Source: Dolichospermum flos-aquae CCAP 1403/13F (GTDB lineage: Bacteria; Cyanobacteriota; Cyanobacteriia; Cyanobacteriales; Nostocaceae). From it: DNA of 64,000 nt. Shown here in pieces: positions 1 through 64,000 of this stretch. A model generated the notes under the pieces. That model did no database searches, was not told the origin of the DNA, and saw only the letters and a list, made by a program, of their open reading frames with translations. Position 1 is the stretch's first letter. Every line of letters begins with the position of its first letter. Made by a program: the position numbers and the translations under genes. The DNA is taken from the NCBI RefSeq assembly GCF_012516395.1, contig NZ_CP051206.1, positions 310,001-374,000 of the forward strand. The letters run 5' to 3'.

Positions 1-339
1 GGGAGCAACATAGCCCCGATAATCAGCATCGTAGAGGGAAATTTGAAACCCTTGGGGTACTTGAATCGGAATGCTCAAATTACAGCTTTTGCGTGCTTCT
101 GATGATTTATTTCCCAGAGCGATAAATTGATCAAATAGAATACTTAGCTCTTGACCATCGGGACTAACGTTGACACTAGCAGATCCTTCAGGGCAACCAT
201 TACCACCATATCCTGCACCTACGATTTTAACTTTGCTGTCAGCAAAGGCAGGCCCGACAGAAGCTATCATCAGTGCAGCGGCAGCCAGAGAAGTTTGTAC
301 AAACTTGATAGATTTATTCTGGAAATTTTGATGATTCAT
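1..339 (-). CDS. DUF4360-type secreted protein, 3' part cut by window edge
   Basis: The reading frame starts at an ATG at 337-339 and runs off the left edge, giving 113 visible codons. The N-terminus is a clear signal peptide: a basic start, an Ala/Leu/Met-rich core and an AFA-D cleavage site near residue 33. The mature part begins with GNGCPEGSASV and includes a second Cys in a KSCNLSIP segment, a pattern I recognise from the DUF4360 family of small exported proteins. No biochemical role is known for that family. It is transcribed away from the rubredoxin gene. The product is probably periplasmic or extracellular. Confidence 0.75.
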   Translation of the reverse strand, partial: MNHQNFQNKSIKFVQTSLAAAALMIASVGPAFADSKVKIVGAGYGGNGCPEGSASVNVSPDGQELSILFDQFIALGNKSSEARKSCNLSIPIQVPQGFQISLYDADYRGYVAP

Positions 340-665
340 AACTTATGTGTTTTGAGTATTTTCAGTAGTCTTATTACAAATGTCAACGGTCGAAGGAAAG
401 TTGTTGTTAAGTAATTGGACAAAATAATTACACAAAAATTTGCTCTGAAATCCTTTAGTAATTAAGGATTGGCAGATAATTAATATGTAATTAATTTTGT
501 CTGATTACTTATCACAACCTTATGAACATCAAGGCTGACGTTAGGGTGAATTTGTTCCCTTAAAACCAAATTAGCAAACAAACTTAACTTTTTCTATCAT
601 TCTCATTCAGCAACCCCAACTGTCACAGATTAATGTTTTTGAATTAATTATTAAGGTGTATAAAA
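340..665. other. Divergent intergenic region
   Basis: This AT-rich spacer separates the leftward DUF4360 gene from the rightward rubredoxin gene, so it should hold a promoter for each. I see no open frame worth calling. An AAGGTG ribosome-binding site at 653-658 lies seven bases before the rubredoxin ATG. Confidence 0.5.
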
Positions 666-830
666 ATGACGAAATATATATGTAAGGTTTGTGGTTATAT
701 CTATGACCCAGAAGCAGGTGATGAAGATAGTGGTATAGCACCAGGAACAGCTTTTAAAGATATTCCAGATCATTGGGATTGTCCAGTTTGTAGTGCCCAA
801 AAAGATGACTTTGAGTTATACGAAGAGTAA
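666..830 (+). CDS. Rubredoxin (54 aa, soluble)
   Basis: This small iron electron carrier was found by direct reading. The frame is ATG 666 to TAA 828, 54 residues. The two iron-binding pairs are complete: CKVCGY near residues 6-11 and CPVC near residues 39-42, with the usual YDPEAGD between them. An AAGGTG ribosome-binding site sits at a good distance. The length fits a free soluble rubredoxin. It lacks the membrane tail of the cyanobacterial RubA involved in photosystem II assembly, so that symbol is not given. Acidic residues dominate the C-terminus. Likely roles are electron transfer to oxidoreductases or in stress defence (inference). Confidence 0.93.
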
Positions 831-854
831 TATGGATGGATATTACAGAAACTT

Positions 855-2108
855 TTGATTTTGAAGTTGTTACCCTTGCAAATTGTAGTTATTGGTGGTG
901 GGGCGGCGGGATTCTTTGGTGCGATCGCTTGTGCTGAAGCTAATCCTCAAGCCCAGGTTACTTTAATCGAAGCTAGTCGTCAACCTTTGGCGAAAGTTCT
1001 CATTTCCGGTGGAGGACGTTGTAACGTTACTCATGCTTGTTTTGAACCCAAAATTTTAGTTCAGAATTATCCTAGAGGTGGTAAAGCCCTGCTGGGTGCA
1101 TTTACCCGGTTTCAACCTCTAGACACCATAGCTTGGTTTACGGAACATGGGGTGAATATAAAAACGGAAGCTGACGGCCGGATGTTCCCAATTACAGATC
1201 GGGCAGAAACCATTGCTGAATGTTTAATTAAGGCGACTTTTGATGCCAAAATAGAACTTTGTATTGGCACACCTGTTACCGCTGTCACTCGTAAAAATGC
1301 CGGGTTTGAAATTCTGCTCAAATCGGGAGAAACGAAAGAATGCGATTGCTTACTTTTGGCTACAGGTAGCAGTTTAGCAGGTTATAAAATCGCTAGAGAA
1401 TTAGGTCATGACATCCAACCCCCTGTACCTTCTTTGTTCACCTTTAATATTGCAGATCCTCAACTGCGGGAATTAGCAGGAATTAGTGTTAATTCTGTAA
1501 ATCTGCGCTTACCTGGGACTGGAAAAACCCCATTCCAACAAACAGGCCCCTTGTTAATTACCCATTGGGGTGTGAGTGGTCCAGCAGTATTGAAACTTTC
1601 GGCTTGGGGGGCGAGAATTCTCCATGAAAACCGCTATCAACATAAATTATTGATTAATTGGTTGCCAGATTTATCCCAAGAGGAAGTGAGACAAAAACTT
1701 TTAACAGTCAAAGCTGAATGGGGACAAAAAGCGATCGCCCTCCATCGTGGTGTAGACTTACCTCATCGGCTTTGGCAATATATTATCAATCGTACCCATA
1801 TTCCCACAGAAGAACGTTGGGCAACCATCTCCAACAAAACCCTAAATCAACTAGTCCTAGAAATCTCCCAAGGAGAACACCTAATTACAGGTAAAGGCGC
1901 ATTTAAAGAAGAATTTGTCACCTGTGGAGGAGTCAACCTCAAAGAAGTCAACTTCAAAACAATGGAAAGTAAAATAGTCCCCGGCTTGCATTTTGCCGGT
2001 GAGATATTAGATATTGATGGTGTTACAGGTGGCTTTAACTTCCAAAGTGCTTGGACAACAGCCTACTTAGCCGGTCAATCCATGACAAAATCAACAGAAG
2101 ATAACTAA
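855..2108 (+). CDS. HI0933-family NAD(P)/FAD-dependent oxidoreductase
   Basis: This is a flavoprotein of the HI0933/BaiN type, 417 aa. The N-terminal dinucleotide-binding loop is VVIGGGAAG (about residues 11-19), followed by the family signature SGGGRCNVTHA near residue 51. The C-terminus carries the second FAD contact, DGVTGGFNFQSAWTTA. The start is uncertain: 855 is a TTG, and another in-frame TTG at 861 also precedes the fold; no ATG lies close upstream in frame. It begins only 24 bp after the rubredoxin stop, so the two are probably co-transcribed and rubredoxin could be a redox partner (inference). The exact substrate of the family is not settled. Confidence 0.88.
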   Translation: MILKLLPLQIVVIGGGAAGFFGAIACAEANPQAQVTLIEASRQPLAKVLISGGGRCNVTHACFEPKILVQNYPRGGKALLGAFTRFQPLDTIAWFTEHGVNIKTEADGRMFPITDRAETIAECLIKATFDAKIELCIGTPVTAVTRKNAGFEILLKSGETKECDCLLLATGSSLAGYKIARELGHDIQPPVPSLFTFNIADPQLRELAGISVNSVNLRLPGTGKTPFQQTGPLLITHWGVSGPAVLKLSAWGARILHENRYQHKLLINWLPDLSQEEVRQKLLTVKAEWGQKAIALHRGVDLPHRLWQYIINRTHIPTEERWATISNKTLNQLVLEISQGEHLITGKGAFKEEFVTCGGVNLKEVNFKTMESKIVPGLHFAGEILDIDGVTGGFNFQSAWTTAYLAGQSMTKSTEDN

Positions 2109-2183
2109 TTTCTTCCTTTGCGCCTTTGCTCCTTTGCGTCTCTGCGCGAAACAAAAATCTATAAATCGTGTTAGCAAATCAAT

Positions 2184-3218
2184 ATGAAATTTAGTGAAAT
2201 CCTCAACCAGCTTAGTGATTATATTACCCAAAGTAGCCTTGACACTGATTTAGAAATTACTGGAGTTGCAGCCATAGACGAAGCGACATCTGGAACTCTC
2301 AGCTATATAGAAGGCTCTAAATTTGCTTCATTGCTCAATTCTACCAGTGCGAGCGCTGTAATTTTACCCCCAGATGAAAAATTGCAGAATCAAGCCACAG
2401 AAAAGGGGATTGCTTGGTTAACAACGAAAGAACCAAGACTGGTGTTTGCAAAAGCGATCGCTCTTTTTTATCAACCCTACCGTCCTAGTCCCGAAATTCA
2501 CCCCAGCGCGGTCATTCACCCCACCGCCAAAATTGGTGATGATGTTTATATTGGCGCTCATGTTGTCATTTCTGAAGCTGTGGAAATTGGCAATTATGCC
2601 ATTATTCATCCCAATGTTGTCATTTATCCAGAAGTCAAAATAGGCGATCGCACTACCTTACACGCTAATTGTACCATCCACGAACGCAGCCAAATCGGTG
2701 CAGATTGCGTTATTCATAGCGGTGCTGTCATTGGTGCAGAGGGATTTGGCTTTGTGCCTACCCGCACCGGTTGGTTTAAAATGGAACAATCAGGCTATAC
2801 AGTTTTAGAAGATAGGGTAGAAGTAGGTTGTCATACAGCCATAGACCGTCCCGCTGTGGGGGAAACCAGAGTGGGCAAAGATACTAAAATTGATAATTTA
2901 GTCCAGATAGGACATGGTAGTCAAATTGGGGCTGGTTGTGCCATAGCAGGTCAAGCAGGCATGGCTGGAGGGGTAAGACTAGGAAATCGGGTAATTTTAG
3001 CTGGACAAGTGGGAATTGCCAATCAAGCTAAAATCGGGGATGGGGCGATCGCCTCTGCTCAAACTGGTATTCACGGCAATGTCGCACCGGGGGAAATTGT
3101 CTCAGGTACTCCAGCAATGCCGCACAAAGTGTACATCAAGGCAGCAGTAATTTATAATCGCTTGCCAGAAATATATCAATTCTTTAAACAATTAAAACGC
3201 AAATCAGGTGATGAATAA
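2184..3218 (+). CDS. lpxD: UDP-3-O-acylglucosamine N-acyltransferase LpxD
   Basis: LpxD adds the amide-linked hydroxyacyl chain to UDP-3-O-acylglucosamine in lipid A synthesis, using acyl-ACP, in the cytosol. The 344-aa length is normal for the family. An N-terminal uridine-binding domain (about 1-100) is followed by a left-handed beta-helix built of hexapeptide repeats such as IGDDVY and IGNYAI (about 105-310). The catalytic His lies in the LVQIGHGSQIG segment near residue 243. The C-terminal helix (YNRLPEIYQFFKQLKR) is typical. In cyanobacteria this gene usually lies near lpxC/fabZ/lpxA; here it stands alone, about 75 bp after the flavoprotein gene. Confidence 0.95.
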   Translation: MKFSEILNQLSDYITQSSLDTDLEITGVAAIDEATSGTLSYIEGSKFASLLNSTSASAVILPPDEKLQNQATEKGIAWLTTKEPRLVFAKAIALFYQPYRPSPEIHPSAVIHPTAKIGDDVYIGAHVVISEAVEIGNYAIIHPNVVIYPEVKIGDRTTLHANCTIHERSQIGADCVIHSGAVIGAEGFGFVPTRTGWFKMEQSGYTVLEDRVEVGCHTAIDRPAVGETRVGKDTKIDNLVQIGHGSQIGAGCAIAGQAGMAGGVRLGNRVILAGQVGIANQAKIGDGAIASAQTGIHGNVAPGEIVSGTPAMPHKVYIKAAVIYNRLPEIYQFFKQLKRKSGDE

Positions 3219-3253
3219 TTGTCATTAAAGAATGAGATTCCGTTCTATAAAAC

Positions 3254-3385
3254 TTACCCAAAATTACCAAAGTCTAGACACATCTGGACAGCGATAATCT
3301 TAGTGTTTATTTCCTGCTTCATCGCGGTCTTAGAATGACTTCCAATCTTGTTTGCCCGCTCCACAGACAATCTCGGTAGAACTTA
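3254..3385 (-). pseudogene. C-terminal remnant of a TnpB (IS200/IS605 OrfB) gene
   Basis: Read on the minus strand, 43 codons from 3382 to the stop at 3254-3256 encode the tail LSVERANKIGSHSKTAMKQE, then INTKIIAVQMCLDFGNFG. I recognise this as the end of one cyanobacterial TnpB subfamily. A stop lies immediately upstream in frame (3383-3385) and the zinc-finger and catalytic core are absent. It is not closely related to the two other TnpB copies in the window, which end differently. It marks an old insertion between lpxD and exbD. Confidence 0.6.
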
Positions 3386-3447
3386 CCGTTTCTGACCGAA
3401 GTTCCTAAAAAGAACCCCACGCAGTTGCTACTCTGATCACTAACCTG

Positions 3448-3852
3448 TTAAGGTGCTTGTGTGGCAATTGCTAATCTTGCTCCTTTTACCTGCCGCACCC
3501 GATCCATCACTACCACGACTTGACCATGAGTAGCACTTTGATCAGCATTAATAATCACTACCACTTCCGTATTTTTGCCCATTAATTCCTGTACCTTTAC
3601 TGGTAAAGTTTCCAGAGTTACTGGCTGGCGATTTAAACTCACATTCCCTGCTGAATCTACAGTAACGGTAATTGGTGCGGCTAATGATTGGGCTTTGGCT
3701 GTTGCTGCTTTAGGTAAATTAACTGGCAACTCTTCAGAACGATGTAAAAATAAAGTGGACATAATAAAAAATGTCAAAATCGCAAAAATGACATCAATCA
3801 TCGGCACAATATTAATCTGGGCTGGTAAATCTGGTTCATCTGGTAGACGCAT
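3448..3852 (-). CDS. exbD: ExbD/TolR-type biopolymer transport protein
   Basis: This is the 134-aa partner of the ExbB proton channel that energises outer-membrane transport. It has one N-terminal membrane helix (about residues 17-36, VPMIDVIFAILTFFIMSTLF) with the essential Asp at position 24, then a periplasmic domain ending in MDRVRQVKGARLAIAT. Its ATG overlaps the ExbB stop by one base (TAATG), which points to translational coupling. No TonB or TonB-dependent receptor is seen nearby, so the transported substrate is unknown. Confidence 0.93.
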   Translation of the reverse strand: MRLPDEPDLPAQINIVPMIDVIFAILTFFIMSTLFLHRSEELPVNLPKAATAKAQSLAAPITVTVDSAGNVSLNRQPVTLETLPVKVQELMGKNTEVVVIINADQSATHGQVVVVMDRVRQVKGARLAIATQAP

Positions 3853-4490
3853 TATGATTTATCCCCTCTTTCATACTGGTGACGATAAACTAATTCTAAT
3901 TGCCCACCATATTCTTGAATCCAGGCAATTTGTCGTAAATACATTCCCCGAAAGCTATTCGCAAAAAACAAGGTAATAATAGCTACAACTAGTCCCGATG
4001 CTGTGGATACTAAGGCTTCACTAATCCCAGAAGTGACACCAGCGGTTTTTGTACTACCGACATCACCAATATTTAATGATGCAAAAGAGCCAATTAAACC
4101 CAAAACTGTCCCTAATAATCCCAGCAAGGGAGCTAAACCAATAATTGTATCAAAAATATTTTGAAACCTTTTTAATAACGGGATTTCTGCCTGGGCCTCA
4201 CTTTCTAAAGCCAAGCGGAATTCCTCTGGGTTGGGTTCTTCCAATTCTAAAGCCGCCAGAAAAATTCGCGCAATCGGTAAATCAGCATTTTTGTGTAGTA
4301 TATCTAGAGAGGTAACTACATTACCTTGACGATAAAAACTTAACACCTGCTTGACTACGCGATTCTGACGGCCACTAATTCCTATCCAAAACGTAATCCG
4401 TTCCAGAATGAGAGTGATTCCTAAAACCGAGAAAAATAGCAGTGGCCACATAACTACGCCACCGGCTTTGAATAAGTTACTAATTTCCAT
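3852..4490 (-). CDS. exbB: ExbB/MotA/TolQ-family proton channel protein
   Basis: The 212-aa protein has three hydrophobic segments in the usual order: one near residues 12-32, and two long helices in the C-terminal half containing GLAPLLGLLGTVLGLIGSF and the final ALVSTASGLVVAIITLFF. The conserved Thr/Gly-rich pore segments of the family are present. It is the first gene of a two-gene operon with exbD. Together they would form an inner-membrane proton-driven motor, in cyanobacteria most likely for siderophore or metal uptake (inference). Confidence 0.93.
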   Translation of the reverse strand: MEISNLFKAGGVVMWPLLFFSVLGITLILERITFWIGISGRQNRVVKQVLSFYRQGNVVTSLDILHKNADLPIARIFLAALELEEPNPEEFRLALESEAQAEIPLLKRFQNIFDTIIGLAPLLGLLGTVLGLIGSFASLNIGDVGSTKTAGVTSGISEALVSTASGLVVAIITLFFANSFRGMYLRQIAWIQEYGGQLELVYRHQYERGDKS

Positions 4491-4859
4491 TGACTCTTTT
4501 ACTAATTCTTGATACAGCTAGATTAACAGATTTTCAAGAAGAGCAAGTCTAGGCGATTGCTATAGCAGAGTGTATTTGTGGTATGATTTTTTCAACTGAA
4601 TATTGGTACTGATGTTCTCAATGTTCAAAAAAATTTCTTTTTTTGGGGTCAAAACCTATTGACTTTATTTTCTCGGCGTGATATTTTGATAATGGGAATG
4701 CGTGCCTAAATAAAAATTTTGCTTATGCTCCATTATAACGATATAACTATATTACCACATTTAGCCCGCCCCGCACCCTCAAAATAAAAAATTTTTTCAA
4801 AAAAACTTATTTAGAAATAGCAAATCAATAATTTAAACTTATGAATTAGCACAAGAAAC
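4491..4859. other. AT-rich intergenic region upstream of exbB
   Basis: This 369-bp spacer lies upstream of exbB and downstream of the methyltransferase gene, both leftward. The exbB promoter should lie here. Several A/T runs are visible (for example around 4785-4800). I see no gene, terminator hairpin or repeat that I can support. Confidence 0.4.
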
Positions 4860-5489
4860 TCAAATCATCTTCCTGCCCTGAATCACCTGTAAACTTCCAC
4901 CAGCATATAAACTAGGTTCTCCCACATCAAAACCATAATCTCTTAACAAACCAGGTAAATCCGTTTTCAACAATTCCCAAGCCGTCTGGGTTTCAAACAA
5001 CCAGAAAAATACCGCCAACCCCGGCCAAAATATCGGATTTGTGGGAGAGTGAAAATCTACCAAAGTGAAAACTCCTCCTGGTTTTAACACCCGATAAACC
5101 TCTGCAATGATTTTTTGCAGTTGTTCAGATTGCATTTCGTGTAAAGCCGCGCTAGTATGTACCACATCAAATAAATTATCAGCAAAAGGCATATTTTCAG
5201 CAAACGCTTTTATGTAAGTGGCATTTGGGACATTTTTCTGCGCTCGCTGGATAGATAATGGGGAAGCATCCAAGCCAGTGACATTTTCCGAAAAATTCAC
5301 TAAAAATCTGGTTACTTGACCACTACCACAGCATAAATCTAAAATCTGAGTATCCGATTGCAGTTTTAAATTTTGTAAAGCCAGTTGACGAAACCGGGGT
5401 TCACCACCCACAGTCACAGCCGCTAACCGGGAGATGCCATCATATAGCCATTGGTATCTGTAACTTAAATCTCTAAAAATTGTGGCCAT
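4860..5489 (-). CDS. Class I SAM-dependent methyltransferase (UbiE/MenG-like fold)
   Basis: This 209-aa protein carries the SAM-binding motif I as LDLCCGSGQVTRFL (about residues 50-63), motif II as VTGLDAS, and the Methyltransf_11 pattern VLKPGGVFTLVDFHSP. It resembles UbiE/MenG-type enzymes, but the substrate cannot be told from sequence. The gene is divergent from hemH, with 94 bp between start codons. Widely conserved cyanobacterial relatives act on quinones or tocopherols, so a prenyl-lipid substrate is possible (inference only). Confidence 0.85.
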   Translation of the reverse strand: MATIFRDLSYRYQWLYDGISRLAAVTVGGEPRFRQLALQNLKLQSDTQILDLCCGSGQVTRFLVNFSENVTGLDASPLSIQRAQKNVPNATYIKAFAENMPFADNLFDVVHTSAALHEMQSEQLQKIIAEVYRVLKPGGVFTLVDFHSPTNPIFWPGLAVFFWLFETQTAWELLKTDLPGLLRDYGFDVGEPSLYAGGSLQVIQGRKMI

Positions 5490-5583
5490 TGTTTTTTTTC
5501 CTGCCGATAAAGCTTTATATTTAATAAAGATATATTGTTAACATTAGTGAAAAATCTGTAAGGATTGGGGGAAAGTAACTGCT

Positions 5584-6750
5584 ATGGGTCGTATAGGGGT
5601 ATTATTACTTAATCTCGGTGGTCCCGACAAACCAGAAGATGTCGGACCGTTTTTGTATAATCTGTTTTCTGATCCAGAAATTATCCGCTTACCGTTTCGC
5701 TGGATGCAAAAACCTCTAGCTTGGTTTATTGCTACGCGCAGAGAAAAAACATCTCAAATAAATTATCAGCAAATCGGCGGCGGTTCTCCATTGCGACGGA
5801 TTACAGAAGAGCAAGGAGCAGCCATTAAAGCTCAGTTAGGTGAATTAGGACAAGAAGTTAATATCTACGTGGGAATGCGTTATTGGCATCCTTACACAGA
5901 AGAAGCGATCGCCCAAATTACTCAAGATAACCTTGATAAATTGGTAATTCTCCCGCTTTACCCCCAATTTTCCATCAGCACCAGCGGTTCTAGTTTCCGG
6001 TTATTAGAACAACTATGGAAGGAAAACCCCAAACTCCAAAGTCTTGAGTATACCGTTATTGACTCTTGGTACAAAGAACCAGGTTATCTGCAAGCAATGG
6101 CAGAACTTATAGTTGGCGAACTGGAGAAATTTCCCCGTCCTCAGGACGTGCATATCTTCTTTAGCGCCCATGGTGTACCTAAAAGCTATGTAGAGGAAGC
6201 CGGCGACCCCTACCAGCAAGAAATTGAGGAATGCACCGACTTAATTATGCAAACCCTCAACCGTCCCAATCCCCACACCCTAGCTTATCAAAGTCGTGTT
6301 GGTCCTGTTGAATGGCTAAAACCTTATACAGAAGATGCACTGAACGAACTCGGTGTAAAAGGCGTGAAAGATTTAATAGTTGTCCCCATTAGTTTTGTTT
6401 CCGAACACATCGAAACCCTACAAGAAATTGACATTGAATATCGAGAAATAGCGGAAGAAGCAGGAATACACAACTTCGGACGTGTCCCTGCGCCCAACAC
6501 CAATCCGGTATTTATTAAAGCCCTATCCGACTTGATCATTGATGCTCTCAAACAACCTGACCTGAAACTCTCTCAAGTCACCCAAATGAAAAAAAGGGTA
6601 AAAATGTATCCCCAAGAACGTTGGGCATGGGGAATAACCACCAGTGCCGAAGTCTGGAATGGTCGGATAGCCATGCTAGGATTTATCGGGCTAATTATTG
6701 AGTTAGTTACTGGTAAAGGGTTACTGCACGTGGTCGGGCTTTTACATTAA
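5584..6750 (+). CDS. hemH: Ferrochelatase with C-terminal chlorophyll a/b-binding-like helix
   Basis: Ferrochelatase inserts ferrous iron into protoporphyrin IX, the last step of haem synthesis. The 388-aa protein starts with [16 protein letters not shown] and contains the active-site segment [19 protein letters not shown], with the catalytic His near residue 200. After the catalytic domain (to about residue 320) there is a short linker and a single helix with [17 protein letters not shown]. This is the chlorophyll-binding (Hlip/CAB) motif found on cyanobacterial and plastid type II enzymes, thought to link haem and chlorophyll pathways at the membrane. The gene stands alone. Confidence 0.97.
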
Positions 6751-6804
6751 TCTTCATAATTGTTCAGAGGGAACAGGGAACGGGCAACTTTCTAACAGGA
6801 AAAA

Positions 6805-6827
6805 CTCATGTTTGAGTTAAACATGAG
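6805..6827. terminator. Hairpin downstream of hemH, possible weak terminator
   Basis: A perfect 9-bp inverted repeat (CTCATGTTT, five-base loop, AAACATGAG) lies 55 bp after the hemH stop. It is not G+C-rich. The nearest T-run (about 6844-6851) is 17 bp further on, so termination here is only suggested. Confidence 0.3.
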
Positions 6828-6969
6828 ATTGAAATAATGACACTGTTTTTTTGGTGCTTACGCATCTTTTAAAAACATCTTTTTTTTGACAGAAGCTCTA
6901 AACTGGTGCAAATGAGTGTTTCTTATCTGTTCCCTGTTCCCTGTTCCCTTTTTTGGTAATTGTCAATTA

Positions 6970-7509
6970 TCAATTTTTACCTTTAGACCAGTCATACCAG
7001 TATTTTCCACTAAGAACAGCCAGCCAGAGGAGGATTAAAGCAATTAATCCTCCTTGAAGAGGAGCATCCACAGCAAAAAATACAAGTGTAACACACAGGA
7101 CATCTTGCATAAACACTGCCCATATTGGCAACCCACACAAGCGATAAAACCAGCCTAATAAAACTAGCTGCAATACCAAAGCTAATAAACCACCAATCAA
7201 AGCAACTAACCAACTTGGTGTGGTTATCGCTGAAGCAACAGACAAGCCCATTAAAGCTCCTACCAAGGGAGAGAAAAATAAATGAACTTGCTGGACTATT
7301 CTCTGGCCAATGAGTTTTTTGGAAGCGAATAGTTCAAATAAAGACCAACTGGTGAGTAGTCCGATTAAAACATGGGGAGAAATGCGTGATAGGACTGGCA
7401 TCTGCGACCAGAGTTCCTCCCCTTGGAGGATACCAATAATTAGTAAAGGTACACCTATTCTCATCCCAGCAGCAGCACCAGCAGATAATATAGCGAGAAT
7501 TTCAATCAT
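6970..7509 (-). CDS. DUF4126 membrane protein
   Basis: This 179-aa protein is mostly hydrophobic, with about five membrane segments. The start MIEILAILSAGAAAGMRIGVPLL and the later HLFFSPLVGALMGLSVA segment match the DUF4126 family of small bacterial membrane proteins. No function is known. It faces hemH tail to tail and is followed downstream by STRR-like TTCCCTGTTCCC repeats. The ATG at 7509 begins directly with the family start, so the start call is comfortable. Confidence 0.8.
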   Translation of the reverse strand: MIEILAILSAGAAAGMRIGVPLLIIGILQGEELWSQMPVLSRISPHVLIGLLTSWSLFELFASKKLIGQRIVQQVHLFFSPLVGALMGLSVASAITTPSWLVALIGGLLALVLQLVLLGWFYRLCGLPIWAVFMQDVLCVTLVFFAVDAPLQGGLIALILLWLAVLSGKYWYDWSKGKN

Positions 7510-7575
7510 GGGTATATCCCCGACTTTACCAAATTAGCAAAGGTGCTTTATAAAGAAAATGCCGAAAACCCTTGA

Positions 7576-7604
7576 AGATGTGGCTGACTCAGGAAGCCAC
7601 ATCT
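7576..7604. repeat. Perfect 10-bp hairpin between the RHH gene and DUF4126
   Basis: AGATGTGGCT and its exact complement AGCCACATCT are separated by a nine-base loop. It lies 24 bp downstream of the stop of the leftward RHH gene. It could be a terminator for that gene or the hairpin of the left end of the TnpB element. There is no clean T-run, which slightly favours the second view. Confidence 0.45.
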
Positions 7605-7627
7605 GTGCTTCAGACAAGGGATGAAGG

Positions 7628-7786
7628 CTAGTTGCAGGATTTATCCTGCATTGACACTGGATCTGGCAGACTGTCTATCCAATCTTCTATTAGTCTAGTT
7701 ACAGAATATTCTTTTTGTTCGGCTAATAACTTTAGTTTATGGAATCTGCGCGGTGTCGTTCTAATTCTTATATATTCAGTCTTCAT
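7628..7786 (-). CDS. Small ribbon-helix-helix (CopG/Arc-like) protein, divergent from tnpB
   Basis: This 52-aa gene was found by direct reading: ATG (minus) at 7784-7786, stop TAG at 7628-7630. The protein MKTEYIRIRTTPRRFHKLKL... has the pattern of a ribbon-helix-helix DNA-binding fold: a short strand (EYIRIRTT), a first helix (PRRFHKLKLLAEQKE) and a second helix (SVTRLIEDWIDSL). It is divergent from tnpB with only 62 bp between starts. An inverted repeat in that gap could be its operator. It probably represses itself and tnpB (inference). A good ribosome-binding site (GGAGACAAG on the minus strand) precedes the start. No homologous gene is seen beside the second tnpB. Confidence 0.7.
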   Translation of the reverse strand: MKTEYIRIRTTPRRFHKLKLLAEQKEYSVTRLIEDWIDSLPDPVSMQDKSCN

Positions 7787-7848
7787 CTTGTCTCCTATTT
7801 GTTTCCTATCTATGTTACTATATTAATAGGTCGTAAACAAATAAAGCA
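7787..7848. promoter_or_regulatory. Divergent RHH/tnpB promoter region with an inverted repeat
   Basis: The 62-bp gap carries ATTTGTTT at 7797-7804 and its complement AAACAAAT at 7835-7842, the latter just six bases before the tnpB ATG. The AT-rich centre (TTACTATATTAAT, about 7815-7827) could supply overlapping -10 elements. Symmetrical half-sites flanking a shared promoter suit an RHH autorepressor. No footprint or alignment is available, so this is a proposal. Confidence 0.4.
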
Positions 7849-9054
7849 ATGATAGTTCTAGAGTATAAAGTCAAGGGTAAACAGCATCAATATAACGCGA
7901 TAGATGATGCAATTCGGACTACTCAATTCGTTCGCAATAAAGCGATTAGGTATTGGATGGATGCACCACGTGAACTAAAAGTTGATAAGTTTGCCCTGAA
8001 TAAATACTCTACTGAACTTCGGAAAGAATTTCCTTTTACTGCTGAGTTAAACTCAATGGCTGTGCAATCAGCCGCAGAAAGAGGATGGTTTGCTATATCA
8101 AGGTTTTACGACAACTGTAAATCTAAAAAGTCTGGTAAAAAGGGATTCCCCCGTTTTCAAAAAGATTGCCGTTCCGTTGAATATAAAACATCAGGGTGGA
8201 AGCTACATAAAACAAAGCGACGCATCACTTTTACCGACAAGAAAGAGATTGGTGAACTCAAATTATTAGGCAAATGGGATATTCAATCCTACGAACTTAA
8301 AGACATTAAACGAGTGCGCTTAATCCGTCGTGCAGATGGATATTATGCTCAGGTTTGTATCGGCATTGATGTTGTAGATATTCAACCGAAAACGGGTAAT
8401 GAAATCGGATTAGATGTTGGTATTGAGTCGTTTTACACTGACTCTAACGGACATCATGAACCTAACCCTAAGTTTTTGAGAAAGGCTGAAAAATCAATCA
8501 AACATTCTCAAAGACGGATTTACAAAAAGCATAAAGGTTCTAGTTGCAGAAAAAAAGCTAGAAAACTTTATGCCAAAAAGCACTTAAAAGTAAGTAGGCA
8601 ACGTATAGAACACGCTAAGAGAATAGCGCGTTGCGTAGTCAAATCTAACGATTTAGTCGCCTACGAAGATTTAAGGGTTTCAAATATGGTAAAAAATCAT
8701 TGTTTAGCAAAATCAATTAGTGATGCTAGTTGGTATTTGTTCCGACAATGGATTGAATATTTTGCTGTTAAATTTGACAAGATTGCTATAGCTGTTACTC
8801 CACACTATACTTCTCAAAAGTGTTCTAGTTGTGGCGTAATTGTCAAAAAATCTCTATCAACTCGCACTCATAATTGTAGTTGTGGATCGTATCTTCACAG
8901 AGATACAAATGCAGCAATTAATATTTTAAATCTTGCAAAAGCTAGGGGAGGGCATCCCCAAAGTAACGCTACAGGAGTTGAAGCCACTACTCTACTTGGT
9001 GCAAGCCTGGTTGAGCAAGTTTTGACGATGAATGTAGAATCCCCTCGGCTTTAG
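7849..9054 (+). CDS. tnpB: TnpB RNA-guided endonuclease (IS200/IS605 OrfB, IS1341-like), full length
   Basis: TnpB proteins are RNA-guided DNA nucleases encoded by IS200/IS605-type elements, and ancestors of Cas12. This 401-aa copy looks complete. It has an N-terminal helical/OB region, the RuvC-I Asp in EIGLDVGIESF (about residue 187), the RuvC-II Glu in VAYEDLRVSNM, a zinc finger with CSSCG...CSCG (about residues 324-343), and the RuvC-III Asp in HRDTNAAINI. No TnpA transposase is nearby, so it is a solo tnpB. A RHH gene lies divergently upstream, and the element's right-end hairpin follows the stop immediately. The C-terminal tail after residue 360 overlaps the likely guide-RNA region. Confidence 0.93.
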   Translation: MIVLEYKVKGKQHQYNAIDDAIRTTQFVRNKAIRYWMDAPRELKVDKFALNKYSTELRKEFPFTAELNSMAVQSAAERGWFAISRFYDNCKSKKSGKKGFPRFQKDCRSVEYKTSGWKLHKTKRRITFTDKKEIGELKLLGKWDIQSYELKDIKRVRLIRRADGYYAQVCIGIDVVDIQPKTGNEIGLDVGIESFYTDSNGHHEPNPKFLRKAEKSIKHSQRRIYKKHKGSSCRKKARKLYAKKHLKVSRQRIEHAKRIARCVVKSNDLVAYEDLRVSNMVKNHCLAKSISDASWYLFRQWIEYFAVKFDKIAIAVTPHYTSQKCSSCGVIVKKSLSTRTHNCSCGSYLHRDTNAAINILNLAKARGGHPQSNATGVEATTLLGASLVEQVLTMNVESPRL

Positions 9055-9069
9055 CCAGGGGAGTGTCAA
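9026..9069 (+). mobile_element. Right end of the TnpB element (guide-RNA 3' region)
   Basis: The sequence GTAGAATCCCCTCGGCTTTAG and onward folds into a hairpin (CCCCT/GGCT against AGCC/AGGGG) and ends GGGAGTGTCAA, the typical right end of cyanobacterial IS200/IS605-type elements. In studied TnpB systems the guide (omega/re) RNA covers the 3' end of tnpB and this end, and its guide is the flanking DNA. Here the guide would start at about 9069 with AATTTTGAGTATAG. This RNA is inferred by analogy. Confidence 0.6.
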
Positions 9070-9189
9070 ATTTTGAGTATAGTAATCAGCCATATATTTA
9101 TTCTTCACTTTGCGACACGGAAGGAGTCAGTGGTCAGAGGGAATTGACAATTGATACCAATTACCAATTGACAATTACCAATCCTAGTT

Positions 9190-10512
9190 CTAAATACCCA
9201 GTCGTTGATAAACTTGTTCTAAATGCTTGAGATGATGTTGTGGATCAAAACAGGCTTCTATCTCTGCGGGTGACAAGTTTTGAGTGACGCGAGGATCTTT
9301 GCTGATTAAATCACGGAAGTTGCCTTCTGGTTTATTCCAAGCAGTGTGGGCGCTTTCTTGGACTATAGAGTATGCTTCTTCGCGGTTAAGTCCTTTGTCT
9401 ATTAAGGTTAGTAATACCCTTTGACTAAAGACTACTCCCCCATAACAGTTGAGATTTCGGGCCATGTTTTCAGGATAAACCAACAAGTTATTTACCAAGT
9501 TGGTGATTTCATGCAGCATAAAATGAGTCAGAATGCAAGCATCTGGTAAAATTACTCGTTCTACAGAACTGTGGGAAATATCCCGTTCGTGCCACAAAGC
9601 GACGTTTTCTAATACTGCCCCTGCATGACTTCTCACCAGTCGCGCCATCCCTGTTAACCGTTCGGAACGGATAGGATTACGCTTGTGAGGCATAGCACTA
9701 GAGCCTTTTTGCCCTTTAGCGAAAAATTCTTCAACTTCTAAAACGTCTGTTTTTTGCAAGTTGCGAATTTCTACAGCAAAGCGTTCTATGGATGCAGCGA
9801 GTAATGCTAACTGTTGCACAAAGTCTGCATGAATATCGCGGGAAATTACCTGAGTGGAAGCAGTATCGGGTTTCAGTCCGAGTTTTGCACAGGCAATCGC
9901 TTCTACACGTGGTTCAATGTTGGCGTAAGTTCCTACCGCACCGGATATTTTGCCAACAGCGATGGTTTTTTTGAGAATTTGCAGCCGTTCTTGGTGTCGT
10001 AATACTTCCGCTAACCAACCAGCTAACTTAAAGCCAAAGGTAATCGGTTCAGCATGAATACCATGCGATCGCCCAATCATTAACGTATGCCGATGTGTTG
10101 TGGCTTTCTTGCGAATGGCATCAATTACATCTTCTAGGCGTTTTAACAACAAATCCAGACTAGCAACTAATTGTAGTGATAAAGCAGTATCCAAGACATC
10201 AGAACTAGTTAAACCTAAATGAATATAGCGTCCTGCATCACCTACATATTCATTAACATTTGTCAAAAAAGCAATGACATCATGATGGACTTCCGCCTCA
10301 ATTTCTAGCACCCGCTGCGGGTCAAAATTCGCCTTAGCCTTAATTTCTTCTACTGCTGCTGCTGGAATATAACCCAGTTCTGCCTGTGCTTCGCAAACCG
10401 CGATCTCTACATCTAGCCAGGTTTTCAGCTTATAGGTTTCACTCCACAAATTGCCCATTTCGGGCAGGGTATAACGCTCAATCACATTCACAGCATCTAA
10501 TACAACTGTCAT
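9190..10512 (-). CDS. purB: Adenylosuccinate lyase
   Basis: PurB cleaves SAICAR and adenylosuccinate, releasing fumarate, in purine synthesis. The 440-aa protein has the fumarase/aspartase superfamily signature SSAMPHKRNP near residue 271, including the flexible catalytic-loop Ser, and the early motifs LGLTSSDVLDTALSLQ and GRSHGIHAEP. The ATG at 10510-10512 begins the conserved N-terminus. It is monocistronic. The 3' side carries a TGACAATT-type short repeat cluster (about 9140-9185). Confidence 0.97.
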   Translation of the reverse strand: MTVVLDAVNVIERYTLPEMGNLWSETYKLKTWLDVEIAVCEAQAELGYIPAAAVEEIKAKANFDPQRVLEIEAEVHHDVIAFLTNVNEYVGDAGRYIHLGLTSSDVLDTALSLQLVASLDLLLKRLEDVIDAIRKKATTHRHTLMIGRSHGIHAEPITFGFKLAGWLAEVLRHQERLQILKKTIAVGKISGAVGTYANIEPRVEAIACAKLGLKPDTASTQVISRDIHADFVQQLALLAASIERFAVEIRNLQKTDVLEVEEFFAKGQKGSSAMPHKRNPIRSERLTGMARLVRSHAGAVLENVALWHERDISHSSVERVILPDACILTHFMLHEITNLVNNLLVYPENMARNLNCYGGVVFSQRVLLTLIDKGLNREEAYSIVQESAHTAWNKPEGNFRDLISKDPRVTQNLSPAEIEACFDPQHHLKHLEQVYQRLGI

Positions 10513-10615
10513 ATTTTACATTGAAAATTACCCACTCTTAATGCTTATCCCCACCAGATAACCGTCATATTGCAATTGTAAATTACCCCAATTCCCAATT
10601 AAAGCTACCAACTAT

Positions 10616-10944
10616 CTTTGACACTCTCAGCGGCTTTAGCCACTGAGATTCTACTGACAGAATTAGATTAAGGATTTAGCCCAATCCAATCTCGCTGCGA
10701 CCGCCAAACGTCGCCTAGACGCTCAAAACAACTGCCAATCAAGGTGTCGAAATTGCGCTTACTTTTATTGTTTTCAGAATCCATCACTAAGCCAAGACTC
10801 GGTACGCTCCACACCCTGCCATTACTCGCTCTTTCTTGTCAATACTGCCGTTAGGACTTGAACCTAACAGTTATTTCATAGGAGCCAGGATTTCTCCGTA
10901 CTAGGATGCTTCAACACATAGATGTTTTTTATTCTTACTCACAA
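10616..10944 (-). ncRNA. HEARO/omega-RNA-like structured element, copy 1
   Basis: A 329-bp noncoding unit that recurs at 45602-45938 (plus strand) with high identity and a few small indels. On the minus strand it starts TTGTGAGTAAGAA, contains a tRNA-like T-loop hairpin (stem GTTAGG/CCTAAC closing TTCAAGT), a conserved core with GGAGCGTACCGAGTCTTGGC, and ends with a right-end hairpin (CTCAGTGGCT/AGCCGCTGAG) and GAGTGTCAAAG, as in IS200/IS605 elements. No frame is kept between the copies. It resembles the HEARO class, the guide RNA of IscB nucleases, as I recall it. No iscB is nearby. The class assignment needs a covariance-model search. Confidence 0.55.
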
Positions 10945-11065
10945 TATAAATTTGACTTTTTATCGGCTAAATTGATTAAACTGAGAAAATTAAACCTAAA
11001 ACAAGTAACATTTGCCGGAGTCTTAGCAATAATGCCAGAGACACCTTCAGGTTAAGGACAAAAAA

Positions 11066-12490
11066 ATGCTGGCTATGCATAGTATTCAGAATGTGGATCA
11101 GCTAAATCTCAAATTAGAATCAACTTTACAGGAATTACCAGTTTGGACAATTCAAATTGAAACAAATCATCCAGGTAATGAATTAGCAATGCTTTTTGAA
11201 GAAGATCCTTTGCTGCCAGGGATTATCTTGACTAAAGAAAAAAAATATGTAGGCATGATTTCTCGACGGCTATTTTTTGAACAAATGAGTCGTCCCTATG
11301 GTTTAGGACTATTTGCCGGTCGCCCTGTCGAATATCTTTATAATTTTTTACAACCTAAAACATTTATCTATCCAGAGGATACCCCAATTGTCGAAGCAAC
11401 TCAAATAGCTTTAGGGCGATCGCACAAACAGGTATATGAACCACTGGTGATTACAGATCAATCTTATCAATATGGATTGCTAGATTTTCATCAGTTACTT
11501 TTAGCCAATTCCCAAATTCATGTTTTAACATTAAATCGCCTGCAAAAAGAAACAGAAAAAGCCAGAATAGCTAAGGCTGACTTTCGTGATCTTCAGCATA
11601 ACTATAGCCGATTATTACAAAACGACAAAATGATTGCCTTGGGACAATTAGTAGCTGGGATTGCCCATGAAATCAATAATCCCATGAATTTTATTTATGG
11701 CAACCTCAATTATGCTATCGAATATTTTCAAAATATACTCTACATCCTGGAAAATTATAAACAAGAATTATCCTATGCTGACGCAATATCTGAAGCTAAA
11801 GAGAAGGGAATTGAAATAGAATTTATTCTGGAAGACTTACCAAAATTACTATCTTCCATGAAAGTTGGTGCTACAAGAGTAAATGAAATTGTCTTATCTT
11901 TACGTAATTTTTCCCGATTAGATCAAGCAGAAATTAAATTTGTTGATATCCATGAAGGTATAGAGAATACATTAATAATTCTCAAACATAGTTTAAAAGC
12001 TAGACCTGAGCGGTTAGAAATTGAATTAATTAAAGAATATGACAAATTACCATTAATAAAGTGCTATGCAGGGCAACTGAATCAGGTATTTATGAATATT
12101 CTTGCCAATGCTATTGATGCTCTTTCTGAAAGTGATAATTTAATTCTAAAAACCCGTAAAAATTTGCAAATTCGGATTCGCACAGAAATAACTAATGATA
12201 ATTATGTTATTGTTCGCATTGCCGATAATGGTTCAGGCATTTCAGAAGAAGTCCAAAAACGATTATTTGACCCATTTTTTACTACCAAAGCTGTAGGCAA
12301 AGGAACAGGATTAGGATTAGGATTATCAATTAGCTACCAAATCGTAGTTGAAAAACATGGTGGTGAACTTTATTGTATATCTACTCCTGGAGAAGGTTCT
12401 GAGTTTATTATCAAAATCCCAGTTGTCTCGAATCACTCAGACGAAATACAGCAAACTTCAAAGTTTATGGATGAATTTGACTCAAAATAA
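11066..12490 (+). CDS. Sensor histidine kinase (cytosolic, CBS-like N-terminus)
   Basis: This 474-aa kinase has no membrane segment. The N-terminal 150 residues look like a CBS-pair-type sensory region (LLPGIILTKEKKYVGMISRR). A short coiled coil (about 160-195) leads to the H-box GIAHEINNPMNFI with the phospho-His near residue 213. The N-box (VFMNILANAIDAL), G1 (IADNGSGI) and G2 (GKGTGLGLGLSI) boxes are all intact. An AAGGA ribosome-binding site at about 11054 supports the start at 11066; an ATG three codons later is possible. There is no adjacent response regulator, so its partner is unknown. Its 3' end overlaps the convergent HAS-barrel gene by 26 bp. Confidence 0.88.
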   Translation: MLAMHSIQNVDQLNLKLESTLQELPVWTIQIETNHPGNELAMLFEEDPLLPGIILTKEKKYVGMISRRLFFEQMSRPYGLGLFAGRPVEYLYNFLQPKTFIYPEDTPIVEATQIALGRSHKQVYEPLVITDQSYQYGLLDFHQLLLANSQIHVLTLNRLQKETEKARIAKADFRDLQHNYSRLLQNDKMIALGQLVAGIAHEINNPMNFIYGNLNYAIEYFQNILYILENYKQELSYADAISEAKEKGIEIEFILEDLPKLLSSMKVGATRVNEIVLSLRNFSRLDQAEIKFVDIHEGIENTLIILKHSLKARPERLEIELIKEYDKLPLIKCYAGQLNQVFMNILANAIDALSESDNLILKTRKNLQIRIRTEITNDNYVIVRIADNGSGISEEVQKRLFDPFFTTKAVGKGTGLGLGLSISYQIVVEKHGGELYCISTPGEGSEFIIKIPVVSNHSDEIQQTSKFMDEFDSK

Positions 12491-13124
12491 ACCGCAACCG
12501 ATCATAATCATCTTTGAGTAACATACTCAGATGTCTTCCAGCTTTAATCAACCATTCTCGGTCAGTTTTTCGTAACTGATATATTCCCCGAATAGCGGCT
12601 GCGGCCAAAGAATCTACAGGCGCACCACTAATAAAAAGTAATGTTCGTAAAAAATCTAGTTCTTCTGTAAACTGAATAATTTCTTTTGCTTGACAATGAT
12701 TAACAGCTTGGTGAATTTGTGGCGGACGAGGTGGCAAATATTGATACATTTTGCTGTTATTACTATTTAGAGATTTTTCTTTAAATCCCACAATCGCTGC
12801 TCGAAATTCAGTTTTGAGCATGGAAAATATTTGGGGTTGTTCCTCACGCAAAGCTTCTAAAGATAATCCTAGTGCAACTGCCCGATGTACAGAATCAATA
12901 GGCATCGTTGTGGCATGATAAACTACGGCATAAACTTGATTACCTGATTCTTCATCTACAGCACAAACCCAACTTCCAAAAGGTGGCATTGGTGGAAAAC
13001 TCAAGTCTTCTGGTTCTAAACATTGAGCCAAAAATTCTGTAGTTGTGGTTTCAATTATCTCTGCAAAGTGATGGGAATGGCGATTGTCAATAGCAAACTG
13101 TGGTAAAGGTAGACGCATAAGCAA
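12465..13124 (-). CDS. HAS-barrel domain protein
   Basis: The 219-aa protein begins MLMRLPLPQFAIDNRHSHHF and continues AEIIETTTTEFLAQCLEP, which I recognise as a cyanobacterial protein with an N-terminal HAS-barrel (a beta-barrel also seen in HerA/ATP-synthase-like ATPases). The rest (about 90-219) is helical with no catalytic motif. No function is established. It overlaps the histidine kinase gene tail to tail by 26 bp and lies upstream of nothing obvious on its own strand; ndhS is about 110 bp upstream of its start in the same direction. Confidence 0.6.
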   Translation of the reverse strand: MLMRLPLPQFAIDNRHSHHFAEIIETTTTEFLAQCLEPEDLSFPPMPPFGSWVCAVDEESGNQVYAVVYHATTMPIDSVHRAVALGLSLEALREEQPQIFSMLKTEFRAAIVGFKEKSLNSNNSKMYQYLPPRPPQIHQAVNHCQAKEIIQFTEELDFLRTLLFISGAPVDSLAAAAIRGIYQLRKTDREWLIKAGRHLSMLLKDDYDRLRFILSQIHP

Positions 13125-13233
13125 TTAAAAATTATCAATTAAAAATTAAAAATGAATAAACATATTTTCTGAAGGTGCGATTAGTCAATAGTCTTAGTGA
13201 AAAACTAATAACCACTGACTAATAACTAAATTA

Positions 13234-13431
13234 CTATTTCCCTTTTTTCTGGATTGTAGTTTCCACGGGTTCTAATTCTGGAAGACGGAAAGTAATTATT
13301 TTATCCCAATTACCACCTTCAAACAGTACAGCTACTTTACCATCACTAACTCGTTGGACAAGTCCTTCTGACCGATAATATGTATCAGCAGGATTTTTGA
13401 CGCGAACAGTTGCTCCAGGTAGGATCATCAT
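13234..13431 (-). CDS. ndhS: NAD(P)H-quinone oxidoreductase subunit S
   Basis: This is a 65-aa SH3-like subunit of the photosynthetic NDH-1 complex, which accepts electrons from ferredoxin. The whole protein matches NdhS (CRR31-like): [20 protein letters not shown], then [20 protein letters not shown] and [14 protein letters not shown]. NdhS sits at the cytosolic arm and forms part of the ferredoxin-binding site. The start may be either of two consecutive ATG codons. It is close to the HAS-barrel gene on the same strand. Confidence 0.93.
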
Positions 13432-13541
13432 ATTTACCCTTATTGGTTTCTTATTTCTAGCTTAATTGGTAATTGGTAATTGGTGATTGGTAATTCTATT
13501 CTTTCTCCTGCTTCTTTAACTCCTGACTCGGTGACTCCTCT

Positions 13542-14855
13542 TTAATAATACTTTTGGCGTTGACGATAATTAGCTACAGATTCTACTATACCGATGGCAA
13601 TAAAGTTAGTCAGCATCGCCGAACGTCCATAACTCATCCACGGTAAGGGAATTCCCGCCACAGGTGCTAAACCAACTGTCATACCAACATTCACAATTAG
13701 TTGAAACACAATCATAGACAAAACACCAATAGCCAAAAGTGAACCAAAGTTATCTTTAGCGGTTTGAGCTACATGAAGTAAACGGAAGCAAATTAAGCAA
13801 AAGACCGATAGTAAAACTAAACAACCCACAAGACCAAATTCTTCAGCAACAGCCGAGAAAATAAAATCTGTGTGCTGTTCCGGAACAAAATTCAGTTGAG
13901 TCATGGGACCTTTAAACAAACCCCAGCCCCAAACTTCACCAGCGCCAATAGCAATGCGAGATTGAATCAGGTGATAACCAGCGCCAAGAGGATCATGCTC
14001 AGGGTTGATAAATACACTAAGCCGATTTTTTTGATACTCTTTTAATACATGATTCCAGGCAAAAAGGCCTAATTCGCCACCGAGCATATTTAGACAGAAT
14101 GAAGCAATAGCAGCAATACCAAACCGCTTCCAAGGCAGACTAAACCAACCAACTACCCCCATAGATACTGCCCATACTAAACCTAATATGCTTAATGATA
14201 TGTCTTTAGATAACATTATGGGCGTTGATAATGGCCAAGATATACTAAATAATATTGCTGCCATTACCGGGGAAACCATGAGTATTAACCAGCCGGGGTT
14301 GGCATTTGCCCAGTACAACATTCCTAAAAATATTGCCCCGAATACCAGCGATGTTGCCAAGTCTGGTTGTAAAAATACCAATGCCCAAGGTACAACCGTA
14401 ATTGCCAAGACACGGAAAACACTCTCTAGAGTAGAAGCAGTTCGCCTATGTAACAAAGCTGCTAAGGTAATAATTAATCCTAATTTGGCAAATTCTGAGG
14501 GTTGAACATTAAAACCCGCAATACTAATCCAACGCTGTGCGCCTTTGGCACTAGTACCAGCGAGCATGACAGCGATTAAACTAAAGTTGGTCAGCCCATA
14601 GATAAACCAATGCCACTCCATGAGGGTTTCATAGCGGCAACGAGCTAAAAATAAGGCGATTATTGTCCCAATAGCGGCTGTCAACCAGTGCCACCACCAG
14701 TCAGTTACAGGTTGCTTCAGTTCTGTACTCAGAATCATTAGCCCCCCGAACATACTAACAGCAACGGGGAGAAAAAATAGTAGTCCATCTATTTGTTGCC
14801 AGGGCTGAAGCCAAGATTGCCAACGCATTTTAGGGAACGAAGGTTTTAATAACAT
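13542..14855 (-). CDS. rodA: Rod shape-determining protein RodA (SEDS glycosyltransferase)
   Basis: This is a SEDS-family peptidoglycan polymerase of 437 aa with about ten membrane segments. Family signatures include QPSEFAKLGLIITLA near residue 116, the essential Asp in LQPDLATSLVF, and EQHTDFIFSAVAEEFGLVG. The end WMSYGRSAMLTNFIAIGIV is typical of RodA/FtsW. RodA rather than FtsW is favoured by the overall layout and the absence of neighbouring mur genes, but FtsW cannot be fully excluded. The start may be the first ATG or the MRW nine codons later. Short tandem repeats flank both ends. Confidence 0.9.
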   Translation of the reverse strand: MLLKPSFPKMRWQSWLQPWQQIDGLLFFLPVAVSMFGGLMILSTELKQPVTDWWWHWLTAAIGTIIALFLARCRYETLMEWHWFIYGLTNFSLIAVMLAGTSAKGAQRWISIAGFNVQPSEFAKLGLIITLAALLHRRTASTLESVFRVLAITVVPWALVFLQPDLATSLVFGAIFLGMLYWANANPGWLILMVSPVMAAILFSISWPLSTPIMLSKDISLSILGLVWAVSMGVVGWFSLPWKRFGIAAIASFCLNMLGGELGLFAWNHVLKEYQKNRLSVFINPEHDPLGAGYHLIQSRIAIGAGEVWGWGLFKGPMTQLNFVPEQHTDFIFSAVAEEFGLVGCLVLLSVFCLICFRLLHVAQTAKDNFGSLLAIGVLSMIVFQLIVNVGMTVGLAPVAGIPLPWMSYGRSAMLTNFIAIGIVESVANYRQRQKYY

Positions 14856-14867
14856 TGTGTGAGGAGG

Positions 14868-15185
14868 ATGTTGGGCAGGGGAGTAGGGCAGTAGGGGAGT
14901 AGGGCAGTAGGGGAGTAGGGGAATAGGGGAGTAGGGCAGTAGGGTAGTAGGGGAGTAGGGCAGTAGGGGAGTAGGGGAGTAGGGGAGTAGGGGAGTAGGG
15001 GCAGGGAGAGAAATTTTCTTCTTTCTTCTTTCTTCTTTCTTCTTTCTTTCTTCTTCTAAACTCCTGACTCGGTGACTCGGTGACTCCTGACTCGGTGACT
15101 CGGTGACTCCTGACTCGGTGACTCCTGACTCGGTGACTCCTGACTCGGTGACTCCTGACTCGGTGACTCGGTGACTCCTGACTCC
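14868..15185. repeat. Short tandem repeat (STRR) cluster between mrp and rodA
   Basis: The 335-bp gap is nearly all tandem repeats. It contains variants of GGGGAGTAGGGCAGTA (about 14875-15002), then TTCTTTC units (about 15015-15053), then CTCCTGACTCGGTGA units (about 15056-15186). Such clusters are common between genes of heterocystous cyanobacteria and vary between strains. I see no gene inside. Confidence 0.9.
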
Positions 15186-15190
15186 TGATC

Positions 15191-16261
15191 TTATGTCAAA
15201 GCATTAACTGATACTTTACCTGCTACAGTGAGAGCGATCGCTGTTAGGGCTTTGGCTGCGGCTGAGTTGGGTTCACCAATTACTATCGGCACACCAGTAT
15301 CACCGCCAATCCGGGTAGAAATTTCTAATGGTACACATCCTAACAGAGGAACTCCCAATTCTGCGGCTGTTTTGGAACCACCACCAGAACCAAAAATGTC
15401 ATATTGCTTATCTGGTTGATCTGGGGGGATAAAATAGCTCATATTTTCCACAATTCCCAAAACTGGGACATTTAACTGCTGGAACATCCGCAACCCCTTT
15501 CGGGAGTCCAACAAAGCTACAGTTTGTGGTGTGGTGACAATGACTACTCCTGCCATTGGGACAGCTTGGGTTAAAGTTAATTGAGCATCTCCAGTCCCAG
15601 GGGGCATATCCACAATTAAATAGTCCAGTTCTCCCCATTCGACTTGATAGAGAAACTGACGAATCACACCATTCAGCATGGGACCGCGCCAAATTACTGG
15701 CTGATCTCGATCAATCAAAAAGCCCATTGAAACCAGCTTGACACCATGATTAAAAGCCGGTTCGAGGATGTCTCCTGCTTCTGTAGAACGGACATTAATT
15801 TCGGAATCACTCAAACCCAACATTGTGGGATCATTGGGTCCATAAATATCTGCATCTAATAAACCGACCTTTGCCCCAGTTTGCGCTAAAGCCACGGCAA
15901 TATTTACAGCCACTGTACTCTTACCAACGCCACCTTTACCGCTAGAAACAGCAATAATATTTTTCACCCCAGGTACGCCATTCCGGTCTGGTAAGCTTTT
16001 TTGCTGGGGTGTTTCCGCTGTTACTTCTATAATTACATCTGTGACATCAGGCAGCTTTTTAACAGCTTTTTTACAGTCTTCAACAATAAATTCCCGTAAA
16101 GGACAAGCGGGAGTGGTTAACACCAAAGTGAAACTAACCTTGCCACCGTCAATCTTGACGTTGCGAATCATATTCAGTTCTACCAGACTTTTGCGAAGTT
16201 CTGGATCTTCTACTGGTCGCAATACTTCCAGGACTGCGTGGGAATCTAGGACATCATACAT
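15191..16261 (-). CDS. mrp: Mrp/ApbC/NBP35-family Fe-S cluster carrier ATPase
   Basis: This is a deviant-Walker P-loop ATPase that binds and transfers Fe-S clusters. The 356-aa protein has an N-terminal MIP18/DUF59 domain (about 1-85, with TTPACPLREFI), then the P-loop GKGGVGKSTVAVNIA near residue 110, and the VDMPPGTGDAQLTL signature. The family's C-terminal CxxC is not obvious here; the loop reads ENMSYFIPPDQPDKQYDIFG, as in other cyanobacterial Mrp proteins that lack one Cys pair. The gene lies upstream of rodA on the same strand, across the repeat cluster. Confidence 0.92.
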   Translation of the reverse strand: MYDVLDSHAVLEVLRPVEDPELRKSLVELNMIRNVKIDGGKVSFTLVLTTPACPLREFIVEDCKKAVKKLPDVTDVIIEVTAETPQQKSLPDRNGVPGVKNIIAVSSGKGGVGKSTVAVNIAVALAQTGAKVGLLDADIYGPNDPTMLGLSDSEINVRSTEAGDILEPAFNHGVKLVSMGFLIDRDQPVIWRGPMLNGVIRQFLYQVEWGELDYLIVDMPPGTGDAQLTLTQAVPMAGVVIVTTPQTVALLDSRKGLRMFQQLNVPVLGIVENMSYFIPPDQPDKQYDIFGSGGGSKTAAELGVPLLGCVPLEISTRIGGDTGVPIVIGEPNSAAAKALTAIALTVAGKVSVNALT

Positions 16262-16480
16262 AATGTGTTTACCGTTGCCGCTTACTATATAGCTTAAAAA
16301 ATTTTCATTGACAGATACTAGAATCTTAACTTTATTGGGGCAGTTGTTGATTAGTCATTGGTCATTGCTAACAGGGCAGAAAATCCTTAAAAAATCAAAG
16401 CAGCTATCATGTAGAGATTTTTTATGGGATTGACTTGTTTGACACAAATCTGGGGAGGAATTGGCTGCTACCAGCCATAT

Positions 16481-17062
16481 CTAAAGTTTTTGGATTTTCC
16501 ATAAATAGCTAGATAGCCAATTTGTCACAATATGAGCAACTATTGGTAATAACAAGTTGCCACTTAATAAGGCACTATAACCAAGGATTATACCAATAAT
16601 AGTTGCCCAAATTACATAAGGCCATTGTTGGGGACCGCTAAGGTGCAAAACTCCAAAACAAAGACTTGATACGATCACAGCGGTATGATCTCCACCTAAA
16701 GCGGGTAGCATGACACCCCGAAATAATAATTCTTCACTTAAACCGGGAAGTAATCCTAACCAGATTAAATCTGGTAAAGCTAGAGGTTTGAGAACCATTT
16801 CTAGATAATAATCGGCGCTTTTGCGATAGGGAGGGGAAAGGCGATAAGCTAAACCACTTAATATGGTAATAATTACACCTAAACTAATTCCTAATAATAA
16901 ATCTTGTTCGCGCCAGTGCCACTTAAAAAGGATGATATCGCCCCAACGTAACCATAATTTAGCAACTATCCAGAGAATAATTGCGGTTACACCCATTGCT
17001 ACTAAGACTTGGGTGCGTGTTAAGTAGGGGATTTCTGGTTCTTGATTTTTTTGTTCAATCAC
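16481..17062 (-). CDS. CPBP-family (CAAX-type) intramembrane metalloprotease
   Basis: This 193-aa multi-pass membrane protein has the two glutamates of motif 1 in EELLFRGVMLPAL (about residue 110) and the motif 2 His in FGVLHLSG, which form the metal site of Abi/CPBP proteases. About five membrane segments are visible. Homologues include CAAX prenyl proteases and bacterial membrane proteases; the substrate is unknown. It follows the DUF3326 gene on the same strand with a 39-bp gap, so the two could be co-transcribed. Confidence 0.88.
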   Translation of the reverse strand: MIEQKNQEPEIPYLTRTQVLVAMGVTAIILWIVAKLWLRWGDIILFKWHWREQDLLLGISLGVIITILSGLAYRLSPPYRKSADYYLEMVLKPLALPDLIWLGLLPGLSEELLFRGVMLPALGGDHTAVIVSSLCFGVLHLSGPQQWPYVIWATIIGIILGYSALLSGNLLLPIVAHIVTNWLSSYLWKIQKL

Positions 17063-17101
17063 AGGATTTTAGAAAAATAATTGGTAATTGGTCATTGGTG
17101 G

Positions 17102-18154
17102 TTAGTAATTGTTAATTGTTAATGAGGAAGGATTGATACCTGCTTTATGAGCGACTAATACGCCTACTGCTTCCAAATATGAGTTTACCTGTAAGGTTGG
17201 AATTTTTAACATAGAAGCAGGAACTTGGATCAAAGTTTTATTTTCTGCGACTGTAATTATTTGACATTGTTTATGACTTACACTCAATAAAGCACTATTT
17301 CCACAAGCGGTGGCGGGAATAATTAAAGCATCAACTTGATTTGCCCAGATATCAGTGGACAAAGAATTGTGATTTTTTGTATTAATGATAAATTGCGGGG
17401 CGTTACTCAAACCAACTAAAACACAAGGTAAGAAAGTATAGCCTATTTCTTCAGCCGCTGCACGAGGGGATAAATTAGGGGACGCAGGGGCGGGAGAAAG
17501 GGCGGGAGCATGGGCGCAAGGAATTTTAAAGGTACGAACTAATAAATGACTAATGACGGCTTCTGCACCGGCTAGAGGGTCTACTCCTTGACCTTGACGA
17601 TAGTTTTGGACTGCGGTTTCGTCTATATCTTCCGGGAACCGGGCAACAACTGCGATCGCTTCGGCTTTTTCTGCTATAATTAATTTCTCGGCAGCCCGTA
17701 ATAAACTATCAGGATTCCCAATTGTTCCCCAACTTGCACCTGATGAAGAAGTTCGTAATTCTACGTTTAGCGGTGCGTCAGTAATCACATGATTTGTAAT
17801 ATTTAATCCTAAGGTTGCTCTGGCTGCGTCGGCTACCTGCAAGTGTCGCAGCATTAATTCCGGTTCAATACCCTGGTCTAAAAGTAACCCGACTCTGTTA
17901 CTACGGACAGGACGTAAGCCCCATTCTCCAGCCGCAAATTTATCTAAACCATATCCTTCGACATAGAAAGCGTTGGGAATATTCCAGTATAAACTTGCAC
18001 CGTTCATGACATTGGGGTGAGTAATCAAGCGATCGCAGACCTGTGATATAACTCTAGCTACTGGTAAGGCATCACCAGCATAACCGCCAATCGCTGCCCC
18101 AATGCCGGTGGGTATAATTAAAATTACGGTGTATGGTTTTTGAATGGGTATCAC
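17102..18154 (-). CDS. DUF3326 domain protein
   Basis: The 350-aa protein matches the DUF3326 family, conserved in cyanobacteria and plants: VILIIPTGIGAAIGGYAGDA at the start, then GASLYWNIPNAFYVEGYGLD and the SSGASWGTIGNPDSLLRAAEK segment. No reaction is known. Proline/alanine-rich residues (APALSPAPASP, about 228-238) form a loose linker. A 56-aa gene lies just upstream on the same strand and the CPBP protease just downstream. Confidence 0.85.
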   Translation of the reverse strand: MIPIQKPYTVILIIPTGIGAAIGGYAGDALPVARVISQVCDRLITHPNVMNGASLYWNIPNAFYVEGYGLDKFAAGEWGLRPVRSNRVGLLLDQGIEPELMLRHLQVADAARATLGLNITNHVITDAPLNVELRTSSSGASWGTIGNPDSLLRAAEKLIIAEKAEAIAVVARFPEDIDETAVQNYRQGQGVDPLAGAEAVISHLLVRTFKIPCAHAPALSPAPASPNLSPRAAAEEIGYTFLPCVLVGLSNAPQFIINTKNHNSLSTDIWANQVDALIIPATACGNSALLSVSHKQCQIITVAENKTLIQVPASMLKIPTLQVNSYLEAVGVLVAHKAGINPSSLTINNY

Positions 18155-18206
18155 AGGTTTTTGTTTCGCGCAAAGACGCTAAGGAGCAAAGACGCAAAGA
18201 AGAAAT

Positions 18207-18377
18207 TTAAGCGGTAACTACTGCTTCTACTGTTGCGGTTTGTTGTTCTTCGTCAATAGCAGTAATAGCCCAACGCAGGGGTTCACCTTGTTTTTGTAAT
18301 TCGGCTGTAATGGCTTTTTCCAATTCTGTGGGGGTTTCTTGTAATTCGATTTCGGCGGTAATAAAGTGAGTTGTCAT
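18207..18377 (-). CDS. Small conserved-looking protein, 56 aa, unknown function
   Basis: This gene was found by direct reading: ATG (minus) at 18375-18377, stop at 18207-18209. The product MTTHFITAEIELQETPTELE... ends in QQTATVEAVVTA. It is acidic, has no membrane segment, and looks like a small alpha/beta fold. The minus-strand AAAGGATT about 12 bases upstream could serve as ribosome-binding site. It lies 52 bp upstream of DUF3326 and is probably co-transcribed with it. I do not recognise a named family. Confidence 0.6.
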   Translation of the reverse strand: MTTHFITAEIELQETPTELEKAITAELQKQGEPLRWAITAIDEEQQTATVEAVVTA

Positions 18378-18559
18378 GATTCTAAATCCTTTGTATTTGT
18401 GATTTTGAGAATACAGAAACTTTTTAGGGATTGGTAATTATCAATTATTTACCTAGTACACAACGGCGTAAGTCAACTAACCATTAAAAATTCATGAAAA
18501 GCTTATACAATCTGCTTTTTTAATTTTTAATTGTTAATTTTTAATTCCGCCCTGCGGTA

Positions 18560-18877
18560 CTACCCTTTCCCAAATTGTGCTTGATAAACGATGTCTTCTT
18601 TTTCTGTTTCAATTTTTAAATCAGAAAGAGGTTTAGCAACACAAAGTAGTGCATAGCCTTGTTTTTGCAAGTCTGGACTTACACCCATACCATCTGCTTG
18701 CTCTACAGTTCCTTCTGTAACCAAAGCCGCACAAGTTGTACAAACACCAGCGCCGCAAGAAGTTGGTAGGTCTAAACCAGTAGCTGAGGCGGCGTTGAGA
18801 ATAGTTTCATCTTCAGGAACTTGCAGAGTATATGTTGTACCTTGGTGGTTAATTTCTACGGTGTAAGTTTTGGACAT
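18560..18877 (-). CDS. Plant-type [2Fe-2S] ferredoxin
   Basis: The 105-aa protein carries the cluster ligands in CGAGVCTTC (about residues 41-49) and the fourth Cys in ALLCVAKP. An ATG four codons upstream (18889) would give MLLYM before the normal MSKTYTVEI start, so 18877 is preferred. Compared with photosynthetic PetF it carries the CGAGVC variant of the loop and a longer C-terminus, so it is likely one of the minor cyanobacterial ferredoxins with a special partner (inference). Confidence 0.9.
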   Translation of the reverse strand: MSKTYTVEINHQGTTYTLQVPEDETILNAASATGLDLPTSCGAGVCTTCAALVTEGTVEQADGMGVSPDLQKQGYALLCVAKPLSDLKIETEKEDIVYQAQFGKG

Positions 18878-18939
18878 ATATAGCAGCAATTTTTGACGAC
18901 AGACAAATATCTTATTCTACTTGATCATATATAGCAATC

Positions 18940-19155
18940 TTGTCTGATCTGAGAAAGTTTATCTTTTTTAATGTTGCTAACTTTTTAGAGGATATTTGTA
19001 CAAAATATATTTTACCTGCTTTGGTGCGTTCAGGGTGGGATATCACCAAGCAAGTCCGAGAACAGGTATATTTTACTGATGGTTGGATTTATGTTCAAGG
19101 GAATCAAACACGCCGGGGAAAGGCGAAAAAAGCCGATTATATTCTTTTGGACTAG
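18940..19155 (+). pseudogene. Type I restriction enzyme R subunit (HsdR), N-terminal fragment
   Basis: The 71-codon frame encodes a segment FLEDICTKYILPALVRSGWD and ends GNQTRRGKAKKADYILLD, which resembles the first 70 residues of HsdR-type proteins (the ADYIL stretch is part of the nuclease fold). It then meets a stop, and the remaining nuclease and helicase are absent. The only start is a TTG. An IS200/IS605-type right end follows directly, which suggests that a transposon-related deletion removed the rest. Confidence 0.55.
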
Positions 19156-19229
19156 ATAACGCCAGGATTCTGGTTTAAGTGGCCTCGTTGAACCAGGAAT
19201 CCCAGTGTCTTTAGACCGGGGAGTGTCAA
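19156..19229 (+). mobile_element. IS200/IS605-type right-end remnant
   Basis: The sequence GGAATCCCAGTGTCTTTAGA followed by CCGGGGAGTGTCAA (about 19194-19228) matches the right-end pattern seen after the full tnpB at 9026-9069 (GAATCCC, hairpin, GGGGAGTGTCAA). Upstream bases resemble the 3' end of a tnpB gene but keep no frame. It abuts the broken HsdR fragment. Confidence 0.6.
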
Positions 19230-19254
19230 TTCGTATCCGCTCAATAAAAAGAGT

Positions 19255-19362
19255 GAAAATGTCAGAATCAGGATTTTTGATTGTTGTTGGGTTGATAAAA
19301 TTTGGGAATTTTTCCTATCATCCTGTAAATCCTTAAATCTTGTAAATCATGATTCTGACAGA
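19255..19362. repeat. Dispersed AGAATCAGGAT/ATCCTGTAAATCC repeat
   Basis: The segment opens TGTCAGAATCAGGAT and closes with CATGATTCTGACAG, enclosing ATCCTGTAAATCCTTAAATC. Related copies lie near 48244-48330, 53184-53215 and 59690-59778. It behaves like a short palindromic interspersed repeat; no gene is present. Confidence 0.55.
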
Positions 19363-19368
19363 TTAATC

Positions 19369-20103
19369 CTATTGAAAACGATAATTGCGATAGCCACGTT
19401 CACCATTCGCATCTCTTATGGATAAACCCGTAGGAATAGCATTACCTTGAGGATCTACTTTTACCCTGACTAAAATTGGTTGTTGTCTACCATTTCTGTT
19501 TTCCTGAACTTGTGAAATATCTTCATTAATCTGTTGTCTTTGTTCTTCAGGAATGAAATAGTTTTCCAACCCATAATTAATTAAACCGTCTTGATAATTA
19601 CCTTTTAAAGCTACCTGATTATTAGATAAATCAACAGGGCGATTACTACTTACTCGGATAGGTTTCCAAGATTGGAGTTCATTCCTATCAAAAGATTGTC
19701 GTTCTTGCAAAATTAGATATAAGGTACTTCCTTGGGAAATTTGTCTACCTCTGCGGGAATTTCTTCGCAACCAATTATTCCAACCTGGTAATCTTCTCAA
19801 AGTTTCGGGACGAGAAATATTATAATCCAAGTTCAATGAAGAACCTCGGACAACATCATTAGGATTTATAGCTACAGTTTGCAAAATTACCGTCTTACCA
19901 GTCATGTCTGTATACATGGCTTGAGAAGGTACAGCCAAAATTAAACCTACTTGAACCAATAAAGGGGCAATTAATCGCCAAATTGGTAAAGGTTTATTAG
20001 CTTTCTGTTCTGTAGCAATAAGATAATCCCGAAAGGTTAACTTTTCAGAAAATTGCATTTCTGGGTTTGAGGTTTTTTTTGATTCAGGGAAGTCATTTTT
20101 CAT
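19369..20103 (-). CDS. GDYXXLXY-family protein (DUF2157 partner)
   Basis: The 244-aa protein has an N-terminal membrane segment (LIAPLLVQVGLILAVPSQAM, about 45-64). It then has the family's beta-rich domain, in which the eponymous motif is degenerate here (VRGSSLNLDYNIS), and the conserved ENYFIPEEQRQQIN. Such proteins sit beside DUF2157/DUF4401 membrane proteins, as here, 263 bp downstream of the DUF2157 gene, and are thought to form a membrane complex of unknown role. The C-terminus is Asn/Arg-rich. Confidence 0.75.
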   Translation of the reverse strand: MKNDFPESKKTSNPEMQFSEKLTFRDYLIATEQKANKPLPIWRLIAPLLVQVGLILAVPSQAMYTDMTGKTVILQTVAINPNDVVRGSSLNLDYNISRPETLRRLPGWNNWLRRNSRRGRQISQGSTLYLILQERQSFDRNELQSWKPIRVSSNRPVDLSNNQVALKGNYQDGLINYGLENYFIPEEQRQQINEDISQVQENRNGRQQPILVRVKVDPQGNAIPTGLSIRDANGERGYRNYRFQ

Positions 20104-20365
20104 GGGATTAATTTAGTAATTGGTAATAGATAATAGGGAAAAATACTTTTCCCATTACTGCTAATTTTTAGATAGGAATTTATCCGCAGAGATTTATATA
20201 GCAAGAATTCAGGAGTCACCGAGTCAGGAGAAAGAAAGTAAGAGTCAAAATCTAATTTTGTGCGAGTAATGTAGCAATATCCGGCAGAATATCCCCTATT
20301 AATTTGTTTTAACTGCTGAATTATTCTTGATGAATATGTCTTCATTCTGATTGAAAATTATCCCA

Positions 20366-22432
20366 TTAATCACCTCTGTTATCACGTCTGTTGTCATCTC
20401 TATTATCTCCTCTACTACTTCTATAATCACTCCCACTATTGCTTCTTTTGTCACCTCTATTATCGCTATTGTCTCCTCTACTACTTCTATAATCACTCCA
20501 ATCACTCCCACTATTGCTTCTTTTGTCACCTCTATTATCGTTATTGCCTCCACTACTACTTCTATAATCACTCCCACTATTGCTTCTTTTGTCACCTCTA
20601 TTATCGTTATTGCCTCCACTACTACTTCTGTAATCACTCCCACTATTGCTTCTTTTATCACCTCTGTTATCGCTATTGTCTCCATGACTACTTTTATTCC
20701 CAGTATTCACGCTATTCACGCTATTCCCACTACCACCACTATTCCCGCTACCACCGCTATTTCCACTATTCCCGCTACCACCACTATTCCCGCTATTCCC
20801 GCTATTCCCGCTATTCCCGCTATTCCCACTATTTCCGCTATTCCCGCTACCACCGCTATTTCCGCTATTCCCGCTACCACCGCTATTTCCGCTATTCCCG
20901 CTACCACCGCTATTTCCACTATTTCCGCTATTCCCGCTATTTCCGCTATTCCCGCTATTTCCGCTATTCCCGCTACCACCACTATTACTAGTTTTAGAAG
21001 TAGTAAAACGACTTTCAAACCAAAGTCCGGCTGCAATGAGAGAATAACCGCAAATACCAAATACTAAAGCCCGGAAAAGAACCTCAGTATTATATTCTAA
21101 AACCCGGCTGATGATTTGCAAGGTAAATAATAATATACCACACCAAAAGGCGGTTCTTTTCCGTAATTTCAACCCTTCTTGAACTAATCCCCAGGCTAAT
21201 ATTGCCAACAAAATGTTGAAGATAAAAATGCCTAGTTCAGTAATTCTGGTGATAGCTTGATGCCAAAAGGGAGTAATCAGAATGAACCCCAAAAAAGTAG
21301 TAATAATGCCAATTCTGAAAAATACTTCCCGACGAAGTGGACTGTTGCTTTGACGAATTAGAAACAACCATTGCAACACTGCCAAACCGCTGAGAATTCC
21401 TAAATCAATAATGGGTAAAGATGGCAATACATTCGATAAATTACTAGTTTGATCGAAGGGATTTAAAAATGATAAACTGCTACTAGAGTCTACAGATTCC
21501 CATTGAGAACGAAAAGACAAAAGATAGAAAACTACCCCAAAACAGATCAAGCCTAAATTACGTGCCAGAGGTTGAAACAATCTATAATTAACTGTGGGAA
21601 AAAGTAAATCGTCATAACTCCAAAGTAAGGCAGGTGGCAAAGCCAAAGCAAAGGAAGCTATCCAAGAAGCTAGATCAGAAAATGTTAAGAGTGGTAAAGG
21701 TCTGAGGTTATATTGCAAAGATATAATAAATGCCACAACTCCCATGCCAAAAATCCACCGGGATCTGCAAATATAAGCTAAGGGAACAAACAGTAACCAT
21801 GATAGTAAGGGCATATGGCGCACAGCTAACCGCGCCCAAGTCAGTTCCCCAGATTCAGATCCTAAATTACCAATTCCTATCCAATAACCGATTTGAATGA
21901 GGACAATGGCCATAATTCCCAAGGAATTGAGGGAAAGACTATAAGCCATGACTAACACTCCAAACCCCCAAGCTAAAAATAACTCAGAAGCTGAACCGCT
22001 AATATTGAATATTTGCCCCATTAACATGAGGGTTGCCCCTAAAATAAAAGCACTGAGAATTAACAATGCTTCTCCGAGTACCCGTTTACCCTCTTGAGAT
22101 TTTTTACCCTGATTTGTGGTAAGTGTAGGTTCTCGCCAAGTCAAAAACCCAGTAATGGCTGTGGAGAGAAATAAACTCATTAACAAGATAAACTTAACAT
22201 CCCGTGACCAACCCTGCCAATTTGCGCCCACAAGGGTCATTAAACCTAAGCCTAATAGTAAACCGCCAATGACAATGGCAATCACACCAAAACTATCACG
22301 GGTAGATTCTTCTATCTTATTAAATTGATGCCGCTTGGCTATTTGGTCATACTGGGAAGAATTAATAATTCCTTCGTCTCGCCAACGTTGTGATTCTTGG
22401 CGGAGTTTTTGCTGAAAATTGTTAAATATCAT
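20366..22432 (-). CDS. DUF2157 membrane protein with long repetitive hydrophilic tail
   Basis: The start at 22432 is chosen because GGAGAGGT stands just before its ATG; a longer frame begins at 22495. The first roughly 480 residues are a normal DUF2157 protein: a short N-terminal domain with RQESQRWRDEGIINSSQYD, then about 12 membrane helices. The last roughly 205 residues are not part of the family. They are a run of Gly-Asn-Ser triplets (encoded by 9-bp DNA repeats, 20713-20985) followed by RGDKRSNSGSDYRSS repeats (20369-20700). The tail is probably disordered and variable in length. The partner GDYXXLXY gene lies downstream. Confidence 0.8.
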   Translation of the reverse strand: MIFNNFQQKLRQESQRWRDEGIINSSQYDQIAKRHQFNKIEESTRDSFGVIAIVIGGLLLGLGLMTLVGANWQGWSRDVKFILLMSLFLSTAITGFLTWREPTLTTNQGKKSQEGKRVLGEALLILSAFILGATLMLMGQIFNISGSASELFLAWGFGVLVMAYSLSLNSLGIMAIVLIQIGYWIGIGNLGSESGELTWARLAVRHMPLLSWLLFVPLAYICRSRWIFGMGVVAFIISLQYNLRPLPLLTFSDLASWIASFALALPPALLWSYDDLLFPTVNYRLFQPLARNLGLICFGVVFYLLSFRSQWESVDSSSSLSFLNPFDQTSNLSNVLPSLPIIDLGILSGLAVLQWLFLIRQSNSPLRREVFFRIGIITTFLGFILITPFWHQAITRITELGIFIFNILLAILAWGLVQEGLKLRKRTAFWCGILLFTLQIISRVLEYNTEVLFRALVFGICGYSLIAAGLWFESRFTTSKTSNSGGSGNSGNSGNSGNSGNSGNSGNSGGSGNSGNSGGSGNSGNSGGSGNSGNSGNSGNSGNSGNSGNSGGSGNSGNSGGSGNSGGSGNSVNSVNTGNKSSHGDNSDNRGDKRSNSGSDYRSSSGGNNDNRGDKRSNSGSDYRSSSGGNNDNRGDKRSNSGSDWSDYRSSRGDNSDNRGDKRSNSGSDYRSSRGDNRDDNRRDNRGD
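20369..20985. repeat. Coding tandem repeats in the 3' end of the DUF2157 gene
   Basis: Two repeat types stay in frame: a 9-bp GGGAATAGC/GGAAATAGC unit (minus strand) copied some 30 times, and an imperfect unit of about 66 bp with the core CACTATTGCTTCTTTTGTCA copied about five times. Expansion or loss of units by slippage is likely. Confidence 0.85.
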
Positions 22433-22664
22433 GACCTCTCCGGTACATAAGTGGAATACCAAATCTAAAATCTTAATTTGGTATGAGTTTGACAAGCATT
22501 AAAACAAGGTTAGCTTCTAGCCAAAAGCCAGAAGCCATACCGGACGAACTTTGCAAACGCCATTTGAATATCGGTCAATGTCTTTTTAGTATGCAGCCAA
22601 ATATATTGATTGCATTGTTCTCATGTAACAGTTTCTCTTCTGATTTAATTTGGTAGAAATTAAT

Positions 22665-23618
22665 ATGCAAAAACCTTCTAATTTATTGCTTAAAGTTACG
22701 CGACAGTTATTTGCAAATGTAGATGAACAAACAAAGTTTATTGATGCTTTAGTTCATCCTCAACCTTTTGCACCTTGTATTCTGTGGTGTCAAGATAAAC
22801 CCGATATTTCGCCTTTTAATGTGCAAACACCAACACATTGGCAACCGCATTTTGTAGATAGGTTATCTTTGGGAGAAAAACCAGGTAAGCATTCTCTCCA
22901 TGAACAAGGATATTTTTACTGTTTAGATTTTTCTTCGGTATTTTCTGCTTCTGTTTTGTTGGCAATTCCCGAATCAATATCTGTAGTTTTTGATATGTGT
23001 GCTGCCCCTGGTGGTAAAAGTGTGTTTGCTTGGAGGGCTTTAAAACCTGATTTATTAATTACTAATGAGGTGATTGGTAAGCGGTTGGGGATGTTAATTT
23101 CTAATTTAAAACGTTGTCAAATTAAACCTAGTGGGGTAATAAATAGGGATTCGAGTATTTTTGCGGAATTATTGCCAGCTTCGAGTAATTTGGTGATAGT
23201 TGATGCCCCTTGTACTGGGCAATCTTTACTAGCTAAAAATGAGAAAGCACCGGGATGTTTTCACGCGACTTCAATTAATAAAAGTGCAAATCGTCAAAAA
23301 CGGATTATTGCTAATTCTGCCCAAGTTGTTGCCCCTCAAGGTTATTTGGCTTATATGACTTGTACTTATTCTGCTGAAGAAAATGAGCAGGTTTGTGAAT
23401 GGTTTTTGGAACGGTTTCCGCATTTTCAAGCGGTGGAAGTTGAGCATTTATCTACTTTTCAATCTCGTTTAACTAGTATTCCTCGTTATCGGATGTTTCC
23501 TCAATATCGGTTGGGTGCTGGTGCTTTTACGGCGTTGTTTAAAAATACGGCGGAAGGTGATATGAACGGGATTGATTTAGACACTATGTCTGCTATGTGG
23601 AGATATCAAAATATGTAA
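22665..23618 (+). CDS. RsmB/NOP2-family RNA (cytosine-5) methyltransferase
   Basis: The protein (317 aa from the ATG at 22665; an in-frame TTG at 22650 would add five residues) has the SAM-binding motif DMCAAPGGKSVFAW (about 110-123), motif IV DAPCTGQ, and motif VI MTCTYSAEENE, whose Cys is the catalytic nucleophile. This is the RNA m5C methyltransferase pattern. It lacks the N-terminal NusB-like domain of RsmB, so a tRNA or rRNA substrate cannot be chosen. Codon use matches its neighbours. It is followed by a damaged insertion sequence. Confidence 0.9.
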   Translation: MQKPSNLLLKVTRQLFANVDEQTKFIDALVHPQPFAPCILWCQDKPDISPFNVQTPTHWQPHFVDRLSLGEKPGKHSLHEQGYFYCLDFSSVFSASVLLAIPESISVVFDMCAAPGGKSVFAWRALKPDLLITNEVIGKRLGMLISNLKRCQIKPSGVINRDSSIFAELLPASSNLVIVDAPCTGQSLLAKNEKAPGCFHATSINKSANRQKRIIANSAQVVAPQGYLAYMTCTYSAEENEQVCEWFLERFPHFQAVEVEHLSTFQSRLTSIPRYRMFPQYRLGAGAFTALFKNTAEGDMNGIDLDTMSAMWRYQNM

Positions 23619-23861
23619 TATTTTTGGATGCTATCGGAATAAAGCCCACCTGCGTGTGATTGACATTAGACCTCTTGCAGAATTGATTTTGTGTTATGAT
23701 GGTTGATTTTTTTAATCTTAATGGGGTGAGATAACTAAAAAGATTGATACCTGGGGTATTTGTAGCGATAGTTGTAATCGCGGAACGTCTGACAGAAAAA
23801 ACATCACCAAAAAAAGATAAAATCAAATTCTGTCATTATCAGAATCTGAGGTGATGAAAAA

Positions 23862-24026
23862 ATGAACTATAAATCCATCCAACAACTAAAACCAAGAGCA
23901 TTTAAGCGTCGCTTTGGAGTGAGAAGAAAGACTTTTAAGAAAATGGTTAAAACTCTCAAAGAATTTCAAACTATTAACAAAAAGAACCAAAGGTCTCTTA
24001 GAGGTTGTTTGAAAAGTATTATATGA
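23862..24026 (+). pseudogene. IS5-type transposase, N-terminal fragment
   Basis: Fifty-four codons from ATG 23862 encode MNYKSIQQLKPRAFKRRFGV followed by RRKTFKKMVKTLKEF, which matches the helix-turn-helix start of cyanobacterial DDE_Tnp_4 (IS5-type) transposases. The frame then enters the MITE at 24001 and ends at 24024-24026, so the last nine residues are MITE-encoded. Confidence 0.65.
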
Positions 24027-24163
24027 AACCCATAATCTCCAAAAACCTAACCCCCCTTCCCCCCTTCCCTACAAGGGAATGGGGGTTTTAAAGCCTCTCC
24101 CCTGGTAGGGGAGAGGTTTGGAGAGGGGTCTGTTTACACATTAAAAACTTTTAAAACATCCTC
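24001..24163 (+). mobile_element. 163-bp MITE, copy 1 (TTA target duplication)
   Basis: Terminal inverted repeats GAGGTTGTTTGAAAAGT and GAGGATGTTTTAAAAGT (15 of 17 match) bound a 163-bp element flanked on both sides by TTA (23998-24000 and 24164-24166). The interior holds two G+C-rich hairpins (ccccttccc...gggaatgggg and cctctcccctgg/taggggagagg). A copy of identical length in the opposite orientation lies at 57521-57683. It codes for nothing and must use a transposase encoded elsewhere. Confidence 0.88.
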
Positions 24164-24182
24164 TTATATAGGTGGAGATAAT

Positions 24183-24419
24183 ATGACTACACCTAAGAAA
24201 AAGCCCAGGAATAAAGAATTAACAGATGAACAGAAAGAGGCAAACAAAAAACTGTCTAGTAAACGAATTTTTGTAGAGCGTATCATAAGAGTTATTAAGA
24301 TTTTTCGCATAGCATCAGAAAGATTTCGTCTTCATAAAGATACTTATGAAAAAGTAATACTGACGATTTGTGGATTGGTTAGGTTACGAATTGATTCTCT
24401 AATTTTACCAAATTTATGA
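24183..24419 (+). pseudogene. IS5-type transposase, C-terminal fragment
   Basis: The 78-codon frame encodes PRNKELTDEQKEANKKLSSK, then RIFVERIIRVIKIFRIASERFR, which matches the end of DDE_Tnp_4 transposases, including the last catalytic Glu (FVERII). The tail after VILTICGLVRLRI is typical of the family. The central DDE residues are missing. Confidence 0.65.
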
Positions 24420-24650
24420 TGTGTTTTAAAAGTATGCAGATTATGAAATAACCATCAGCATTTTTTCCGGGCTATACTAACAGTAACTATCTCTAGCCCT
24501 CATAATTACATCAAGTCTGGCTGACATGAAAACATCCTCAAAGCCAGAAACAGACTGCTTTTTAAATTTTCGGACAGGTCTAATAATTACCTATCAAATC
24601 GGAGAAGAGGTTAATAAAATTGAATCTGAAGCTGTTGATGTAGATAGACA

Positions 24651-24845
24651 TTAGCTACTTAATAAGCTAATTGTAATTATCCCAAAGTCAAAATACCAAC
24701 TTGAAAATTCACCACCAAAGGCAAAAATTCCAACCACCTTTTTACGAAGAAATTGCCAATATAGTCCTTCTAAATCTTGTTTATTAATTGCTAGAAAACC
24801 TGTAAAGCCAGTATCTAACATCGTCCTTTTATTATTAGCGGGCAA
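24651..24845 (-). pseudogene. Fragment of a retroviral-type (clan AA) aspartic protease gene
   Basis: The frame contains MLDTGFTGFLAINKQDLEGLYW, the DTG active-site segment of small bacterial clan AA aspartic proteases. Its upstream part is replaced by a GCGGGCA/TGCCCGC palindrome (24838-24854), so the first eight residues come from the repeat. The downstream part ends early. A complete family member is about 120 residues. The stretch before it (24420-24650) shows no gene I can support. Confidence 0.45.
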
Positions 24846-24880
24846 GATGCCCGCACTACAAGAAATTTTGGGATATTTTT

Positions 24881-25138
24881 TTAATTGGAAGTCTTTAAAG
24901 AAATTAGGGTTGAATTTGCTGCTGATTCCAACTTAGGTATTTCCTGGGGTACTTCCACCGGGTTGATTGTAGAAATATTGCTGAGGTTATAACCAAAAAT
25001 CTGATCATAGTTAGAGGCAACAGCTAAAAATGCCCCACCTAAAATATATATTGGTAATGGGACAGAAAAACCTTGTAACCACTTAAAAAACTCTGCGAAT
25101 GCAAACAGAACAAAAAAGCATACAAACCAAACTCTCAT
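24881..25138 (-). CDS. Small membrane protein, 85 aa, unknown function
   Basis: The protein MRVWFVCFFVLFAFAEFFKW has one N-terminal hydrophobic segment (about 2-20) and a second (LPIYILGGAFLAVAS, about 28-42), followed by a hydrophilic tail rich in Pro, Glu and Ser. Its layout resembles small conserved cyanobacterial proteins of unknown role. It has normal codon use and no overlap with other genes. I cannot assign a family name. Confidence 0.6.
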   Translation of the reverse strand: MRVWFVCFFVLFAFAEFFKWLQGFSVPLPIYILGGAFLAVASNYDQIFGYNLSNISTINPVEVPQEIPKLESAANSTLISLKTSN

Positions 25139-25264
25139 GATTTCATCTGTTCCTGACTAAGTTATCTTTTCACTTATTTTAGTAGGCACGGGGTAGGCAC
25201 GGGGGCGCTACCCCTACATTAAATCCAAATCTTTTATATAATTAATTTTGCCTGCCGCCTATAA

Positions 25265-27895
25265 CTATTTATTTTCATTTTTCAAAGCTTCTGTAGCTTG
25301 TTCAACTGACAGTGGACGATATAATAGGTATCCTTGGACTTCATCACAGTGAATCGAGCGTAAAAATTCTAATTCTGCGGGATGTTCTACACCTTCAGCG
25401 ATTAATCTCAATCCTAAAGATTGTCCTAGGGTAACTATCGCTTGGATAATATGAGCAACTTTTGGATCTGTAGTTAGTTCTCTGATAAAAGATTGATCAA
25501 TTTTTAAGTTATGGAATGGTAAGACTTTTAAGCGATTTAGGGAAGAATAGCCTGTACCAAAGTCATCAATGGCCAAAAGTAACCCCATTTCTGCTAAATT
25601 TTGGAGTGCAGTTGTCGTGAAATTGATATCAGCTATCGCTGTAGTTTCCGTAATTTCTAATTCTAAAAATTCTGGTTTTAGTTGAGTTTCTGTTAAAATA
25701 TCAGTTAATATTTCTACTAACTTAGGTTGGCGAAATTGCCCAGGAGAAAGATTAACGGCAATTGTAATTGGTTGATATCCTGCATCTTGCCAAGCTTTAT
25801 TTTGTATACAAGCCTGACGTAATGCCCATTCACCAATAGAGATAATTAAACCGCTTTTTTCCGCTAGAGGAATAAAAACAGCGGGAGAAATTACACCCAT
25901 TTCTGAGTGATTCCAACGCAATAAAGCCTCCATGCCTGTAATTTTACCCGTGGTAATATTAACACGAGGCTGATAGTAAACCATCAATTCTTTGCGTTTT
26001 ATGGCATGGCGTAAATTTTTTTCTAACTTCAATAATTCGGGATTTTTTTGACTGAGAGATTCTTTATAAAATTGGTAATTATTTCTGCCTTGATTCTTAG
26101 CATAATATAACGCCGCGTCTGCGTGTTGAATGAGGGTTTCGGCATCAGGACTATCTTTACCCAATAGGGCTATGCCAATACTAGAACTAATATAAAGTTC
26201 ATGTCCGTTAATATAAAAAGCATCTTCTAAAGTCTGGAGAATATTTTTAGCTATTTGGATAATGGGTGGAATTTCAGTTACTCGTGGTAAGAAAATAGTG
26301 AATTCATCACCACCCCAACGAGCCACAACATCTTCAATTCTAATTGTGTCTCTGATTCTTTGGGCGACAATTTTTAATAAATTATCTCCGACTGTATGCC
26401 CCAAAGTATCATTGATAATTTTAAAGCGATCCAGATCCAGGAACATCACGGCAATACTTTCTTCTGGCTGAATTATTTTTTGGATGCCTTGGTTGAGGAT
26501 ATCGTTGAATCGTAACCGATTGGGCAGTCCAGTCAGTAAGTCGTGCATGGCCTGATAGCGGATCTTTTCCTCTACTTGCTGACGTTGACGAGCGCCACTA
26601 ATACTTGCGGCCATTGTGATCAGGCTAGATTCTTCATGTTTTGACCAATAACGCTCTGATTTGCATTCAACTAAACCCAAACAGCCCCAGAACTGTGTTT
26701 CTAATCTTAGCGGTACAAATAGAAGGGATTTAATATTATCTCCCATAAGCAGTTTTTGTTCCTCCGGGGAAAATATTTGGGTAAAGTCGCTAATAGTCTC
26801 ACCTTGAAAAAGTTTGCTATACCACCGTTCTAATCCAGGGGTTTGATAAGACTGATTTTGCCAATGGGAGTGGGAAGTTTCTGCACCAGATTTAATCCAT
26901 TCACACTGCATACTAATGGACATTTCTCCGCTCACTGGATGGGGATGATTTTGGAATAGATAAACTCGTTCTACATTGGTAGCTTCTCCTAATGCTGCCA
27001 GTGCTTTTTCGATAGCTAGATCATAGTTCATTTCTGCTAATAAATAATTTGCCGCTTCCGCTACTGCTTGTAATAGGCGATCGCGTTGTTTTAGTTCTAG
27101 TTCAGCTTGTTTTTGCTCAGTAATTTCTCTAATAATAAAAGTTCTAATTAAATTACTTTCAGGTAAGTAATGAACAGATTGTTCAAAAATTTGGTTACCA
27201 ACTGTTACTTCCCGGACAAAGGAATTTTGCGCTTGATTCTTAACTGCTGTTAATAATTGGGTCAAAATTGGGTGTTCCTGAGCTATCTGCCTCAAGTTCG
27301 GAAATTTGGCCACTGCTGCCGGATTTACATATGTTACTCTTCCTGCTAAATCCATTTCAATAATAGCATTAGGAATAAGTTCAGGAAAAGAAGCTAGGCG
27401 GGCTAAAGCTGTCTCACTAGCAGCTTCAAAATTAATATTTTCCATAATAGCTTTACTAACGTGAGAAAGAGAATTTACCTTACCAGAAAGGAAATTAGAC
27501 AAGTCACCAGTTCCACAAGATTCAGAAAATATTTGCTCCGAAAGATTAGTAATTACATAGTATTTAGCTTGAGTGTGACTATCAAATGCAATAACATCTC
27601 CATTTTGAAGATTATGATGAAGACATTTATGGCCATTTACAAATAAACCGTTAGTGCTTTTTTTCCCTTGGAAGTTACCATCAATAATCCTAAACCCATA
27701 TTGATCAGTATTGGGGATTGTTACCCTTAATAAAATCGCGTGTTGTCTGGATACAGACGGAGAATAAAGAACAATAGCATTTCTTAAATCCCTTCCTAGA
27801 GAGTATGTTGCTTCTAGCAAGGGAAGAGTGCGCTGCCCTTTTGGATCTTGGACAACTAATAAATGGCGAATTTTTTCCGTCTCATTCCCTTCCAT
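25265..27895 (-). CDS. FHA-PAS-GAF-GGDEF-EAL cyclic-di-GMP signalling protein
   Basis: This 876-aa soluble protein should make and/or break cyclic-di-GMP. Domains in order: FHA (about 10-110, with SLGRDLRN and SPSVSRQHA); PAS (about 165-265, FPELIPNAIIEMDLAGRVTY); GAF (about 275-440); GGDEF (about 445-605, active site RWGGDEFTIF with an inhibitory RIED site five residues before it); and EAL (about 620-872, GMEALLRW, ITETTAI and DDFGTGYSSL). All key residues of both catalytic domains look intact. The FHA domain suggests input from a Ser/Thr kinase; one is encoded at 57683-59500, but no direct link is shown. Confidence 0.93.
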   Translation of the reverse strand: MEGNETEKIRHLLVVQDPKGQRTLPLLEATYSLGRDLRNAIVLYSPSVSRQHAILLRVTIPNTDQYGFRIIDGNFQGKKSTNGLFVNGHKCLHHNLQNGDVIAFDSHTQAKYYVITNLSEQIFSESCGTGDLSNFLSGKVNSLSHVSKAIMENINFEAASETALARLASFPELIPNAIIEMDLAGRVTYVNPAAVAKFPNLRQIAQEHPILTQLLTAVKNQAQNSFVREVTVGNQIFEQSVHYLPESNLIRTFIIREITEQKQAELELKQRDRLLQAVAEAANYLLAEMNYDLAIEKALAALGEATNVERVYLFQNHPHPVSGEMSISMQCEWIKSGAETSHSHWQNQSYQTPGLERWYSKLFQGETISDFTQIFSPEEQKLLMGDNIKSLLFVPLRLETQFWGCLGLVECKSERYWSKHEESSLITMAASISGARQRQQVEEKIRYQAMHDLLTGLPNRLRFNDILNQGIQKIIQPEESIAVMFLDLDRFKIINDTLGHTVGDNLLKIVAQRIRDTIRIEDVVARWGGDEFTIFLPRVTEIPPIIQIAKNILQTLEDAFYINGHELYISSSIGIALLGKDSPDAETLIQHADAALYYAKNQGRNNYQFYKESLSQKNPELLKLEKNLRHAIKRKELMVYYQPRVNITTGKITGMEALLRWNHSEMGVISPAVFIPLAEKSGLIISIGEWALRQACIQNKAWQDAGYQPITIAVNLSPGQFRQPKLVEILTDILTETQLKPEFLELEITETTAIADINFTTTALQNLAEMGLLLAIDDFGTGYSSLNRLKVLPFHNLKIDQSFIRELTTDPKVAHIIQAIVTLGQSLGLRLIAEGVEHPAELEFLRSIHCDEVQGYLLYRPLSVEQATEALKNENK

Positions 27896-28037
27896 GGGTT
27901 TTCCTTACAGTCCTATGTATTTGAATAATTTACGTAAAAATTTTTCTATATTCTGAATTATTACAAAAAAAGGGAACAACGAACAGGGAACAGAAGCTAA
28001 GATTATGTGGGTATTCTCATGATTGGTGATTGGGCAA

Positions 28038-29033
28038 ATGATTGAAGTTGAGCATCTGAGTAAAATTTACGGTTCGACAACGGCAATTACGGATGTTACC
28101 TTTAGCGTAGAACCGGGGGAAATTTTGGGGTTTTTGGGTCCTAATGGGGCTGGTAAAACCACAACTATGCGAATTTTAGCCGGTTATTTACCTGCCACTA
28201 GTGGGACAGTGAAGATTGCGGGTTATGATGTCCATGATCATTCTCTGTTGGTGCGGCAGCGAATTGGTTATTTACCGGAAACGCCGCCATTATATCCAGA
28301 GATGACGGTGGAAGGGTTTTTACACTTTGTTGCTCGGATTAAGGGAGTTTCTTCAGGCGATCGCCCGACAAAAGTAACAGCAGCCATTAAGCGCTGTAAC
28401 TTAGAAGATAAGCGCAAAGTCATTATTCGCAAACTCTCTAAAGGCTATCGGCAAAGAGTGGGGATTGCCCAAGCGATCGTTCATGATCCCCCAGCAATTA
28501 TTCTTGATGAACCTACTGTTGGTCTTGATCCCCGGCAAATTATCGAAGTGCGGAACTTAATTAAAAGTTTAGCAGGAACACACACTATAATTTTATCTAC
28601 TCATATTCTACCAGAAGTGAGTATGACCTGTAACCGAGTTGCCATTATTAATCGGGGGAAAATAGTTGCAACTAATACCCCAGAAAATTTAATGACACAG
28701 TTAACAGTTGGGGCAGGATATGAGTTAGAAATCGGTGGAGAAGCAGCTTTAGCTAAACAAATGCTGCAAAATATATCCGGTGTAAGTTTAGTAGAATTAA
28801 TGCCTAACCATCAGCAATTATCAGAAAATCATACTTGCTTACGAGTCATATTACAGCCAGGAATAGAACCAGGAAAAGAAATTACGGCGGCTTTAATTCG
28901 GGCTGGATTTGATTTATATGAAATGCGGCGAATAAATGCCACACTAGAAGATGTTTTCTTAGAATTAACTACAGCAGAAAAGCATTTACCACCAGAGATA
29001 ACTTCAGAAATTGAAGAAGGAGAAACTGCATAA
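28038..29033 (+). CDS. ABC transporter ATP-binding protein (GldA-like)
   Basis: The start is set at ATG 28038 (MIEVEHLSKIYGS); a TTG at 28023 would only add codons from a TTGGTGATTGG repeat. The 331-aa protein has Walker A GPNGAGKTTT, the signature LSKGYRQRVGIAQAI, Walker B AIILDEPTVGLD and the H-loop STHIL. A C-terminal domain of about 100 residues follows, as in GldA and ABC-2 exporters. Its stop is directly followed by the permease ATG (28 bases downstream of TAA at 29031 there is no gap: the next ATG begins at 29034). It is the first gene of a five-gene operon. Confidence 0.92.
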   Translation: MIEVEHLSKIYGSTTAITDVTFSVEPGEILGFLGPNGAGKTTTMRILAGYLPATSGTVKIAGYDVHDHSLLVRQRIGYLPETPPLYPEMTVEGFLHFVARIKGVSSGDRPTKVTAAIKRCNLEDKRKVIIRKLSKGYRQRVGIAQAIVHDPPAIILDEPTVGLDPRQIIEVRNLIKSLAGTHTIILSTHILPEVSMTCNRVAIINRGKIVATNTPENLMTQLTVGAGYELEIGGEAALAKQMLQNISGVSLVELMPNHQQLSENHTCLRVILQPGIEPGKEITAALIRAGFDLYEMRRINATLEDVFLELTTAEKHLPPEITSEIEEGETA

Positions 29034-29846
29034 ATGGGTATAGTCATCGCCAATATTATTGCCATTTATCGTCGAGAACTACAGAGTTATTTTGTTTCCC
29101 CATTAGCCTATGGAATAGCTAGTGCATTTTGGTTTTTAGCTGGTTTATTTTTCGTGATGATTTTGTTAGGACCAGAAGGAATTTTAGTCACAGTTTCTAG
29201 TTATGATTTCCAAGGGCAACAAATGGGAGTTCCCGCCCCAACAATAGATGTTCCCTATGAATTTGTGCGGGCATTTTTAGATAGAATGGGATGGTTAATG
29301 TTATTTGTATTGCCTATTCTCTCAATGGGACTCTATGCTGAAGAACGCAAACGAGGAACTTTGGAACTATTAGCCACATCACCAATTACCAATTGGGCTG
29401 TGGCTGTGGGTAAATTATTAGGGGTATTAACATTTTTCTTGACAATGATTTTACCATTAATAGGATTGGAAGCGATCGCTTTATCTAGTTCCAATCCACC
29501 CATATCACCCATAATTCCCTTACTTGGTCATTTAGGATTACTCTCACTAGCAGCAGCGATTTTGTCTTTAGGAATGTTTATTTCCTCATTAACAGACAGT
29601 ACAATTTTATCGGCTGTTCTTACCTTTGCCGTCGTGATTTTGCTGTTATTCATTGATTTAATTGCCAAAGCCATTCCTGGACCAATTGGTGAAGCCGTGA
29701 GTCATCTATCTCTGCTTAAACATTACAACACTCTGATTCAAGGAATTTTTGATACTAGCGGCTTGATTTTATTTGCCAGTTACATTATTTTAGGTATTTT
29801 TCTCACTGCCCAATCAATTGATGCACTTCGTTTTCAACGTCAGTAG
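29034..29846 (+). CDS. ABC-2 type permease (GldF-like)
   Basis: This 270-aa permease has six membrane segments, starting IYRRELQSYFVSPLAYGIAS, with the GldF-type segment FVLPILSMGLYAEERKRGTLELLATSPIT. The latter contains the coupling-helix EERKxGT motif that contacts the ATPase. It starts immediately after the ATPase stop codon. Together with the ATPase and GldG-like protein it would form a membrane complex. In Bacteroidetes GldAFG is linked to gliding; in cyanobacteria its role is unknown. Confidence 0.9.
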   Translation: MGIVIANIIAIYRRELQSYFVSPLAYGIASAFWFLAGLFFVMILLGPEGILVTVSSYDFQGQQMGVPAPTIDVPYEFVRAFLDRMGWLMLFVLPILSMGLYAEERKRGTLELLATSPITNWAVAVGKLLGVLTFFLTMILPLIGLEAIALSSSNPPISPIIPLLGHLGLLSLAAAILSLGMFISSLTDSTILSAVLTFAVVILLLFIDLIAKAIPGPIGEAVSHLSLLKHYNTLIQGIFDTSGLILFASYIILGIFLTAQSIDALRFQRQ

Positions 29847-30036
29847 TCAGTAGTCAGTAGTCAGTTGTCAGTTGTCAGTTGTCAGTTGTCATTGGGAAAA
29901 TTCTTTCTCCCCTCTACTTCCCCTACTCCCCCTACTCCCCCTACTCCCCCTACTTCCCCTACTTCCCCCACTTCCCCCACTTCCCCCACTTCCCCCACTT
30001 CCCCCACTTCCCCCACTTCCCCTATTCCCCGTTCCC
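29843..30036. repeat. Short tandem repeats between the permease and gldG-like genes
   Basis: GTCAGTA/GTCAGTT heptamers (29839-29890) are followed by many CCCCTACTC and CCCCCACTT units (29915-30030). A longer frame starting at 29865 runs through them as Thr-Ser-Pro repeats, but this is an effect of the repeats rather than a real N-terminus. Confidence 0.85.
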
Positions 30037-30038
30037 TA

Positions 30039-31709
30039 ATGAATAAAAATAAACTTTGGAAACTTGTATTTTGGCTCGGACCATTCTTTTTAGCTGCTGG
30101 GTTAACCATTGGTTTAATATCAGAAAAATGGGGGATAATCCCTTTATTATTAACAATACTAGGCCTAGTAATTTGTAGCCTATGGATAATAATACAAAGT
30201 CAACAAAGTAAATGGTGGCAAAAACGTTCTACCCAATCTGGTACTAATGCTTTAGTCGCTACCTTATCAGTATTAGTTATCTTGGGATTAATTAATTTTT
30301 TAGGTATTCGCTATCATTTGCGGCTAGATTTAACAGATAGTCAATTATTTACTCTATCCCCTCAATCAAGGGAATTAGTGAGTAATTTACCCCAAACAAT
30401 GAAAGTTTGGTTATTCAGTAAAGAACAAAATCTTCAAGATCGAGAATTATTAGATAACTATCATCGTCAAAGTAATAAATTTAAATTTGAGTATCTTGAT
30501 CCTCAATTAAAGCCAGGAATAGCAGAAAAATTTGGTGTTAAAGATTATGGTGGAGTTTATCTTGAATTTCAAAACAAACGGCAATTAGTCCAGATAATTA
30601 ATGAAAATGAACGGTTGTCAGAAATAAAATTAACTACTCGTTTACAACAAATTACCAGTTCTACAACTGCTAAAGTTTACTTTCTTCAAGGTCATGGTGA
30701 ACATCCACTTACAGCTAGTAAAGGAGCAATTTCCCAAGCAATTCAAGGATTAACCGATAAAAACTTGACAACATCAGCTTTAAATTTAGCAGAACAGCCA
30801 CAAGTTCCTGATGATGCTACTGTTATAGTTGTCGCTGGACCAAAGAAAGAATTATTGACAGGGGAAGTCATAGCTTTACAAAATTATCTTAATCGTGGTG
30901 GTAACTTATTATTGATGATTGATCCTAATACCAACCCGAAAATAGACACTATTTTAAAAGATTGGGGTGTGCGTTTAGATAATCGTTTGGCCATTGACAC
31001 TTCTGGGGCAAATTTGCAACTAGGACCCGCTGCTATCTTAGTAACAGAATATGGACAACATCCTATTACTAAAGATTTTGGGAAAAATATTTCTGTATAT
31101 CCCTTAACTCGTCCTTTGGAAATTGATCCTGTTCCTGGTATCGAGTCTATGGCTTTATTGAAAACCAAACCCTACCCTAGCAGTTGGGCAGAAAGTGATC
31201 AGAAAAGTGAAAAATTAGAATTTAATGAAGGTCAAGACTTAAAAGGACCTTTAACTTTAGGAGTAGCATTAACTAGAAAGTTATCAAATCCAATTCCCAC
31301 AACTTTACCAAGTCCAATTCCCACAACTTTACCAAATCCAATTTCCACAACTTCACCAAGTCCAATTCCCACAAATTCACCAAGTCCAATTTCCACAAAT
31401 TCACCAAGTCCAATTTCCACAACTTCTCAACCTACTGCGAAAGAGTCAAGATTAGTAGTATTTGGAAACTCAAATTTTGCCGCTGATGGTTTATTTGAAC
31501 AACAATTAAATGGAGATGTATTCTTAAACTCAGTTAGTTGGCTAAGTCAACAAGATCAACAACTTCTTTCAATTCGTCCTAAAGAACCAAAAAATCGCCG
31601 GATTGTTATCTCCACTCTTGAGGCTAACTTATTAACAATAGCTGCCGTGTTTTTATTACCTTTAATTGGTTTAGGAACAGGTTTTGTGATTTGGTGGAAA
31701 CGCCGATGA
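30039..31709 (+). CDS. GldG-family ABC-associated protein (DUF4350/ABC_transp_aux)
   Basis: Start at ATG 30039 gives 556 aa beginning MNKNKLWKLVFWLGPFFL, which skips the upstream repeats. Two N-terminal hydrophobic hairpins and a further helix (about 70-90) are followed by the GldG domain (about 95-430: DLTDSQLFTLSPQSRELV, YFLQGHGEHPL, and the GGNLLLMIDPNTNP segment). It closes with a final membrane helix and a WWKRR anchor. A Thr/Ser/Pro stretch made of six 24-bp repeats (31287-31430) interrupts the periplasmic domain. The stop overlaps the next start (ATGA). Confidence 0.88.
   Translation: MNKNKLWKLVFWLGPFFLAAGLTIGLISEKWGIIPLLLTILGLVICSLWIIIQSQQSKWWQKRSTQSGTNALVATLSVLVILGLINFLGIRYHLRLDLTDSQLFTLSPQSRELVSNLPQTMKVWLFSKEQNLQDRELLDNYHRQSNKFKFEYLDPQLKPGIAEKFGVKDYGGVYLEFQNKRQLVQIINENERLSEIKLTTRLQQITSSTTAKVYFLQGHGEHPLTASKGAISQAIQGLTDKNLTTSALNLAEQPQVPDDATVIVVAGPKKELLTGEVIALQNYLNRGGNLLLMIDPNTNPKIDTILKDWGVRLDNRLAIDTSGANLQLGPAAILVTEYGQHPITKDFGKNISVYPLTRPLEIDPVPGIESMALLKTKPYPSSWAESDQKSEKLEFNEGQDLKGPLTLGVALTRKLSNPIPTTLPSPIPTTLPNPISTTSPSPIPTNSPSPISTNSPSPISTTSQPTAKESRLVVFGNSNFAADGLFEQQLNGDVFLNSVSWLSQQDQQLLSIRPKEPKNRRIVISTLEANLLTIAAVFLLPLIGLGTGFVIWWKRR
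31287..31430 (+). repeat. Six 24-bp coding repeats in the gldG-like gene
   Basis: Six tandem units of the type AGTCCAATTCCCACAACTTT+ACCA encode SPIPTTLP-like octapeptides. The unit is a multiple of three, so copy-number change keeps the frame. The repeat extends a flexible loop of the exposed domain. Confidence 0.9.
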
Positions 31710-32377
31710 AAAATCAATTAGTAATTCATGATGGTTTCTCATTAAATCAATCAGATTTTTTACTTTTAGAAACAATATTATGGCAAGCTCATGATGGTTA
31801 TTTTGTCTTAGATTATCATTTACAACGGTTAAAAAATTCAGCAATTTACTTTGATTTTAGTGTTGATATAAATAGCCTAAAAACTCAACTTAATAAATTA
31901 GCAGAATCATTTTTAAATCAAGCTTATAAAGTGCGATTACTGTTAAATTCTGATGGTGAGATTACATATCAAACTATGTCTTTATCTCCTGTGAAAAATC
32001 AAGAACTAGTCAAATTAGGTATGTGTTGCACACCTGTTGACTCTACTAATATATTTTTGTATCATAAAACGACTAATCGCCAAGTTTATGAAATAGCAAA
32101 AGCCGCTTTTCCTGATTGTGATGATGTTTTATTGTGGAATGAAAGAGGTGAAATTACAGAAACCTCTATTGGTAATATTGTGGTGGAGTTAAATGGAGAA
32201 TTGCTGACACCTCCGGTAAAATGTGGTTTGTTAGCCGGAACTTTTCGCGCTAATTTACTTGACAAAGGTAAAATTAGAGAAGAAATTATGACAATGGAAA
32301 CGTTAAAATATAGCAATCGCATCTATATAATTAACTCAGTGAAAAAATGGCGAGAAGCAGTTTTAATTTCTCACTAA
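31706..32377 (+). CDS. pabC: Aminodeoxychorismate lyase-like class IV aminotransferase
   Basis: PabC converts 4-amino-4-deoxychorismate to p-aminobenzoate in folate synthesis. The start is ATG 31706, which overlaps the gldG-like stop as ATGA; 223 aa. The PLP lysine lies in LYHKTTNRQVY (about residue 115), and the family's cofactor and substrate segments DDVLLWNERGEITETSIGNI and PVKCGLLAGTFR are present. It lies inside an otherwise transport-related operon, which is odd. Another class IV transaminase activity cannot be excluded. Confidence 0.75.
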   Translation: MKNQLVIHDGFSLNQSDFLLLETILWQAHDGYFVLDYHLQRLKNSAIYFDFSVDINSLKTQLNKLAESFLNQAYKVRLLLNSDGEITYQTMSLSPVKNQELVKLGMCCTPVDSTNIFLYHKTTNRQVYEIAKAAFPDCDDVLLWNERGEITETSIGNIVVELNGELLTPPVKCGLLAGTFRANLLDKGKIREEIMTMETLKYSNRIYIINSVKKWREAVLISH

Positions 32378-32405
32378 TTAGGTAATTTATTAATTAATAT
32401 TCAAT

Positions 32406-33014
32406 ATGAAATTTCCAAAAACAACTTTGATTTTAATACTTTTAGCCCTGGGTTTGGGTGGTTTTGTCTACTTTCATGAAATCAAAGGAAAAAATCAGCA
32501 AGCAGAAATAAAAATCCAAAACCAGAAAATTTTCGCTTTTACCGCTGATGATGTCCAATCTTTAACAATTAAAATTAAGGAGACAACATTACAACTAGAA
32601 AGAAGAAATACATCTGAAAACCCCCAATGGGAAATCAAATCTCCCATATCAGCACTAGCAAATGATGCAATTGTTTCTTACTTAATGGATTTATTAGTTA
32701 ACGGTAAAAGTGAAAGAACAGTATTAATTTCATCCGCTGAATTATCAGAATTTGCTTTAGATAAACCTGTAGCAACTATTGATATTAAACTAAAAAATCA
32801 ACAAAGCCATCAATTGATTTTAGGTAAAGGTGATTTTAATAATCAATTTTTATATGCTCAAGCTGATAGTAACAAAAATATGAACTTATTGTTAGTGTCT
32901 AAAGATTTTGTAAATGCAGTCAATCGAGACATATCTGAATGGAAACAACCAGCAGAAAAGATTGATATACAACCATTACCTAATCTTCCTTCCCCAACTC
33001 CTACAAATAAATAA
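32406..33014 (+). CDS. DUF4340 domain protein
   Basis: This 202-aa protein has an N-terminal membrane anchor (TTLILILLALGLGGFVYF, about 6-23) and a periplasmic domain with the DUF4340 pattern FTADDVQSLTIKI...WEIKSPISALANDAIVSYLMDLL...DLIL-type beta strands. DUF4340 proteins regularly accompany GldA/F/G-like transporters and are likely accessory subunits (established association, role unknown). It is the last gene of the operon, 28 bp after pabC. Confidence 0.82.
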   Translation: MKFPKTTLILILLALGLGGFVYFHEIKGKNQQAEIKIQNQKIFAFTADDVQSLTIKIKETTLQLERRNTSENPQWEIKSPISALANDAIVSYLMDLLVNGKSERTVLISSAELSEFALDKPVATIDIKLKNQQSHQLILGKGDFNNQFLYAQADSNKNMNLLLVSKDFVNAVNRDISEWKQPAEKIDIQPLPNLPSPTPTNK

Positions 33015-33020
33015 TGTATA

Positions 33021-33167
33021 ATCTCGTTCCCATACTCTGTATGGGAATGGATTCTAGAAGGCTCTGCCTTCATTATAGTCGGGGCAATTCTAGAAGGTTC
33101 TGCTCTCAATTATAGTCGAGGCAGAGCCTCTGTGATAGCATTCCCAGTCAGAGACTGGGAACGAGAT
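33021..33167. repeat. Palindromic interspersed element, copy 1
   Basis: The 147-bp unit starts ATCTCGTTCCCATACTCTGT and ends with the complementary CCCAGTCAGAGACTGGGAAC+GAGAT. The interior repeats GAAGGCTCTGCC/GGCAGAGCC segments. A related copy is at 53322-53433. It would form a long hairpin in RNA and may terminate the operon upstream. Confidence 0.7.
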
Positions 33168-33201
33168 TTCAAATAGCAAAAATTATTATTTCTTATTTTC
33201 A

Positions 33202-34056
33202 ATGACAAAACAAACAGCAACTTTATTAATTTCTTGTCCAGATCAAAAGGGATTGGTAGCGAAATTTGCCAATTTCATCTATGATCATGGTGGCAATATT
33301 ACTCATGCAGATCAGCATACAGATTTTGAAGCTGGATTATTTTTAACTCGCATAGAATGGCAATTAAAAGGATTTAATTTACCAAAAGATTTAATTGCTC
33401 CCGCTTTTAATGCTATTGCTCAATCTTTAAATGCAAAATGGGAATTACACTTTTCTGATACTCTTCCCCGCATTGCTATTTGGGTAAGTCGTCAAGATCA
33501 TTGTTTATTTGATTTAATTTGGAGATATCACGCTAAAGAATTTCATGGAGAGATTCCTTTGATTATTAGTAATCATCCCCATTTACAACCAGTGGTTGCA
33601 CAATTTGGTATTGATTACCATCATATACCCATTACTAAAGACAATAAACAAGAACAAGAAGCTAAACAACTAGAATTACTACATGAATACAAAATTGATT
33701 TAGTAGTTTTAGCCAAATATATGCAAATAGTTAGCGCGGATTTTATTGAAAAATTCCCGCAAATTATTAATATCCATCATTCATTTTTACCTGCATTTAT
33801 TGGGGCTAATCCCTATCATCGCGCCTTTGAAAGAGGAGTAAAAATTATTGGTGCAACAGCCCATTATGCTACCCCTAACTTAGATGCAGGACCAATTATT
33901 GAACAGGATGTAGTGCGGGTAAGTCATCGAGATGAGGTGAATGATTTAATTAGAAAAGGTAAAGATTTAGAAAGAATTGTGTTAGCAAGAGCGGTGAGAT
34001 TGCATTTACAAAATCGCGTTTTAGTTTATGGAAATAGAACGGTAGTTTTTGAGTAA
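33202..34056 (+). CDS. purU: Formyltetrahydrofolate deformylase
   Basis: PurU hydrolyses 10-formyl-tetrahydrofolate to formate and tetrahydrofolate, balancing one-carbon and purine metabolism. The 284-aa protein has an N-terminal ACT domain (about 5-85, ATLLISCPDQKGLVAKFANF) and a formyltransferase-fold domain. The active-site residues appear in INIHHSFLPAFIGANPYHRA (His near 194) and GATAHYATPNLDAGPIIEQD (Asp near 229). Length and ends are normal. A palindromic repeat lies directly upstream. Confidence 0.96.
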   Translation: MTKQTATLLISCPDQKGLVAKFANFIYDHGGNITHADQHTDFEAGLFLTRIEWQLKGFNLPKDLIAPAFNAIAQSLNAKWELHFSDTLPRIAIWVSRQDHCLFDLIWRYHAKEFHGEIPLIISNHPHLQPVVAQFGIDYHHIPITKDNKQEQEAKQLELLHEYKIDLVVLAKYMQIVSADFIEKFPQIINIHHSFLPAFIGANPYHRAFERGVKIIGATAHYATPNLDAGPIIEQDVVRVSHRDEVNDLIRKGKDLERIVLARAVRLHLQNRVLVYGNRTVVFE

Positions 34057-34062
34057 ATTTAT

Positions 34063-34596
34063 TTAATCTGAATTAATCATCTTCGCTATCGTTTCCATCA
34101 TCAAAAAAAGCCGATGAGAATAATCAGGAAAGCAAATGAATTGATAATGCTCATAAAAAGAATGGGCTTGATTATCTTTAGCATCAACAACTACCGCAAT
34201 TGTCGCAATTTCACTTTGCAAACTCCGATATAAGGCATCCATTAACAACATTTCCCCCAAACCTTTTTGACGATGATTTTGATCAACGGCTAATCTACCT
34301 AAAAGGGTAGCAGGAAGTTCAGGATATTTTGGTAGTTTTTTCGTGATTTCTATGGGCAATTCTCCTAGTTTAATACGTGTTGCTGATAATGTATAATAAC
34401 CTGCGACGAAACCAGAATTTTTTTCTACTAAAACGAATGGGGCTGCTGTCCGTTTACGTGCATCTTGCCCAGCTTGTGCTTGGAAATATTTATCTAGTTT
34501 ATCAACACCAGAACAAAAAGCCGCGCGGTTATGCTTTTTGCCTAGCGGCTCTATTAAATAATGATTAAAAGCATCAAAATTATCTGTTAACTGCAC
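34063..34596 (-). CDS. GNAT acetyltransferase, TacT-type toxin
   Basis: The 177-aa protein has the GNAT acetyl-CoA loop RLAVDQNHRQKGLGEMLL (about 105-122) and the conserved Tyr in AHSFYEHYQF. Paired with a DUF1778 antitoxin, such enzymes acetylate the amino group of charged tRNAs and block translation (known for TacT). Its start overlaps the antitoxin stop region by 17 bp, the usual order antitoxin-toxin. The target tRNA cannot be predicted. Confidence 0.88.
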   Translation of the reverse strand: MQLTDNFDAFNHYLIEPLGKKHNRAAFCSGVDKLDKYFQAQAGQDARKRTAAPFVLVEKNSGFVAGYYTLSATRIKLGELPIEITKKLPKYPELPATLLGRLAVDQNHRQKGLGEMLLMDALYRSLQSEIATIAVVVDAKDNQAHSFYEHYQFICFPDYSHRLFLMMETIAKMINSD

Positions 34597-34909
34597 TTAC
34601 TACACCCATATTCTTTTTGTAGCGTTGAGCCGCAAGCCGTAACTTTTCGCTGGGTTCTGGTGGATTAAGCAGTGCTTCTACAAAAATTTCTTGGTCTTTT
34701 CTGCTTAAAACCATGATTTCATTTTCCTGAATAATCTGGTTTGCAGCACTGACAAGACTACTAACTACAAAATCTGTAAGTGTTCGCCCTTGAATATCTG
34801 CCGCACGTTGAAACAATTCCTTATTTTCTGGACTGATACGGGCTTCTAATCGTTCTGATTTGGAACGCAAGGATTTTTCTGGGCTGTTTCTAGCCACTGA
34901 GTGAGTCAT
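34580..34909 (-). CDS. DUF1778 (TacA-type) antitoxin
   Basis: The 109-aa protein has a ribbon-helix-helix N-terminal half (SERLEARISPENKELFQRAADIQGRTLTDFV) and a C-terminal region with NPPEPSEKLRLAAQRYKK that in relatives wraps the GNAT toxin. It should neutralise the toxin and repress the operon. The upstream spacer (34910-34960) contains CACAATAAATGTGATGTGT, a possible RHH operator. Confidence 0.9.
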   Translation of the reverse strand: MTHSVARNSPEKSLRSKSERLEARISPENKELFQRAADIQGRTLTDFVVSSLVSAANQIIQENEIMVLSRKDQEIFVEALLNPPEPSEKLRLAAQRYKKNMGVVSAVNR

Positions 34910-35005
34910 GATACTTTCTACACAATAAATGTGATGTGTAAATCTTTAGTGTACGGCAAATGTCCTAACAAATAATAGTGTACTGATTTATTCAACAAAT
35001 GTCAA

Positions 35006-35500
35006 CTATCCCCAATCTCCAGACTTTCCACCTGTCTTACTGACTAAATGAATCGCTTCAATCTGAATTGATTTCTCTAACGCTTTAGCCATATCATATA
35101 AAGTTAAAGCGGCAATAGACACCGCTGTTAAAGCTTCCATTTCTACCCCAGTTTCCGCTTTAGTTTTGACAGTGGCATCAATTTGATAACCAGGTAGTTG
35201 GGCATCGGGGATAATCTCCACAGTGATTTTCTGTAAGGGTAAGGGGTGACAAAGGGGAATTAAATTAGCTGTCTGTTTAGCAGCCATGATTCCCGCTAAC
35301 CTAGCAGTTGCTAAAACGTTCCCCTTGGGGGTGTTACCGGCTTGAATAGCGGCGAACGTCTCAGGTAACATTCGCACCTTACCAGTGGCTACAGCTTGGC
35401 GAATGGTGGCGACTTTGCCTGATACATCAACCATTTGAGCCTCTCCTTGGGCATCCAAATGGGTTAGTGGAAAAGAATTTGAAAAATTAGCTTGCGTCAT
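35006..35500 (-). CDS. moaC: Cyclic pyranopterin monophosphate synthase MoaC
   Basis: MoaC makes cyclic pyranopterin monophosphate in molybdenum cofactor synthesis. The 164-aa sequence is typical: [20 protein letters not shown], the [13 protein letters not shown] segment with its active-site residues, [22 protein letters not shown] and KSGDWG at the end. It is monocistronic here, with no other moa genes nearby. The tRNA-Arg gene lies divergently upstream. Confidence 0.96.
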
Positions 35501-35537
35501 TGGGAAAGTATGTGCTATTATTAGATTCGTGGGTCAA

Positions 35538-35611
35538 GGGTGTGTAGCTCAGTGGACTAGAGCACGTGGCTACGAACCACGGTGTCGGGGGTTCGAATCC
35601 CTCCTCGCCCA
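35538..35611 (+). tRNA. tRNA-Arg (anticodon ACG)
   Basis: A full cloverleaf can be drawn: acceptor GGGTGTG paired with CTCGCCC (one T-T mismatch, also usual in cyanobacterial relatives), D-arm GCTC...GAGC, anticodon arm CGTGG-CTACGAA-CCACG with anticodon ACG, and T-arm GGGGG-TTCGAAT-CCCTC. The discriminator base is A; CCA is not encoded. Confidence 0.95.
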
Positions 35612-35857
35612 TTTTATAATTAAAAATGCACAAGTTCCTTTTTTGGAGTTTGTGCATTTTTAATGGGTTGAATAAACGAACCACAGAGGCACAGAGAACA
35701 CAGAGAAAGAAGAAATAGAGCAGGTTTTTGCGTCAGTTTTGGGATATTTTTTTATTTGGTAGTTTCTAACAGAGATTTGGTGACAAATATCGTAGAGACG
35801 TTCCATGAAACGTCTCTACAAGGGTTGTTGATAATCCATATCTAATTTTTGAAGATA

Positions 35858-37081
35858 TTATTTCACAGCATAGATATCTTCTGTGCGACCAAAGGCAAAA
35901 CGTAGAGATTGAGGGATATTACGACTAGACTGGGTAAGGAAGATGATCATGGCTATCACAGTTAAACCCGTAGTCAAACCAAACATATTCCGATAACCCA
36001 GGGTTTCGGCAAATGTACCAAAAATTGGACCAGCTATAGCCAAACCGATATCAAATCCCATTAAGGAAGCACCAAATATTCTCCCGCGTTCATGGGGTAA
36101 AGCCCTATCTGTCATTAATACAGAAATCATGGGAATGAGTGTACCAGAAGCAGCACCTTCCATCAATGCTCCTAATAAGAACATGAAAGAGTTATTTGCT
36201 TGCCAAACGCAGATGATAGAGAGTGTATAAGCTATTAAACTCATGGTGACAAACAAACCCCGACCATATCTATCAGAAGCTTTACCACTAAATAATCTAC
36301 AACTAAAACTGGAGACAGCGGCAGCAGAGAAAAAGAAACCTGGATTTAAATCAACGCCGGTTGATTTGATAAATAGGGAGATAAAAGTATGCAAACTACC
36401 TAAAGTCAAACCACTCAGCAATAAGACAATGGCCGGAATTCGCACGCGAGGACTAGTTAATATTTGCCAAAAGTTATCATTTTTGCTGTTATGTGGTTTG
36501 GTGATAATAGGTGGATTGACAATGGGGATTATACATAATAAACCCATGCCACCTAAAGCCGCAGATGATAAAAATAACGGAGTATAACCAGCACTTGCTT
36601 GCAAAAATCCCCCGATAGCGGGACCTATTCCCACACCTAAAGGACTCACCAAACTCATGTAACCAACAACTTCCCCACGTCGGTGTTCTGGTGCTAAATC
36701 ACTGACTAAGGCAATGTAAGCTGTGGCAAAAGCAGCGATACTAATGCCATGAAAGGAGCGAATTACCATGAGGGGGATAATTGATTTTACACATAAATAT
36801 CCCAAAGGAGCGATCGCTGCCACGGACATTCCAATCAATAATACTATTTTACGACCCCGTATATCTGCTAAAGCCCCCATTGACGGGCGACATAGCAACA
36901 TCCCAATGGCAAAGCTACCCATAACAATGCCAATTTCTTGTTTGCTTGCACCAATATGTTCAATATATAAGGGTAAGGTAGGCAATAACGAGGCCAAACC
37001 TGACCAGAAAAACAAACCCGCTGCAAATAACATGAGCAGGTTTTTTCGCAGTTCAGCGTCAAAAGTATCAAAAGCTTTCAC
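35858..37081 (-). CDS. Major facilitator superfamily transporter
   Basis: This 407-aa protein has twelve membrane segments. The loop 2-3 signature of the MFS is present as GALADIRGRKIVL (about 67-79), and a related GKASDRYGRGLFV in the second half. The pattern resembles drug or small-molecule exporters of the DHA1 type, but the substrate cannot be predicted. The gene is downstream of the GT2 gene on the same strand (44-bp gap). Confidence 0.9.
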   Translation of the reverse strand: MKAFDTFDAELRKNLLMLFAAGLFFWSGLASLLPTLPLYIEHIGASKQEIGIVMGSFAIGMLLCRPSMGALADIRGRKIVLLIGMSVAAIAPLGYLCVKSIIPLMVIRSFHGISIAAFATAYIALVSDLAPEHRRGEVVGYMSLVSPLGVGIGPAIGGFLQASAGYTPLFLSSAALGGMGLLCIIPIVNPPIITKPHNSKNDNFWQILTSPRVRIPAIVLLLSGLTLGSLHTFISLFIKSTGVDLNPGFFFSAAAVSSFSCRLFSGKASDRYGRGLFVTMSLIAYTLSIICVWQANNSFMFLLGALMEGAASGTLIPMISVLMTDRALPHERGRIFGASLMGFDIGLAIAGPIFGTFAETLGYRNMFGLTTGLTVIAMIIFLTQSSRNIPQSLRFAFGRTEDIYAVK

Positions 37082-37125
37082 GGCAGATGCAATAATGCAA
37101 AAAGTATTATTTCTCTATTGTTACG

Positions 37126-38100
37126 TTACTTAATATTTTTCGCCACAACTTCCCGCACCCGATAGATTGGTCGTCCTTGAGATTCATGATAGGTCCGCAT
37201 CAGTAATTCTGCCAAAAGGCCGAAGCAAAATAGCTGTACTCCTGTTACTAAAAGCAACACTGCCAAAATCAATAAAGGACGGCTACCAATATCTACATGA
37301 AAAGCCAATTTGATAACAGTCAAATATATACCTATTCCTCCCCCAGAAACCATAGAAATTAAGCCTAATAGCCCAAAAACGTGCATGGGACGGGTGAGAA
37401 ACTTCTTCATAAACAGAATAGTTAATAAATCCATCAATACCCGGAACGTCCGCGATATGCCATACTTACTTTTTCCAAAGCGTCGCGCATGATGACGGAC
37501 AGGTACTTCTGTAATTCTCGCCCCTTCAATATATGCCAATGCAGGTAAAAAGCGGTGTAGTTCTCCATAAAGATTCATATCTGCAACCAATTCAGATCGA
37601 TAAGCTTTCAAAGAACAACCATAATCATGAATATAGACGCTTGTAGCCCGACGAATTAACCAATTGGCGATTTTAGAAGGAAGTAACCGATTTAATGCCC
37701 CATCTTGACGATTTTGCCGCCAACCACTAACTAAATCATAACCCTCCTCTAGCTTTGCTAATAACATGGGAATATCAGCGGGGTCATTTTGCAAATCAGC
37801 GTCTAAAGTCACAATTACTTTAGCTGTAGCATAATTAAAACCCGCAGACATAGCCGCAGTTTGTCCATAGTTACGTCGCAGAATGATCGCTTTTAAATCA
37901 GTGCGCGTTTGGGCTTGTGCTTTGAGAAATTCTGCTGTACCATCACTAGAACCATCATCTACACAAATAATTTCATAATTCAATTCACTAGCGGTGAGAG
38001 TCGTAGAAATGGCTTCTAGTAATAAGGGTAAACTTTCGACCTCATCTTTTATGGGGACAACTATAGATACATCTAAAGTTGGTGATTGGTGATTGGTCAT
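37126..38100 (-). CDS. Family 2 glycosyltransferase with C-terminal membrane helices
   Basis: The 324-aa protein has a GT-A domain (SIVVPIKDEVESLPLLLEAI; nucleotide-binding DDGSSDGT; metal-binding DADLQNDPAD) and two C-terminal membrane segments. This is the layout of dolichol/undecaprenyl-phosphate glycosyltransferases (DPM1/ArnC/GtrB-like), which load a sugar on a lipid carrier at the membrane. The sugar is unknown. It starts two bases after the NlpC/P60 gene stop, so the two are likely co-transcribed. Confidence 0.9.
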   Translation of the reverse strand: MTNHQSPTLDVSIVVPIKDEVESLPLLLEAISTTLTASELNYEIICVDDGSSDGTAEFLKAQAQTRTDLKAIILRRNYGQTAAMSAGFNYATAKVIVTLDADLQNDPADIPMLLAKLEEGYDLVSGWRQNRQDGALNRLLPSKIANWLIRRATSVYIHDYGCSLKAYRSELVADMNLYGELHRFLPALAYIEGARITEVPVRHHARRFGKSKYGISRTFRVLMDLLTILFMKKFLTRPMHVFGLLGLISMVSGGGIGIYLTVIKLAFHVDIGSRPLLILAVLLLVTGVQLFCFGLLAELLMRTYHESQGRPIYRVREVVAKNIK

Positions 38101-38102
38101 TG

Positions 38103-38846
38103 CTAATAACTGATTTGAAAGGGAAATAGATCCCCGACTTCTAAAAGAAGTCGGGGATCTGGGGAGTAACTTTTCATAACTCTACCAGCACCGCGTAGTT
38201 GTTGATAATAAGCCTGACTAACTTTGTCTCCCTGTGACGAAAGTTGGTCAATACCAATACCGTTGCGTCCTTGATCTTTTCCTGAACTGTGAATATAGCA
38301 ATTATTACCCAAATATAATCCTACGTGGGTGGCTTTTTGAGGAGTACCAAAAAAGATTAAATCCCCTGGTTGTAATTCTTTAATATCAATTGTTTGGGTA
38401 AAAGCTTCTTGTTGATAAGCATCTCTTGGTAGCCAAATACCTACGGATTTAAATGCTGCTTGCATTAAACCAGAACAGTCATAATTAGGTGCAACTGTGC
38501 CACCCCAAAGATAATAATTGTCTTGTGCTTTTGCTGCTTGGGTAAAAGCGATAACTGTGGGTATGTGTTGTTGAATTTCTGCGGTTGAGATGAATTGGGG
38601 TTGATATACTGTTTCTGCGGGTTGGAGAAACTGCAAATCTGGAACAGATAACCATCCTGGATAGTTATCTTCACATAAACAAACTTCAACTGCTGTATCT
38701 TGATGATTTGATGTTATTCGTAAATGTCGTCCTGTTGCAGCTTGGGTGGTTAAACTGACGCATTCGGGAGAATTATAGAGATTGAGGTCGCGTAAACATT
38801 GATATTCTGTTGTAGGAGAATGGGGAATTAATAAGTTTAAAGACAT
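38103..38846 (-). CDS. NlpC/P60-family peptidoglycan endopeptidase
   Basis: This 247-aa cysteine peptidase has an N-terminal SH3b-like domain (about 10-75, CVSLTTQAATGRHLRI, YPGWLSV) and a C-terminal NlpC/P60 domain. The catalytic Cys lies in NYDCSGLMQAAFKSVG (about 128), and the His in KATHVGLYLGN (about 181). Cyanobacterial relatives cut cell-wall peptides. The last roughly 18 residues are encoded by a perfect palindrome (38128-38160) and are probably not original. Confidence 0.92.
   Translation of the reverse strand: MSLNLLIPHSPTTEYQCLRDLNLYNSPECVSLTTQAATGRHLRITSNHQDTAVEVCLCEDNYPGWLSVPDLQFLQPAETVYQPQFISTAEIQQHIPTVIAFTQAAKAQDNYYLWGGTVAPNYDCSGLMQAAFKSVGIWLPRDAYQQEAFTQTIDIKELQPGDLIFFGTPQKATHVGLYLGNNCYIHSSGKDQGRNGIGIDQLSSQGDKVSQAYYQQLRGAGRVMKSYSPDPRLLLEVGDLFPFQISY
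38128..38160. repeat. Perfect 15-bp palindrome within the 3' end of the NlpC/P60 gene
   Basis: AGATCCCCGACTTCT and AGAAGTCGGGGATCT are separated by AAA. This G+C-rich palindrome is a repeat I know from Nostoc-type genomes. Here it is translated as PDPRLLLEVGDLF near the C-terminus. Confidence 0.85.
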
Positions 38847-38927
38847 GAGTAATATGTAATATTTTCTAAATCAGAATTTACAGGATTTAAAGATGTACAT
38901 AATGGTAATTTTATCACCTTTCTGTTA

Positions 38928-39061
38928 GAGGGTGTTTAAAAAGTTATGATTGATGTATCAAATATTTTTAACCCCACCCTAACCCTCCCCTTGTTAAGGG
39001 GAGGGAACTGGATTTTCTGGTTTCCCCCATTTCCAAGGGGGGACTAAGGGGGGTAATTTAA
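38928..39061 (+). mobile_element. Truncated MITE (one terminal repeat)
   Basis: It begins TTA + GAGGGTGTTTAAAAAGT, close to the terminal repeat of the MITEs at 24001 and 50339. The interior has ccctccccttgttaaggggaggg and ccccccttagt-type hairpins. The second terminal repeat is lost where the left end of a TnpB element (39066) begins. Confidence 0.55.
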
Positions 39062-39065
39062 TTAC

Positions 39066-39180
39066 AGAAGTATCCGGTAAGCGTAAAGCTCAGTGGCTTC
39101 AGCCCTGAGATATAAGCGACACGAGCGGTCTTAACCGCCTTAAATCTTGTACCGCTAAATATCTTGACAATCTTACACCA
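39066..39180 (+). mobile_element. Left end of the second TnpB element
   Basis: Directly after a TTAC tetranucleotide (39062-39065) comes TATCCGGTAAGCGTAAAGCT, a hairpin (CTCAG...CTGAG), and ATATAAGCGACACGAG. The same left end occurs at 45507 after TTAT. IS200/IS605-type elements insert 3' of such TTAY tetramers, so this marks the element boundary. Confidence 0.7.
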
Positions 39181-39212
39181 TGAAGAGTAGTATAAGGTTG
39201 GAGGTAAAAGCG

Positions 39213-40121
39213 ATGCTAGTTTTTGAGTTCAAAACTTACGGGAAATCGGTTCAATTTAGCGCAGTAGATGATGCAATTCGCACCGCTCAATTCGTTCGGA
39301 ATAGCTGTATTCGGCTATGGATGGACGTAAAAGATACGGGCAAAAACGACTTGCAGAAATATTGCGCTGTTTTGGCGGCTAATTTTCCATTCGCTAATGA
39401 ACTTAACTCAATGGCACGACAAGCCAGTGCCGAACGAGCATGGTCTTCTATTTCTCGGTTTTACGATAACTGTAAAAAGAATATTCCTGGATTAAAGGGA
39501 TATCCTCAGTTTCAAAAAGACTGCCGTTCTGTCGAATACAAAACATCAGGATGGAAGCTTTCAGAAGATCGTAAATCTATCACATTCACTGATAAAAAAG
39601 GTATTGGTAGATTAAAGATCAAAGGGACTCGTGATTTGCATTTTTATCAAATAAATCAAATTAAACGAGTTAGGTTAGTCAAACGGGCTGATGGCTATTA
39701 TTGTCAGTTTTGCATTGATGTTAATCGCCAAGAAGATATAACTCCATCAGGAAATACAGTTGGATTAGATATAGGCTTGAAAGAATACTACACTGACTCC
39801 AATGGTGTGATGATTGAGAATCCTAAATTTCTGCGTATTGGAGAAAAGATTCTTAAACGTTCACAACGTCGTGCTTCCAGAAAAGTCAAAGGTTCAAAAA
39901 ATAGAGGCAAAGCTAGACAGATTTTAGGTAAACGCCACCTCAAAATAAGTAGGAAACGTAAAGACCATGCTGTGAAATTAGCACGGTGCGTAGTTCAGTC
40001 AAACGACTTGATATCCTACGAAGATTTGAGAATTAAAAATATGGTGAAAAATCATTGTTTAGCCAAGTCTATTAACGACGCATCTTGGTATCAGTTTCGT
40101 GTCCAGGGGAAACGCATCTAA
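39213..40121 (+). pseudogene. tnpB: TnpB, truncated by an ISAs1-type insertion
   Basis: The start is ATG 39213, preceded by a GGAGG ribosome-binding site at 39199-39203; an ATG at 39180 in frame is less likely. The frame matches the full TnpB at 7849 through SWYQFR (about residue 297), including the RuvC-I Asp (VGLDIGLKEY) and RuvC-II Glu (SYEDLRI). It then passes into the end of an insertion sequence at 40104, adding QGKRI and a stop. The zinc finger, third catalytic Asp, right end and guide-RNA region are all lost, so it cannot be an active nuclease. Confidence 0.88.
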
Positions 40122-41710
40122 ATTATCTTGACAGAATACTATATTAGTGCATCAATATGGGAAAATATCTAACTTCATTCAAAATCTGATAAATTCCTTT
40201 ATTAAAATTATAAAAATTTCATAAATTTAGAGTAAGTATTTATTTTTAATGATGGATTTATTTTGTTCAGTTCTATATATTAATATCTATATTTTTTGGC
40301 ATCAAAAATATAGATTCTATTGTAGAATCAACAGAAAAATAAATTGGTTATATTTATATTTGTCTATATTTTCTGATTTTTATCAGATACATTCTAAAAT
40401 CTTCTCTAAATATTCATCATCCCATCCTGCACAAAACTGCTTACTTTTAGTTCCTAGTTTTTGGCTTTTTTCTTTTCCTAAAAGATTAACTGCTATATGA
40501 CGAATAACTGCAAAGTTTTGTGGTGCATTATCCTTTCTTATCCGACAATCATCTTCTCTAAAAGCTACATCTAAAACCCAGTGTAATGAATTCTCTATAC
40601 CCCAATGAGTGCGGACTGATTCTCCTAGTAATTTCGCATTATTTGTCAAACTACTTATATAATAGCCTGTCTCAACCTTCGTTTTTCCATTAACTTTTCG
40701 TATATATTCTACCATTCCTACACTTTGAAGATTTACCCATTTCTTATCAGTATCTATTCTTTCTTCTATGTCTGATAACATGAGATAATGACGAATCTCT
40801 TCTCTTCCATGTTTGTCTTCTTTTGTATGAAATTCACTATATTTGAATCCCTCAAACCCTTTAGATATAGCTTCTTTGAAGATTTCTTCTACATTCTTAT
40901 ATAAATTACCTTGATTCTTTTTGAGTGCGATAATATATTCGCCTGATTTTTCTGCAATTGATTTTACTATCTCTTTTTGACACCCCATCGCATCAATCGT
41001 TACTAAACATCCGGCTATATCTAATACTTTAATTAATTCCGGTATGGCTGTTATTTCATTTGACTTTTCTTCTACTTTACATTGTCCTAATACTAATTTA
41101 TTACTAGTTGCCCATGCACTTACCATGTGAATCGCACCTTTATCCTTTCCTTTATCATATGAATGCCTTAATGTTTTCCCATCTATTGCTATGACTTCTC
41201 CTTCTGTAATTTTATTGATAGATTTTATCCAACTCAAAAAACAATTCTGAAATTGTTGCGGATCTATTCTCGCAAATACTCTGGCGAATGTATCATGAGA
41301 TGGAATCCCGTTTGGAAGTTCTAAAAATTGTTTTAGCCATTTTTCTTTCTTTTTTCCATAAGCCTCCATCAATACCCAACTATCTACTCCACAGATCACT
41401 GCACAAATCGCAATGGTTACTATATCTATTAATTTATGCCTTTTTGTTCTCTCAACTCTTTTATCTTCTAAATCTTTAAAGTGATCTACTATTGTGATTT
41501 TTGGTGGTAGCTTCATTTTGTGAATTTTGTCTCTTTAGTTTTATTGAGAATACCACTTCAACTCATTTTATTGATTCTTATAGAAACGAATTTACCATCA
41601 AATTTTCTTCATACTCATTTATTGGCTTGATATTAACATGGTAATACTGCCCTTTTTATCTATTCATAGAAGTTACATTTTGTCAAAAAAAATTAGATGC
41701 GTTTCCCCTG
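40104..41710. mobile_element. Complete ISAs1-type insertion sequence (1607 bp)
   Basis: The ends are inverted repeats of 30 bp (27 match), each starting CAGGGGAAACGCATCTAA and ending TTGACA (40104-40133 and 41681-41710). A single intact transposase gene lies inside on the minus strand. The DNA on the two sides shows no target-site duplication: the left flank is tnpB and the right flank is a TPR gene. The element therefore marks a rearranged junction. The 250-bp stretch 40134-40382 inside it shows no gene. Confidence 0.9.
40383..41516 (-). CDS. ISAs1-family transposase (complete)
   Basis: The 377-aa DDE transposase has an N-terminal DDE_Tnp_1-associated domain (about 5-90: DHFKDLEDKRVERTKRHKLI). 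The catalytic residues appear in VIAIDGKTLRHSYD, LVTIDAMGCQKEI and the Glu of the VLDVAFREDDCRIRKDNAP segment. The family C-terminus NFAVIRHIAVNLL is present. It appears intact and could be active. It is the only complete transposase of the DDE type in the window and is related to the deleted copy at 62130-62684. Confidence 0.93.
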   Translation of the reverse strand: MKLPPKITIVDHFKDLEDKRVERTKRHKLIDIVTIAICAVICGVDSWVLMEAYGKKKEKWLKQFLELPNGIPSHDTFARVFARIDPQQFQNCFLSWIKSINKITEGEVIAIDGKTLRHSYDKGKDKGAIHMVSAWATSNKLVLGQCKVEEKSNEITAIPELIKVLDIAGCLVTIDAMGCQKEIVKSIAEKSGEYIIALKKNQGNLYKNVEEIFKEAISKGFEGFKYSEFHTKEDKHGREEIRHYLMLSDIEERIDTDKKWVNLQSVGMVEYIRKVNGKTKVETGYYISSLTNNAKLLGESVRTHWGIENSLHWVLDVAFREDDCRIRKDNAPQNFAVIRHIAVNLLGKEKSQKLGTKSKQFCAGWDDEYLEKILECI

Positions 41711-43007
41711 CGTTTCCCCTGGGATTATATTGATGATAACTTTGATTTTTAGCAGTTTCTAAGGTTTGAATAGCTGCGGATATTTCCCCTAAACCCACTT
41801 GAGAACGGGACATAAATAAACGATATTGGCTATATTCTTGAGAGGGGAAATTGGAAATTTTAGTTAAAATATCTATTGCTTGTTGTGCGTATTGATTTGC
41901 TTTTAGATAGTCTTGTTTTTCTAAAGCTACTTCTGCGAGAAAACCATAATTTTGACCTAACCAAATTTGTGAAGGTACAGACGTTCCATGGAATGTCTCG
42001 ATATTTTCAGATAATTTCAACGATTTTTGAGCTAGATTTTCTAAATCATTCCACGCTTTTAAATGTCGGAATATTTCACCTAAATCATTGATATATTGAA
42101 TTACTAGATCTAATCTTCGCGCTTTTTCAAAAATCTCTAAAGCTTGCTGTAAATAATTTCTAGAATTTTGCCAATTTTCTAAATCTTCATCATTATTAAT
42201 TTCTGCTTTGCGAGTATAAACTAAAGATATTTTTACCAATATTATCCCATAACGTTCTAATCCTCCCCTTAGCAAGGGGAGGGTGCGTGACAGCGCGGGT
42301 GGGGTATTATTATAATTTTGCCAACATTCTCCACTTTTTTGATAATAACTTAAAGCATCATCTAGATGATCTTGTTGATATTTCCGTAAACCAAAAGCTA
42401 AATCTAAACCAGCTTGTATTTCTGGGTTTATTACTGCTCCTCTATTTTGTAAATCCTGACTCGCAAATTCTATTTCTTGATAAGCTTGAGGAGTGGGAAT
42501 ATGATCATTAATAAATATTTCTTCTGTTCTTTCTCGAATTAGATTAATTAAATCCTCCGCATCATTTTCAAAATCCAGAATACTCCCCCAACTTTCTAAA
42601 TCTGGTGCGACGCGGATAATTTTTTTAAGAATTTGATCATCTATCCAAATCAAAATCGGAAAAGGGAAATTTTTTCTAAATTCCTCTCGAATTTGATTAG
42701 ACAAACTCAAAATGACATCAATGTTTTTCACAGAGTCCAAACCAGAAATCATTAAAGCTTGTGGTTGTTCATTTCCCAATTCTTGAGATATTTGATTATA
42801 CAAACTTTTTGTAGACGCTGTTAAAGTTATTTCTCGAATAGGAATAGAGGAAACTTGATGAATTTGTGCTGATATTTGCTGACGTAATTTCGCATAATTA
42901 CAACGTAGAAAAATCAACGATAATTGACCTTGAGAAAAATTAATTGCTCTCAATATCGTTCGCAAAGAATTTTCATTATTATCGGGAGAGATTTCTGGAT
43001 TATTCAT
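41673..43007 (-). pseudogene. TPR protein paired with P-loop ATPase, 3' end replaced by IS sequence
   Basis: The frame gives 444 aa, but the last roughly 15 residues (after HQYN) come from the ISAs1-type end, so the native gene is broken at about 41722. The N-terminal half looks like a degenerate P-loop fold: FSQGQLSLIFLRCNYAKLRQ, then PQALMISGLDSVKNID and FPILIWIDDQILKKI. The C-terminal half has tetratricopeptide-like helices (LRKYQQDHLDDALSYYQKSG; LGEISAAIQTLETAKNQSY). A palindromic repeat is inserted in frame (NTPPALSRTLPLLRGGLE). It lies 109 bp downstream of an ATPase gene and was probably its partner. Function is unknown. Confidence 0.6.
42253..42306. repeat. Palindromic repeat inserted in frame in the TPR gene
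   Basis: The segment contains TCCTCCCCTTAGCAAGGGGAG and GGTGCGTGACAGCGCGGGTG, a dispersed Nostocales repeat usually found between genes. Here it adds about 18 codons, read as TPPALSRTLPLLRGGLE, without breaking the frame. Confidence 0.65.
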
Positions 43008-43019
43008 GACATTATTTCC

Positions 43020-43101
43020 TCATTTCAGTATTTTCTTGTTTCCTCCTTCGTAAGGGGAAAGGGGGGTAAAAACTACGGGATACCACTTTTAAAACATCCT
43101 C
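43020..43101 (-). mobile_element. MITE fragment with one terminal repeat
   Basis: ACTTTTAAAACATCCTC at 43085-43101, followed by TTA, is the right terminal repeat of the 163-bp MITE family. To its left are AAGGGGAAAGGGGGGTAA-type bases, but the opposite end is not present. It fills the gap between the ATPase and TPR genes. Confidence 0.5.
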
Positions 43102-43116
43102 TTAAATCAAACATTT

Positions 43117-44406
43117 CTACGTTTCTATTAAAATTGGATTAATATCAAACCAAGATCCATTTTCATCTCGGTATTCAAATACAAACATACTGCGAAGTAG
43201 AATATCATATTTTTCATCTCCTCGATAGTTTTTTGTCTTTTGTACTTCTTTTAATAACTCCCATTCGTCAGGTGTAATTGCTAAATTTAACTCATTACAA
43301 CGTTTTTTAATCACTGTTTCCAGACACTTTCGAGAAATTGGTGTATCTTCCATTTGTAAACAACGAAATAATAACATTAACAAGTTACGCAAATGACCAC
43401 CACTAACTTTACAAAGTCGTTCTAATGTCTCAGGACTATCAAATATTTTTGTAATTAAATTTTGACTTTCCTCTCCACTGACTCCGGGAAAAGCTCTTTT
43501 CATAATCATTTCTTTTAATAGTGTAATTCCTGCAGGATAATCTACACCATTCCTTTTTTTAACTGCTACCATTGGTAGAACTTTAGGGTCTACCCCAAAA
43601 CGATTTGTTAATCTACCTAAAGCATTAGAAAATATCAAAACTAGAGGAATTGTATAAACAACATGACATTTTAATTTATTTAATTGTTCACCCCTTTCTA
43701 CAAATAGATATTCTGGTTGATATTGACCATTTGGTTTAACAGCATTATCTACCCTATCTAGGTTATCAATAATTACAACTAAACCTGATTTACCACGTTT
43801 TTTTAGTCTTTCTCTTGCAGGAATAAGTAATTCTTGATTAATTGATTCTAAAATTCCATTGGTGCGAGGTTCTAAATATTGTCGAAGTTGACCCCGCAAT
43901 TTAGGACTATCCTTTGTTTTAGCAGTAATTTTGCCAATACCTACAGATAATTCCGCTTCAAAACCAATATCTAAGGGTGTTTGTAAAAGTTCCGCTATTT
44001 CTGTAAATAGATTTTGAAAGTATCCTGGTTTGAGTTTAATTTCTGCTGCTTCTAAACTTTGACTAACTTCACGAGTGATCGCCAGTAAAATATCTGTAAT
44101 ATCAATATCGGCTAAATCTAAACTTTGACTAGACTCAAAATAAACTACATGAAATTCCAAGTCTTCCAATTCTGCTTTTAATCGCAGTAATTCAGTAGAT
44201 TTACCACAACCAATATGTCCTGTAAATAATTGACAAGTGGGAATTTCAGGAGAAAGTAAAGCAATAGTTCTTTTAAATTCCCTAATAATTTCTGCACCCC
44301 GTACCTCGGAAAAATCAATATAATATTGTCTATCTTCAGATTTACTTTGATCAAGAGTTTTGTTAGGGTTACAAGCTTGATAAAATTTTGTTAAATCAAA
44401 TGTCAT
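43117..44406 (-). CDS. P-loop (AAA/KAP-like) ATPase upstream of the TPR gene
   Basis: This 429-aa protein begins MTFDLTKFYQACNPNKTLDQ. It has Walker A GHIGCGKSTELLRLKAEL (about 62-79) and Walker B LVVIIDNLDRV (about 205-215), then a winged-helix-like C-terminus ending ENGSWFDINPILIE. A sensor-type HVVYTIPLVLIF strand follows Walker B. I recognise it as a recurrent cyanobacterial ATPase that is found with the TPR/degenerate P-loop protein encoded next, but I know no assigned function. It is not a transporter subunit. STAND-like signalling or a conflict system is possible (inference). Confidence 0.7.
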   Translation of the reverse strand: MTFDLTKFYQACNPNKTLDQSKSEDRQYYIDFSEVRGAEIIREFKRTIALLSPEIPTCQLFTGHIGCGKSTELLRLKAELEDLEFHVVYFESSQSLDLADIDITDILLAITREVSQSLEAAEIKLKPGYFQNLFTEIAELLQTPLDIGFEAELSVGIGKITAKTKDSPKLRGQLRQYLEPRTNGILESINQELLIPARERLKKRGKSGLVVIIDNLDRVDNAVKPNGQYQPEYLFVERGEQLNKLKCHVVYTIPLVLIFSNALGRLTNRFGVDPKVLPMVAVKKRNGVDYPAGITLLKEMIMKRAFPGVSGEESQNLITKIFDSPETLERLCKVSGGHLRNLLMLLFRCLQMEDTPISRKCLETVIKKRCNELNLAITPDEWELLKEVQKTKNYRGDEKYDILLRSMFVFEYRDENGSWFDINPILIET

Positions 44407-44569
44407 GGTAAATTACCGGAAAATCATTCATTTATCATGGATATCTCAGTATTATACATAAAATCATAGAATCAAGCAAGATGTTAAGATGCCCATTATT
44501 GTCGGTAATTGTCCTAAATGATAAGATTAATGAACTATCAATAGTAAAAATATCATCAGGAATTTACAA

Positions 44570-45508
44570 ATGGTTTTTTTTAATCAAGATCAACAACTAG
44601 AAAATATCGGTAATCAAATTGTAGAGGCAACTTGGGCAGAGTTTCCCACTTTAGCAGCAAATCAAATTGCTTTGACTTGGGTTGTCTATGATCCTCCCGC
44701 ACCAGTTAATACAGGTGGTGCGCTGACTCCTAACGCTTTTTGGGAACATCCGGTGCGGGGTTTTAGCTATCGGGGAGGAGAACGGATTTATCCGGCCAGT
44801 GTGGTGAAGTTATTTTATTTGGTGGTGGTGCAAGAATGGCTAGAAAAAGGTATGAGTCAAACTTCGGGGGAATTAAACCGGGCTTTGACGGATATGATCG
44901 TTGATTCTAGTAATGATGCTACCAGTTTAATTGTGGATATCATCAGTGGGACTACTTCTGGTCCGCTGTTAAGTCCTGGTCCTTTTGAAACTTGGAAATA
45001 TCAACGCAATATTATTAATCGCTATTACCAGTCCTTGGGGTGGGAGGAAATGCAAGCAATTAATGTCTGTCAAAAAACCTGGGGTGATGGTCCCTATGGC
45101 CGGGAAAGGGCTTTTTATGGGGAGATGTTTGAAAATCGGAATATGGTGACGACGGATGCCACTGCGAGATTATTACATAGTATCGTGGGTGGGGTGACGG
45201 TTTCTAGTGAGCGATCGCAATCTATGATGAATTTAATCAAACGTAATATTAACCCTGATGACTTACCCCAAGATGTGGAAGAAGACCAGGTTACAGGCTT
45301 CTTAGGCGGTGGATTACCTCAAAATAGTCAAATCTGGTCAAAAGCAGGTTGGACAAGCACAGTCCGCCATGATGCGGCTTATATTGAACTACCAGATCAA
45401 CGTCCTTATCTGTTGGTGGTGTTTACGGAAGGGAAAGCACAAGCTAAGAGTCGGGAAATTTTACCTTTTGTGTCTGGAAGAATTGCAGAAGCGATCGCTA
45501 ATTTATAA
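44570..45508 (+). CDS. Serine hydrolase of the class A beta-lactamase fold
   Basis: The 312-aa protein has the acyl-enzyme motif in YPASVVKLFYL (SxxK, about residues 77-80), an SxN motif in VDSSNDATSLI (about 122), and a KAG in place of KTG in WSKAGWTST (about 261). It has no signal peptide, which is unusual for a periplasmic beta-lactamase, so a cytosolic peptidase or esterase-like role is possible. The stop codon TAA (45506-45508) coincides with the TTAT insertion site of the following mobile left end, so its C-terminus could have been reshaped. Confidence 0.8.
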   Translation: MVFFNQDQQLENIGNQIVEATWAEFPTLAANQIALTWVVYDPPAPVNTGGALTPNAFWEHPVRGFSYRGGERIYPASVVKLFYLVVVQEWLEKGMSQTSGELNRALTDMIVDSSNDATSLIVDIISGTTSGPLLSPGPFETWKYQRNIINRYYQSLGWEEMQAINVCQKTWGDGPYGRERAFYGEMFENRNMVTTDATARLLHSIVGGVTVSSERSQSMMNLIKRNINPDDLPQDVEEDQVTGFLGGGLPQNSQIWSKAGWTSTVRHDAAYIELPDQRPYLLVVFTEGKAQAKSREILPFVSGRIAEAIANL

Positions 45509-45598
45509 GAGCATCCGGTAAGCGTAAAACGAGCGCGGCTTGGCTCCCTGAGATATAAGCGACACGAGGGATTTTAATCCCTGTGGTATGTTAGAATT
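45507..45598 (+). mobile_element. IS200/IS605-type left end without a tnpB
   Basis: The sequence CATCCGGTAAGCGTAAAACG, a hairpin ending CCCTGAG and ATATAAGCGACACGAG repeat the left end found at 39066. It follows TTAT (45503-45506). A short inverted repeat (AGGGATTTTAATCCCT, 45567-45582) comes next. No tnpB follows; instead the HEARO-like element begins at 45602. Confidence 0.7.
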
Positions 45599-45601
45599 AA
45601 A

Positions 45602-45938
45602 TTGTGAGTAAGAACAAAAAACATCTATGTGTTAAAGCATCCTAGTACGGAGCAATCCCGGCTTCTATGAAACAACGGTTAGGTTCAAGTCCTAACGGCA
45701 GTATGACTTAAAAGAGCGAGTAATGGCAGGGTGTGGAGCGTACCGAGTCTTGGCTTAGTGATGGATTCTGAAAACATTGAAAACAATAAAAGTAAGCGCA
45801 ATTTCAACACCTTGATTGGCAGTTGTTTTGAGCGTCTAGGCGGCGTTTGGCGGTCGCAGCGAGATTGGATTGGGCTAAACCCTTAATCTAATTCTGTCAG
45901 TAGAATCTCAGTGGCTTGGCTCCCTGAGAGTGTCAAAG
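45602..45938 (+). ncRNA. HEARO/omega-RNA-like structured element, copy 2
   Basis: This 337-bp unit matches copy 1 (10616-10944) from TTGTGAGTAAGAA to GAGTGTCAAAG. Differences include several substitutions and a few short indels (for example an extra CATTGAAAA near 45775). Pairing is kept where bases differ: GGAG pairs with CTCC in copy 1 and with CTTC (G-T wobble) here. The right-end hairpin differs in its inner bases yet keeps CTCAG/CTGAG. It would be transcribed rightward. No nuclease gene follows; an amidase gene starts 41 bp later. Confidence 0.55.
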
Positions 45939-45978
45939 AATTGCAATTGCCGGGACTTAGCAACGGAAATAGGTAAAA

Positions 45979-47325
45979 ATGGGGCGGATTTTTATTTCTG
46001 CGGCACATGGTGGCACAGAAGCGGGTAAAAATGACCCCGGTGCGATCGCTGGTGGCACAACGGAAGCAAAGGAAATGATTCTTTTGCGAGATTTGGTAGT
46101 GACAGAACTCCGTACCCGTAACGTAGAGGTTTTAGCTGTTCCTGATGATTTGAGTGCGGCTCAAACCATCGCTTGGATTAATGCTCGTGCTAATACCAAG
46201 GATGTAGCGCTAGAAATTCAAGCCAATGCTGCTAATAGTCCATCGGTGCGGGGAGCAAGTGCATTTTATATTGCCAAAAATGACCAACGCAAACAAAATG
46301 CCGAAATGGTATTAATGGCACTTTTGCGTCGTGTCCCCCAATTACCAAATCGCGGAGTAAAACCAGATACAGATAGTGGCTTGGGTAATTTACAATTTTG
46401 TCGTCAAACTGTGATTGGAGCTTTATTACTACAAGTCGGGTTTTTAAGCAGTCCTGAAGATCGGGCTTTATTACAAAGTCGTCGTCGTGATTTTGCCATC
46501 GGAATTGCGGAAGGACTGACTACTTGGAATCAAGCAAATGATCCTCAGCAACCAACGACCGAAAATTATTCTAGCATTAATATCAATATTAATGGACAAA
46601 ATTACTCTGAACAAGGAGTATTAATTAATGGGAATGCTTACATCCCAATTGATTTAGTAGATCGGTTACGGATTGATATTTCCAAATTAGCTAATTTACG
46701 CCGAATTACCTATCGCCAAATAGTGTATATTAAAGCTGTAGAACTTCGAGACTCTCATATTTCTATTGATTGGGATAGTGCCACGCGCACAGTAAAATTA
46801 CGCTCAATTTCAACAGTTTGTCCTGGACAAATTGAGCAACTTATCTCCAATGGTAATACATCAGAAGTACAGCTACAACTATTTCTAAAAACCAATAATG
46901 AAACCGCCATTACACAGTTTCCTGATCTTCCTAAACTATATCGAGAAGAAGCAACAATTGAAGGCATAAATCATGATATTGCTTTTTGTCAAATGTGTTT
47001 AGAAACTGGATTTTTACGGTTTGGTACTGACATTAAATCCCAGCAAAATAACTTTGCCGGTTTGGGTGCAGTTGGTGGTGGTGCGGAAGGAGCATCATTT
47101 CCCAGCGCCAGAATTGGTGTCAGAGCGCATATTCAACATTTAAAAGCCTATGCCAGTTTAGAACCTTTAGTCCAACAAGAAGTAGATCCTAGATTTCGCT
47201 TTGTTACTAGAGGAGTTGCGTCGTCAGTTCATCAATTGTCAGGGCGCTGGTCTGCGGATTTAGACTACGGAATTAAAATTACAGCTATTCTCAGAAGACT
47301 CTATGAATCAGCAAATCTTTTGTAA
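45979..47325 (+). CDS. N-acetylmuramoyl-L-alanine amidase-like protein with glucosaminidase-like end
   Basis: The 448-aa protein has an Amidase_3-type N-domain (about 1-180) with the first zinc ligand in FISAAHGGTEAGKNDPGA and a Glu in TEAKEMILL. The third ligand position reads LEIQANAA where active enzymes have HAN, so the site may be inactive. A copper-amine-oxidase-like stalk domain (about 200-285, GVLINGNAYIPIDLVDRL) is followed by a glucosaminidase-like domain (about 320-448: HDIAFCQMCLETGFLRFGTD, NNFAGLGA). No signal peptide is seen. It may remodel or bind cell wall. Confidence 0.82.
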   Translation: MGRIFISAAHGGTEAGKNDPGAIAGGTTEAKEMILLRDLVVTELRTRNVEVLAVPDDLSAAQTIAWINARANTKDVALEIQANAANSPSVRGASAFYIAKNDQRKQNAEMVLMALLRRVPQLPNRGVKPDTDSGLGNLQFCRQTVIGALLLQVGFLSSPEDRALLQSRRRDFAIGIAEGLTTWNQANDPQQPTTENYSSINININGQNYSEQGVLINGNAYIPIDLVDRLRIDISKLANLRRITYRQIVYIKAVELRDSHISIDWDSATRTVKLRSISTVCPGQIEQLISNGNTSEVQLQLFLKTNNETAITQFPDLPKLYREEATIEGINHDIAFCQMCLETGFLRFGTDIKSQQNNFAGLGAVGGGAEGASFPSARIGVRAHIQHLKAYASLEPLVQQEVDPRFRFVTRGVASSVHQLSGRWSADLDYGIKITAILRRLYESANLL

Positions 47326-47452
47326 TTAGGGAACGGGGAAACAGGGAACAGGGAATAGGATAAAAATATTCTTTATTCTTCATTTTTCCTTCCTGAGTCC
47401 TGACTCCTCAATCCTGTTATAGTGCTATTAATGATGATTTGGAACAATATTT

Positions 47453-48112
47453 GTGTTTCCCCTCTACGATGACAACCCCACCCGAATTACTCCATATTTT
47501 ACCTATGGGTTAATTGGAATGAATGTCCTAGTTTTTCTCCATGAAATAAACTTGTCAAGTCTACAACTAGAACAATTTTTTCAATTGTATGCGGTAATAC
47601 CGCAAGAATTAACCATTAACTGGAGTCGAGAGTGGACAACCTTATTTACATCACAATTTTTGCATGGAGGTTGGTGGCACTTAATATCCAATATGGTCTA
47701 TTTGTGGGTATTTGGTAACAATATTGAAGACCGCTTAGGACATTTTAAATATCTATTGTTTTATTTAACCTGTGGGGCTATAGCTGCTCTATGTCAATGG
47801 TTTATTGGTATGTACTCTGCTGTTCCTTCCTTGGGAGCAAGTGGGGCAATTTCTGGAGTTTTAGGTGCATATTTAATCTGGTTTCCTCAAGCAAGAATTA
47901 CCACTTTAATCTTTTTAGGTTTTTTTATCACCACAATTAATGTTCCGGCATTAGTAATTATTGGTATTTTCTTTGTGCAAAATCTCATTTCTGGTTTTGC
48001 TAGTCTCCAAGCAGCAGCTAATATGAGTGTAGAAACGGGAGGAGTCGCTTATTGGGCGCATCTTGGAGGTTTTGTCGTCGGGAGTATTTTTGCACTGGTG
48101 AATAGGGAATAG
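47453..48112 (+). CDS. Rhomboid-family intramembrane serine protease
   Basis: This 219-aa protein has six membrane segments. The start is a GTG (47453), which gives the usual MFPLYDDNPTRITPYFTYGL. The catalytic Ser is in SLGASGAISGVLGAY (about 132) and the His in AYWAHLGGFVVGSIF (about 202). The ERLGH-type and HxxxN features (HGGWWHLISNMVYLWVFG) are complete. The substrate is unknown. Confidence 0.93.
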   Translation: MFPLYDDNPTRITPYFTYGLIGMNVLVFLHEINLSSLQLEQFFQLYAVIPQELTINWSREWTTLFTSQFLHGGWWHLISNMVYLWVFGNNIEDRLGHFKYLLFYLTCGAIAALCQWFIGMYSAVPSLGASGAISGVLGAYLIWFPQARITTLIFLGFFITTINVPALVIIGIFFVQNLISGFASLQAAANMSVETGGVAYWAHLGGFVVGSIFALVNRE

Positions 48113-48243
48113 GGAATAGGGAATAGGGAATTGGTGATTGGTGATTGGTGATTGGTGATTGGTGATTGGTGATTGGTGATTGGTGATTGGTGATTGGTGA
48201 TTGGTGATTGGTGATTGGTGATTGGTGATTGGTGATTGGTGAT
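48098..48243. repeat. Tandem repeats GAATAGG and GATTGGTG
   Basis: Four GAATAGG heptamers are followed by about fifteen copies of the octamer GATTGGTG (48130-48243), directly after the rhomboid stop codon. This is a classic STRR block, prone to slippage. Confidence 0.92.
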
Positions 48244-48342
48244 TAAATCCTTATTTTCATCCTGTTAATCCTTAAATCCTGGACATCCTGATAGCGAAGC
48301 GTGGCGTTAGCCATTTCTGACAATATTCTGACAATTTTCATA

Positions 48343-48819
48343 TTAAATATTCAAATCTCGTAAAGCTAAACGAATTTGCTCTAAGCGAGTGCGGTTGACA
48401 CCAAAATCAGAATCTCCCACACGAGAAGAAGAACGAATATGAATAACTGAATCATTGCTAGGAAAATAAAATTCTACATCATCAACGAATTTGAAAATGC
48501 GACTTTTAGAAATCGCATGAATATAATTATCTGTTTGTTCTATAACTGTGGTGCGGGGAACAACCGTGAGAACTTTGAGTAAGGTTTCTCTAGCCTTATC
48601 TCTTGTTACATCATAAGTGATTGGTGCAATAGCGTGTTTAGCATCAGCATTTTGACTGACAACACAGTTAGGGGAAGTTGGACAAGGACGAAGAGAACCT
48701 GATTCAATTCCCAAGTCAGAAGCCGAAGCAGTTGCAGGAACTATGCAACTAATGATCAGAGTTAGAAATATCGAGAAAATAATATTCCGTAGTCGGGCGA
48801 TTGTTGTTAAATTGGACAT
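48343..48819 (-). CDS. DUF1499 protein with signal peptide
   Basis: The 158-aa protein starts with a hydrophobic export signal (NIIFSIFLTLIISCIVPATASA, about 13-34). The DUF1499 domain follows: LRPCPTSPNCVVSQNAD, then RTTVIEQTDNYIHAISKSRIFKFVDDVEFYF. The family is widespread in cyanobacteria and plants with no proven role. It is monocistronic. The 600-bp region upstream carries a long repeat. Confidence 0.88.
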   Translation of the reverse strand: MSNLTTIARLRNIIFSIFLTLIISCIVPATASASDLGIESGSLRPCPTSPNCVVSQNADAKHAIAPITYDVTRDKARETLLKVLTVVPRTTVIEQTDNYIHAISKSRIFKFVDDVEFYFPSNDSVIHIRSSSRVGDSDFGVNRTRLEQIRLALRDLNI

Positions 48820-49039
48820 AATCAGTTAATTACTATATTCTGTGATTTAAGATATATTATCAGCTTTTGATATATTATTGTCTGAATCGGGCGCATATAG
48901 TCGCTGGGGAAAGTACCAATGTACTTATGCTGTATTCGGGTAAATGGGTAGCCTTTCGCTTACCATCATGAAATAATATGCTTGTAGTTTAATTCCAGAT
49001 TCTATTTATTCTCATCATCAATGCTATTGATCATTTCTT
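48820..49039. other. Intergenic region upstream of DUF1499
   Basis: AT-rich sequence with a likely leftward promoter for the DUF1499 gene. A GGGTAAATGGGTAGCCTTTCGC stretch at about 48938-48958 resembles short dispersed repeats. No gene is seen. Confidence 0.35.
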
Positions 49040-49404
49040 ATGGCTGTATGATAAGCTTGAGTTATAGAAAATCAATAATACTTTTGATATTTATAACTTA
49101 TAGCAATTTGCCTTTAGATTTTCTTAATAATTAATTGAGAATCTTTTCTATTTATCAACGAGGTTGCAATACTTTCCGCGATTTGCTATAATTTCAGAGA
49201 ATTTCATAATTAGGTTACTATTGTCAATTTTGGATATTTCAAAAGATGTTAGTCTCAACCCCTTTATTGACAGTGGTTTCAGAAATTAATTTCCCAGGTT
49301 AATACAAAACTTTACAAAAATTTTAGCCATAAATTTGCTCAAACATGATCTAATTTGAGCGATAGTAAAAATTTACTATTGACAAATTGGTAGAAAAGTG
49401 ATAT
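49040..49404 (+). repeat. 365-bp direct repeat, left copy (flanks the toxin-antitoxin island)
   Basis: The sequence from ATGGCTGTATGATAAGCTTG to AAAAGTGATAT is repeated in the same orientation and with the same length at 51245-51609, differing at only a few positions. It has no long frame. Near its end it carries TTGACA, 17 bp, then TATTTG, a promoter-like pair pointing rightward. The left copy leads into a PIN-domain remnant. Confidence 0.9.
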
Positions 49405-49436
49405 TTGCACTGATATTATAGAGTGAACGTCTAAAT

Positions 49437-49565
49437 ATGGGTAGGGGTTTAGAAAATGATTCTAAGTTATCAAATCAGGTACGAGAAATAATTACCAATC
49501 CTGAGAATTTAATTTTTGTTACTGCTATTAGTGCTTGGGAAATTTCTATTAAACAGTCTTATTGA
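49437..49565 (+). pseudogene. PIN-domain (VapC-type) toxin fragment
   Basis: From ATG 49437 the 42-codon frame reads MGRGLENDSKLSNQVREIIT, then NPENLIFVTAISAWEISIKQSY. The second part matches the segment around the second acidic residue of PIN-domain RNases (SAISAWEIAIK). The first catalytic Asp and the C-terminal half are absent. It ends at the tail of the convergent TumE gene. Confidence 0.6.
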
Positions 49566-49957
49566 GATTTTATATGTTCAGAAATTTGTCTTAAAATTTC
49601 TTCAATATCAACAGATAAATACGGAAAAACGGAATCTTCAGAACCATCATGTAAATGATGGGGATAGGTTGAAATTTCAGGATGATGGGGTGCGTTATCC
49701 CAACGTTTTATTAGTTCTCTATTTTCAGCTTGCCAATGGAAACTATATTTAATTATTTCTACTTGTCCTGATGCTATTTGCAAGAATTCAAACATTTCTA
49801 AAAAGCTACCATCTTTTAATGTCAGACGATAACGCCATAGTCCTTTATCAGTTTGTGATTCTTCTCGAATAATCGTTAAATTTACGACTTCTGGACAAAG
49901 TGCAATTACAGATTTTATCCATGCCAAATAGTCATCGGCATTTCTAACATTTTTCAT
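49559..49957 (-). CDS. TumE-type toxin (DUF6516)
   Basis: The 132-aa protein has the DUF6516 pattern DYLAWIKSVIALCPEVVNLT, LWRYRLTLKDGSFLEMFEFL and WDNAPHHPEISTYPHHLHDG (with the His-rich segment near residue 90). TumE is the putative toxin of the TumE/TumA toxin-antitoxin family. It overlaps the antitoxin gene by four bases (ATGA-type), indicating coupling. The toxin acts in the cytosol; its target is not certain. Confidence 0.82.
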   Translation of the reverse strand: MKNVRNADDYLAWIKSVIALCPEVVNLTIIREESQTDKGLWRYRLTLKDGSFLEMFEFLQIASGQVEIIKYSFHWQAENRELIKRWDNAPHHPEISTYPHHLHDGSEDSVFPYLSVDIEEILRQISEHIKSQ

Positions 49958-50253
49958 AAAGCTTGTTCTAATTTATGGATTTTTTGGAAGATATCTTTGC
50001 GTAGTTCACATAAGCCGAACCATTCAAAAAAATCCATTTCATCTCCTAAATTTCCTGAGTTAAATTGTTCTAAAAATTGTTCAGAAGCGAGTTGATATTT
50101 TTGCTCAAATTTATCTATATCTAAGTTATAGATAGCGATTTTTTGACGATAACGGGTTAAAATTAAATTTAAAAGTTGTCCGATAATTCTATCTAATTCT
50201 GTGTTGTCGCTACAGTTTTCACTCAACAATTCTAATTTTTCTAATGTATTCAT
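49954..50253 (-). CDS. TumA-type antitoxin
   Basis: The 99-aa all-helical protein (MNTLEKLELLSENCSDNTEL; RYRQKIAIYNLDIDKFEQKY; EMDFFEWFGLCELRKDIFQK) has the size, helix pattern and position of TumA antitoxins, directly upstream of and overlapping the TumE gene. It should bind and neutralise TumE. The spacer upstream (50254-50338) would contain the leftward promoter. Confidence 0.8.
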   Translation of the reverse strand: MNTLEKLELLSENCSDNTELDRIIGQLLNLILTRYRQKIAIYNLDIDKFEQKYQLASEQFLEQFNSGNLGDEMDFFEWFGLCELRKDIFQKIHKLEQAL

Positions 50254-50338
50254 AATTATATATATGTTTTTAGTGAATTTTTTCTTGATTATACACTATT
50301 CGAGGCAATAAATACCATATATGGGTGCGGCTCTTTTA

Positions 50339-50514
50339 GAGGGTGTTTGAAAAGTCTAATTTATTACTTGCAAGGGCGACTAGAAGTCGCGGAACCACAC
50401 AGACGAAACCCACCTTCGTGGGTTCAAAAGCCTTGATTTTTCGTTAGTCCACGCAGGTGGACTTTGTTTGTGTAGTAGCGATTTCTAATCGCCGGAAACT
50501 TTTCAAACATCCTC
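50339..50514 (+). mobile_element. 176-bp MITE with TTA target duplication
   Basis: Terminal repeats GAGGGTGTTTGAAAAGT and GAGGATGTTTGAAAAGT (16 of 17 match) are flanked by TTA (50336-50338 and 50515-50517). The interior differs from the 163-bp copies: it contains GGGCGACTAGAAGTCGCGG and CCCACCTTCGTGGGTT hairpins. It separates the two toxin-antitoxin operons. Confidence 0.85.
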
Positions 50515-50549
50515 TTAGGAAGACAAAATACTACATCCGCGTCTGGGGA

Positions 50550-50597
50550 TTGTACAATTTGCCCAAACCCGCTATACTTGTACAATAAACAGTACAG
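50550..50597 (+). promoter_or_regulatory. yefM-yoeB promoter with overlapping TTGTACAA operators
   Basis: TTGTAC (50550-50555), a 17-bp spacer and TATACT (50573-50578) form a good sigma-70-type promoter. The palindrome TTGTACAA occurs at 50550-50557 and again at 50578-50585, so it covers both promoter boxes; a half-site AGTACAG follows at 50591-50597. In E. coli the YefM-YoeB complex binds TGTACA palindromes, so this is a likely autoregulatory operator. Confidence 0.75.
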
Positions 50598-50608
50598 GTT
50601 CTCCGCCA

Positions 50609-50863
50609 ATGAAAATTATCTCTTTTAGCGAGGCCAGAAATAGTCTGAAAACGGTTTTAGACCAGGTGACGGAAGATGCCGACTATACAATTATCACTAG
50701 ACGGGATGCTGATGATACAGTGGTGATGTCCCTGGAGTTTTTTAATAGTCTCATGGAGACTGTGCATTTATTGAAGTCTCCGGCAAATGCAGCCCATTTA
50801 GAACGTTCCATTGCTCAATTTAAGCAGGGGAAAGTGGTGCAGCGAGATTTGTTAAATGAGTAG
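50609..50863 (+). CDS. yefM: YefM/Phd-family antitoxin
   Basis: The 84-aa antitoxin starts MKIISFSEARNSLKTVLDQV and contains TIITRRDADDTVVMSLEFFN, the Phd/YefM DNA-binding fold. Its C-terminus (SIAQFKQGKVVQRDLL) wraps the toxin in known structures. It overlaps yoeB by eight bases. It should repress the operon through the TTGTACAA sites upstream. Confidence 0.94.
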   Translation: MKIISFSEARNSLKTVLDQVTEDADYTIITRRDADDTVVMSLEFFNSLMETVHLLKSPANAAHLERSIAQFKQGKVVQRDLLNE

Positions 50864-51116
50864 AATGTTGGCTTGGACTGATGAGGCTTGGGGTAATTAT
50901 CTTTACTGGCAAGGGCAAGACAAAAAGACTCTCAAAAGAATCAATAAGTTGATTGAGGAGACGATGCGGATGCCTTTTGAGGGTATTGGTAAACCAGAGC
51001 CTCTCAAGGAAAATTTAGCCGGATTTTGGTCACGGCGAATTGATGATACAAATCGTTTGGTTTATGCTGTTGATGATGTCTATGTAACTATTATTTCTTG
51101 CCGATATCATTATTAA
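50856..51116 (+). CDS. yoeB: YoeB/Txe-family mRNA interferase toxin
   Basis: The 86-aa toxin is a ribosome-dependent mRNase of the RelE superfamily. The conserved catalytic Glu and Arg region (GKPEPLKENLAGFWSRRID, RLVYAV) and the C-terminal His-Tyr (CRYHY) are complete, so it should be active. It begins within the antitoxin gene, which supports translational coupling. Confidence 0.95.
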   Translation: MSRMLAWTDEAWGNYLYWQGQDKKTLKRINKLIEETMRMPFEGIGKPEPLKENLAGFWSRRIDDTNRLVYAVDDVYVTIISCRYHY

Positions 51117-51244
51117 TTTTGCACTAAGTAGGTTGGCGTTAAAAATTGTCGTTATGACAAGGGAACAGGGAAGAGGTTTTGGGAGATTTTACTTTTCTTT
51201 ACAGAGTTTGGTTTTATAATGTTGACCTAGTTATATTATTCATA

Positions 51245-51609
51245 ATGGCTGTATGATAAGCTTAAATTATAGAAAATCAATAATACTTTTGATATTTATA
51301 ACTTTTAGCAATTTGCCTTTAGATTTTCTTAATAATTAATTGAGAATCTTTTCTATTTATCAACGAGGTTGCAATACTTTCCGCGATTTGCTATAATTTC
51401 AGAGAATTTCATAATTGGCTTACTGTTGTCAATTTTGGATCTTTTAGAAGATGTTAGTCTCAAACCCTTTATTGACAGTAGTTTCAGAAGTTAATTTCCC
51501 AGGCTAATACAAAACTTTACAAAAATTTTAGCCATAAATTTGCTCAGAAATGATCTAACTGGAGCGATAGTAAAAATTTACTATTGACAGATTGACAAAT
51601 AAGTGATAT
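51245..51609 (+). repeat. 365-bp direct repeat, right copy
   Basis: This is the second copy of the unit at 49040-49404, in direct orientation about 2.2 kb away. It starts ATGGCTGTATGATAAGCTTA and ends AATAAGTGATAT, with the same TTGACA promoter-like box. No frame follows it. The remaining spacer to 51764 includes a GGGGTTTAGCACTGCTAAAC-type palindrome (about 51630-51650). Confidence 0.9.
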
Positions 51610-51764
51610 GTAACTTGTCACCGGTTAAGGGGTTTAGCACTGCTAAACCCCTACAAATCACATCAAATCAACAGTTTTCCTAATATTACTTAACCAACGC
51701 AGCATACATTTTTTAATATCTCCGGGGTTAGTTTGTCAAAGTATGAGGGTATTTATTTTATTTT

Positions 51765-53030
51765 TTATATTTTTGCAAACCCATGAGATTTAACGGAAGT
51801 TTTCTTCCCTAACAACCAATTTAAATGCTGTGGTAATAATTTTGCTAAATCATAATTATTTACTATAGTCTTTCTTGCGGCTGCACGAATAGCTTTCATA
51901 TCTTGGAAGTTATCTAACACTTTGTTGACTTTATCTGCTATTTTTTCGGGAGAAAAGAAATCTACTAAAAGTCCATTTTTACCATCTTTAATTACTTCTA
52001 AAACTGGTGGAGTATTAGCAGCTATTAACAAACATCCTGTTGACATTGCTTCTAGCATTGACCAGGATAACACAAAGGGACGAGTTAAATAAATATGGGC
52101 TGAAGATGCTTGTAAAACTTGGAGATATTCATGATAAGGTAATCCACCAGTAAAGTGTAATCTGGATAAATCTAAATCCAGTTTTTCTAACATTAATTGT
52201 TTATAGGTTTTACCATCAGGAAGCTGTTTACCATAGGCTACTCTATCTTCTCCCACAACTACAATATGGCAATTTGGTCGTTGTTGTTGAATTAATGCTG
52301 CTGCTTCCATAAACTGAGGAAAACCTCGATAAGGTTCCATTCCTCTGCCTACATAGGTGACTAATTCTGAGACATGGGAAAGGTCAAGATTAATGCGGGG
52401 TAAAACTAATTTAGCATCTGGCTGAGGTTGAAAAAAATTAGTATCTATCCCATCGTGACAAACATTAATTTTACTATGATATTCTGGGGGAAATTGTTGA
52501 TGTTGCCAATTAGTGGGAGTAAGACCTCTATTGCAATTATATAAATCAATTAAAATCGGGGCGTTTTTTACACGAATTCGACATAAATCATCTGCATTTA
52601 ATGGTTCATTGGGATCAAAATCAGCATCAGAACCGCGAGGATGATAAAACCATTCAAAGAAACACAATAACTCTGCTTTGGGAAAAACTTCTTTCATAAA
52701 TAATGTTGGACCCCAACCAGAATGACCATAAATTATATCTGGAATAAAACCCTGTGCTTTCAGGTTTTCTGCGATTCGATATACAGCTTGTCCGGTGAGA
52801 ACGGCATTTTCTAAATTGCGGACATAATGATGAGTTTGGGGTGCAGCTTGACGGGAAGGTTCATAAATGACTTTATGTACACCTGGTATTGTTCCTTCTT
52901 GACGATTGGTAGCAAATACTATTTGATAATTATCATCTTTTGCTAAAGCTGTGGCTAGGTGACGAAATTGGGCGGGAAAATTGGGATGTAAGAATAAAAT
53001 GCGTTTGGGAGTTATGGCAGCATTTTTCAT
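51765..53030 (-). CDS. Family 4 glycosyltransferase
   Basis: The start at 53030 (MKNAAITPKRILFLHPNFPA) is preferred; a longer frame from 53144 only adds repeat-derived residues. The 421-aa protein has a GT-B fold: an N-terminal acceptor domain (FPAQFRHLATALAKD) and a C-terminal donor domain with VTYVGRGMEPYRGFPQFMEA and the E-x7-E region PFVLSWSMLEAMSTGCLLIA. It resembles WcaI/RfaB-type sugar transferases. The donor and acceptor are unknown. No other surface-polysaccharide genes adjoin it. Confidence 0.88.
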   Translation of the reverse strand: MKNAAITPKRILFLHPNFPAQFRHLATALAKDDNYQIVFATNRQEGTIPGVHKVIYEPSRQAAPQTHHYVRNLENAVLTGQAVYRIAENLKAQGFIPDIIYGHSGWGPTLFMKEVFPKAELLCFFEWFYHPRGSDADFDPNEPLNADDLCRIRVKNAPILIDLYNCNRGLTPTNWQHQQFPPEYHSKINVCHDGIDTNFFQPQPDAKLVLPRINLDLSHVSELVTYVGRGMEPYRGFPQFMEAAALIQQQRPNCHIVVVGEDRVAYGKQLPDGKTYKQLMLEKLDLDLSRLHFTGGLPYHEYLQVLQASSAHIYLTRPFVLSWSMLEAMSTGCLLIAANTPPVLEVIKDGKNGLLVDFFSPEKIADKVNKVLDNFQDMKAIRAAARKTIVNNYDLAKLLPQHLNWLLGKKTSVKSHGFAKI

Positions 53031-53321
53031 AAAGTTGCAATATTTATTTCTAAGTAATATAGCGGTATGCACTTGCATGAGATACATCATAGCCCCCTCA
53101 TCGCTTGCGGGGAGGGGGTTGGGGGTGGGGTTTTTGTATCTCACTCAATCGAGAACCGCTATAACGTAAGTTGCTAGTTAGGTACATTGTCAGAATCAGG
53201 GTGTCCAGGATTAAAAGATGAACAAGAGAAAATTGCACTAATATTAAAGATTTAAGGTCTAAATATGGGTAGGGGTTTAGCAGTATTCATTGGTGTCAAC
53301 TTAAGCTCAAATCCCTACCAT
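53031..53321. other. Intergenic repeats upstream of the GT4 gene
   Basis: The stretch carries CCCCTCATCGCTTGCGGGGAGGGGGTTGGGGG (about 53095-53126), a copy of the AGAATCAGGGTGTCCAGGAT repeat (about 53192-53211), and a 23-bp match (TCTAAATATGGGTAGGGGTT, about 53260-53282) to the start of the PIN remnant at 49431-49453. No gene is seen. Confidence 0.5.
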
Positions 53322-53433
53322 ATCTAGTTCCTAGTCTCTGACTAGGAACGCAGTTGATGAGGCTGGAGCCTCTAATATCATTAAAGGCAGAGCCTTCTAC
53401 AATTCATTCCCAGTCAGAGACTGGGAATGAGAT
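53322..53433. repeat. Palindromic interspersed element, copy 2
   Basis: It starts ATCTAGTTCCTAGTCTCTGA and ends CAGTCAGAGACTGGGAATGA+GAT, with GAGGCTGGAGCCTC and GGCAGAGCCTTCT inside. It is related to 33021-33167 but shorter. Confidence 0.65.
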
Positions 53434-53494
53434 AAAAATTCATTGCATGGCGGGTTTGTTAGCCAAATCAATAAGCCATTTTCCTTTGGTAGTG

Positions 53495-53587
53495 GTAGGT
53501 TGGGCTTAACGTGGGAAAACCCAACAAATGCGCCAAAATGTTGTAAATGGGGCAAAATGTTGGGTTTTGTTCCTCAACCCAACCTAC
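53495..53587. repeat. Inverted-repeat element GTAGGTTGGG...CCCAACCTAC
   Basis: Perfect 10-bp terminal inverted repeats (53495-53504 and 53578-53587) enclose 73 bp with further AACCCAACA/TGTTGGGTT pairing. It ends three bases before the stop of the RTX lipase gene and could act as its terminator. Confidence 0.65.
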
Positions 53588-53590
53588 TGG

Positions 53591-56137
53591 CTAGACTATG
53601 GGGTTTCTAAATATATCACCAGAACCTGTAACAAAGGAATTATAAACGTCGTCGAGTGCAAATTCATTGCCAAAAATTCCTCTGCTACCATCATTTGTTG
53701 GTTGGTACTTTGAACCTAGTAGCAGGTCTTTATATATGTCTGTTACAGCACTATGATCAAATAAGGGAGTCCCATCCTGTTTTTTTACATATACGTTTAA
53801 GTCTGCGTAAGGACTAGCCCAACCCATAACACCAGGATCAGTATAAATTCCAACTACTCTATCCGCATCGCTGGCATCCAAACGACCCGTTGTATCCGAA
53901 TTATAACCAGGACCGGCTGCATCTAATCCAATGATTGTACCTATTGAAACGCCAGTATTATTTTGGTAGTTGTTAGCAGCTATACTGCTGATATGAGCGC
54001 CTAAGCTATGTCCTGCCAGTTCTATTGTTTTAGGGTTTACTCCTAGCCCAGTTAAGAAATCAGCTATTTGATAGCCTACACCGTATGTATTAATACCTTG
54101 AACTCTTAGGTAATCCCCAAGGATCGAACCAGATCCATCAGACCAATCAACTGAAATTACGTTAGCATCTTGGTATTTGCTTTCATATGCCTGTGCAACC
54201 TTTAGAGTTGATAGCTCAGGACTTGATGTAAAACCATGAGTAACCAATATCGTCTTAGCATTTTGGTTAAAAGCACCGTCACCTAAGAGATTATAAGTAA
54301 TCTTCGTATGATCTATGTCTGTCACATTGATTAGGTCTGTATACTGAACAGTACCATTCACCTTGCCTAATAGTGACTTATCGAAAACATTGAGACGATT
54401 TACAGCCCAAACACTGGATGTGTCTCCGTAAGATGTGCTGGTAAATTTTCCTTGGTCTTCAGGGGATAAGTAGTTAGAAAATACTACTTTGTAATAGTTA
54501 TCAATCTCAGGGACTAGCTCTAATTTATCCAAACCAGTTTGAAAATCTTTTATGTGGCTGACACCATTATTTCGTATTTGAAATGTATCATTCCCACTAC
54601 CACCTTCAATTACATCATTTCCACCGCCACCAGATATGGTGTCATTCCCACTCTCACCCCTAATGGTGTCATTACCTATTCCGCCATCAATAAAGTCGTG
54701 TCCACTTCCACCTTCTAAATAGTCATCCCCATGCCAGCCAATTAGTCTATCATCGCCATCGCCTCCAAAAAGTCTATCGTTATTATCACCGCCGTCTAAA
54801 GTGTCATTGCCACTACCACCAAGGAGAGTATCATTACCCCAAAAACCAATCAAAGTATCATTCTCAGTACCACCGTCTATATAGTCATTACCCTCCCCAC
54901 CGTCTATATAGTCATTACCGGACTCTCCATACAGACTATCGTTTCCATTTCCTCGATTAGTCCAATCGTTGCGATCGCCGTAAATAGTGTCATTACCACT
55001 TCCGCCATAGACTAAATCGTGGTCTTGACCAGCATCAATATTGTCATTACCGTCACCACCATAAATAGTATCATTTCCTTGCCATGCCCAGATGGTATCA
55101 TCACCACTTTCACCGTCTACAGTGTCATTTCCAGATCCGCTATCTATGAAGTCGTTGTCTTCACCACCCCAAATTTTGTCATTGCCAGATCCACCATAAA
55201 TAGTATCTCTGGCAGACCCAGAAACCCAATTCCATGAATCACCATCTATGACATCATCGCCGTCTCCACTATCAAGGTAATCATTTCCAGACTCTCCATA
55301 GAGCAGATCATTTCCCCAAAAGCCAATGATTCTGTCATTACCATTACCGCCATAAACGATGTCATTTTCCTCACCACCGTCTACAGTGTCGTTCCCATCA
55401 CCACCATGTAGAGTATCATTACCCCACCAACCAATAATGGTGTCATTTCCAGCATCGCCGTAGAGTAAGTCACTGCCGCCACTACTATCTATATAGTCGT
55501 CTCCACTGCCACCATACACGGTATCAAATCCGTCGCCAGCTTCAATGCGGTCGTGTCCACTTCCACCTTCTAAATAGTCATCCCCATGCCAGCCAACGAG
55601 TCTATCATCGCCATCGCCTCCAAAAAGTCTATCGTTATTATCACCGCCGTCTAAAGTGTCATTGCCACTACCACCAAGGAGAGTATCATTACCCCAAAAA
55701 CCAATCAAAGTATCATTCTCAGTACCACCGTCTATATAGTCATTACCCTCCCCACCGTCTATATAGTCATTACCGGACTCTCCATAAAGAGTATCGTTAC
55801 CATTTCCTCGATTAGTCCAATCATTGCGATCGCCGTAAATAGTGTCATTACCACTTCCGCCATAGACTAAATCATGGTCTTGACCAGCATCAATGTAGTC
55901 ATTACCGTTACCTCCATAAAGAGTATCATTTCCTTGCCATGCCCAGATGGTGTCATTGCCATCCCCACCATCTATCAAGTCGGCATTATATGCGCCTTTG
56001 AGGAAGTCGTTTCCTGCCAATCCGTATAGCTGGTTATCATAAGCCCAATTCCAAACTCCCCAAGGTGCCCACCATGGGTTAGTCCAGTATCCCTCAACAG
56101 ATAAATCATCATTTCCATTGCTTCCATATCTAGCCAT
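53591..56137 (-). CDS. RTX calcium-binding repeat protein with C-terminal lipase domain
   Basis: This 848-aa protein is probably exported by a type I system; it has no N-terminal signal. Residues about 40-530 are over 30 RTX nonapeptides (GGxGxDxU type) that bind calcium, and two 115-residue blocks (about 82-196 and 367-481) are nearly identical. The C-terminal part (about 600-820) is a lipase of the PLA1/pancreatic-lipase fold: VTHGFTSSPELS (oxyanion loop), the nucleophile elbow ELAGHSLGAHISS, the Asp of GLDAAGPGY, and a His in LFDHSAVTDIY. The order, with RTX first, is unusual. The substrate is probably an ester lipid. Confidence 0.9.
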   Translation of the reverse strand: MARYGSNGNDDLSVEGYWTNPWWAPWGVWNWAYDNQLYGLAGNDFLKGAYNADLIDGGDGNDTIWAWQGNDTLYGGNGNDYIDAGQDHDLVYGGSGNDTIYGDRNDWTNRGNGNDTLYGESGNDYIDGGEGNDYIDGGTENDTLIGFWGNDTLLGGSGNDTLDGGDNNDRLFGGDGDDRLVGWHGDDYLEGGSGHDRIEAGDGFDTVYGGSGDDYIDSSGGSDLLYGDAGNDTIIGWWGNDTLHGGDGNDTVDGGEENDIVYGGNGNDRIIGFWGNDLLYGESGNDYLDSGDGDDVIDGDSWNWVSGSARDTIYGGSGNDKIWGGEDNDFIDSGSGNDTVDGESGDDTIWAWQGNDTIYGGDGNDNIDAGQDHDLVYGGSGNDTIYGDRNDWTNRGNGNDSLYGESGNDYIDGGEGNDYIDGGTENDTLIGFWGNDTLLGGSGNDTLDGGDNNDRLFGGDGDDRLIGWHGDDYLEGGSGHDFIDGGIGNDTIRGESGNDTISGGGGNDVIEGGSGNDTFQIRNNGVSHIKDFQTGLDKLELVPEIDNYYKVVFSNYLSPEDQGKFTSTSYGDTSSVWAVNRLNVFDKSLLGKVNGTVQYTDLINVTDIDHTKITYNLLGDGAFNQNAKTILVTHGFTSSPELSTLKVAQAYESKYQDANVISVDWSDGSGSILGDYLRVQGINTYGVGYQIADFLTGLGVNPKTIELAGHSLGAHISSIAANNYQNNTGVSIGTIIGLDAAGPGYNSDTTGRLDASDADRVVGIYTDPGVMGWASPYADLNVYVKKQDGTPLFDHSAVTDIYKDLLLGSKYQPTNDGSRGIFGNEFALDDVYNSFVTGSGDIFRNPIV
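54696..55039 (-). repeat. Internal duplication in the RTX gene, C-proximal copy
   Basis: This 344-bp block is nearly identical to 55551-55894. The offset is 855 bp, exactly 285 codons, so both copies encode the same roughly 115 residues in frame. It reflects a recent internal duplication. Confidence 0.88.
55551..55894 (-). repeat. Internal duplication in the RTX gene, N-proximal copy
   Basis: This is the partner of 54696-55039. Only a handful of bases differ (for example CCAACGAG here against CCAATTAG there), mostly silent. Confidence 0.88.
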
Positions 56138-56459
56138 TTGAGATTCTCCTTGTTTAGTTCCAGAAAAAGATATTGTTTTCGTGATATTTCCATGGGGTGC
56201 TAATTAGTTGAATTAGCATATATTCAATCTACCCAACGCTGTACTGACTTCCGTACTGAGAAACACTGACTTAATCTGACTTCATCTGACTTGAGAGCTA
56301 ATTTTGACACCAAAAAACAAAACAACCATGTCATCTATCTCAAGATAGATTTACATGACGCACTGATTATGAGAAGATATCATTAATAACATCTGGAATT
56401 TAGTCAAATCTGCCTGAACAAGTGAATTATTACCGTCTTGATGTAAATTATTTAACATT
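56138..56459. other. Divergent intergenic region RTX lipase / HTH-NB-ARC
   Basis: The spacer must hold the leftward promoter of the RTX lipase gene and the rightward promoter of the HTH gene. A CTGACTTAATCTGACTTCATCTGACTT tandem (about 56264-56292) and an ATCTATCTCAAGATAGAT palindrome (about 56333-56350) are visible and could be regulatory. Confidence 0.45.
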
Positions 56460-57414
56460 ATGTCAAAGTCACTTAAGGTAAGCAATGACCGTATTCAACA
56501 GGTTAATATGGCACTTGGAGTTAATGGCTACCCCAGCCAAAGGGCTTTAGCTTATGATACCGGATTGTCCTTAGCTACAATTAGTAATTTCCTGACCGGT
56601 AAACCTGTTAGTTATACAAGCTTTGAAGAACTGTGTCGCAAATTAAATCTAGATTGGCGAGAAATTACTACCAGTGTTGAAGTAATATTTCCCCCCCCCC
56701 GCATACGCACAAATACGCAAAAAAAAACCAAATTTAAATCAATTCCCAGACTGGGGAACTGCAATTGATATTTCAGCATTTTACGGATATAGTCAAGAAC
56801 TGACACAATTGCAGTCATGGATTTTACAAGATGGTTGTCGCTTACTAGGATTATTCGGTATAGGTGGAGTTGGGAAAACAACCTTAGCTACTCAACTTGT
56901 AAAACAAATTCAGGATCAATTTAATTACGTTTTTTGGCGTTCAGTACCGACAGTTCCATGTTTTGATAGTATGATGACTGACTTGCTATCTTTGTTCTCC
57001 CATCACAAAGAAAACAAACTCAATATCAATCAAATTATCTATTATTTGCGTACCCATCGTTGTCTGATTATTTTGGATCATGTAGATATTGATGATCTAA
57101 AATATATTCAATTCATCAAAATAATTGCCGAAACCCATCATCAAAGTTGTGTAATTTTCACCAGTCGGGAACAATATCAAGAATTCACTTTTTTAGAATA
57201 TTGGCTATCATCAGTACGTTGTTTAAAGTTGTCTAATTCCTCAGAAATAGCCTTGTCTCTGATAGAATCACAACCACTATGGGGAACTGATCAAGAAAAG
57301 GATGATTTATGTAATCTCTGTAATAATAATCCTTTGAAAATTAAACAAATGATTGTTTCTATAATTCATTTATATAATGGGGATATTGGTAAGTTTTTAG
57401 AACGAAATACATAA
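56460..57414 (+). pseudogene. HTH plus NB-ARC (STAND) ATPase gene, frameshifted at a C10 tract
   Basis: The first frame (56460-56768) gives an N-terminal helix-turn-helix domain (YPSQRALAYDTGLSLATISN, about 22-41) and then runs into ten consecutive C residues at 56691-56700. One base fewer would join it to the second frame, which reads KKKPNLNQFPDWGTAIDISA, then the NB-ARC P-loop LFGIGGVGKTTLATQ and Walker B CLIILDHVD, to the stop at 57412-57414. The restored protein would be about 317 aa, lacking any C-terminal repeat sensor. It is either a pseudogene, a phase-variable gene or a sequencing error. Confidence 0.72.
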
Positions 57415-57520
57415 TAGATAAAACTTATATACTGGACAAATTTACCCTTATATGTATTAATGAAATTGCCTCTTTTCAGACTTTTGGTGATAAAGTTCAT
57501 TCTCACTCCTATTCTTCTAA

Positions 57521-57683
57521 GAGGATGTTTTAAAAGTTTTTAATGTGTAAACAGACCCCTCTCCAAACCTCTCCCCTACCAGGGGAGAGGCTTTAAAACC
57601 CCCATTCCCTTGTAGGGAAGGGGGGGAGGGGGGTTAGGTTTTTAGAGATTATGGGTTTCATATAATACTTTTCAAACAACCTC
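57521..57683 (-). mobile_element. 163-bp MITE, copy 2 (in the kinase stop codon)
   Basis: The element is the reverse complement of 24001-24163, with the same length and near-identical sequence. It is flanked by TAA on both sides (57518-57520 and 57684-57686), which is TTA on the minus strand. Its last base supplies the G of the kinase stop codon TAG (57683-57685). Confidence 0.88.
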
Positions 57684-59500
57684 TAACACTGTTTTGCATC
57701 TGCTGGATTCACAAAATCATGTAAATCAGCATCCCAAATACTAATATAGATAAAATCACAACTTTGTCGAACTATTTGACCTTTTACCCCACCCTTACTA
57801 AAAGTAAAATTATCTGTTTGTCGTTGTTGAACTTGTTGCAGTCCTTGTTTAATTTCTGCCGTAGCTTCTCCATTCAATAAACCATTGAGAGTTGTCTGCA
57901 TAACTTCAGGTTCTACTGATGATGCAAAAGCTGCTTCTGTTTGTTTTAGAGTTCCAGTTTTCTTGTCAAACAAGTAGCCTAAATCAATTTTCTTAGGGAT
58001 AACTTGATAAGTAACAGCACGAGTATTTCCCCATAATCCTCTTAAATCTTTCTTTGGTTTACCTAGCTTTTCTTCTACACTACTTCTTGATGTACCTGTA
58101 GGAAATGCTGGGACAGTTTCCCTAACAATATTAGTAACTACTTGATCACGTTTTTCCTTTCTTTTCTTCTTTCCTGTTTCTTCAATAGTTAAAGTCGGTT
58201 CTGTAGTAGGAACTACAGACGTTTGTTCCTGTTCATTTTTTATTTCTGGTTGTGGAGTTGATTCTATGGAAGGAGTAGGAGTATTTTCAGGAATTGACTC
58301 CGTGGGTTCAGGTAATATTGAAGGGGTCGGAGATACAGTTGCTTCAGAAATGGGAGTATTTACAGTTGTTGGTATTGGTGTTGGTGTTAGGATTGATGTT
58401 GGGGTTGGGGTTGGTGTTGGTGTTTCTGTAATGTTGGAATTAGTGACAATGGAATTTGTGGTTTGTGGTCGGTTTATGCTAGAAATAGCCATTGCACCAA
58501 TTAAACTTCCCATCATAACGCTACCAATAATCACTGCTGGTTTTTGCCAAATTTGCTGATTATTCCCAGTTTTAACCACGGGATTTTGAGAGAGTGAAGA
58601 TATAGGTTGATTTAGTGCGGCAGGAGTGAGATGAATTGTCGCTGCTGTTTGAGTAGTATGATTAACCTGTGGAGAAATAGAAATCCCAGAGTTTAAAGCA
58701 TATAGCATTTTATTCGCAGTAGTAAAGCGATCGCCTGGACGTGGTTCAATTGCTTGAGTTAGTAGCATTACTAATTGGGGAGAAATCCCCCCAGCGAATT
58801 GTTGCCAAATAACCTGTCCCGTGTGAGGATGAGTTTCTAATTCTTGAGGATATTTACCCGTAAGTAAATAAATTGCCGTTAAACCCAAACTATAAATATC
58901 AGTAGCATAAACCGGACGACCAATAGCTTGTTCACTAGGCATAAAACCAGGAGTCCCAATCACTAGAGACTGAGTAGGATGTCCAGCAGCATTAATAGTA
59001 GTCCGAATAGTTTCTTTAACCGCACCGAAATCAATTAAAACTGGTTTATTATCTATTTCCCGCAAAATAATATTATCTGGTTTAATATCTCGATGAATAA
59101 TCCCTTTACTGTGGACATAATCCAACACAGACAGCAAACTTAACAGAATTTCTCTAACAGTATTTTCCTGTAATTGTCCTTGAGATTGAATCACATTAGT
59201 CAAAGTGTGACCATGCACCCATTCTTGCACCAGATAAAAGAGACCATTTTCCGAAAAATAAGCATAAAGTTGGGGAATTTGGTCATTAGCTTCCCCCAAA
59301 TACTCCAACGTCGCAGCTTCCCTCTCAAACCGTTGTTGAATTACTTGATAAGTTTTGGGGTCATTGCTAATAGGTTTAAGTTGCTTAATCACACAACGAC
59401 GACGGGAAGGCATATAGGTATCTTCAGCGAGAAAAGTTTCACCAAACCCTCCTGCACCTAAAACCTGAATAACCTGATAACGATTGTTTAGCAACTTCAT
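57683..59500 (-). CDS. Ser/Thr protein kinase (PknB-like) with one membrane helix
   Basis: The 605-aa kinase has an N-terminal catalytic domain (about 1-270) with the Gly-loop LGAGGFGETFLAED, the Lys in RCVIKQLKP, the catalytic loop IIHRDIKPDNIIL and the DFG motif LIDFGAVKET. A Ser/Pro-poor linker leads to a membrane helix (about 322-340, VIIGSVMMGSLIGAMAIS). A Pro/Thr repeat region (about 352-450) is followed by a C-terminal extracytoplasmic domain of roughly 130 residues (TSRSSVEEKLGKPKKDLRGL) that I recognise from other cyanobacterial kinases but cannot name. The stop codon lies at the MITE boundary. Confidence 0.92.
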   Translation of the reverse strand: MKLLNNRYQVIQVLGAGGFGETFLAEDTYMPSRRRCVIKQLKPISNDPKTYQVIQQRFEREAATLEYLGEANDQIPQLYAYFSENGLFYLVQEWVHGHTLTNVIQSQGQLQENTVREILLSLLSVLDYVHSKGIIHRDIKPDNIILREIDNKPVLIDFGAVKETIRTTINAAGHPTQSLVIGTPGFMPSEQAIGRPVYATDIYSLGLTAIYLLTGKYPQELETHPHTGQVIWQQFAGGISPQLVMLLTQAIEPRPGDRFTTANKMLYALNSGISISPQVNHTTQTAATIHLTPAALNQPISSLSQNPVVKTGNNQQIWQKPAVIIGSVMMGSLIGAMAISSINRPQTTNSIVTNSNITETPTPTPTPTSILTPTPIPTTVNTPISEATVSPTPSILPEPTESIPENTPTPSIESTPQPEIKNEQEQTSVVPTTEPTLTIEETGKKKRKEKRDQVVTNIVRETVPAFPTGTSRSSVEEKLGKPKKDLRGLWGNTRAVTYQVIPKKIDLGYLFDKKTGTLKQTEAAFASSVEPEVMQTTLNGLLNGEATAEIKQGLQQVQQRQTDNFTFSKGGVKGQIVRQSCDFIYISIWDADLHDFVNPADAKQC

Positions 59501-59689
59501 AATTATGAAAAATTACCAATATATTTAATACCAAATTTTATGTGAAACTGCACAAAAAAATAATCATCCATATTTATCTGCGTTTATCGGCGTTCATCTG
59601 CGGTCAATAATTCTTAAAATCTTATTCTATGCAACTTCATCTTAATTTGGTAGAACCAATCAACATCTCCAGAAATTAAACATCCCCAA

Positions 59690-59778
59690 ATCAGAATCAG
59701 GATACCCAAGATCAAAAGATAAACAAAATAATTAAATCCTGTAAATCCTGAAATCCCGTAAATCCTGATTCAGACAAA
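59690..59778. repeat. Dispersed ATCCTGTAAATCCTG repeat
   Basis: AATCAGAATCAGGATACCCA, then ATCCTGTAAATCCTGAAATC and CCTGATTCAGAC, form a short palindromic unit just after the dxs stop. Similar copies lie at 19255, 48244 and 53192. Bases 59570-59630 hold another common repeat (CTGCGTTTATCGGCGTTCAT). Confidence 0.55.
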
Positions 59779-59785
59779 AAATCAA

Positions 59786-61693
59786 CTAGACCAAAGCAGC
59801 AGCCTGTTTCTTAAAAAAAGCTTGTAAAACAGTTTCCGCAATTTGAGGACTACTCAAACCTAACTCCGCAAAAGATTGATCCGGTGTGGCATGATCTACC
59901 AAAATATCAGGAACACCAATCCGCTTCACAGGGACAACAATATCAGCATCAAGTAAAGCCTCAGCCACCGCAGAACCAAAACCACCCATTAAACAACCTT
60001 CTTCCAAAGTCACAACCCGACCAATTTGTTTAGCCAAAGGTAAAATCAACTCAGTATCCAAAGGCTTAACAAAACGGGCATTAATCACAGTTGCTTCAAT
60101 CCCATGTTCGCTGAGAATTTCCGCCGCTTGCATTGCCGGGTAAACCATTGTACCATAGCCCACAATTAACACATCATCCCCTTGACGGAGAATTTCCCCC
60201 TTGCCGATTTCCAGAGATTCCCAACCTTCCTCCATTAAGGGGACACCGTGACCATTACCACGGGGGAAACGCATAGAAATCGGTCCATCAGTGTAATTAA
60301 TCCCAGTCACAACCATCCGTTGTAATTCCGCCTCATCCTTGGGAGCCATTACCACCATATTCGGAATGAAACGCAGATAAGCGATATCATACATACCTTG
60401 GTGAGTCGGACCATCAGCACCAACAATCCCCGCCCGATCTAAACAGAAGAATACAGGTAGATTTTGAATGCAAACATCATGAATAATTTGGTCAAAGGCG
60501 CGTTGTAAGAAAGTCGAGTAAATAGCAGCAACAGGACGCATACCTTCACAAGCTAAACCGGCAGCCAAGGTAATAGCGTGTTGTTCAGCAATACCCACAT
60601 CAATATACTGGTTAGGCAATTTAGCTTGTAGTTTATCTAAACCTGTACCAGTCGCCATTGCGGCTGTGATGCCGACGATTTTAGGATTTTGTGCCGCCAG
60701 TGTCACTAAAGTATGAGAAAAGACCTTAGCGTAAGCGGGGGGTTTAGGTTTGTTGGAAGGAATCGCTTTCCCAGTGGTTAAATTAAAGGGAGTTTGGGCA
60801 TGGTAGCCTACTTGATCTTTTTCCGCTAGTTCATAGCCTTTACCCTTAGTTGTCACTACGTGAACCAAAACAGGTCCAGTAATTTGATGTGCCTGTTGGA
60901 ATGTGGCAATTAACTCTTCTAAATTATGGCCATCAACTGGCCCCATGTAGGTAAAGCCCAATTCTTCAAAAACAGCGCCGACTTTGGGAACTGCTAACCG
61001 CTTCATACCTTCTTTGATGCGTTCCAGTTCTGGGGAAAGCGATTCACCCACAAAAGGCAGATGTTTTAACTGTTCCTCAATTCCATCTGAGAGAAACTGC
61101 ACCGGCGCACTCAGACGCATTTTATTCAGATAACGAGGAATCGCCCCCACATTGGGAGAAATGGACATCTCGTTATCATTGAGAACCACCAGGAGATTAG
61201 TTTTGGGTAAGTGTCCCGCGTGGTTAATCGCTTCTAGCGCCATGCCTCCAGTTAAAGCCCCATCACCAATCACAGCAACGGTTTTAAATTTTTCCCCTTT
61301 TAAGTCGCGGGCTAAAGCCATTCCCAGGGCGGCAGAAATGCTTGTAGAAGCGTGTCCTGCCCCAAAATGATCAAATTTGTTCTCGCCGCGTTTAAGATAA
61401 CCTGCAACGCCGTCTTTTTGGCGAAGAGTGTCGAAATTACTGTAGCGTCCGGTAATTAATTTGTGGGGATAAGCTTGATGTCCTACGTCCCATGTGACCT
61501 TATCCCGATCTAAATCTAAGGTTTGATAAAGCCCCAGTGTTAATTCGACAACGCCCAAACCCGGACCCAAATGCCCTCCAAAGGCTGCTACGGTTTGTAG
61601 GTGCTTCTCACGAATTTGCCGGGCAATTTGTTCTAACTGCCGAATTGACAAACCATGCAACTGGTTAGGATGGGTAATTTCACTCAAGTGCAT
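59786..61693 (-). CDS. dxs: 1-Deoxy-D-xylulose-5-phosphate synthase
   Basis: DXS joins pyruvate and glyceraldehyde 3-phosphate in the first step of the MEP isoprenoid pathway. The 635-aa protein is full length. The thiamin diphosphate motif is [20 protein letters not shown]...[16 protein letters not shown] (about 140-175). The second domain has [15 protein letters not shown] with the catalytic Glu and [18 protein letters not shown]. It is monocistronic. Confidence 0.97.
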
Positions 61694-61839
61694 ATTATCG
61701 GCTTTTCCTCTGTTAAGTCTTCTTTTGGAATAATTTTATTTTCCCACTTTCGGTGGCTTCTAAAATATAACTGTCATTAATTATTGTTGTACAACTATAA
61801 CCTTTGCGCGTTATTAATAGCTATGTATACCAATTTTAA

Positions 61840-61886
61840 TGGGTACGGCTGGACTCGAACCAGCGACCGTCCGCTTAGAAGGCAGA
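61840..61886 (-). tRNA. 3' fragment of a tRNA-Arg (anticodon UCU)
   Basis: The minus strand holds the last 47 nt of a tRNA: anticodon arm TCTGC-CTTCTAA-GCGGA (anticodon TCT), variable loop CGGTC, T-arm GCTGG-TTCGAGT-CCAGC, acceptor 3' strand CGTACCC and discriminator A. The D-arm and 5' acceptor strand are absent; upstream bases are AT-rich. It cannot be a working tRNA. Such 3' fragments are typical att footprints of integrases that target tRNA genes. Confidence 0.75.
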
Positions 61887-62092
61887 ATTTATTTATCTAA
61901 AACCCAGTGTTAGTAATGGTTTTGGCTACATCTAAAATAATTGATCTAATTTTGATCTACCCTATTAATGCTGTAATAATTTTTAACAAAGTTGTTCATA
62001 TTTGTAATGCCCACTAATCCTACACAACCTGTTTAGATTCTGATCTACCGTTAGCAACGGCAAATATAAAAGATTTTGAGTGGATAGAGGGT
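61887..62092. other. Noncoding stretch between tRNA fragment and ISAs1-type element
   Basis: AT-rich DNA with a GATCTAATTTTGATCTACC direct repeat (GATCTA at about 61940, 61951 and 62041). No gene is seen. Confidence 0.35.
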
Positions 62093-62806
62093 CAGGATTA
62101 GCGCATCTCAAACGCTATTGACAGAAGAATTACAGTAGAGGAGAATAGTTTGCTATGGATGCTGCTAACACAGAAACCATGTATTGATCATTCATGGCAG
62201 CTCGTCGTGATTTTTGTCGAATACTGCGACGAAAAGTTGGTTCTCTGTCTAAGGCATTGAGGGCAATACGACGTAGTAAGGCAAAGTTTTGTTCATAAAG
62301 TGCTGGTAATTGTGAAATTGGAACAGTATAAACTGTCCGATTTTCGATGCGGTGATGTCCTTTTTCCACCCGTTGACTAATACTAACATCAACACCCTTA
62401 AAGTTTAGAGATTGTGCTGTTTTAAACCAATTTTTCACTTGTTGATGTAGGGTGGGATGATTATCTTTTAGGCTTAAAATATAATCAGAATTTCCAGCTA
62501 TGATTTGTTCGGCAATTGATTTTTGTGTACCCATTGCATCAATAGTGATAATACAGCCAGATAAGTCCAGAGTCTCTAATAGTGCTGGAATTGCGGTGAT
62601 TTCATTTGATTTACAACTGACCTTTCTTTGCCCTAAAATTAACAGATGTTCTGGTTTTGCACTTCTTCTTAAATCCTGTTGACATTACTTAGATACAGCG
62701 GCTAGATGGGTTATATATTAACTTACCTTGAGTTGTGCCACTTGAACATCCTCCCACATATCAAATAAATCCCCTTGTCAATAGGGTTTGAGATGCGCTA
62801 ACCCTG
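62093..62806. mobile_element. Internally deleted ISAs1-type element (714 bp)
   Basis: Inverted repeats of 31 bp (29 match) start CAGG(A/G)TTAGCGCATCTCAA and end TTGACA (62093-62123 and 62776-62806). They resemble the ends of the complete element at 40104-41710. Only the C-terminal half of a transposase remains inside. There is no target-site duplication. The right end interrupts an NRPS gene. Confidence 0.87.
62130..62684 (-). pseudogene. ISAs1-family transposase, C-terminal part
   Basis: The open stretch begins after a stop at 62685-62687 and gives 184 codons. It contains VSCKSNEITAIPALLETLDL, then CIITIDAMGTQKSIAEQI with the second catalytic Asp, and the C-terminal QNFALLRRIALNALDREP. The Glu-containing segment between them is shorter than in the intact transposase at 40383-41516. 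The N-terminal half, with the first Asp, has been lost. Confidence 0.85.
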
Positions 62807-64000
62807 CCGTTCCTGTAGGCACATGACTAAGATTAAATAGGTGATTACCTGGGGATTTGTTGTCAATTTGCCCCAAATAGTTGAAACTGATAGCAGATTG
62901 ATTAGCATAATTAAGGTTTTCCTGTAAGGTTTTATTTTGACTGACATATCGTAGTAATCCAAAACTGATGCCATGATGGGGAATATTTCTAATTTGAGTT
63001 TTAATTGCTTTGATTAATGTATCTTGATGGGTATTGGTTTCTGGTTGCTGTAGTAAAATTGGATAGAGGGAGGTAAACCAACCTACTGTTCTAGAAATAT
63101 CTAATTGATCAATTAGTTCTTCTCTACCATGGCCTTCTAAATCAATGAGCCAATTGTCAGCTTGATAAGTTTCCCAGAGAGTTTTAAATAATGCCGCCAA
63201 CATGATTTCTTGGATATTGGCATGATAGGTTATAGTTGCTTGTTTGAGGAGAATATTTGTCTCTTCTGGGGTTAATTGGTAAGATATTATGGCTGTACTG
63301 TCTACTGTATTTTTACCGTTGATAACTGGATAATCAACGGGTAAGGTAGCGACAGGATTTGAGAGAATGTTCTGCCAAAAGGGGATATCTTTAATGATCG
63401 CATCAGAATCTGCTAAAGTTCGCAAAGATGCAGTCCATTCTCGATAGGAGGATGTTTTTGATGGTAAGGAAATGGGTTGATCATCTATAGTTCGTTGATA
63501 GGCTTGGTTTAAGTCTGTGAGTAAAATTCGCCAGGATACGCCATCTATAATTAAATGATGAGCAAAGAGAAATAAAACGTTACCATACTCGCTGAGATTG
63601 GTAGCATATAACAACCGCAGTAATGGCAGATTATCTAATTGAAAACTTGCGTGTTCTGCTTCGACAATTGCGGTTAAAGCCTCTTGTTGGGTTTGGGGTG
63701 AATGGTCGCTAAAGTCTGCAATTTGCAAAGGTGGGCTTTTCGCAGCACCAGTATAAAATTGTTGCCATTGTCCTTGATTTTGGGAGAATCCCAAGCGGAA
63801 AACGTCGTGATGGGCAACTAAGGCGTTTAAGGACACAATCAAGGCATCTATATTTAAAGGTTCACTGCTATTCAGGGCTATTGCTTGATTCCAGTGGTGG
63901 AGATGAGTCCAATTTTTGCTCAAAAACCAATACTGAATGGGGGAAAGGTCAACAACAGCAGTTAACGGCTCAATAATTTCTATTTTCCGCGCTAATGGTT
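62778..64000 (-). CDS. Non-ribosomal peptide synthetase, epimerization domain, cut by IS and window edge
   Basis: The frame is open through the right edge, so the 5' part lies outside. The visible part (about 407 codons) is an epimerization domain: entry LSPIQYWFLSKNWTHLHHWN, active site FAHHLIIDGVSWRILL with an intact HHxxxDG, EGHGRE, and DISRTVGWFTSLYPI, then SFNYLGQ. This domain turns the carrier-bound L-amino acid into its D-form. After LSHVPTG the frame enters the ISAs1-type end at 62806 and stops ten codons later, so roughly the last 60 residues of the domain are missing. Whatever followed is lost here. Confidence 0.9.
   Translation of the reverse strand, partial: PLARKIEIIEPLTAVVDLSPIQYWFLSKNWTHLHHWNQAIALNSSEPLNIDALIVSLNALVAHHDVFRLGFSQNQGQWQQFYTGAAKSPPLQIADFSDHSPQTQQEALTAIVEAEHASFQLDNLPLLRLLYATNLSEYGNVLFLFAHHLIIDGVSWRILLTDLNQAYQRTIDDQPISLPSKTSSYREWTASLRTLADSDAIIKDIPFWQNILSNPVATLPVDYPVINGKNTVDSTAIISYQLTPEETNILLKQATITYHANIQEIMLAALFKTLWETYQADNWLIDLEGHGREELIDQLDISRTVGWFTSLYPILLQQPETNTHQDTLIKAIKTQIRNIPHHGISFGLLRYVSQNKTLQENLNYANQSAISFNYLGQIDNKSPGNHLFNLSHVPTGTAGLAHLKPY

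Follow-up and report, generated by a model that had tools for sequence, protein, structure and literature searches.

Results

Two copies of a repeat without a reading frame

The window, by which we mean the whole stretch of 64,000 nucleotides of Dolichospermum flos-aquae DNA that was analysed, contains two copies of a repeat in inverted orientation to one another. Copy 2 is a complete non-autonomous element of 430 bp on the plus strand (45507..45936), delimited by an empty site and by other copies. Copy 1 is a 5'-truncated element on the minus strand (10618..10944) which, as alignments of the copies indicate, has kept the RNA core and the right end and is missing the left end and the promoter-like box. 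Its 5' RNA domain occupies 10769..10925 on that strand (R1, the model of this domain: 158.1 bits, E 6.8e-33), and its 3' RNA domain, a predicted scaffold of the TnpB omega-RNA type, occupies 10618..10767 (R2: 126.1 bits, E 1.3e-24); copy 1 is in the training set of both models. The 20 nt after GTGTCAA, at 10598..10617 on the minus strand, form the 3' flank in the putative guide position. No TGnTAnnAT box is found upstream of copy 1 (row L001), which is probably an inert or dead copy, lacking both left end and promoter box. A search of its flanks against congeners for an empty site gave no contiguous match. An open tnpB frame of 401 aa (7849-9054) lies 1.6 kb from copy 1.

The initial annotation had described a unit at 10616-10944 that is homologous over its full length to 45602-45938, inverted, and that keeps no reading frame. 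Both statements hold: 307 of 326 aligned bases are identical between the copies (E 5.5e-136 in a genome search), and, with all six frames considered, stop-free runs reach at most 64 aa in copy 1 and 65 aa in copy 2. The right edge of the unit requires a small correction, to 10618 in copy 1 and 45936 in copy 2, at GTGTCAA; the AG that follows is flank. The RNA strand is the minus strand in copy 1 and the plus strand in copy 2. The right-end hairpin, GTGTCAA and the GTTAGG/CCTAAC hairpin are all present as described. The last of these had been likened to a T-loop; its sequence, however, is not conserved among relatives (GTTAGA/TCTAAC, TCCAA/TTGGA and others), and we therefore drop the T-loop reading and regard it as a variable stem, placed at 45677..45696 (plus strand) in copy 2 by the alignment of relatives.

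Copies were counted in the genome, as had been proposed. Searching the genome with copy 1 yields 22 matches, 9 of them near full length with copy 1 itself included; that is, copy 1 has 8 near-full-length relatives, and R1 finds the RNA core in 13 places. Four elements make up a second subfamily (B). Homology had been said to begin abruptly at TTGTGAG, as if the bases upstream were a variable guide. This is true of copy 1, but not of the other copies, which share sequence further upstream: a left extension of about 95 bases is common to copy 2 and six other copies and does not occur in copy 1, while a divergent copy at 4507900 has about 50 bases of it in common with copy 2. In a search with copy 2 and its flanks, the match to copy 1 stops where the left extension begins. 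Thus the apparent abrupt start, and with it the apparent variable 5' guide, arises because copy 1 lost its left end. Since complete copies share the sequence upstream of the RNA start, a guide in the 5' flank is ruled out.

Anatomy and insertion site of copy 2

The features of copy 2 all lie on the plus strand. To its left, as the empty site shows, stands TTAT (45503..45506), an insertion-site or TAM-like tetranucleotide. The left end (45507..45588), homologous to that of an IS605 element at G000:C1:3616301, includes the palindrome GGGATTTTAATCCC (45568-45581) and is followed by an extended -10-like box, TGTTAGAAT (45589..45597), whose support is the count of TAnnAT against shuffles given below. 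The RNA is predicted to start near GTGAGTAAG. The 5' RNA domain (45621..45776), recognised by helix counts and the R1 match, contains the nested helices CATC/GATG, TATGT/GCGTA, GCATCCT/AGGGTG+T and CGG/CCG. Its conserved core TCCTAGTACG (45639-45648) resembles what we take to be the sarcin-ricin stretch of 23S rRNA, a likeness that may be due to chance. The 3' RNA domain, the predicted TnpB omega-RNA-type scaffold, extends over 45787..45936 (R2: 127.6 bits, E 6.4e-25, copy 2 being in the model's own set). In a helix loop within it, TTGGC (45847..45851) pairs as helix 4, a pseudoknot, with GTCAA (45932..45936), the last bases of the element. The 3' flank in the putative guide position is 45937..45956; in congeners with an empty site, this stretch comes after TTTAT.

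This empty site is present in 6 of 15 congeners, in which TTTAT is joined without a gap to the right flank; in the remaining 9 the two flanks of copy 2 do not match as a single stretch. Copy 2 was therefore inserted after TTAT without target duplication, in the manner of IS200/IS605 elements, a result that rests on this one copy. All eight subfamily-A copies that keep the left end begin after TTAT or TCAT. In both subfamilies of the genome GTGTCAA is the right end, with differing flanks directly after it. The insertion of copy 2 (45503-45508) falls within the stop codon of an upstream frame of 312 aa. This stop is TAG in four and TAA in two of the six empty sites, and TAA at copy 2, where it is rebuilt with the first bases of the element, so that the frame keeps its end.

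Structure and covariation of the RNA

In a search of 199 related genomes (its own included) the element has a DNA match in 52, with three candidates scored per genome, so that copy numbers are lower bounds. Our alignment A1 comprises 33 sequences: 9 of the 13 copies from the genome itself, leaving out three near-identical copies and one nested copy, and 24 of 29 fetched relative loci, leaving out L128, L137, L139, L140 and L155. Of its 33 rows, 29 form the alignment of the 5' domain (A2) and 27 that of the 3' domain (A3).

Pairing is seen in 96.2% of cells of the 5' domain (29 sequences from 16 genera), as compared with a shuffled mean of 86.7%; both sides have changed in 14 of 21 pairs, and covariation is 0.364 versus 0.180 in shuffles. 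None of 500 shuffles is as high on four of the five measures; 'further pair types' are not above shuffles (168/500). In the 3' domain with its pseudoknot (27 sequences), 94.8% of cells are paired versus 82.4% when shuffled, changes on both sides occur in 19 of 26 pairs, covariation is 0.385 versus 0.183, and 0 of 500 shuffles are as high on any of the five measures. The pseudoknot, helix 4, has 96.3% of its cells paired, with both-side changes in one of five pairs: GTCAA of the element pairs with TTGAC or TTGGC, and relatives show TTGAT/ATCAA and, by eye, TTGAA/TTCAA. When the partner strand is slid by 1-3 columns, pairing falls to 33-49% in both domains. Since reading and scoring of the helices drew on the same alignments, these figures are supportive rather than independent.

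G-U pairs account for 48 of 609 cells in the 5' domain and 75 of 678 in the 3' domain; because G-U would be A-C on the opposite strand, they support the stated RNA strand. The repeat is a structured RNA. A decayed protein gene is ruled out by the absence of a frame together with the compensatory changes.

The 3' domain and tnpB

R2, the model of the 3' domain, was run on 45 loci of the genome, 30 of which came from a tnpB search, and gave 28 matches at E <= 1. The best matches at tnpB (4.7e-15 and 2.1e-13) fall on two intact genes of the parental kind, 455-456 aa long; in both, the match covers the gene end and the right end, and one of the two belongs to an IS605 element with tnpA and tnpB whose two ends are homologous to those of our element. 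Genome-wide, R2 finds 66 places at E <= 0.1, headed by the 13 stand-alone copies, and it also matches places without an identified tnpB. Inside the window it overlaps, at 8958-9069, the 3' end of the 401-aa tnpB frame (E 1.7e-6), and there is a weak match at 19095-19229 (E 0.0075).

Because R2 matches the 3' ends of tnpB genes, and because the last five bases take part in the pseudoknot, we assign the RNA of the element to the TnpB omega-RNA type. Such an RNA would have its putative guide in the 3' flank after GTGTCAA, not in the 5' flank. The RNA overlaps no tnpB gene, the element having no frame, and we therefore do not call it a canonical reRNA. In ISDra2, the TnpB omega-RNA consists of a 116-nt scaffold, in which a pseudoknot joins bases -5 to -3 to a distant upstream segment, followed by a 16-nt guide (PMC10097598), and TnpB-bound RNA ends in about 16 nt of flank, the guide being taken from the 3' flank (PMC8612924). 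Reported lengths of processed TnpB RNAs are 79-466 nt, and one of about 330 nt would thus be compatible with a TnpB ligand.

Ends shared with an IS605 element and with HEARO elements

The left end of copy 2 matches the genome at 3616301 (74% identity, E 3.3e-7), and a right end at 3618229 has 79% identity to that of copy 2 (E 0.0011; R2 match 2.1e-13). The IS605 element at 3616301 carries a Y1 transposase gene (tnpA) on the minus strand, after which a tnpB of 456 aa lies on the plus strand. The stand-alone element and a tnpA-bearing IS605 element therefore have their ends in common, as befits a non-autonomous member. In 7 of the 30 tnpB loci read, GTGTCAA occurs no more than 120 nt past the stop codon. 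In the window, a left end of the same kind lies at 39069-39134; it is followed, within 39069-41516, by a 313-aa frame, by eye a shortened tnpB, and then by a 377-aa frame on the other strand, by eye another transposase. A subfamily-B element at L101 (~3700-4266) has its left end split by other sequence, which by eye is a repeat also found near window positions 38930-39050.

HEARO elements of the same genome have right ends which, when reverse-complemented, are homologous to the left end of copy 2. Four left-end matches in reverse complement lie beside HEARO places, and 7 of 8 HEARO elements read end in the reverse-complemented left-end sequence, next to TTATGA. One transposase may serve both the stand-alone elements and the HEARO elements. 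A reversed orientation of our element, its left end corresponding to HEARO right ends, is ruled out by the right ends of tnpB and by the structure counts.

The initial annotation had taken the repeat for a stand-alone, nuclease-less omega-RNA-like element with IS200/IS605-type ends, conserved structure and several copies, and had identified it as HEARO, the guide RNA of IscB. The former description stands; membership in HEARO does not. The Rfam model RF02033 gives no match on copy 2 at E <= 10 and none at gathering score on either copy. On the whole genome, up to E 10, it lists 21 places, 16 of them above the cut-off and neither copy among them. Of these 16, 14 are without an adjacent RRXRR hit and two are next to RRXRR (iscB); two further iscB genes adjoin sub-threshold HEARO matches. 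The genome has five RRXRR hits, none near either copy.

The 5' domain and its distribution

The 5' domain, about 155 nt long, is the second covarying domain of the RNA. In searches with three members at E <= 10 it matched no Rfam family (Rfam 15); the two distant members among the three gave three and five weak hits, none near the gathering score or to a plausible family. A tRNA-like match elsewhere in the window (61840-61905) scores 29.3 bits, just over the gathering score, and has a deviant 5' half. When R1 was run on the 45 loci, the sole strong match was a known stand-alone copy beside one tnpB, and the domain is absent from the tnpB-borne RNAs tested; matches at E 0.22-0.23 inside one tnpB family (four near-identical loci) were taken as chance. 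A TAnnAT motif precedes the RNA start by 5-12 nt in 58 of 65 loci, near-identical copies included, as compared with a shuffled mean of 4.03 and a maximum of 11; copy 1 is among the seven loci without the box.

An exact core pattern, searched over 84,980 species genomes, led to 53 named loci. All 53 stretches are cyanobacterial (Nostoc, Dolichospermum, Scytonema, Tolypothrix, Planktothrix, Microcoleus, Okeania and others), and 52 of them have an R1 match. The 3' domain follows 2-45 nt downstream of the 5' domain in 45 of these 52 and is not found at E <= 0.01 in seven. Of these seven, L258 yields a match at E 0.0037 when the search is smaller, and L226, L248 and L261 have the R1 match at or close to an edge of the stored sequence. 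A tnpB- or tnpA-like stretch occurs somewhere in 7 of the 52 loci, the nearest lying 219 nt from the 5' domain (L254) and, in two others, 909 nt. The element can thus neighbour tnpB; where both domains are found, there is no room for a tnpB between them. The core pattern has no exact match in viral_contigs. Searches of plasmid and phage collections gave one short partial match each.

Three loci have peculiarities of their own. At L301 (847-2673) a stand-alone element lies just before a parental-clade tnpB with its own right end, possibly a composite with two omega-RNAs. At L254 (3207-3683) a tnpB-like stretch of about 40 codons begins about 80 nt after the 3' domain of the stand-alone element. 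L237 (1992-2575), on a Nostoc contig, has two tandem matches to the 5' domain, the second of which is weak (E 0.00068).

Co-occurrence with a parental TnpB

Across 386 genomes of the phylum, 30 are R1-positive, all from one order; at most seven candidates were scored per genome, and copy numbers are therefore lower bounds. A parental TnpB at E <= 1e-60 is found in 26 of the 30 R1-positive genomes, versus 28 of the 356 R1-negative ones (at most four candidates per genome were scored in this search, and here too copy numbers are lower bounds), an association that is confounded by kinship and that fits dependence on TnpA alone equally well, since the same kind of element also brings TnpA. The other 4 of the 30 carriers have no parental TnpB at this threshold. 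The 14 genomes whose best E is under 1e-190, the close clade, are R1-positive without exception; this cut was set after inspection of the list, in which 8.9e-136 comes next.

In 14 aligned TnpBs of the parental kind, IDxG and ADxN are conserved, and there is a GWN with a conserved EExYTS further on. The GWN presumably stands where the RuvC-II glutamate is expected, and the active site of the parental TnpB may be rearranged; its activity is for this reason only putative. The Pfam TNB score of the parental TnpB is below the family cut-off.

Discussion

We consider it likely that copy 1 is a left-end-deleted, non-autonomous element of the IS200/IS605 type whose sole content is an RNA gene, and which belongs to elements that would borrow TnpA in order to move and TnpB in order to be retained. 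We infer that the RNA is transcribed and bound by TnpB, that cutting ensues, and that the element is mobilised in trans.

The steps are probably as follows. A complete copy has a left end of the TnpA type, followed by a promoter-like box and by a structured RNA of about 330 nt, the 3' end of which doubles as the right end of the element. The TnpA of a related autonomous element would excise and insert this copy in trans, after TTAT or TCAT. Excision would leave the TAM joined to the right flank, that is, a match for the guide of the RNA. A TnpB made elsewhere in the genome would take up the RNA and cut the empty donor site (TAM plus guide), and repair from a sister copy would restore the element. 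The extra 5' domain might confer stability, help to load TnpB in trans, or engage a second partner. Retention of an element through cutting of its empty site by TnpB is a published proposal (PMC8612924), which is here moved in trans.

In a wider reading, which is tentative and to which we give slightly less than even odds, filamentous cyanobacteria would harbour a family of transposons that consist of RNA genes only and make nothing but a TnpB guide RNA, one that acts in trans and has a new 5' domain. Such a family would parasitise both TnpA and TnpB, each insertion would reprogramme the guide, and the 5' domain would be an adaptor for loading a guide made away from tnpB or would recruit a second partner.

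The element could instead be an inert MITE or PATE, a remnant of an IS605 element that has lost tnpB, is spread by TnpA only, and whose RNA has no role. One PATE-like element has been described in which the right end and the final 58 nt of tnpB remain (PMC7290912), and ends common to a tnpA-bearing element may suffice for movement. Nonetheless, compensatory changes, in an alignment covering 16 genera, of a 5' domain absent from the tested tnpB-borne RNAs, are not expected of an inert remnant, and neither is a conserved promoter-like box; moreover, the G-U pairs in both domains favour an RNA of this strand over hairpins of single-stranded DNA. We therefore regard this explanation as unlikely.

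The RNA might also serve a dedicated effector (or TnpA) through its 5' domain and no longer guide TnpB, its omega-RNA part having been kept as a right end only. In the searches made, the 5' domain is peculiar to these elements and it is strongly conserved; the four carriers without parental TnpB at 1e-60 also speak for such an effector. We nevertheless think this quite improbable, since covariation in the 3' domain is not confined to the end hairpin but includes the inner helices, as if the scaffold were still in use. That the element is a stand-alone HEARO, with its guide at the 5' end and IscB as partner, is very improbable: stand-alone HEAROs do exist in this genome and their right ends are related to our left end, yet the HEARO model, searched up to E 10, matches neither copy, the 3' domain matches tnpB 3' ends, and the shared upstream sequence of complete copies leaves no room for a variable 5' guide.

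Read as a putative TnpB-type guide RNA, the element can be compared with known systems. With the TnpB omega-RNA or reRNA it shares a 3' domain homologous to tnpB 3' ends, a pseudoknot with the last scaffold bases, a right end that coincides with the 3' end of the RNA, a flank in the guide position, and TTAT or TCAT in the TAM position; published RNAs of this kind overlap tnpB, whereas that of the element stands alone behind its own promoter-like box, and its 5' domain of ~155 nt has no counterpart in the 116-nt scaffold of ISDra2. Like a PATE or type I MITE of the IS200/IS605 family, it has no ORF, has both ends in common with an autonomous element, and is inserted after a tetranucleotide without duplication; unlike these, it holds an RNA that is structured and conserved and includes its own special domain, with DNA-level matches in 52 of 199 related genomes. 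For one Anabaena genome, 147 MITEs are listed that do not evidently resemble the inverted repeats of the ISs present there (PMC3542288). Stand-alone HEARO (RF02033) is likewise a nuclease-less, mobile, guide-RNA-like element, in the same genome and with related transposon ends, but the HEARO model does not match our element, whose putative guide is at the other end of the RNA and whose partner would be TnpB instead of IscB. An IStron, too, has an RNA domain inside an IS605-type element, whereas the RNA described here comes after the left end and the promoter box; this identity is ruled out, no group I intron being matched in Rfam with three members at E <= 10.

The omega-RNA of IscB and TnpB is reportedly the subject of a 2021 paper, and a 2023 paper is said to concern TnpB and transposon retention. 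Among the literature matches listed, no title or abstract opening presents a stand-alone family of TnpB guide RNAs, although an earlier description is possible.

With a covariance model of the 5' domain, annotators could recognise a family for which our searches of Rfam 15 gave no match. The 430-bp element, with its clean empty sites in sister strains, offers a direct test case for TnpB-driven retention. Stand-alone guide RNAs have been described for IscB; if our interpretation is true, the guide of TnpB too can leave its nuclease gene, acquiring a promoter-like box of its own and an extra structured domain. This would bear on the proposal that the separate guide-RNA genes of Cas12 arose from such RNAs (PMC10097598).
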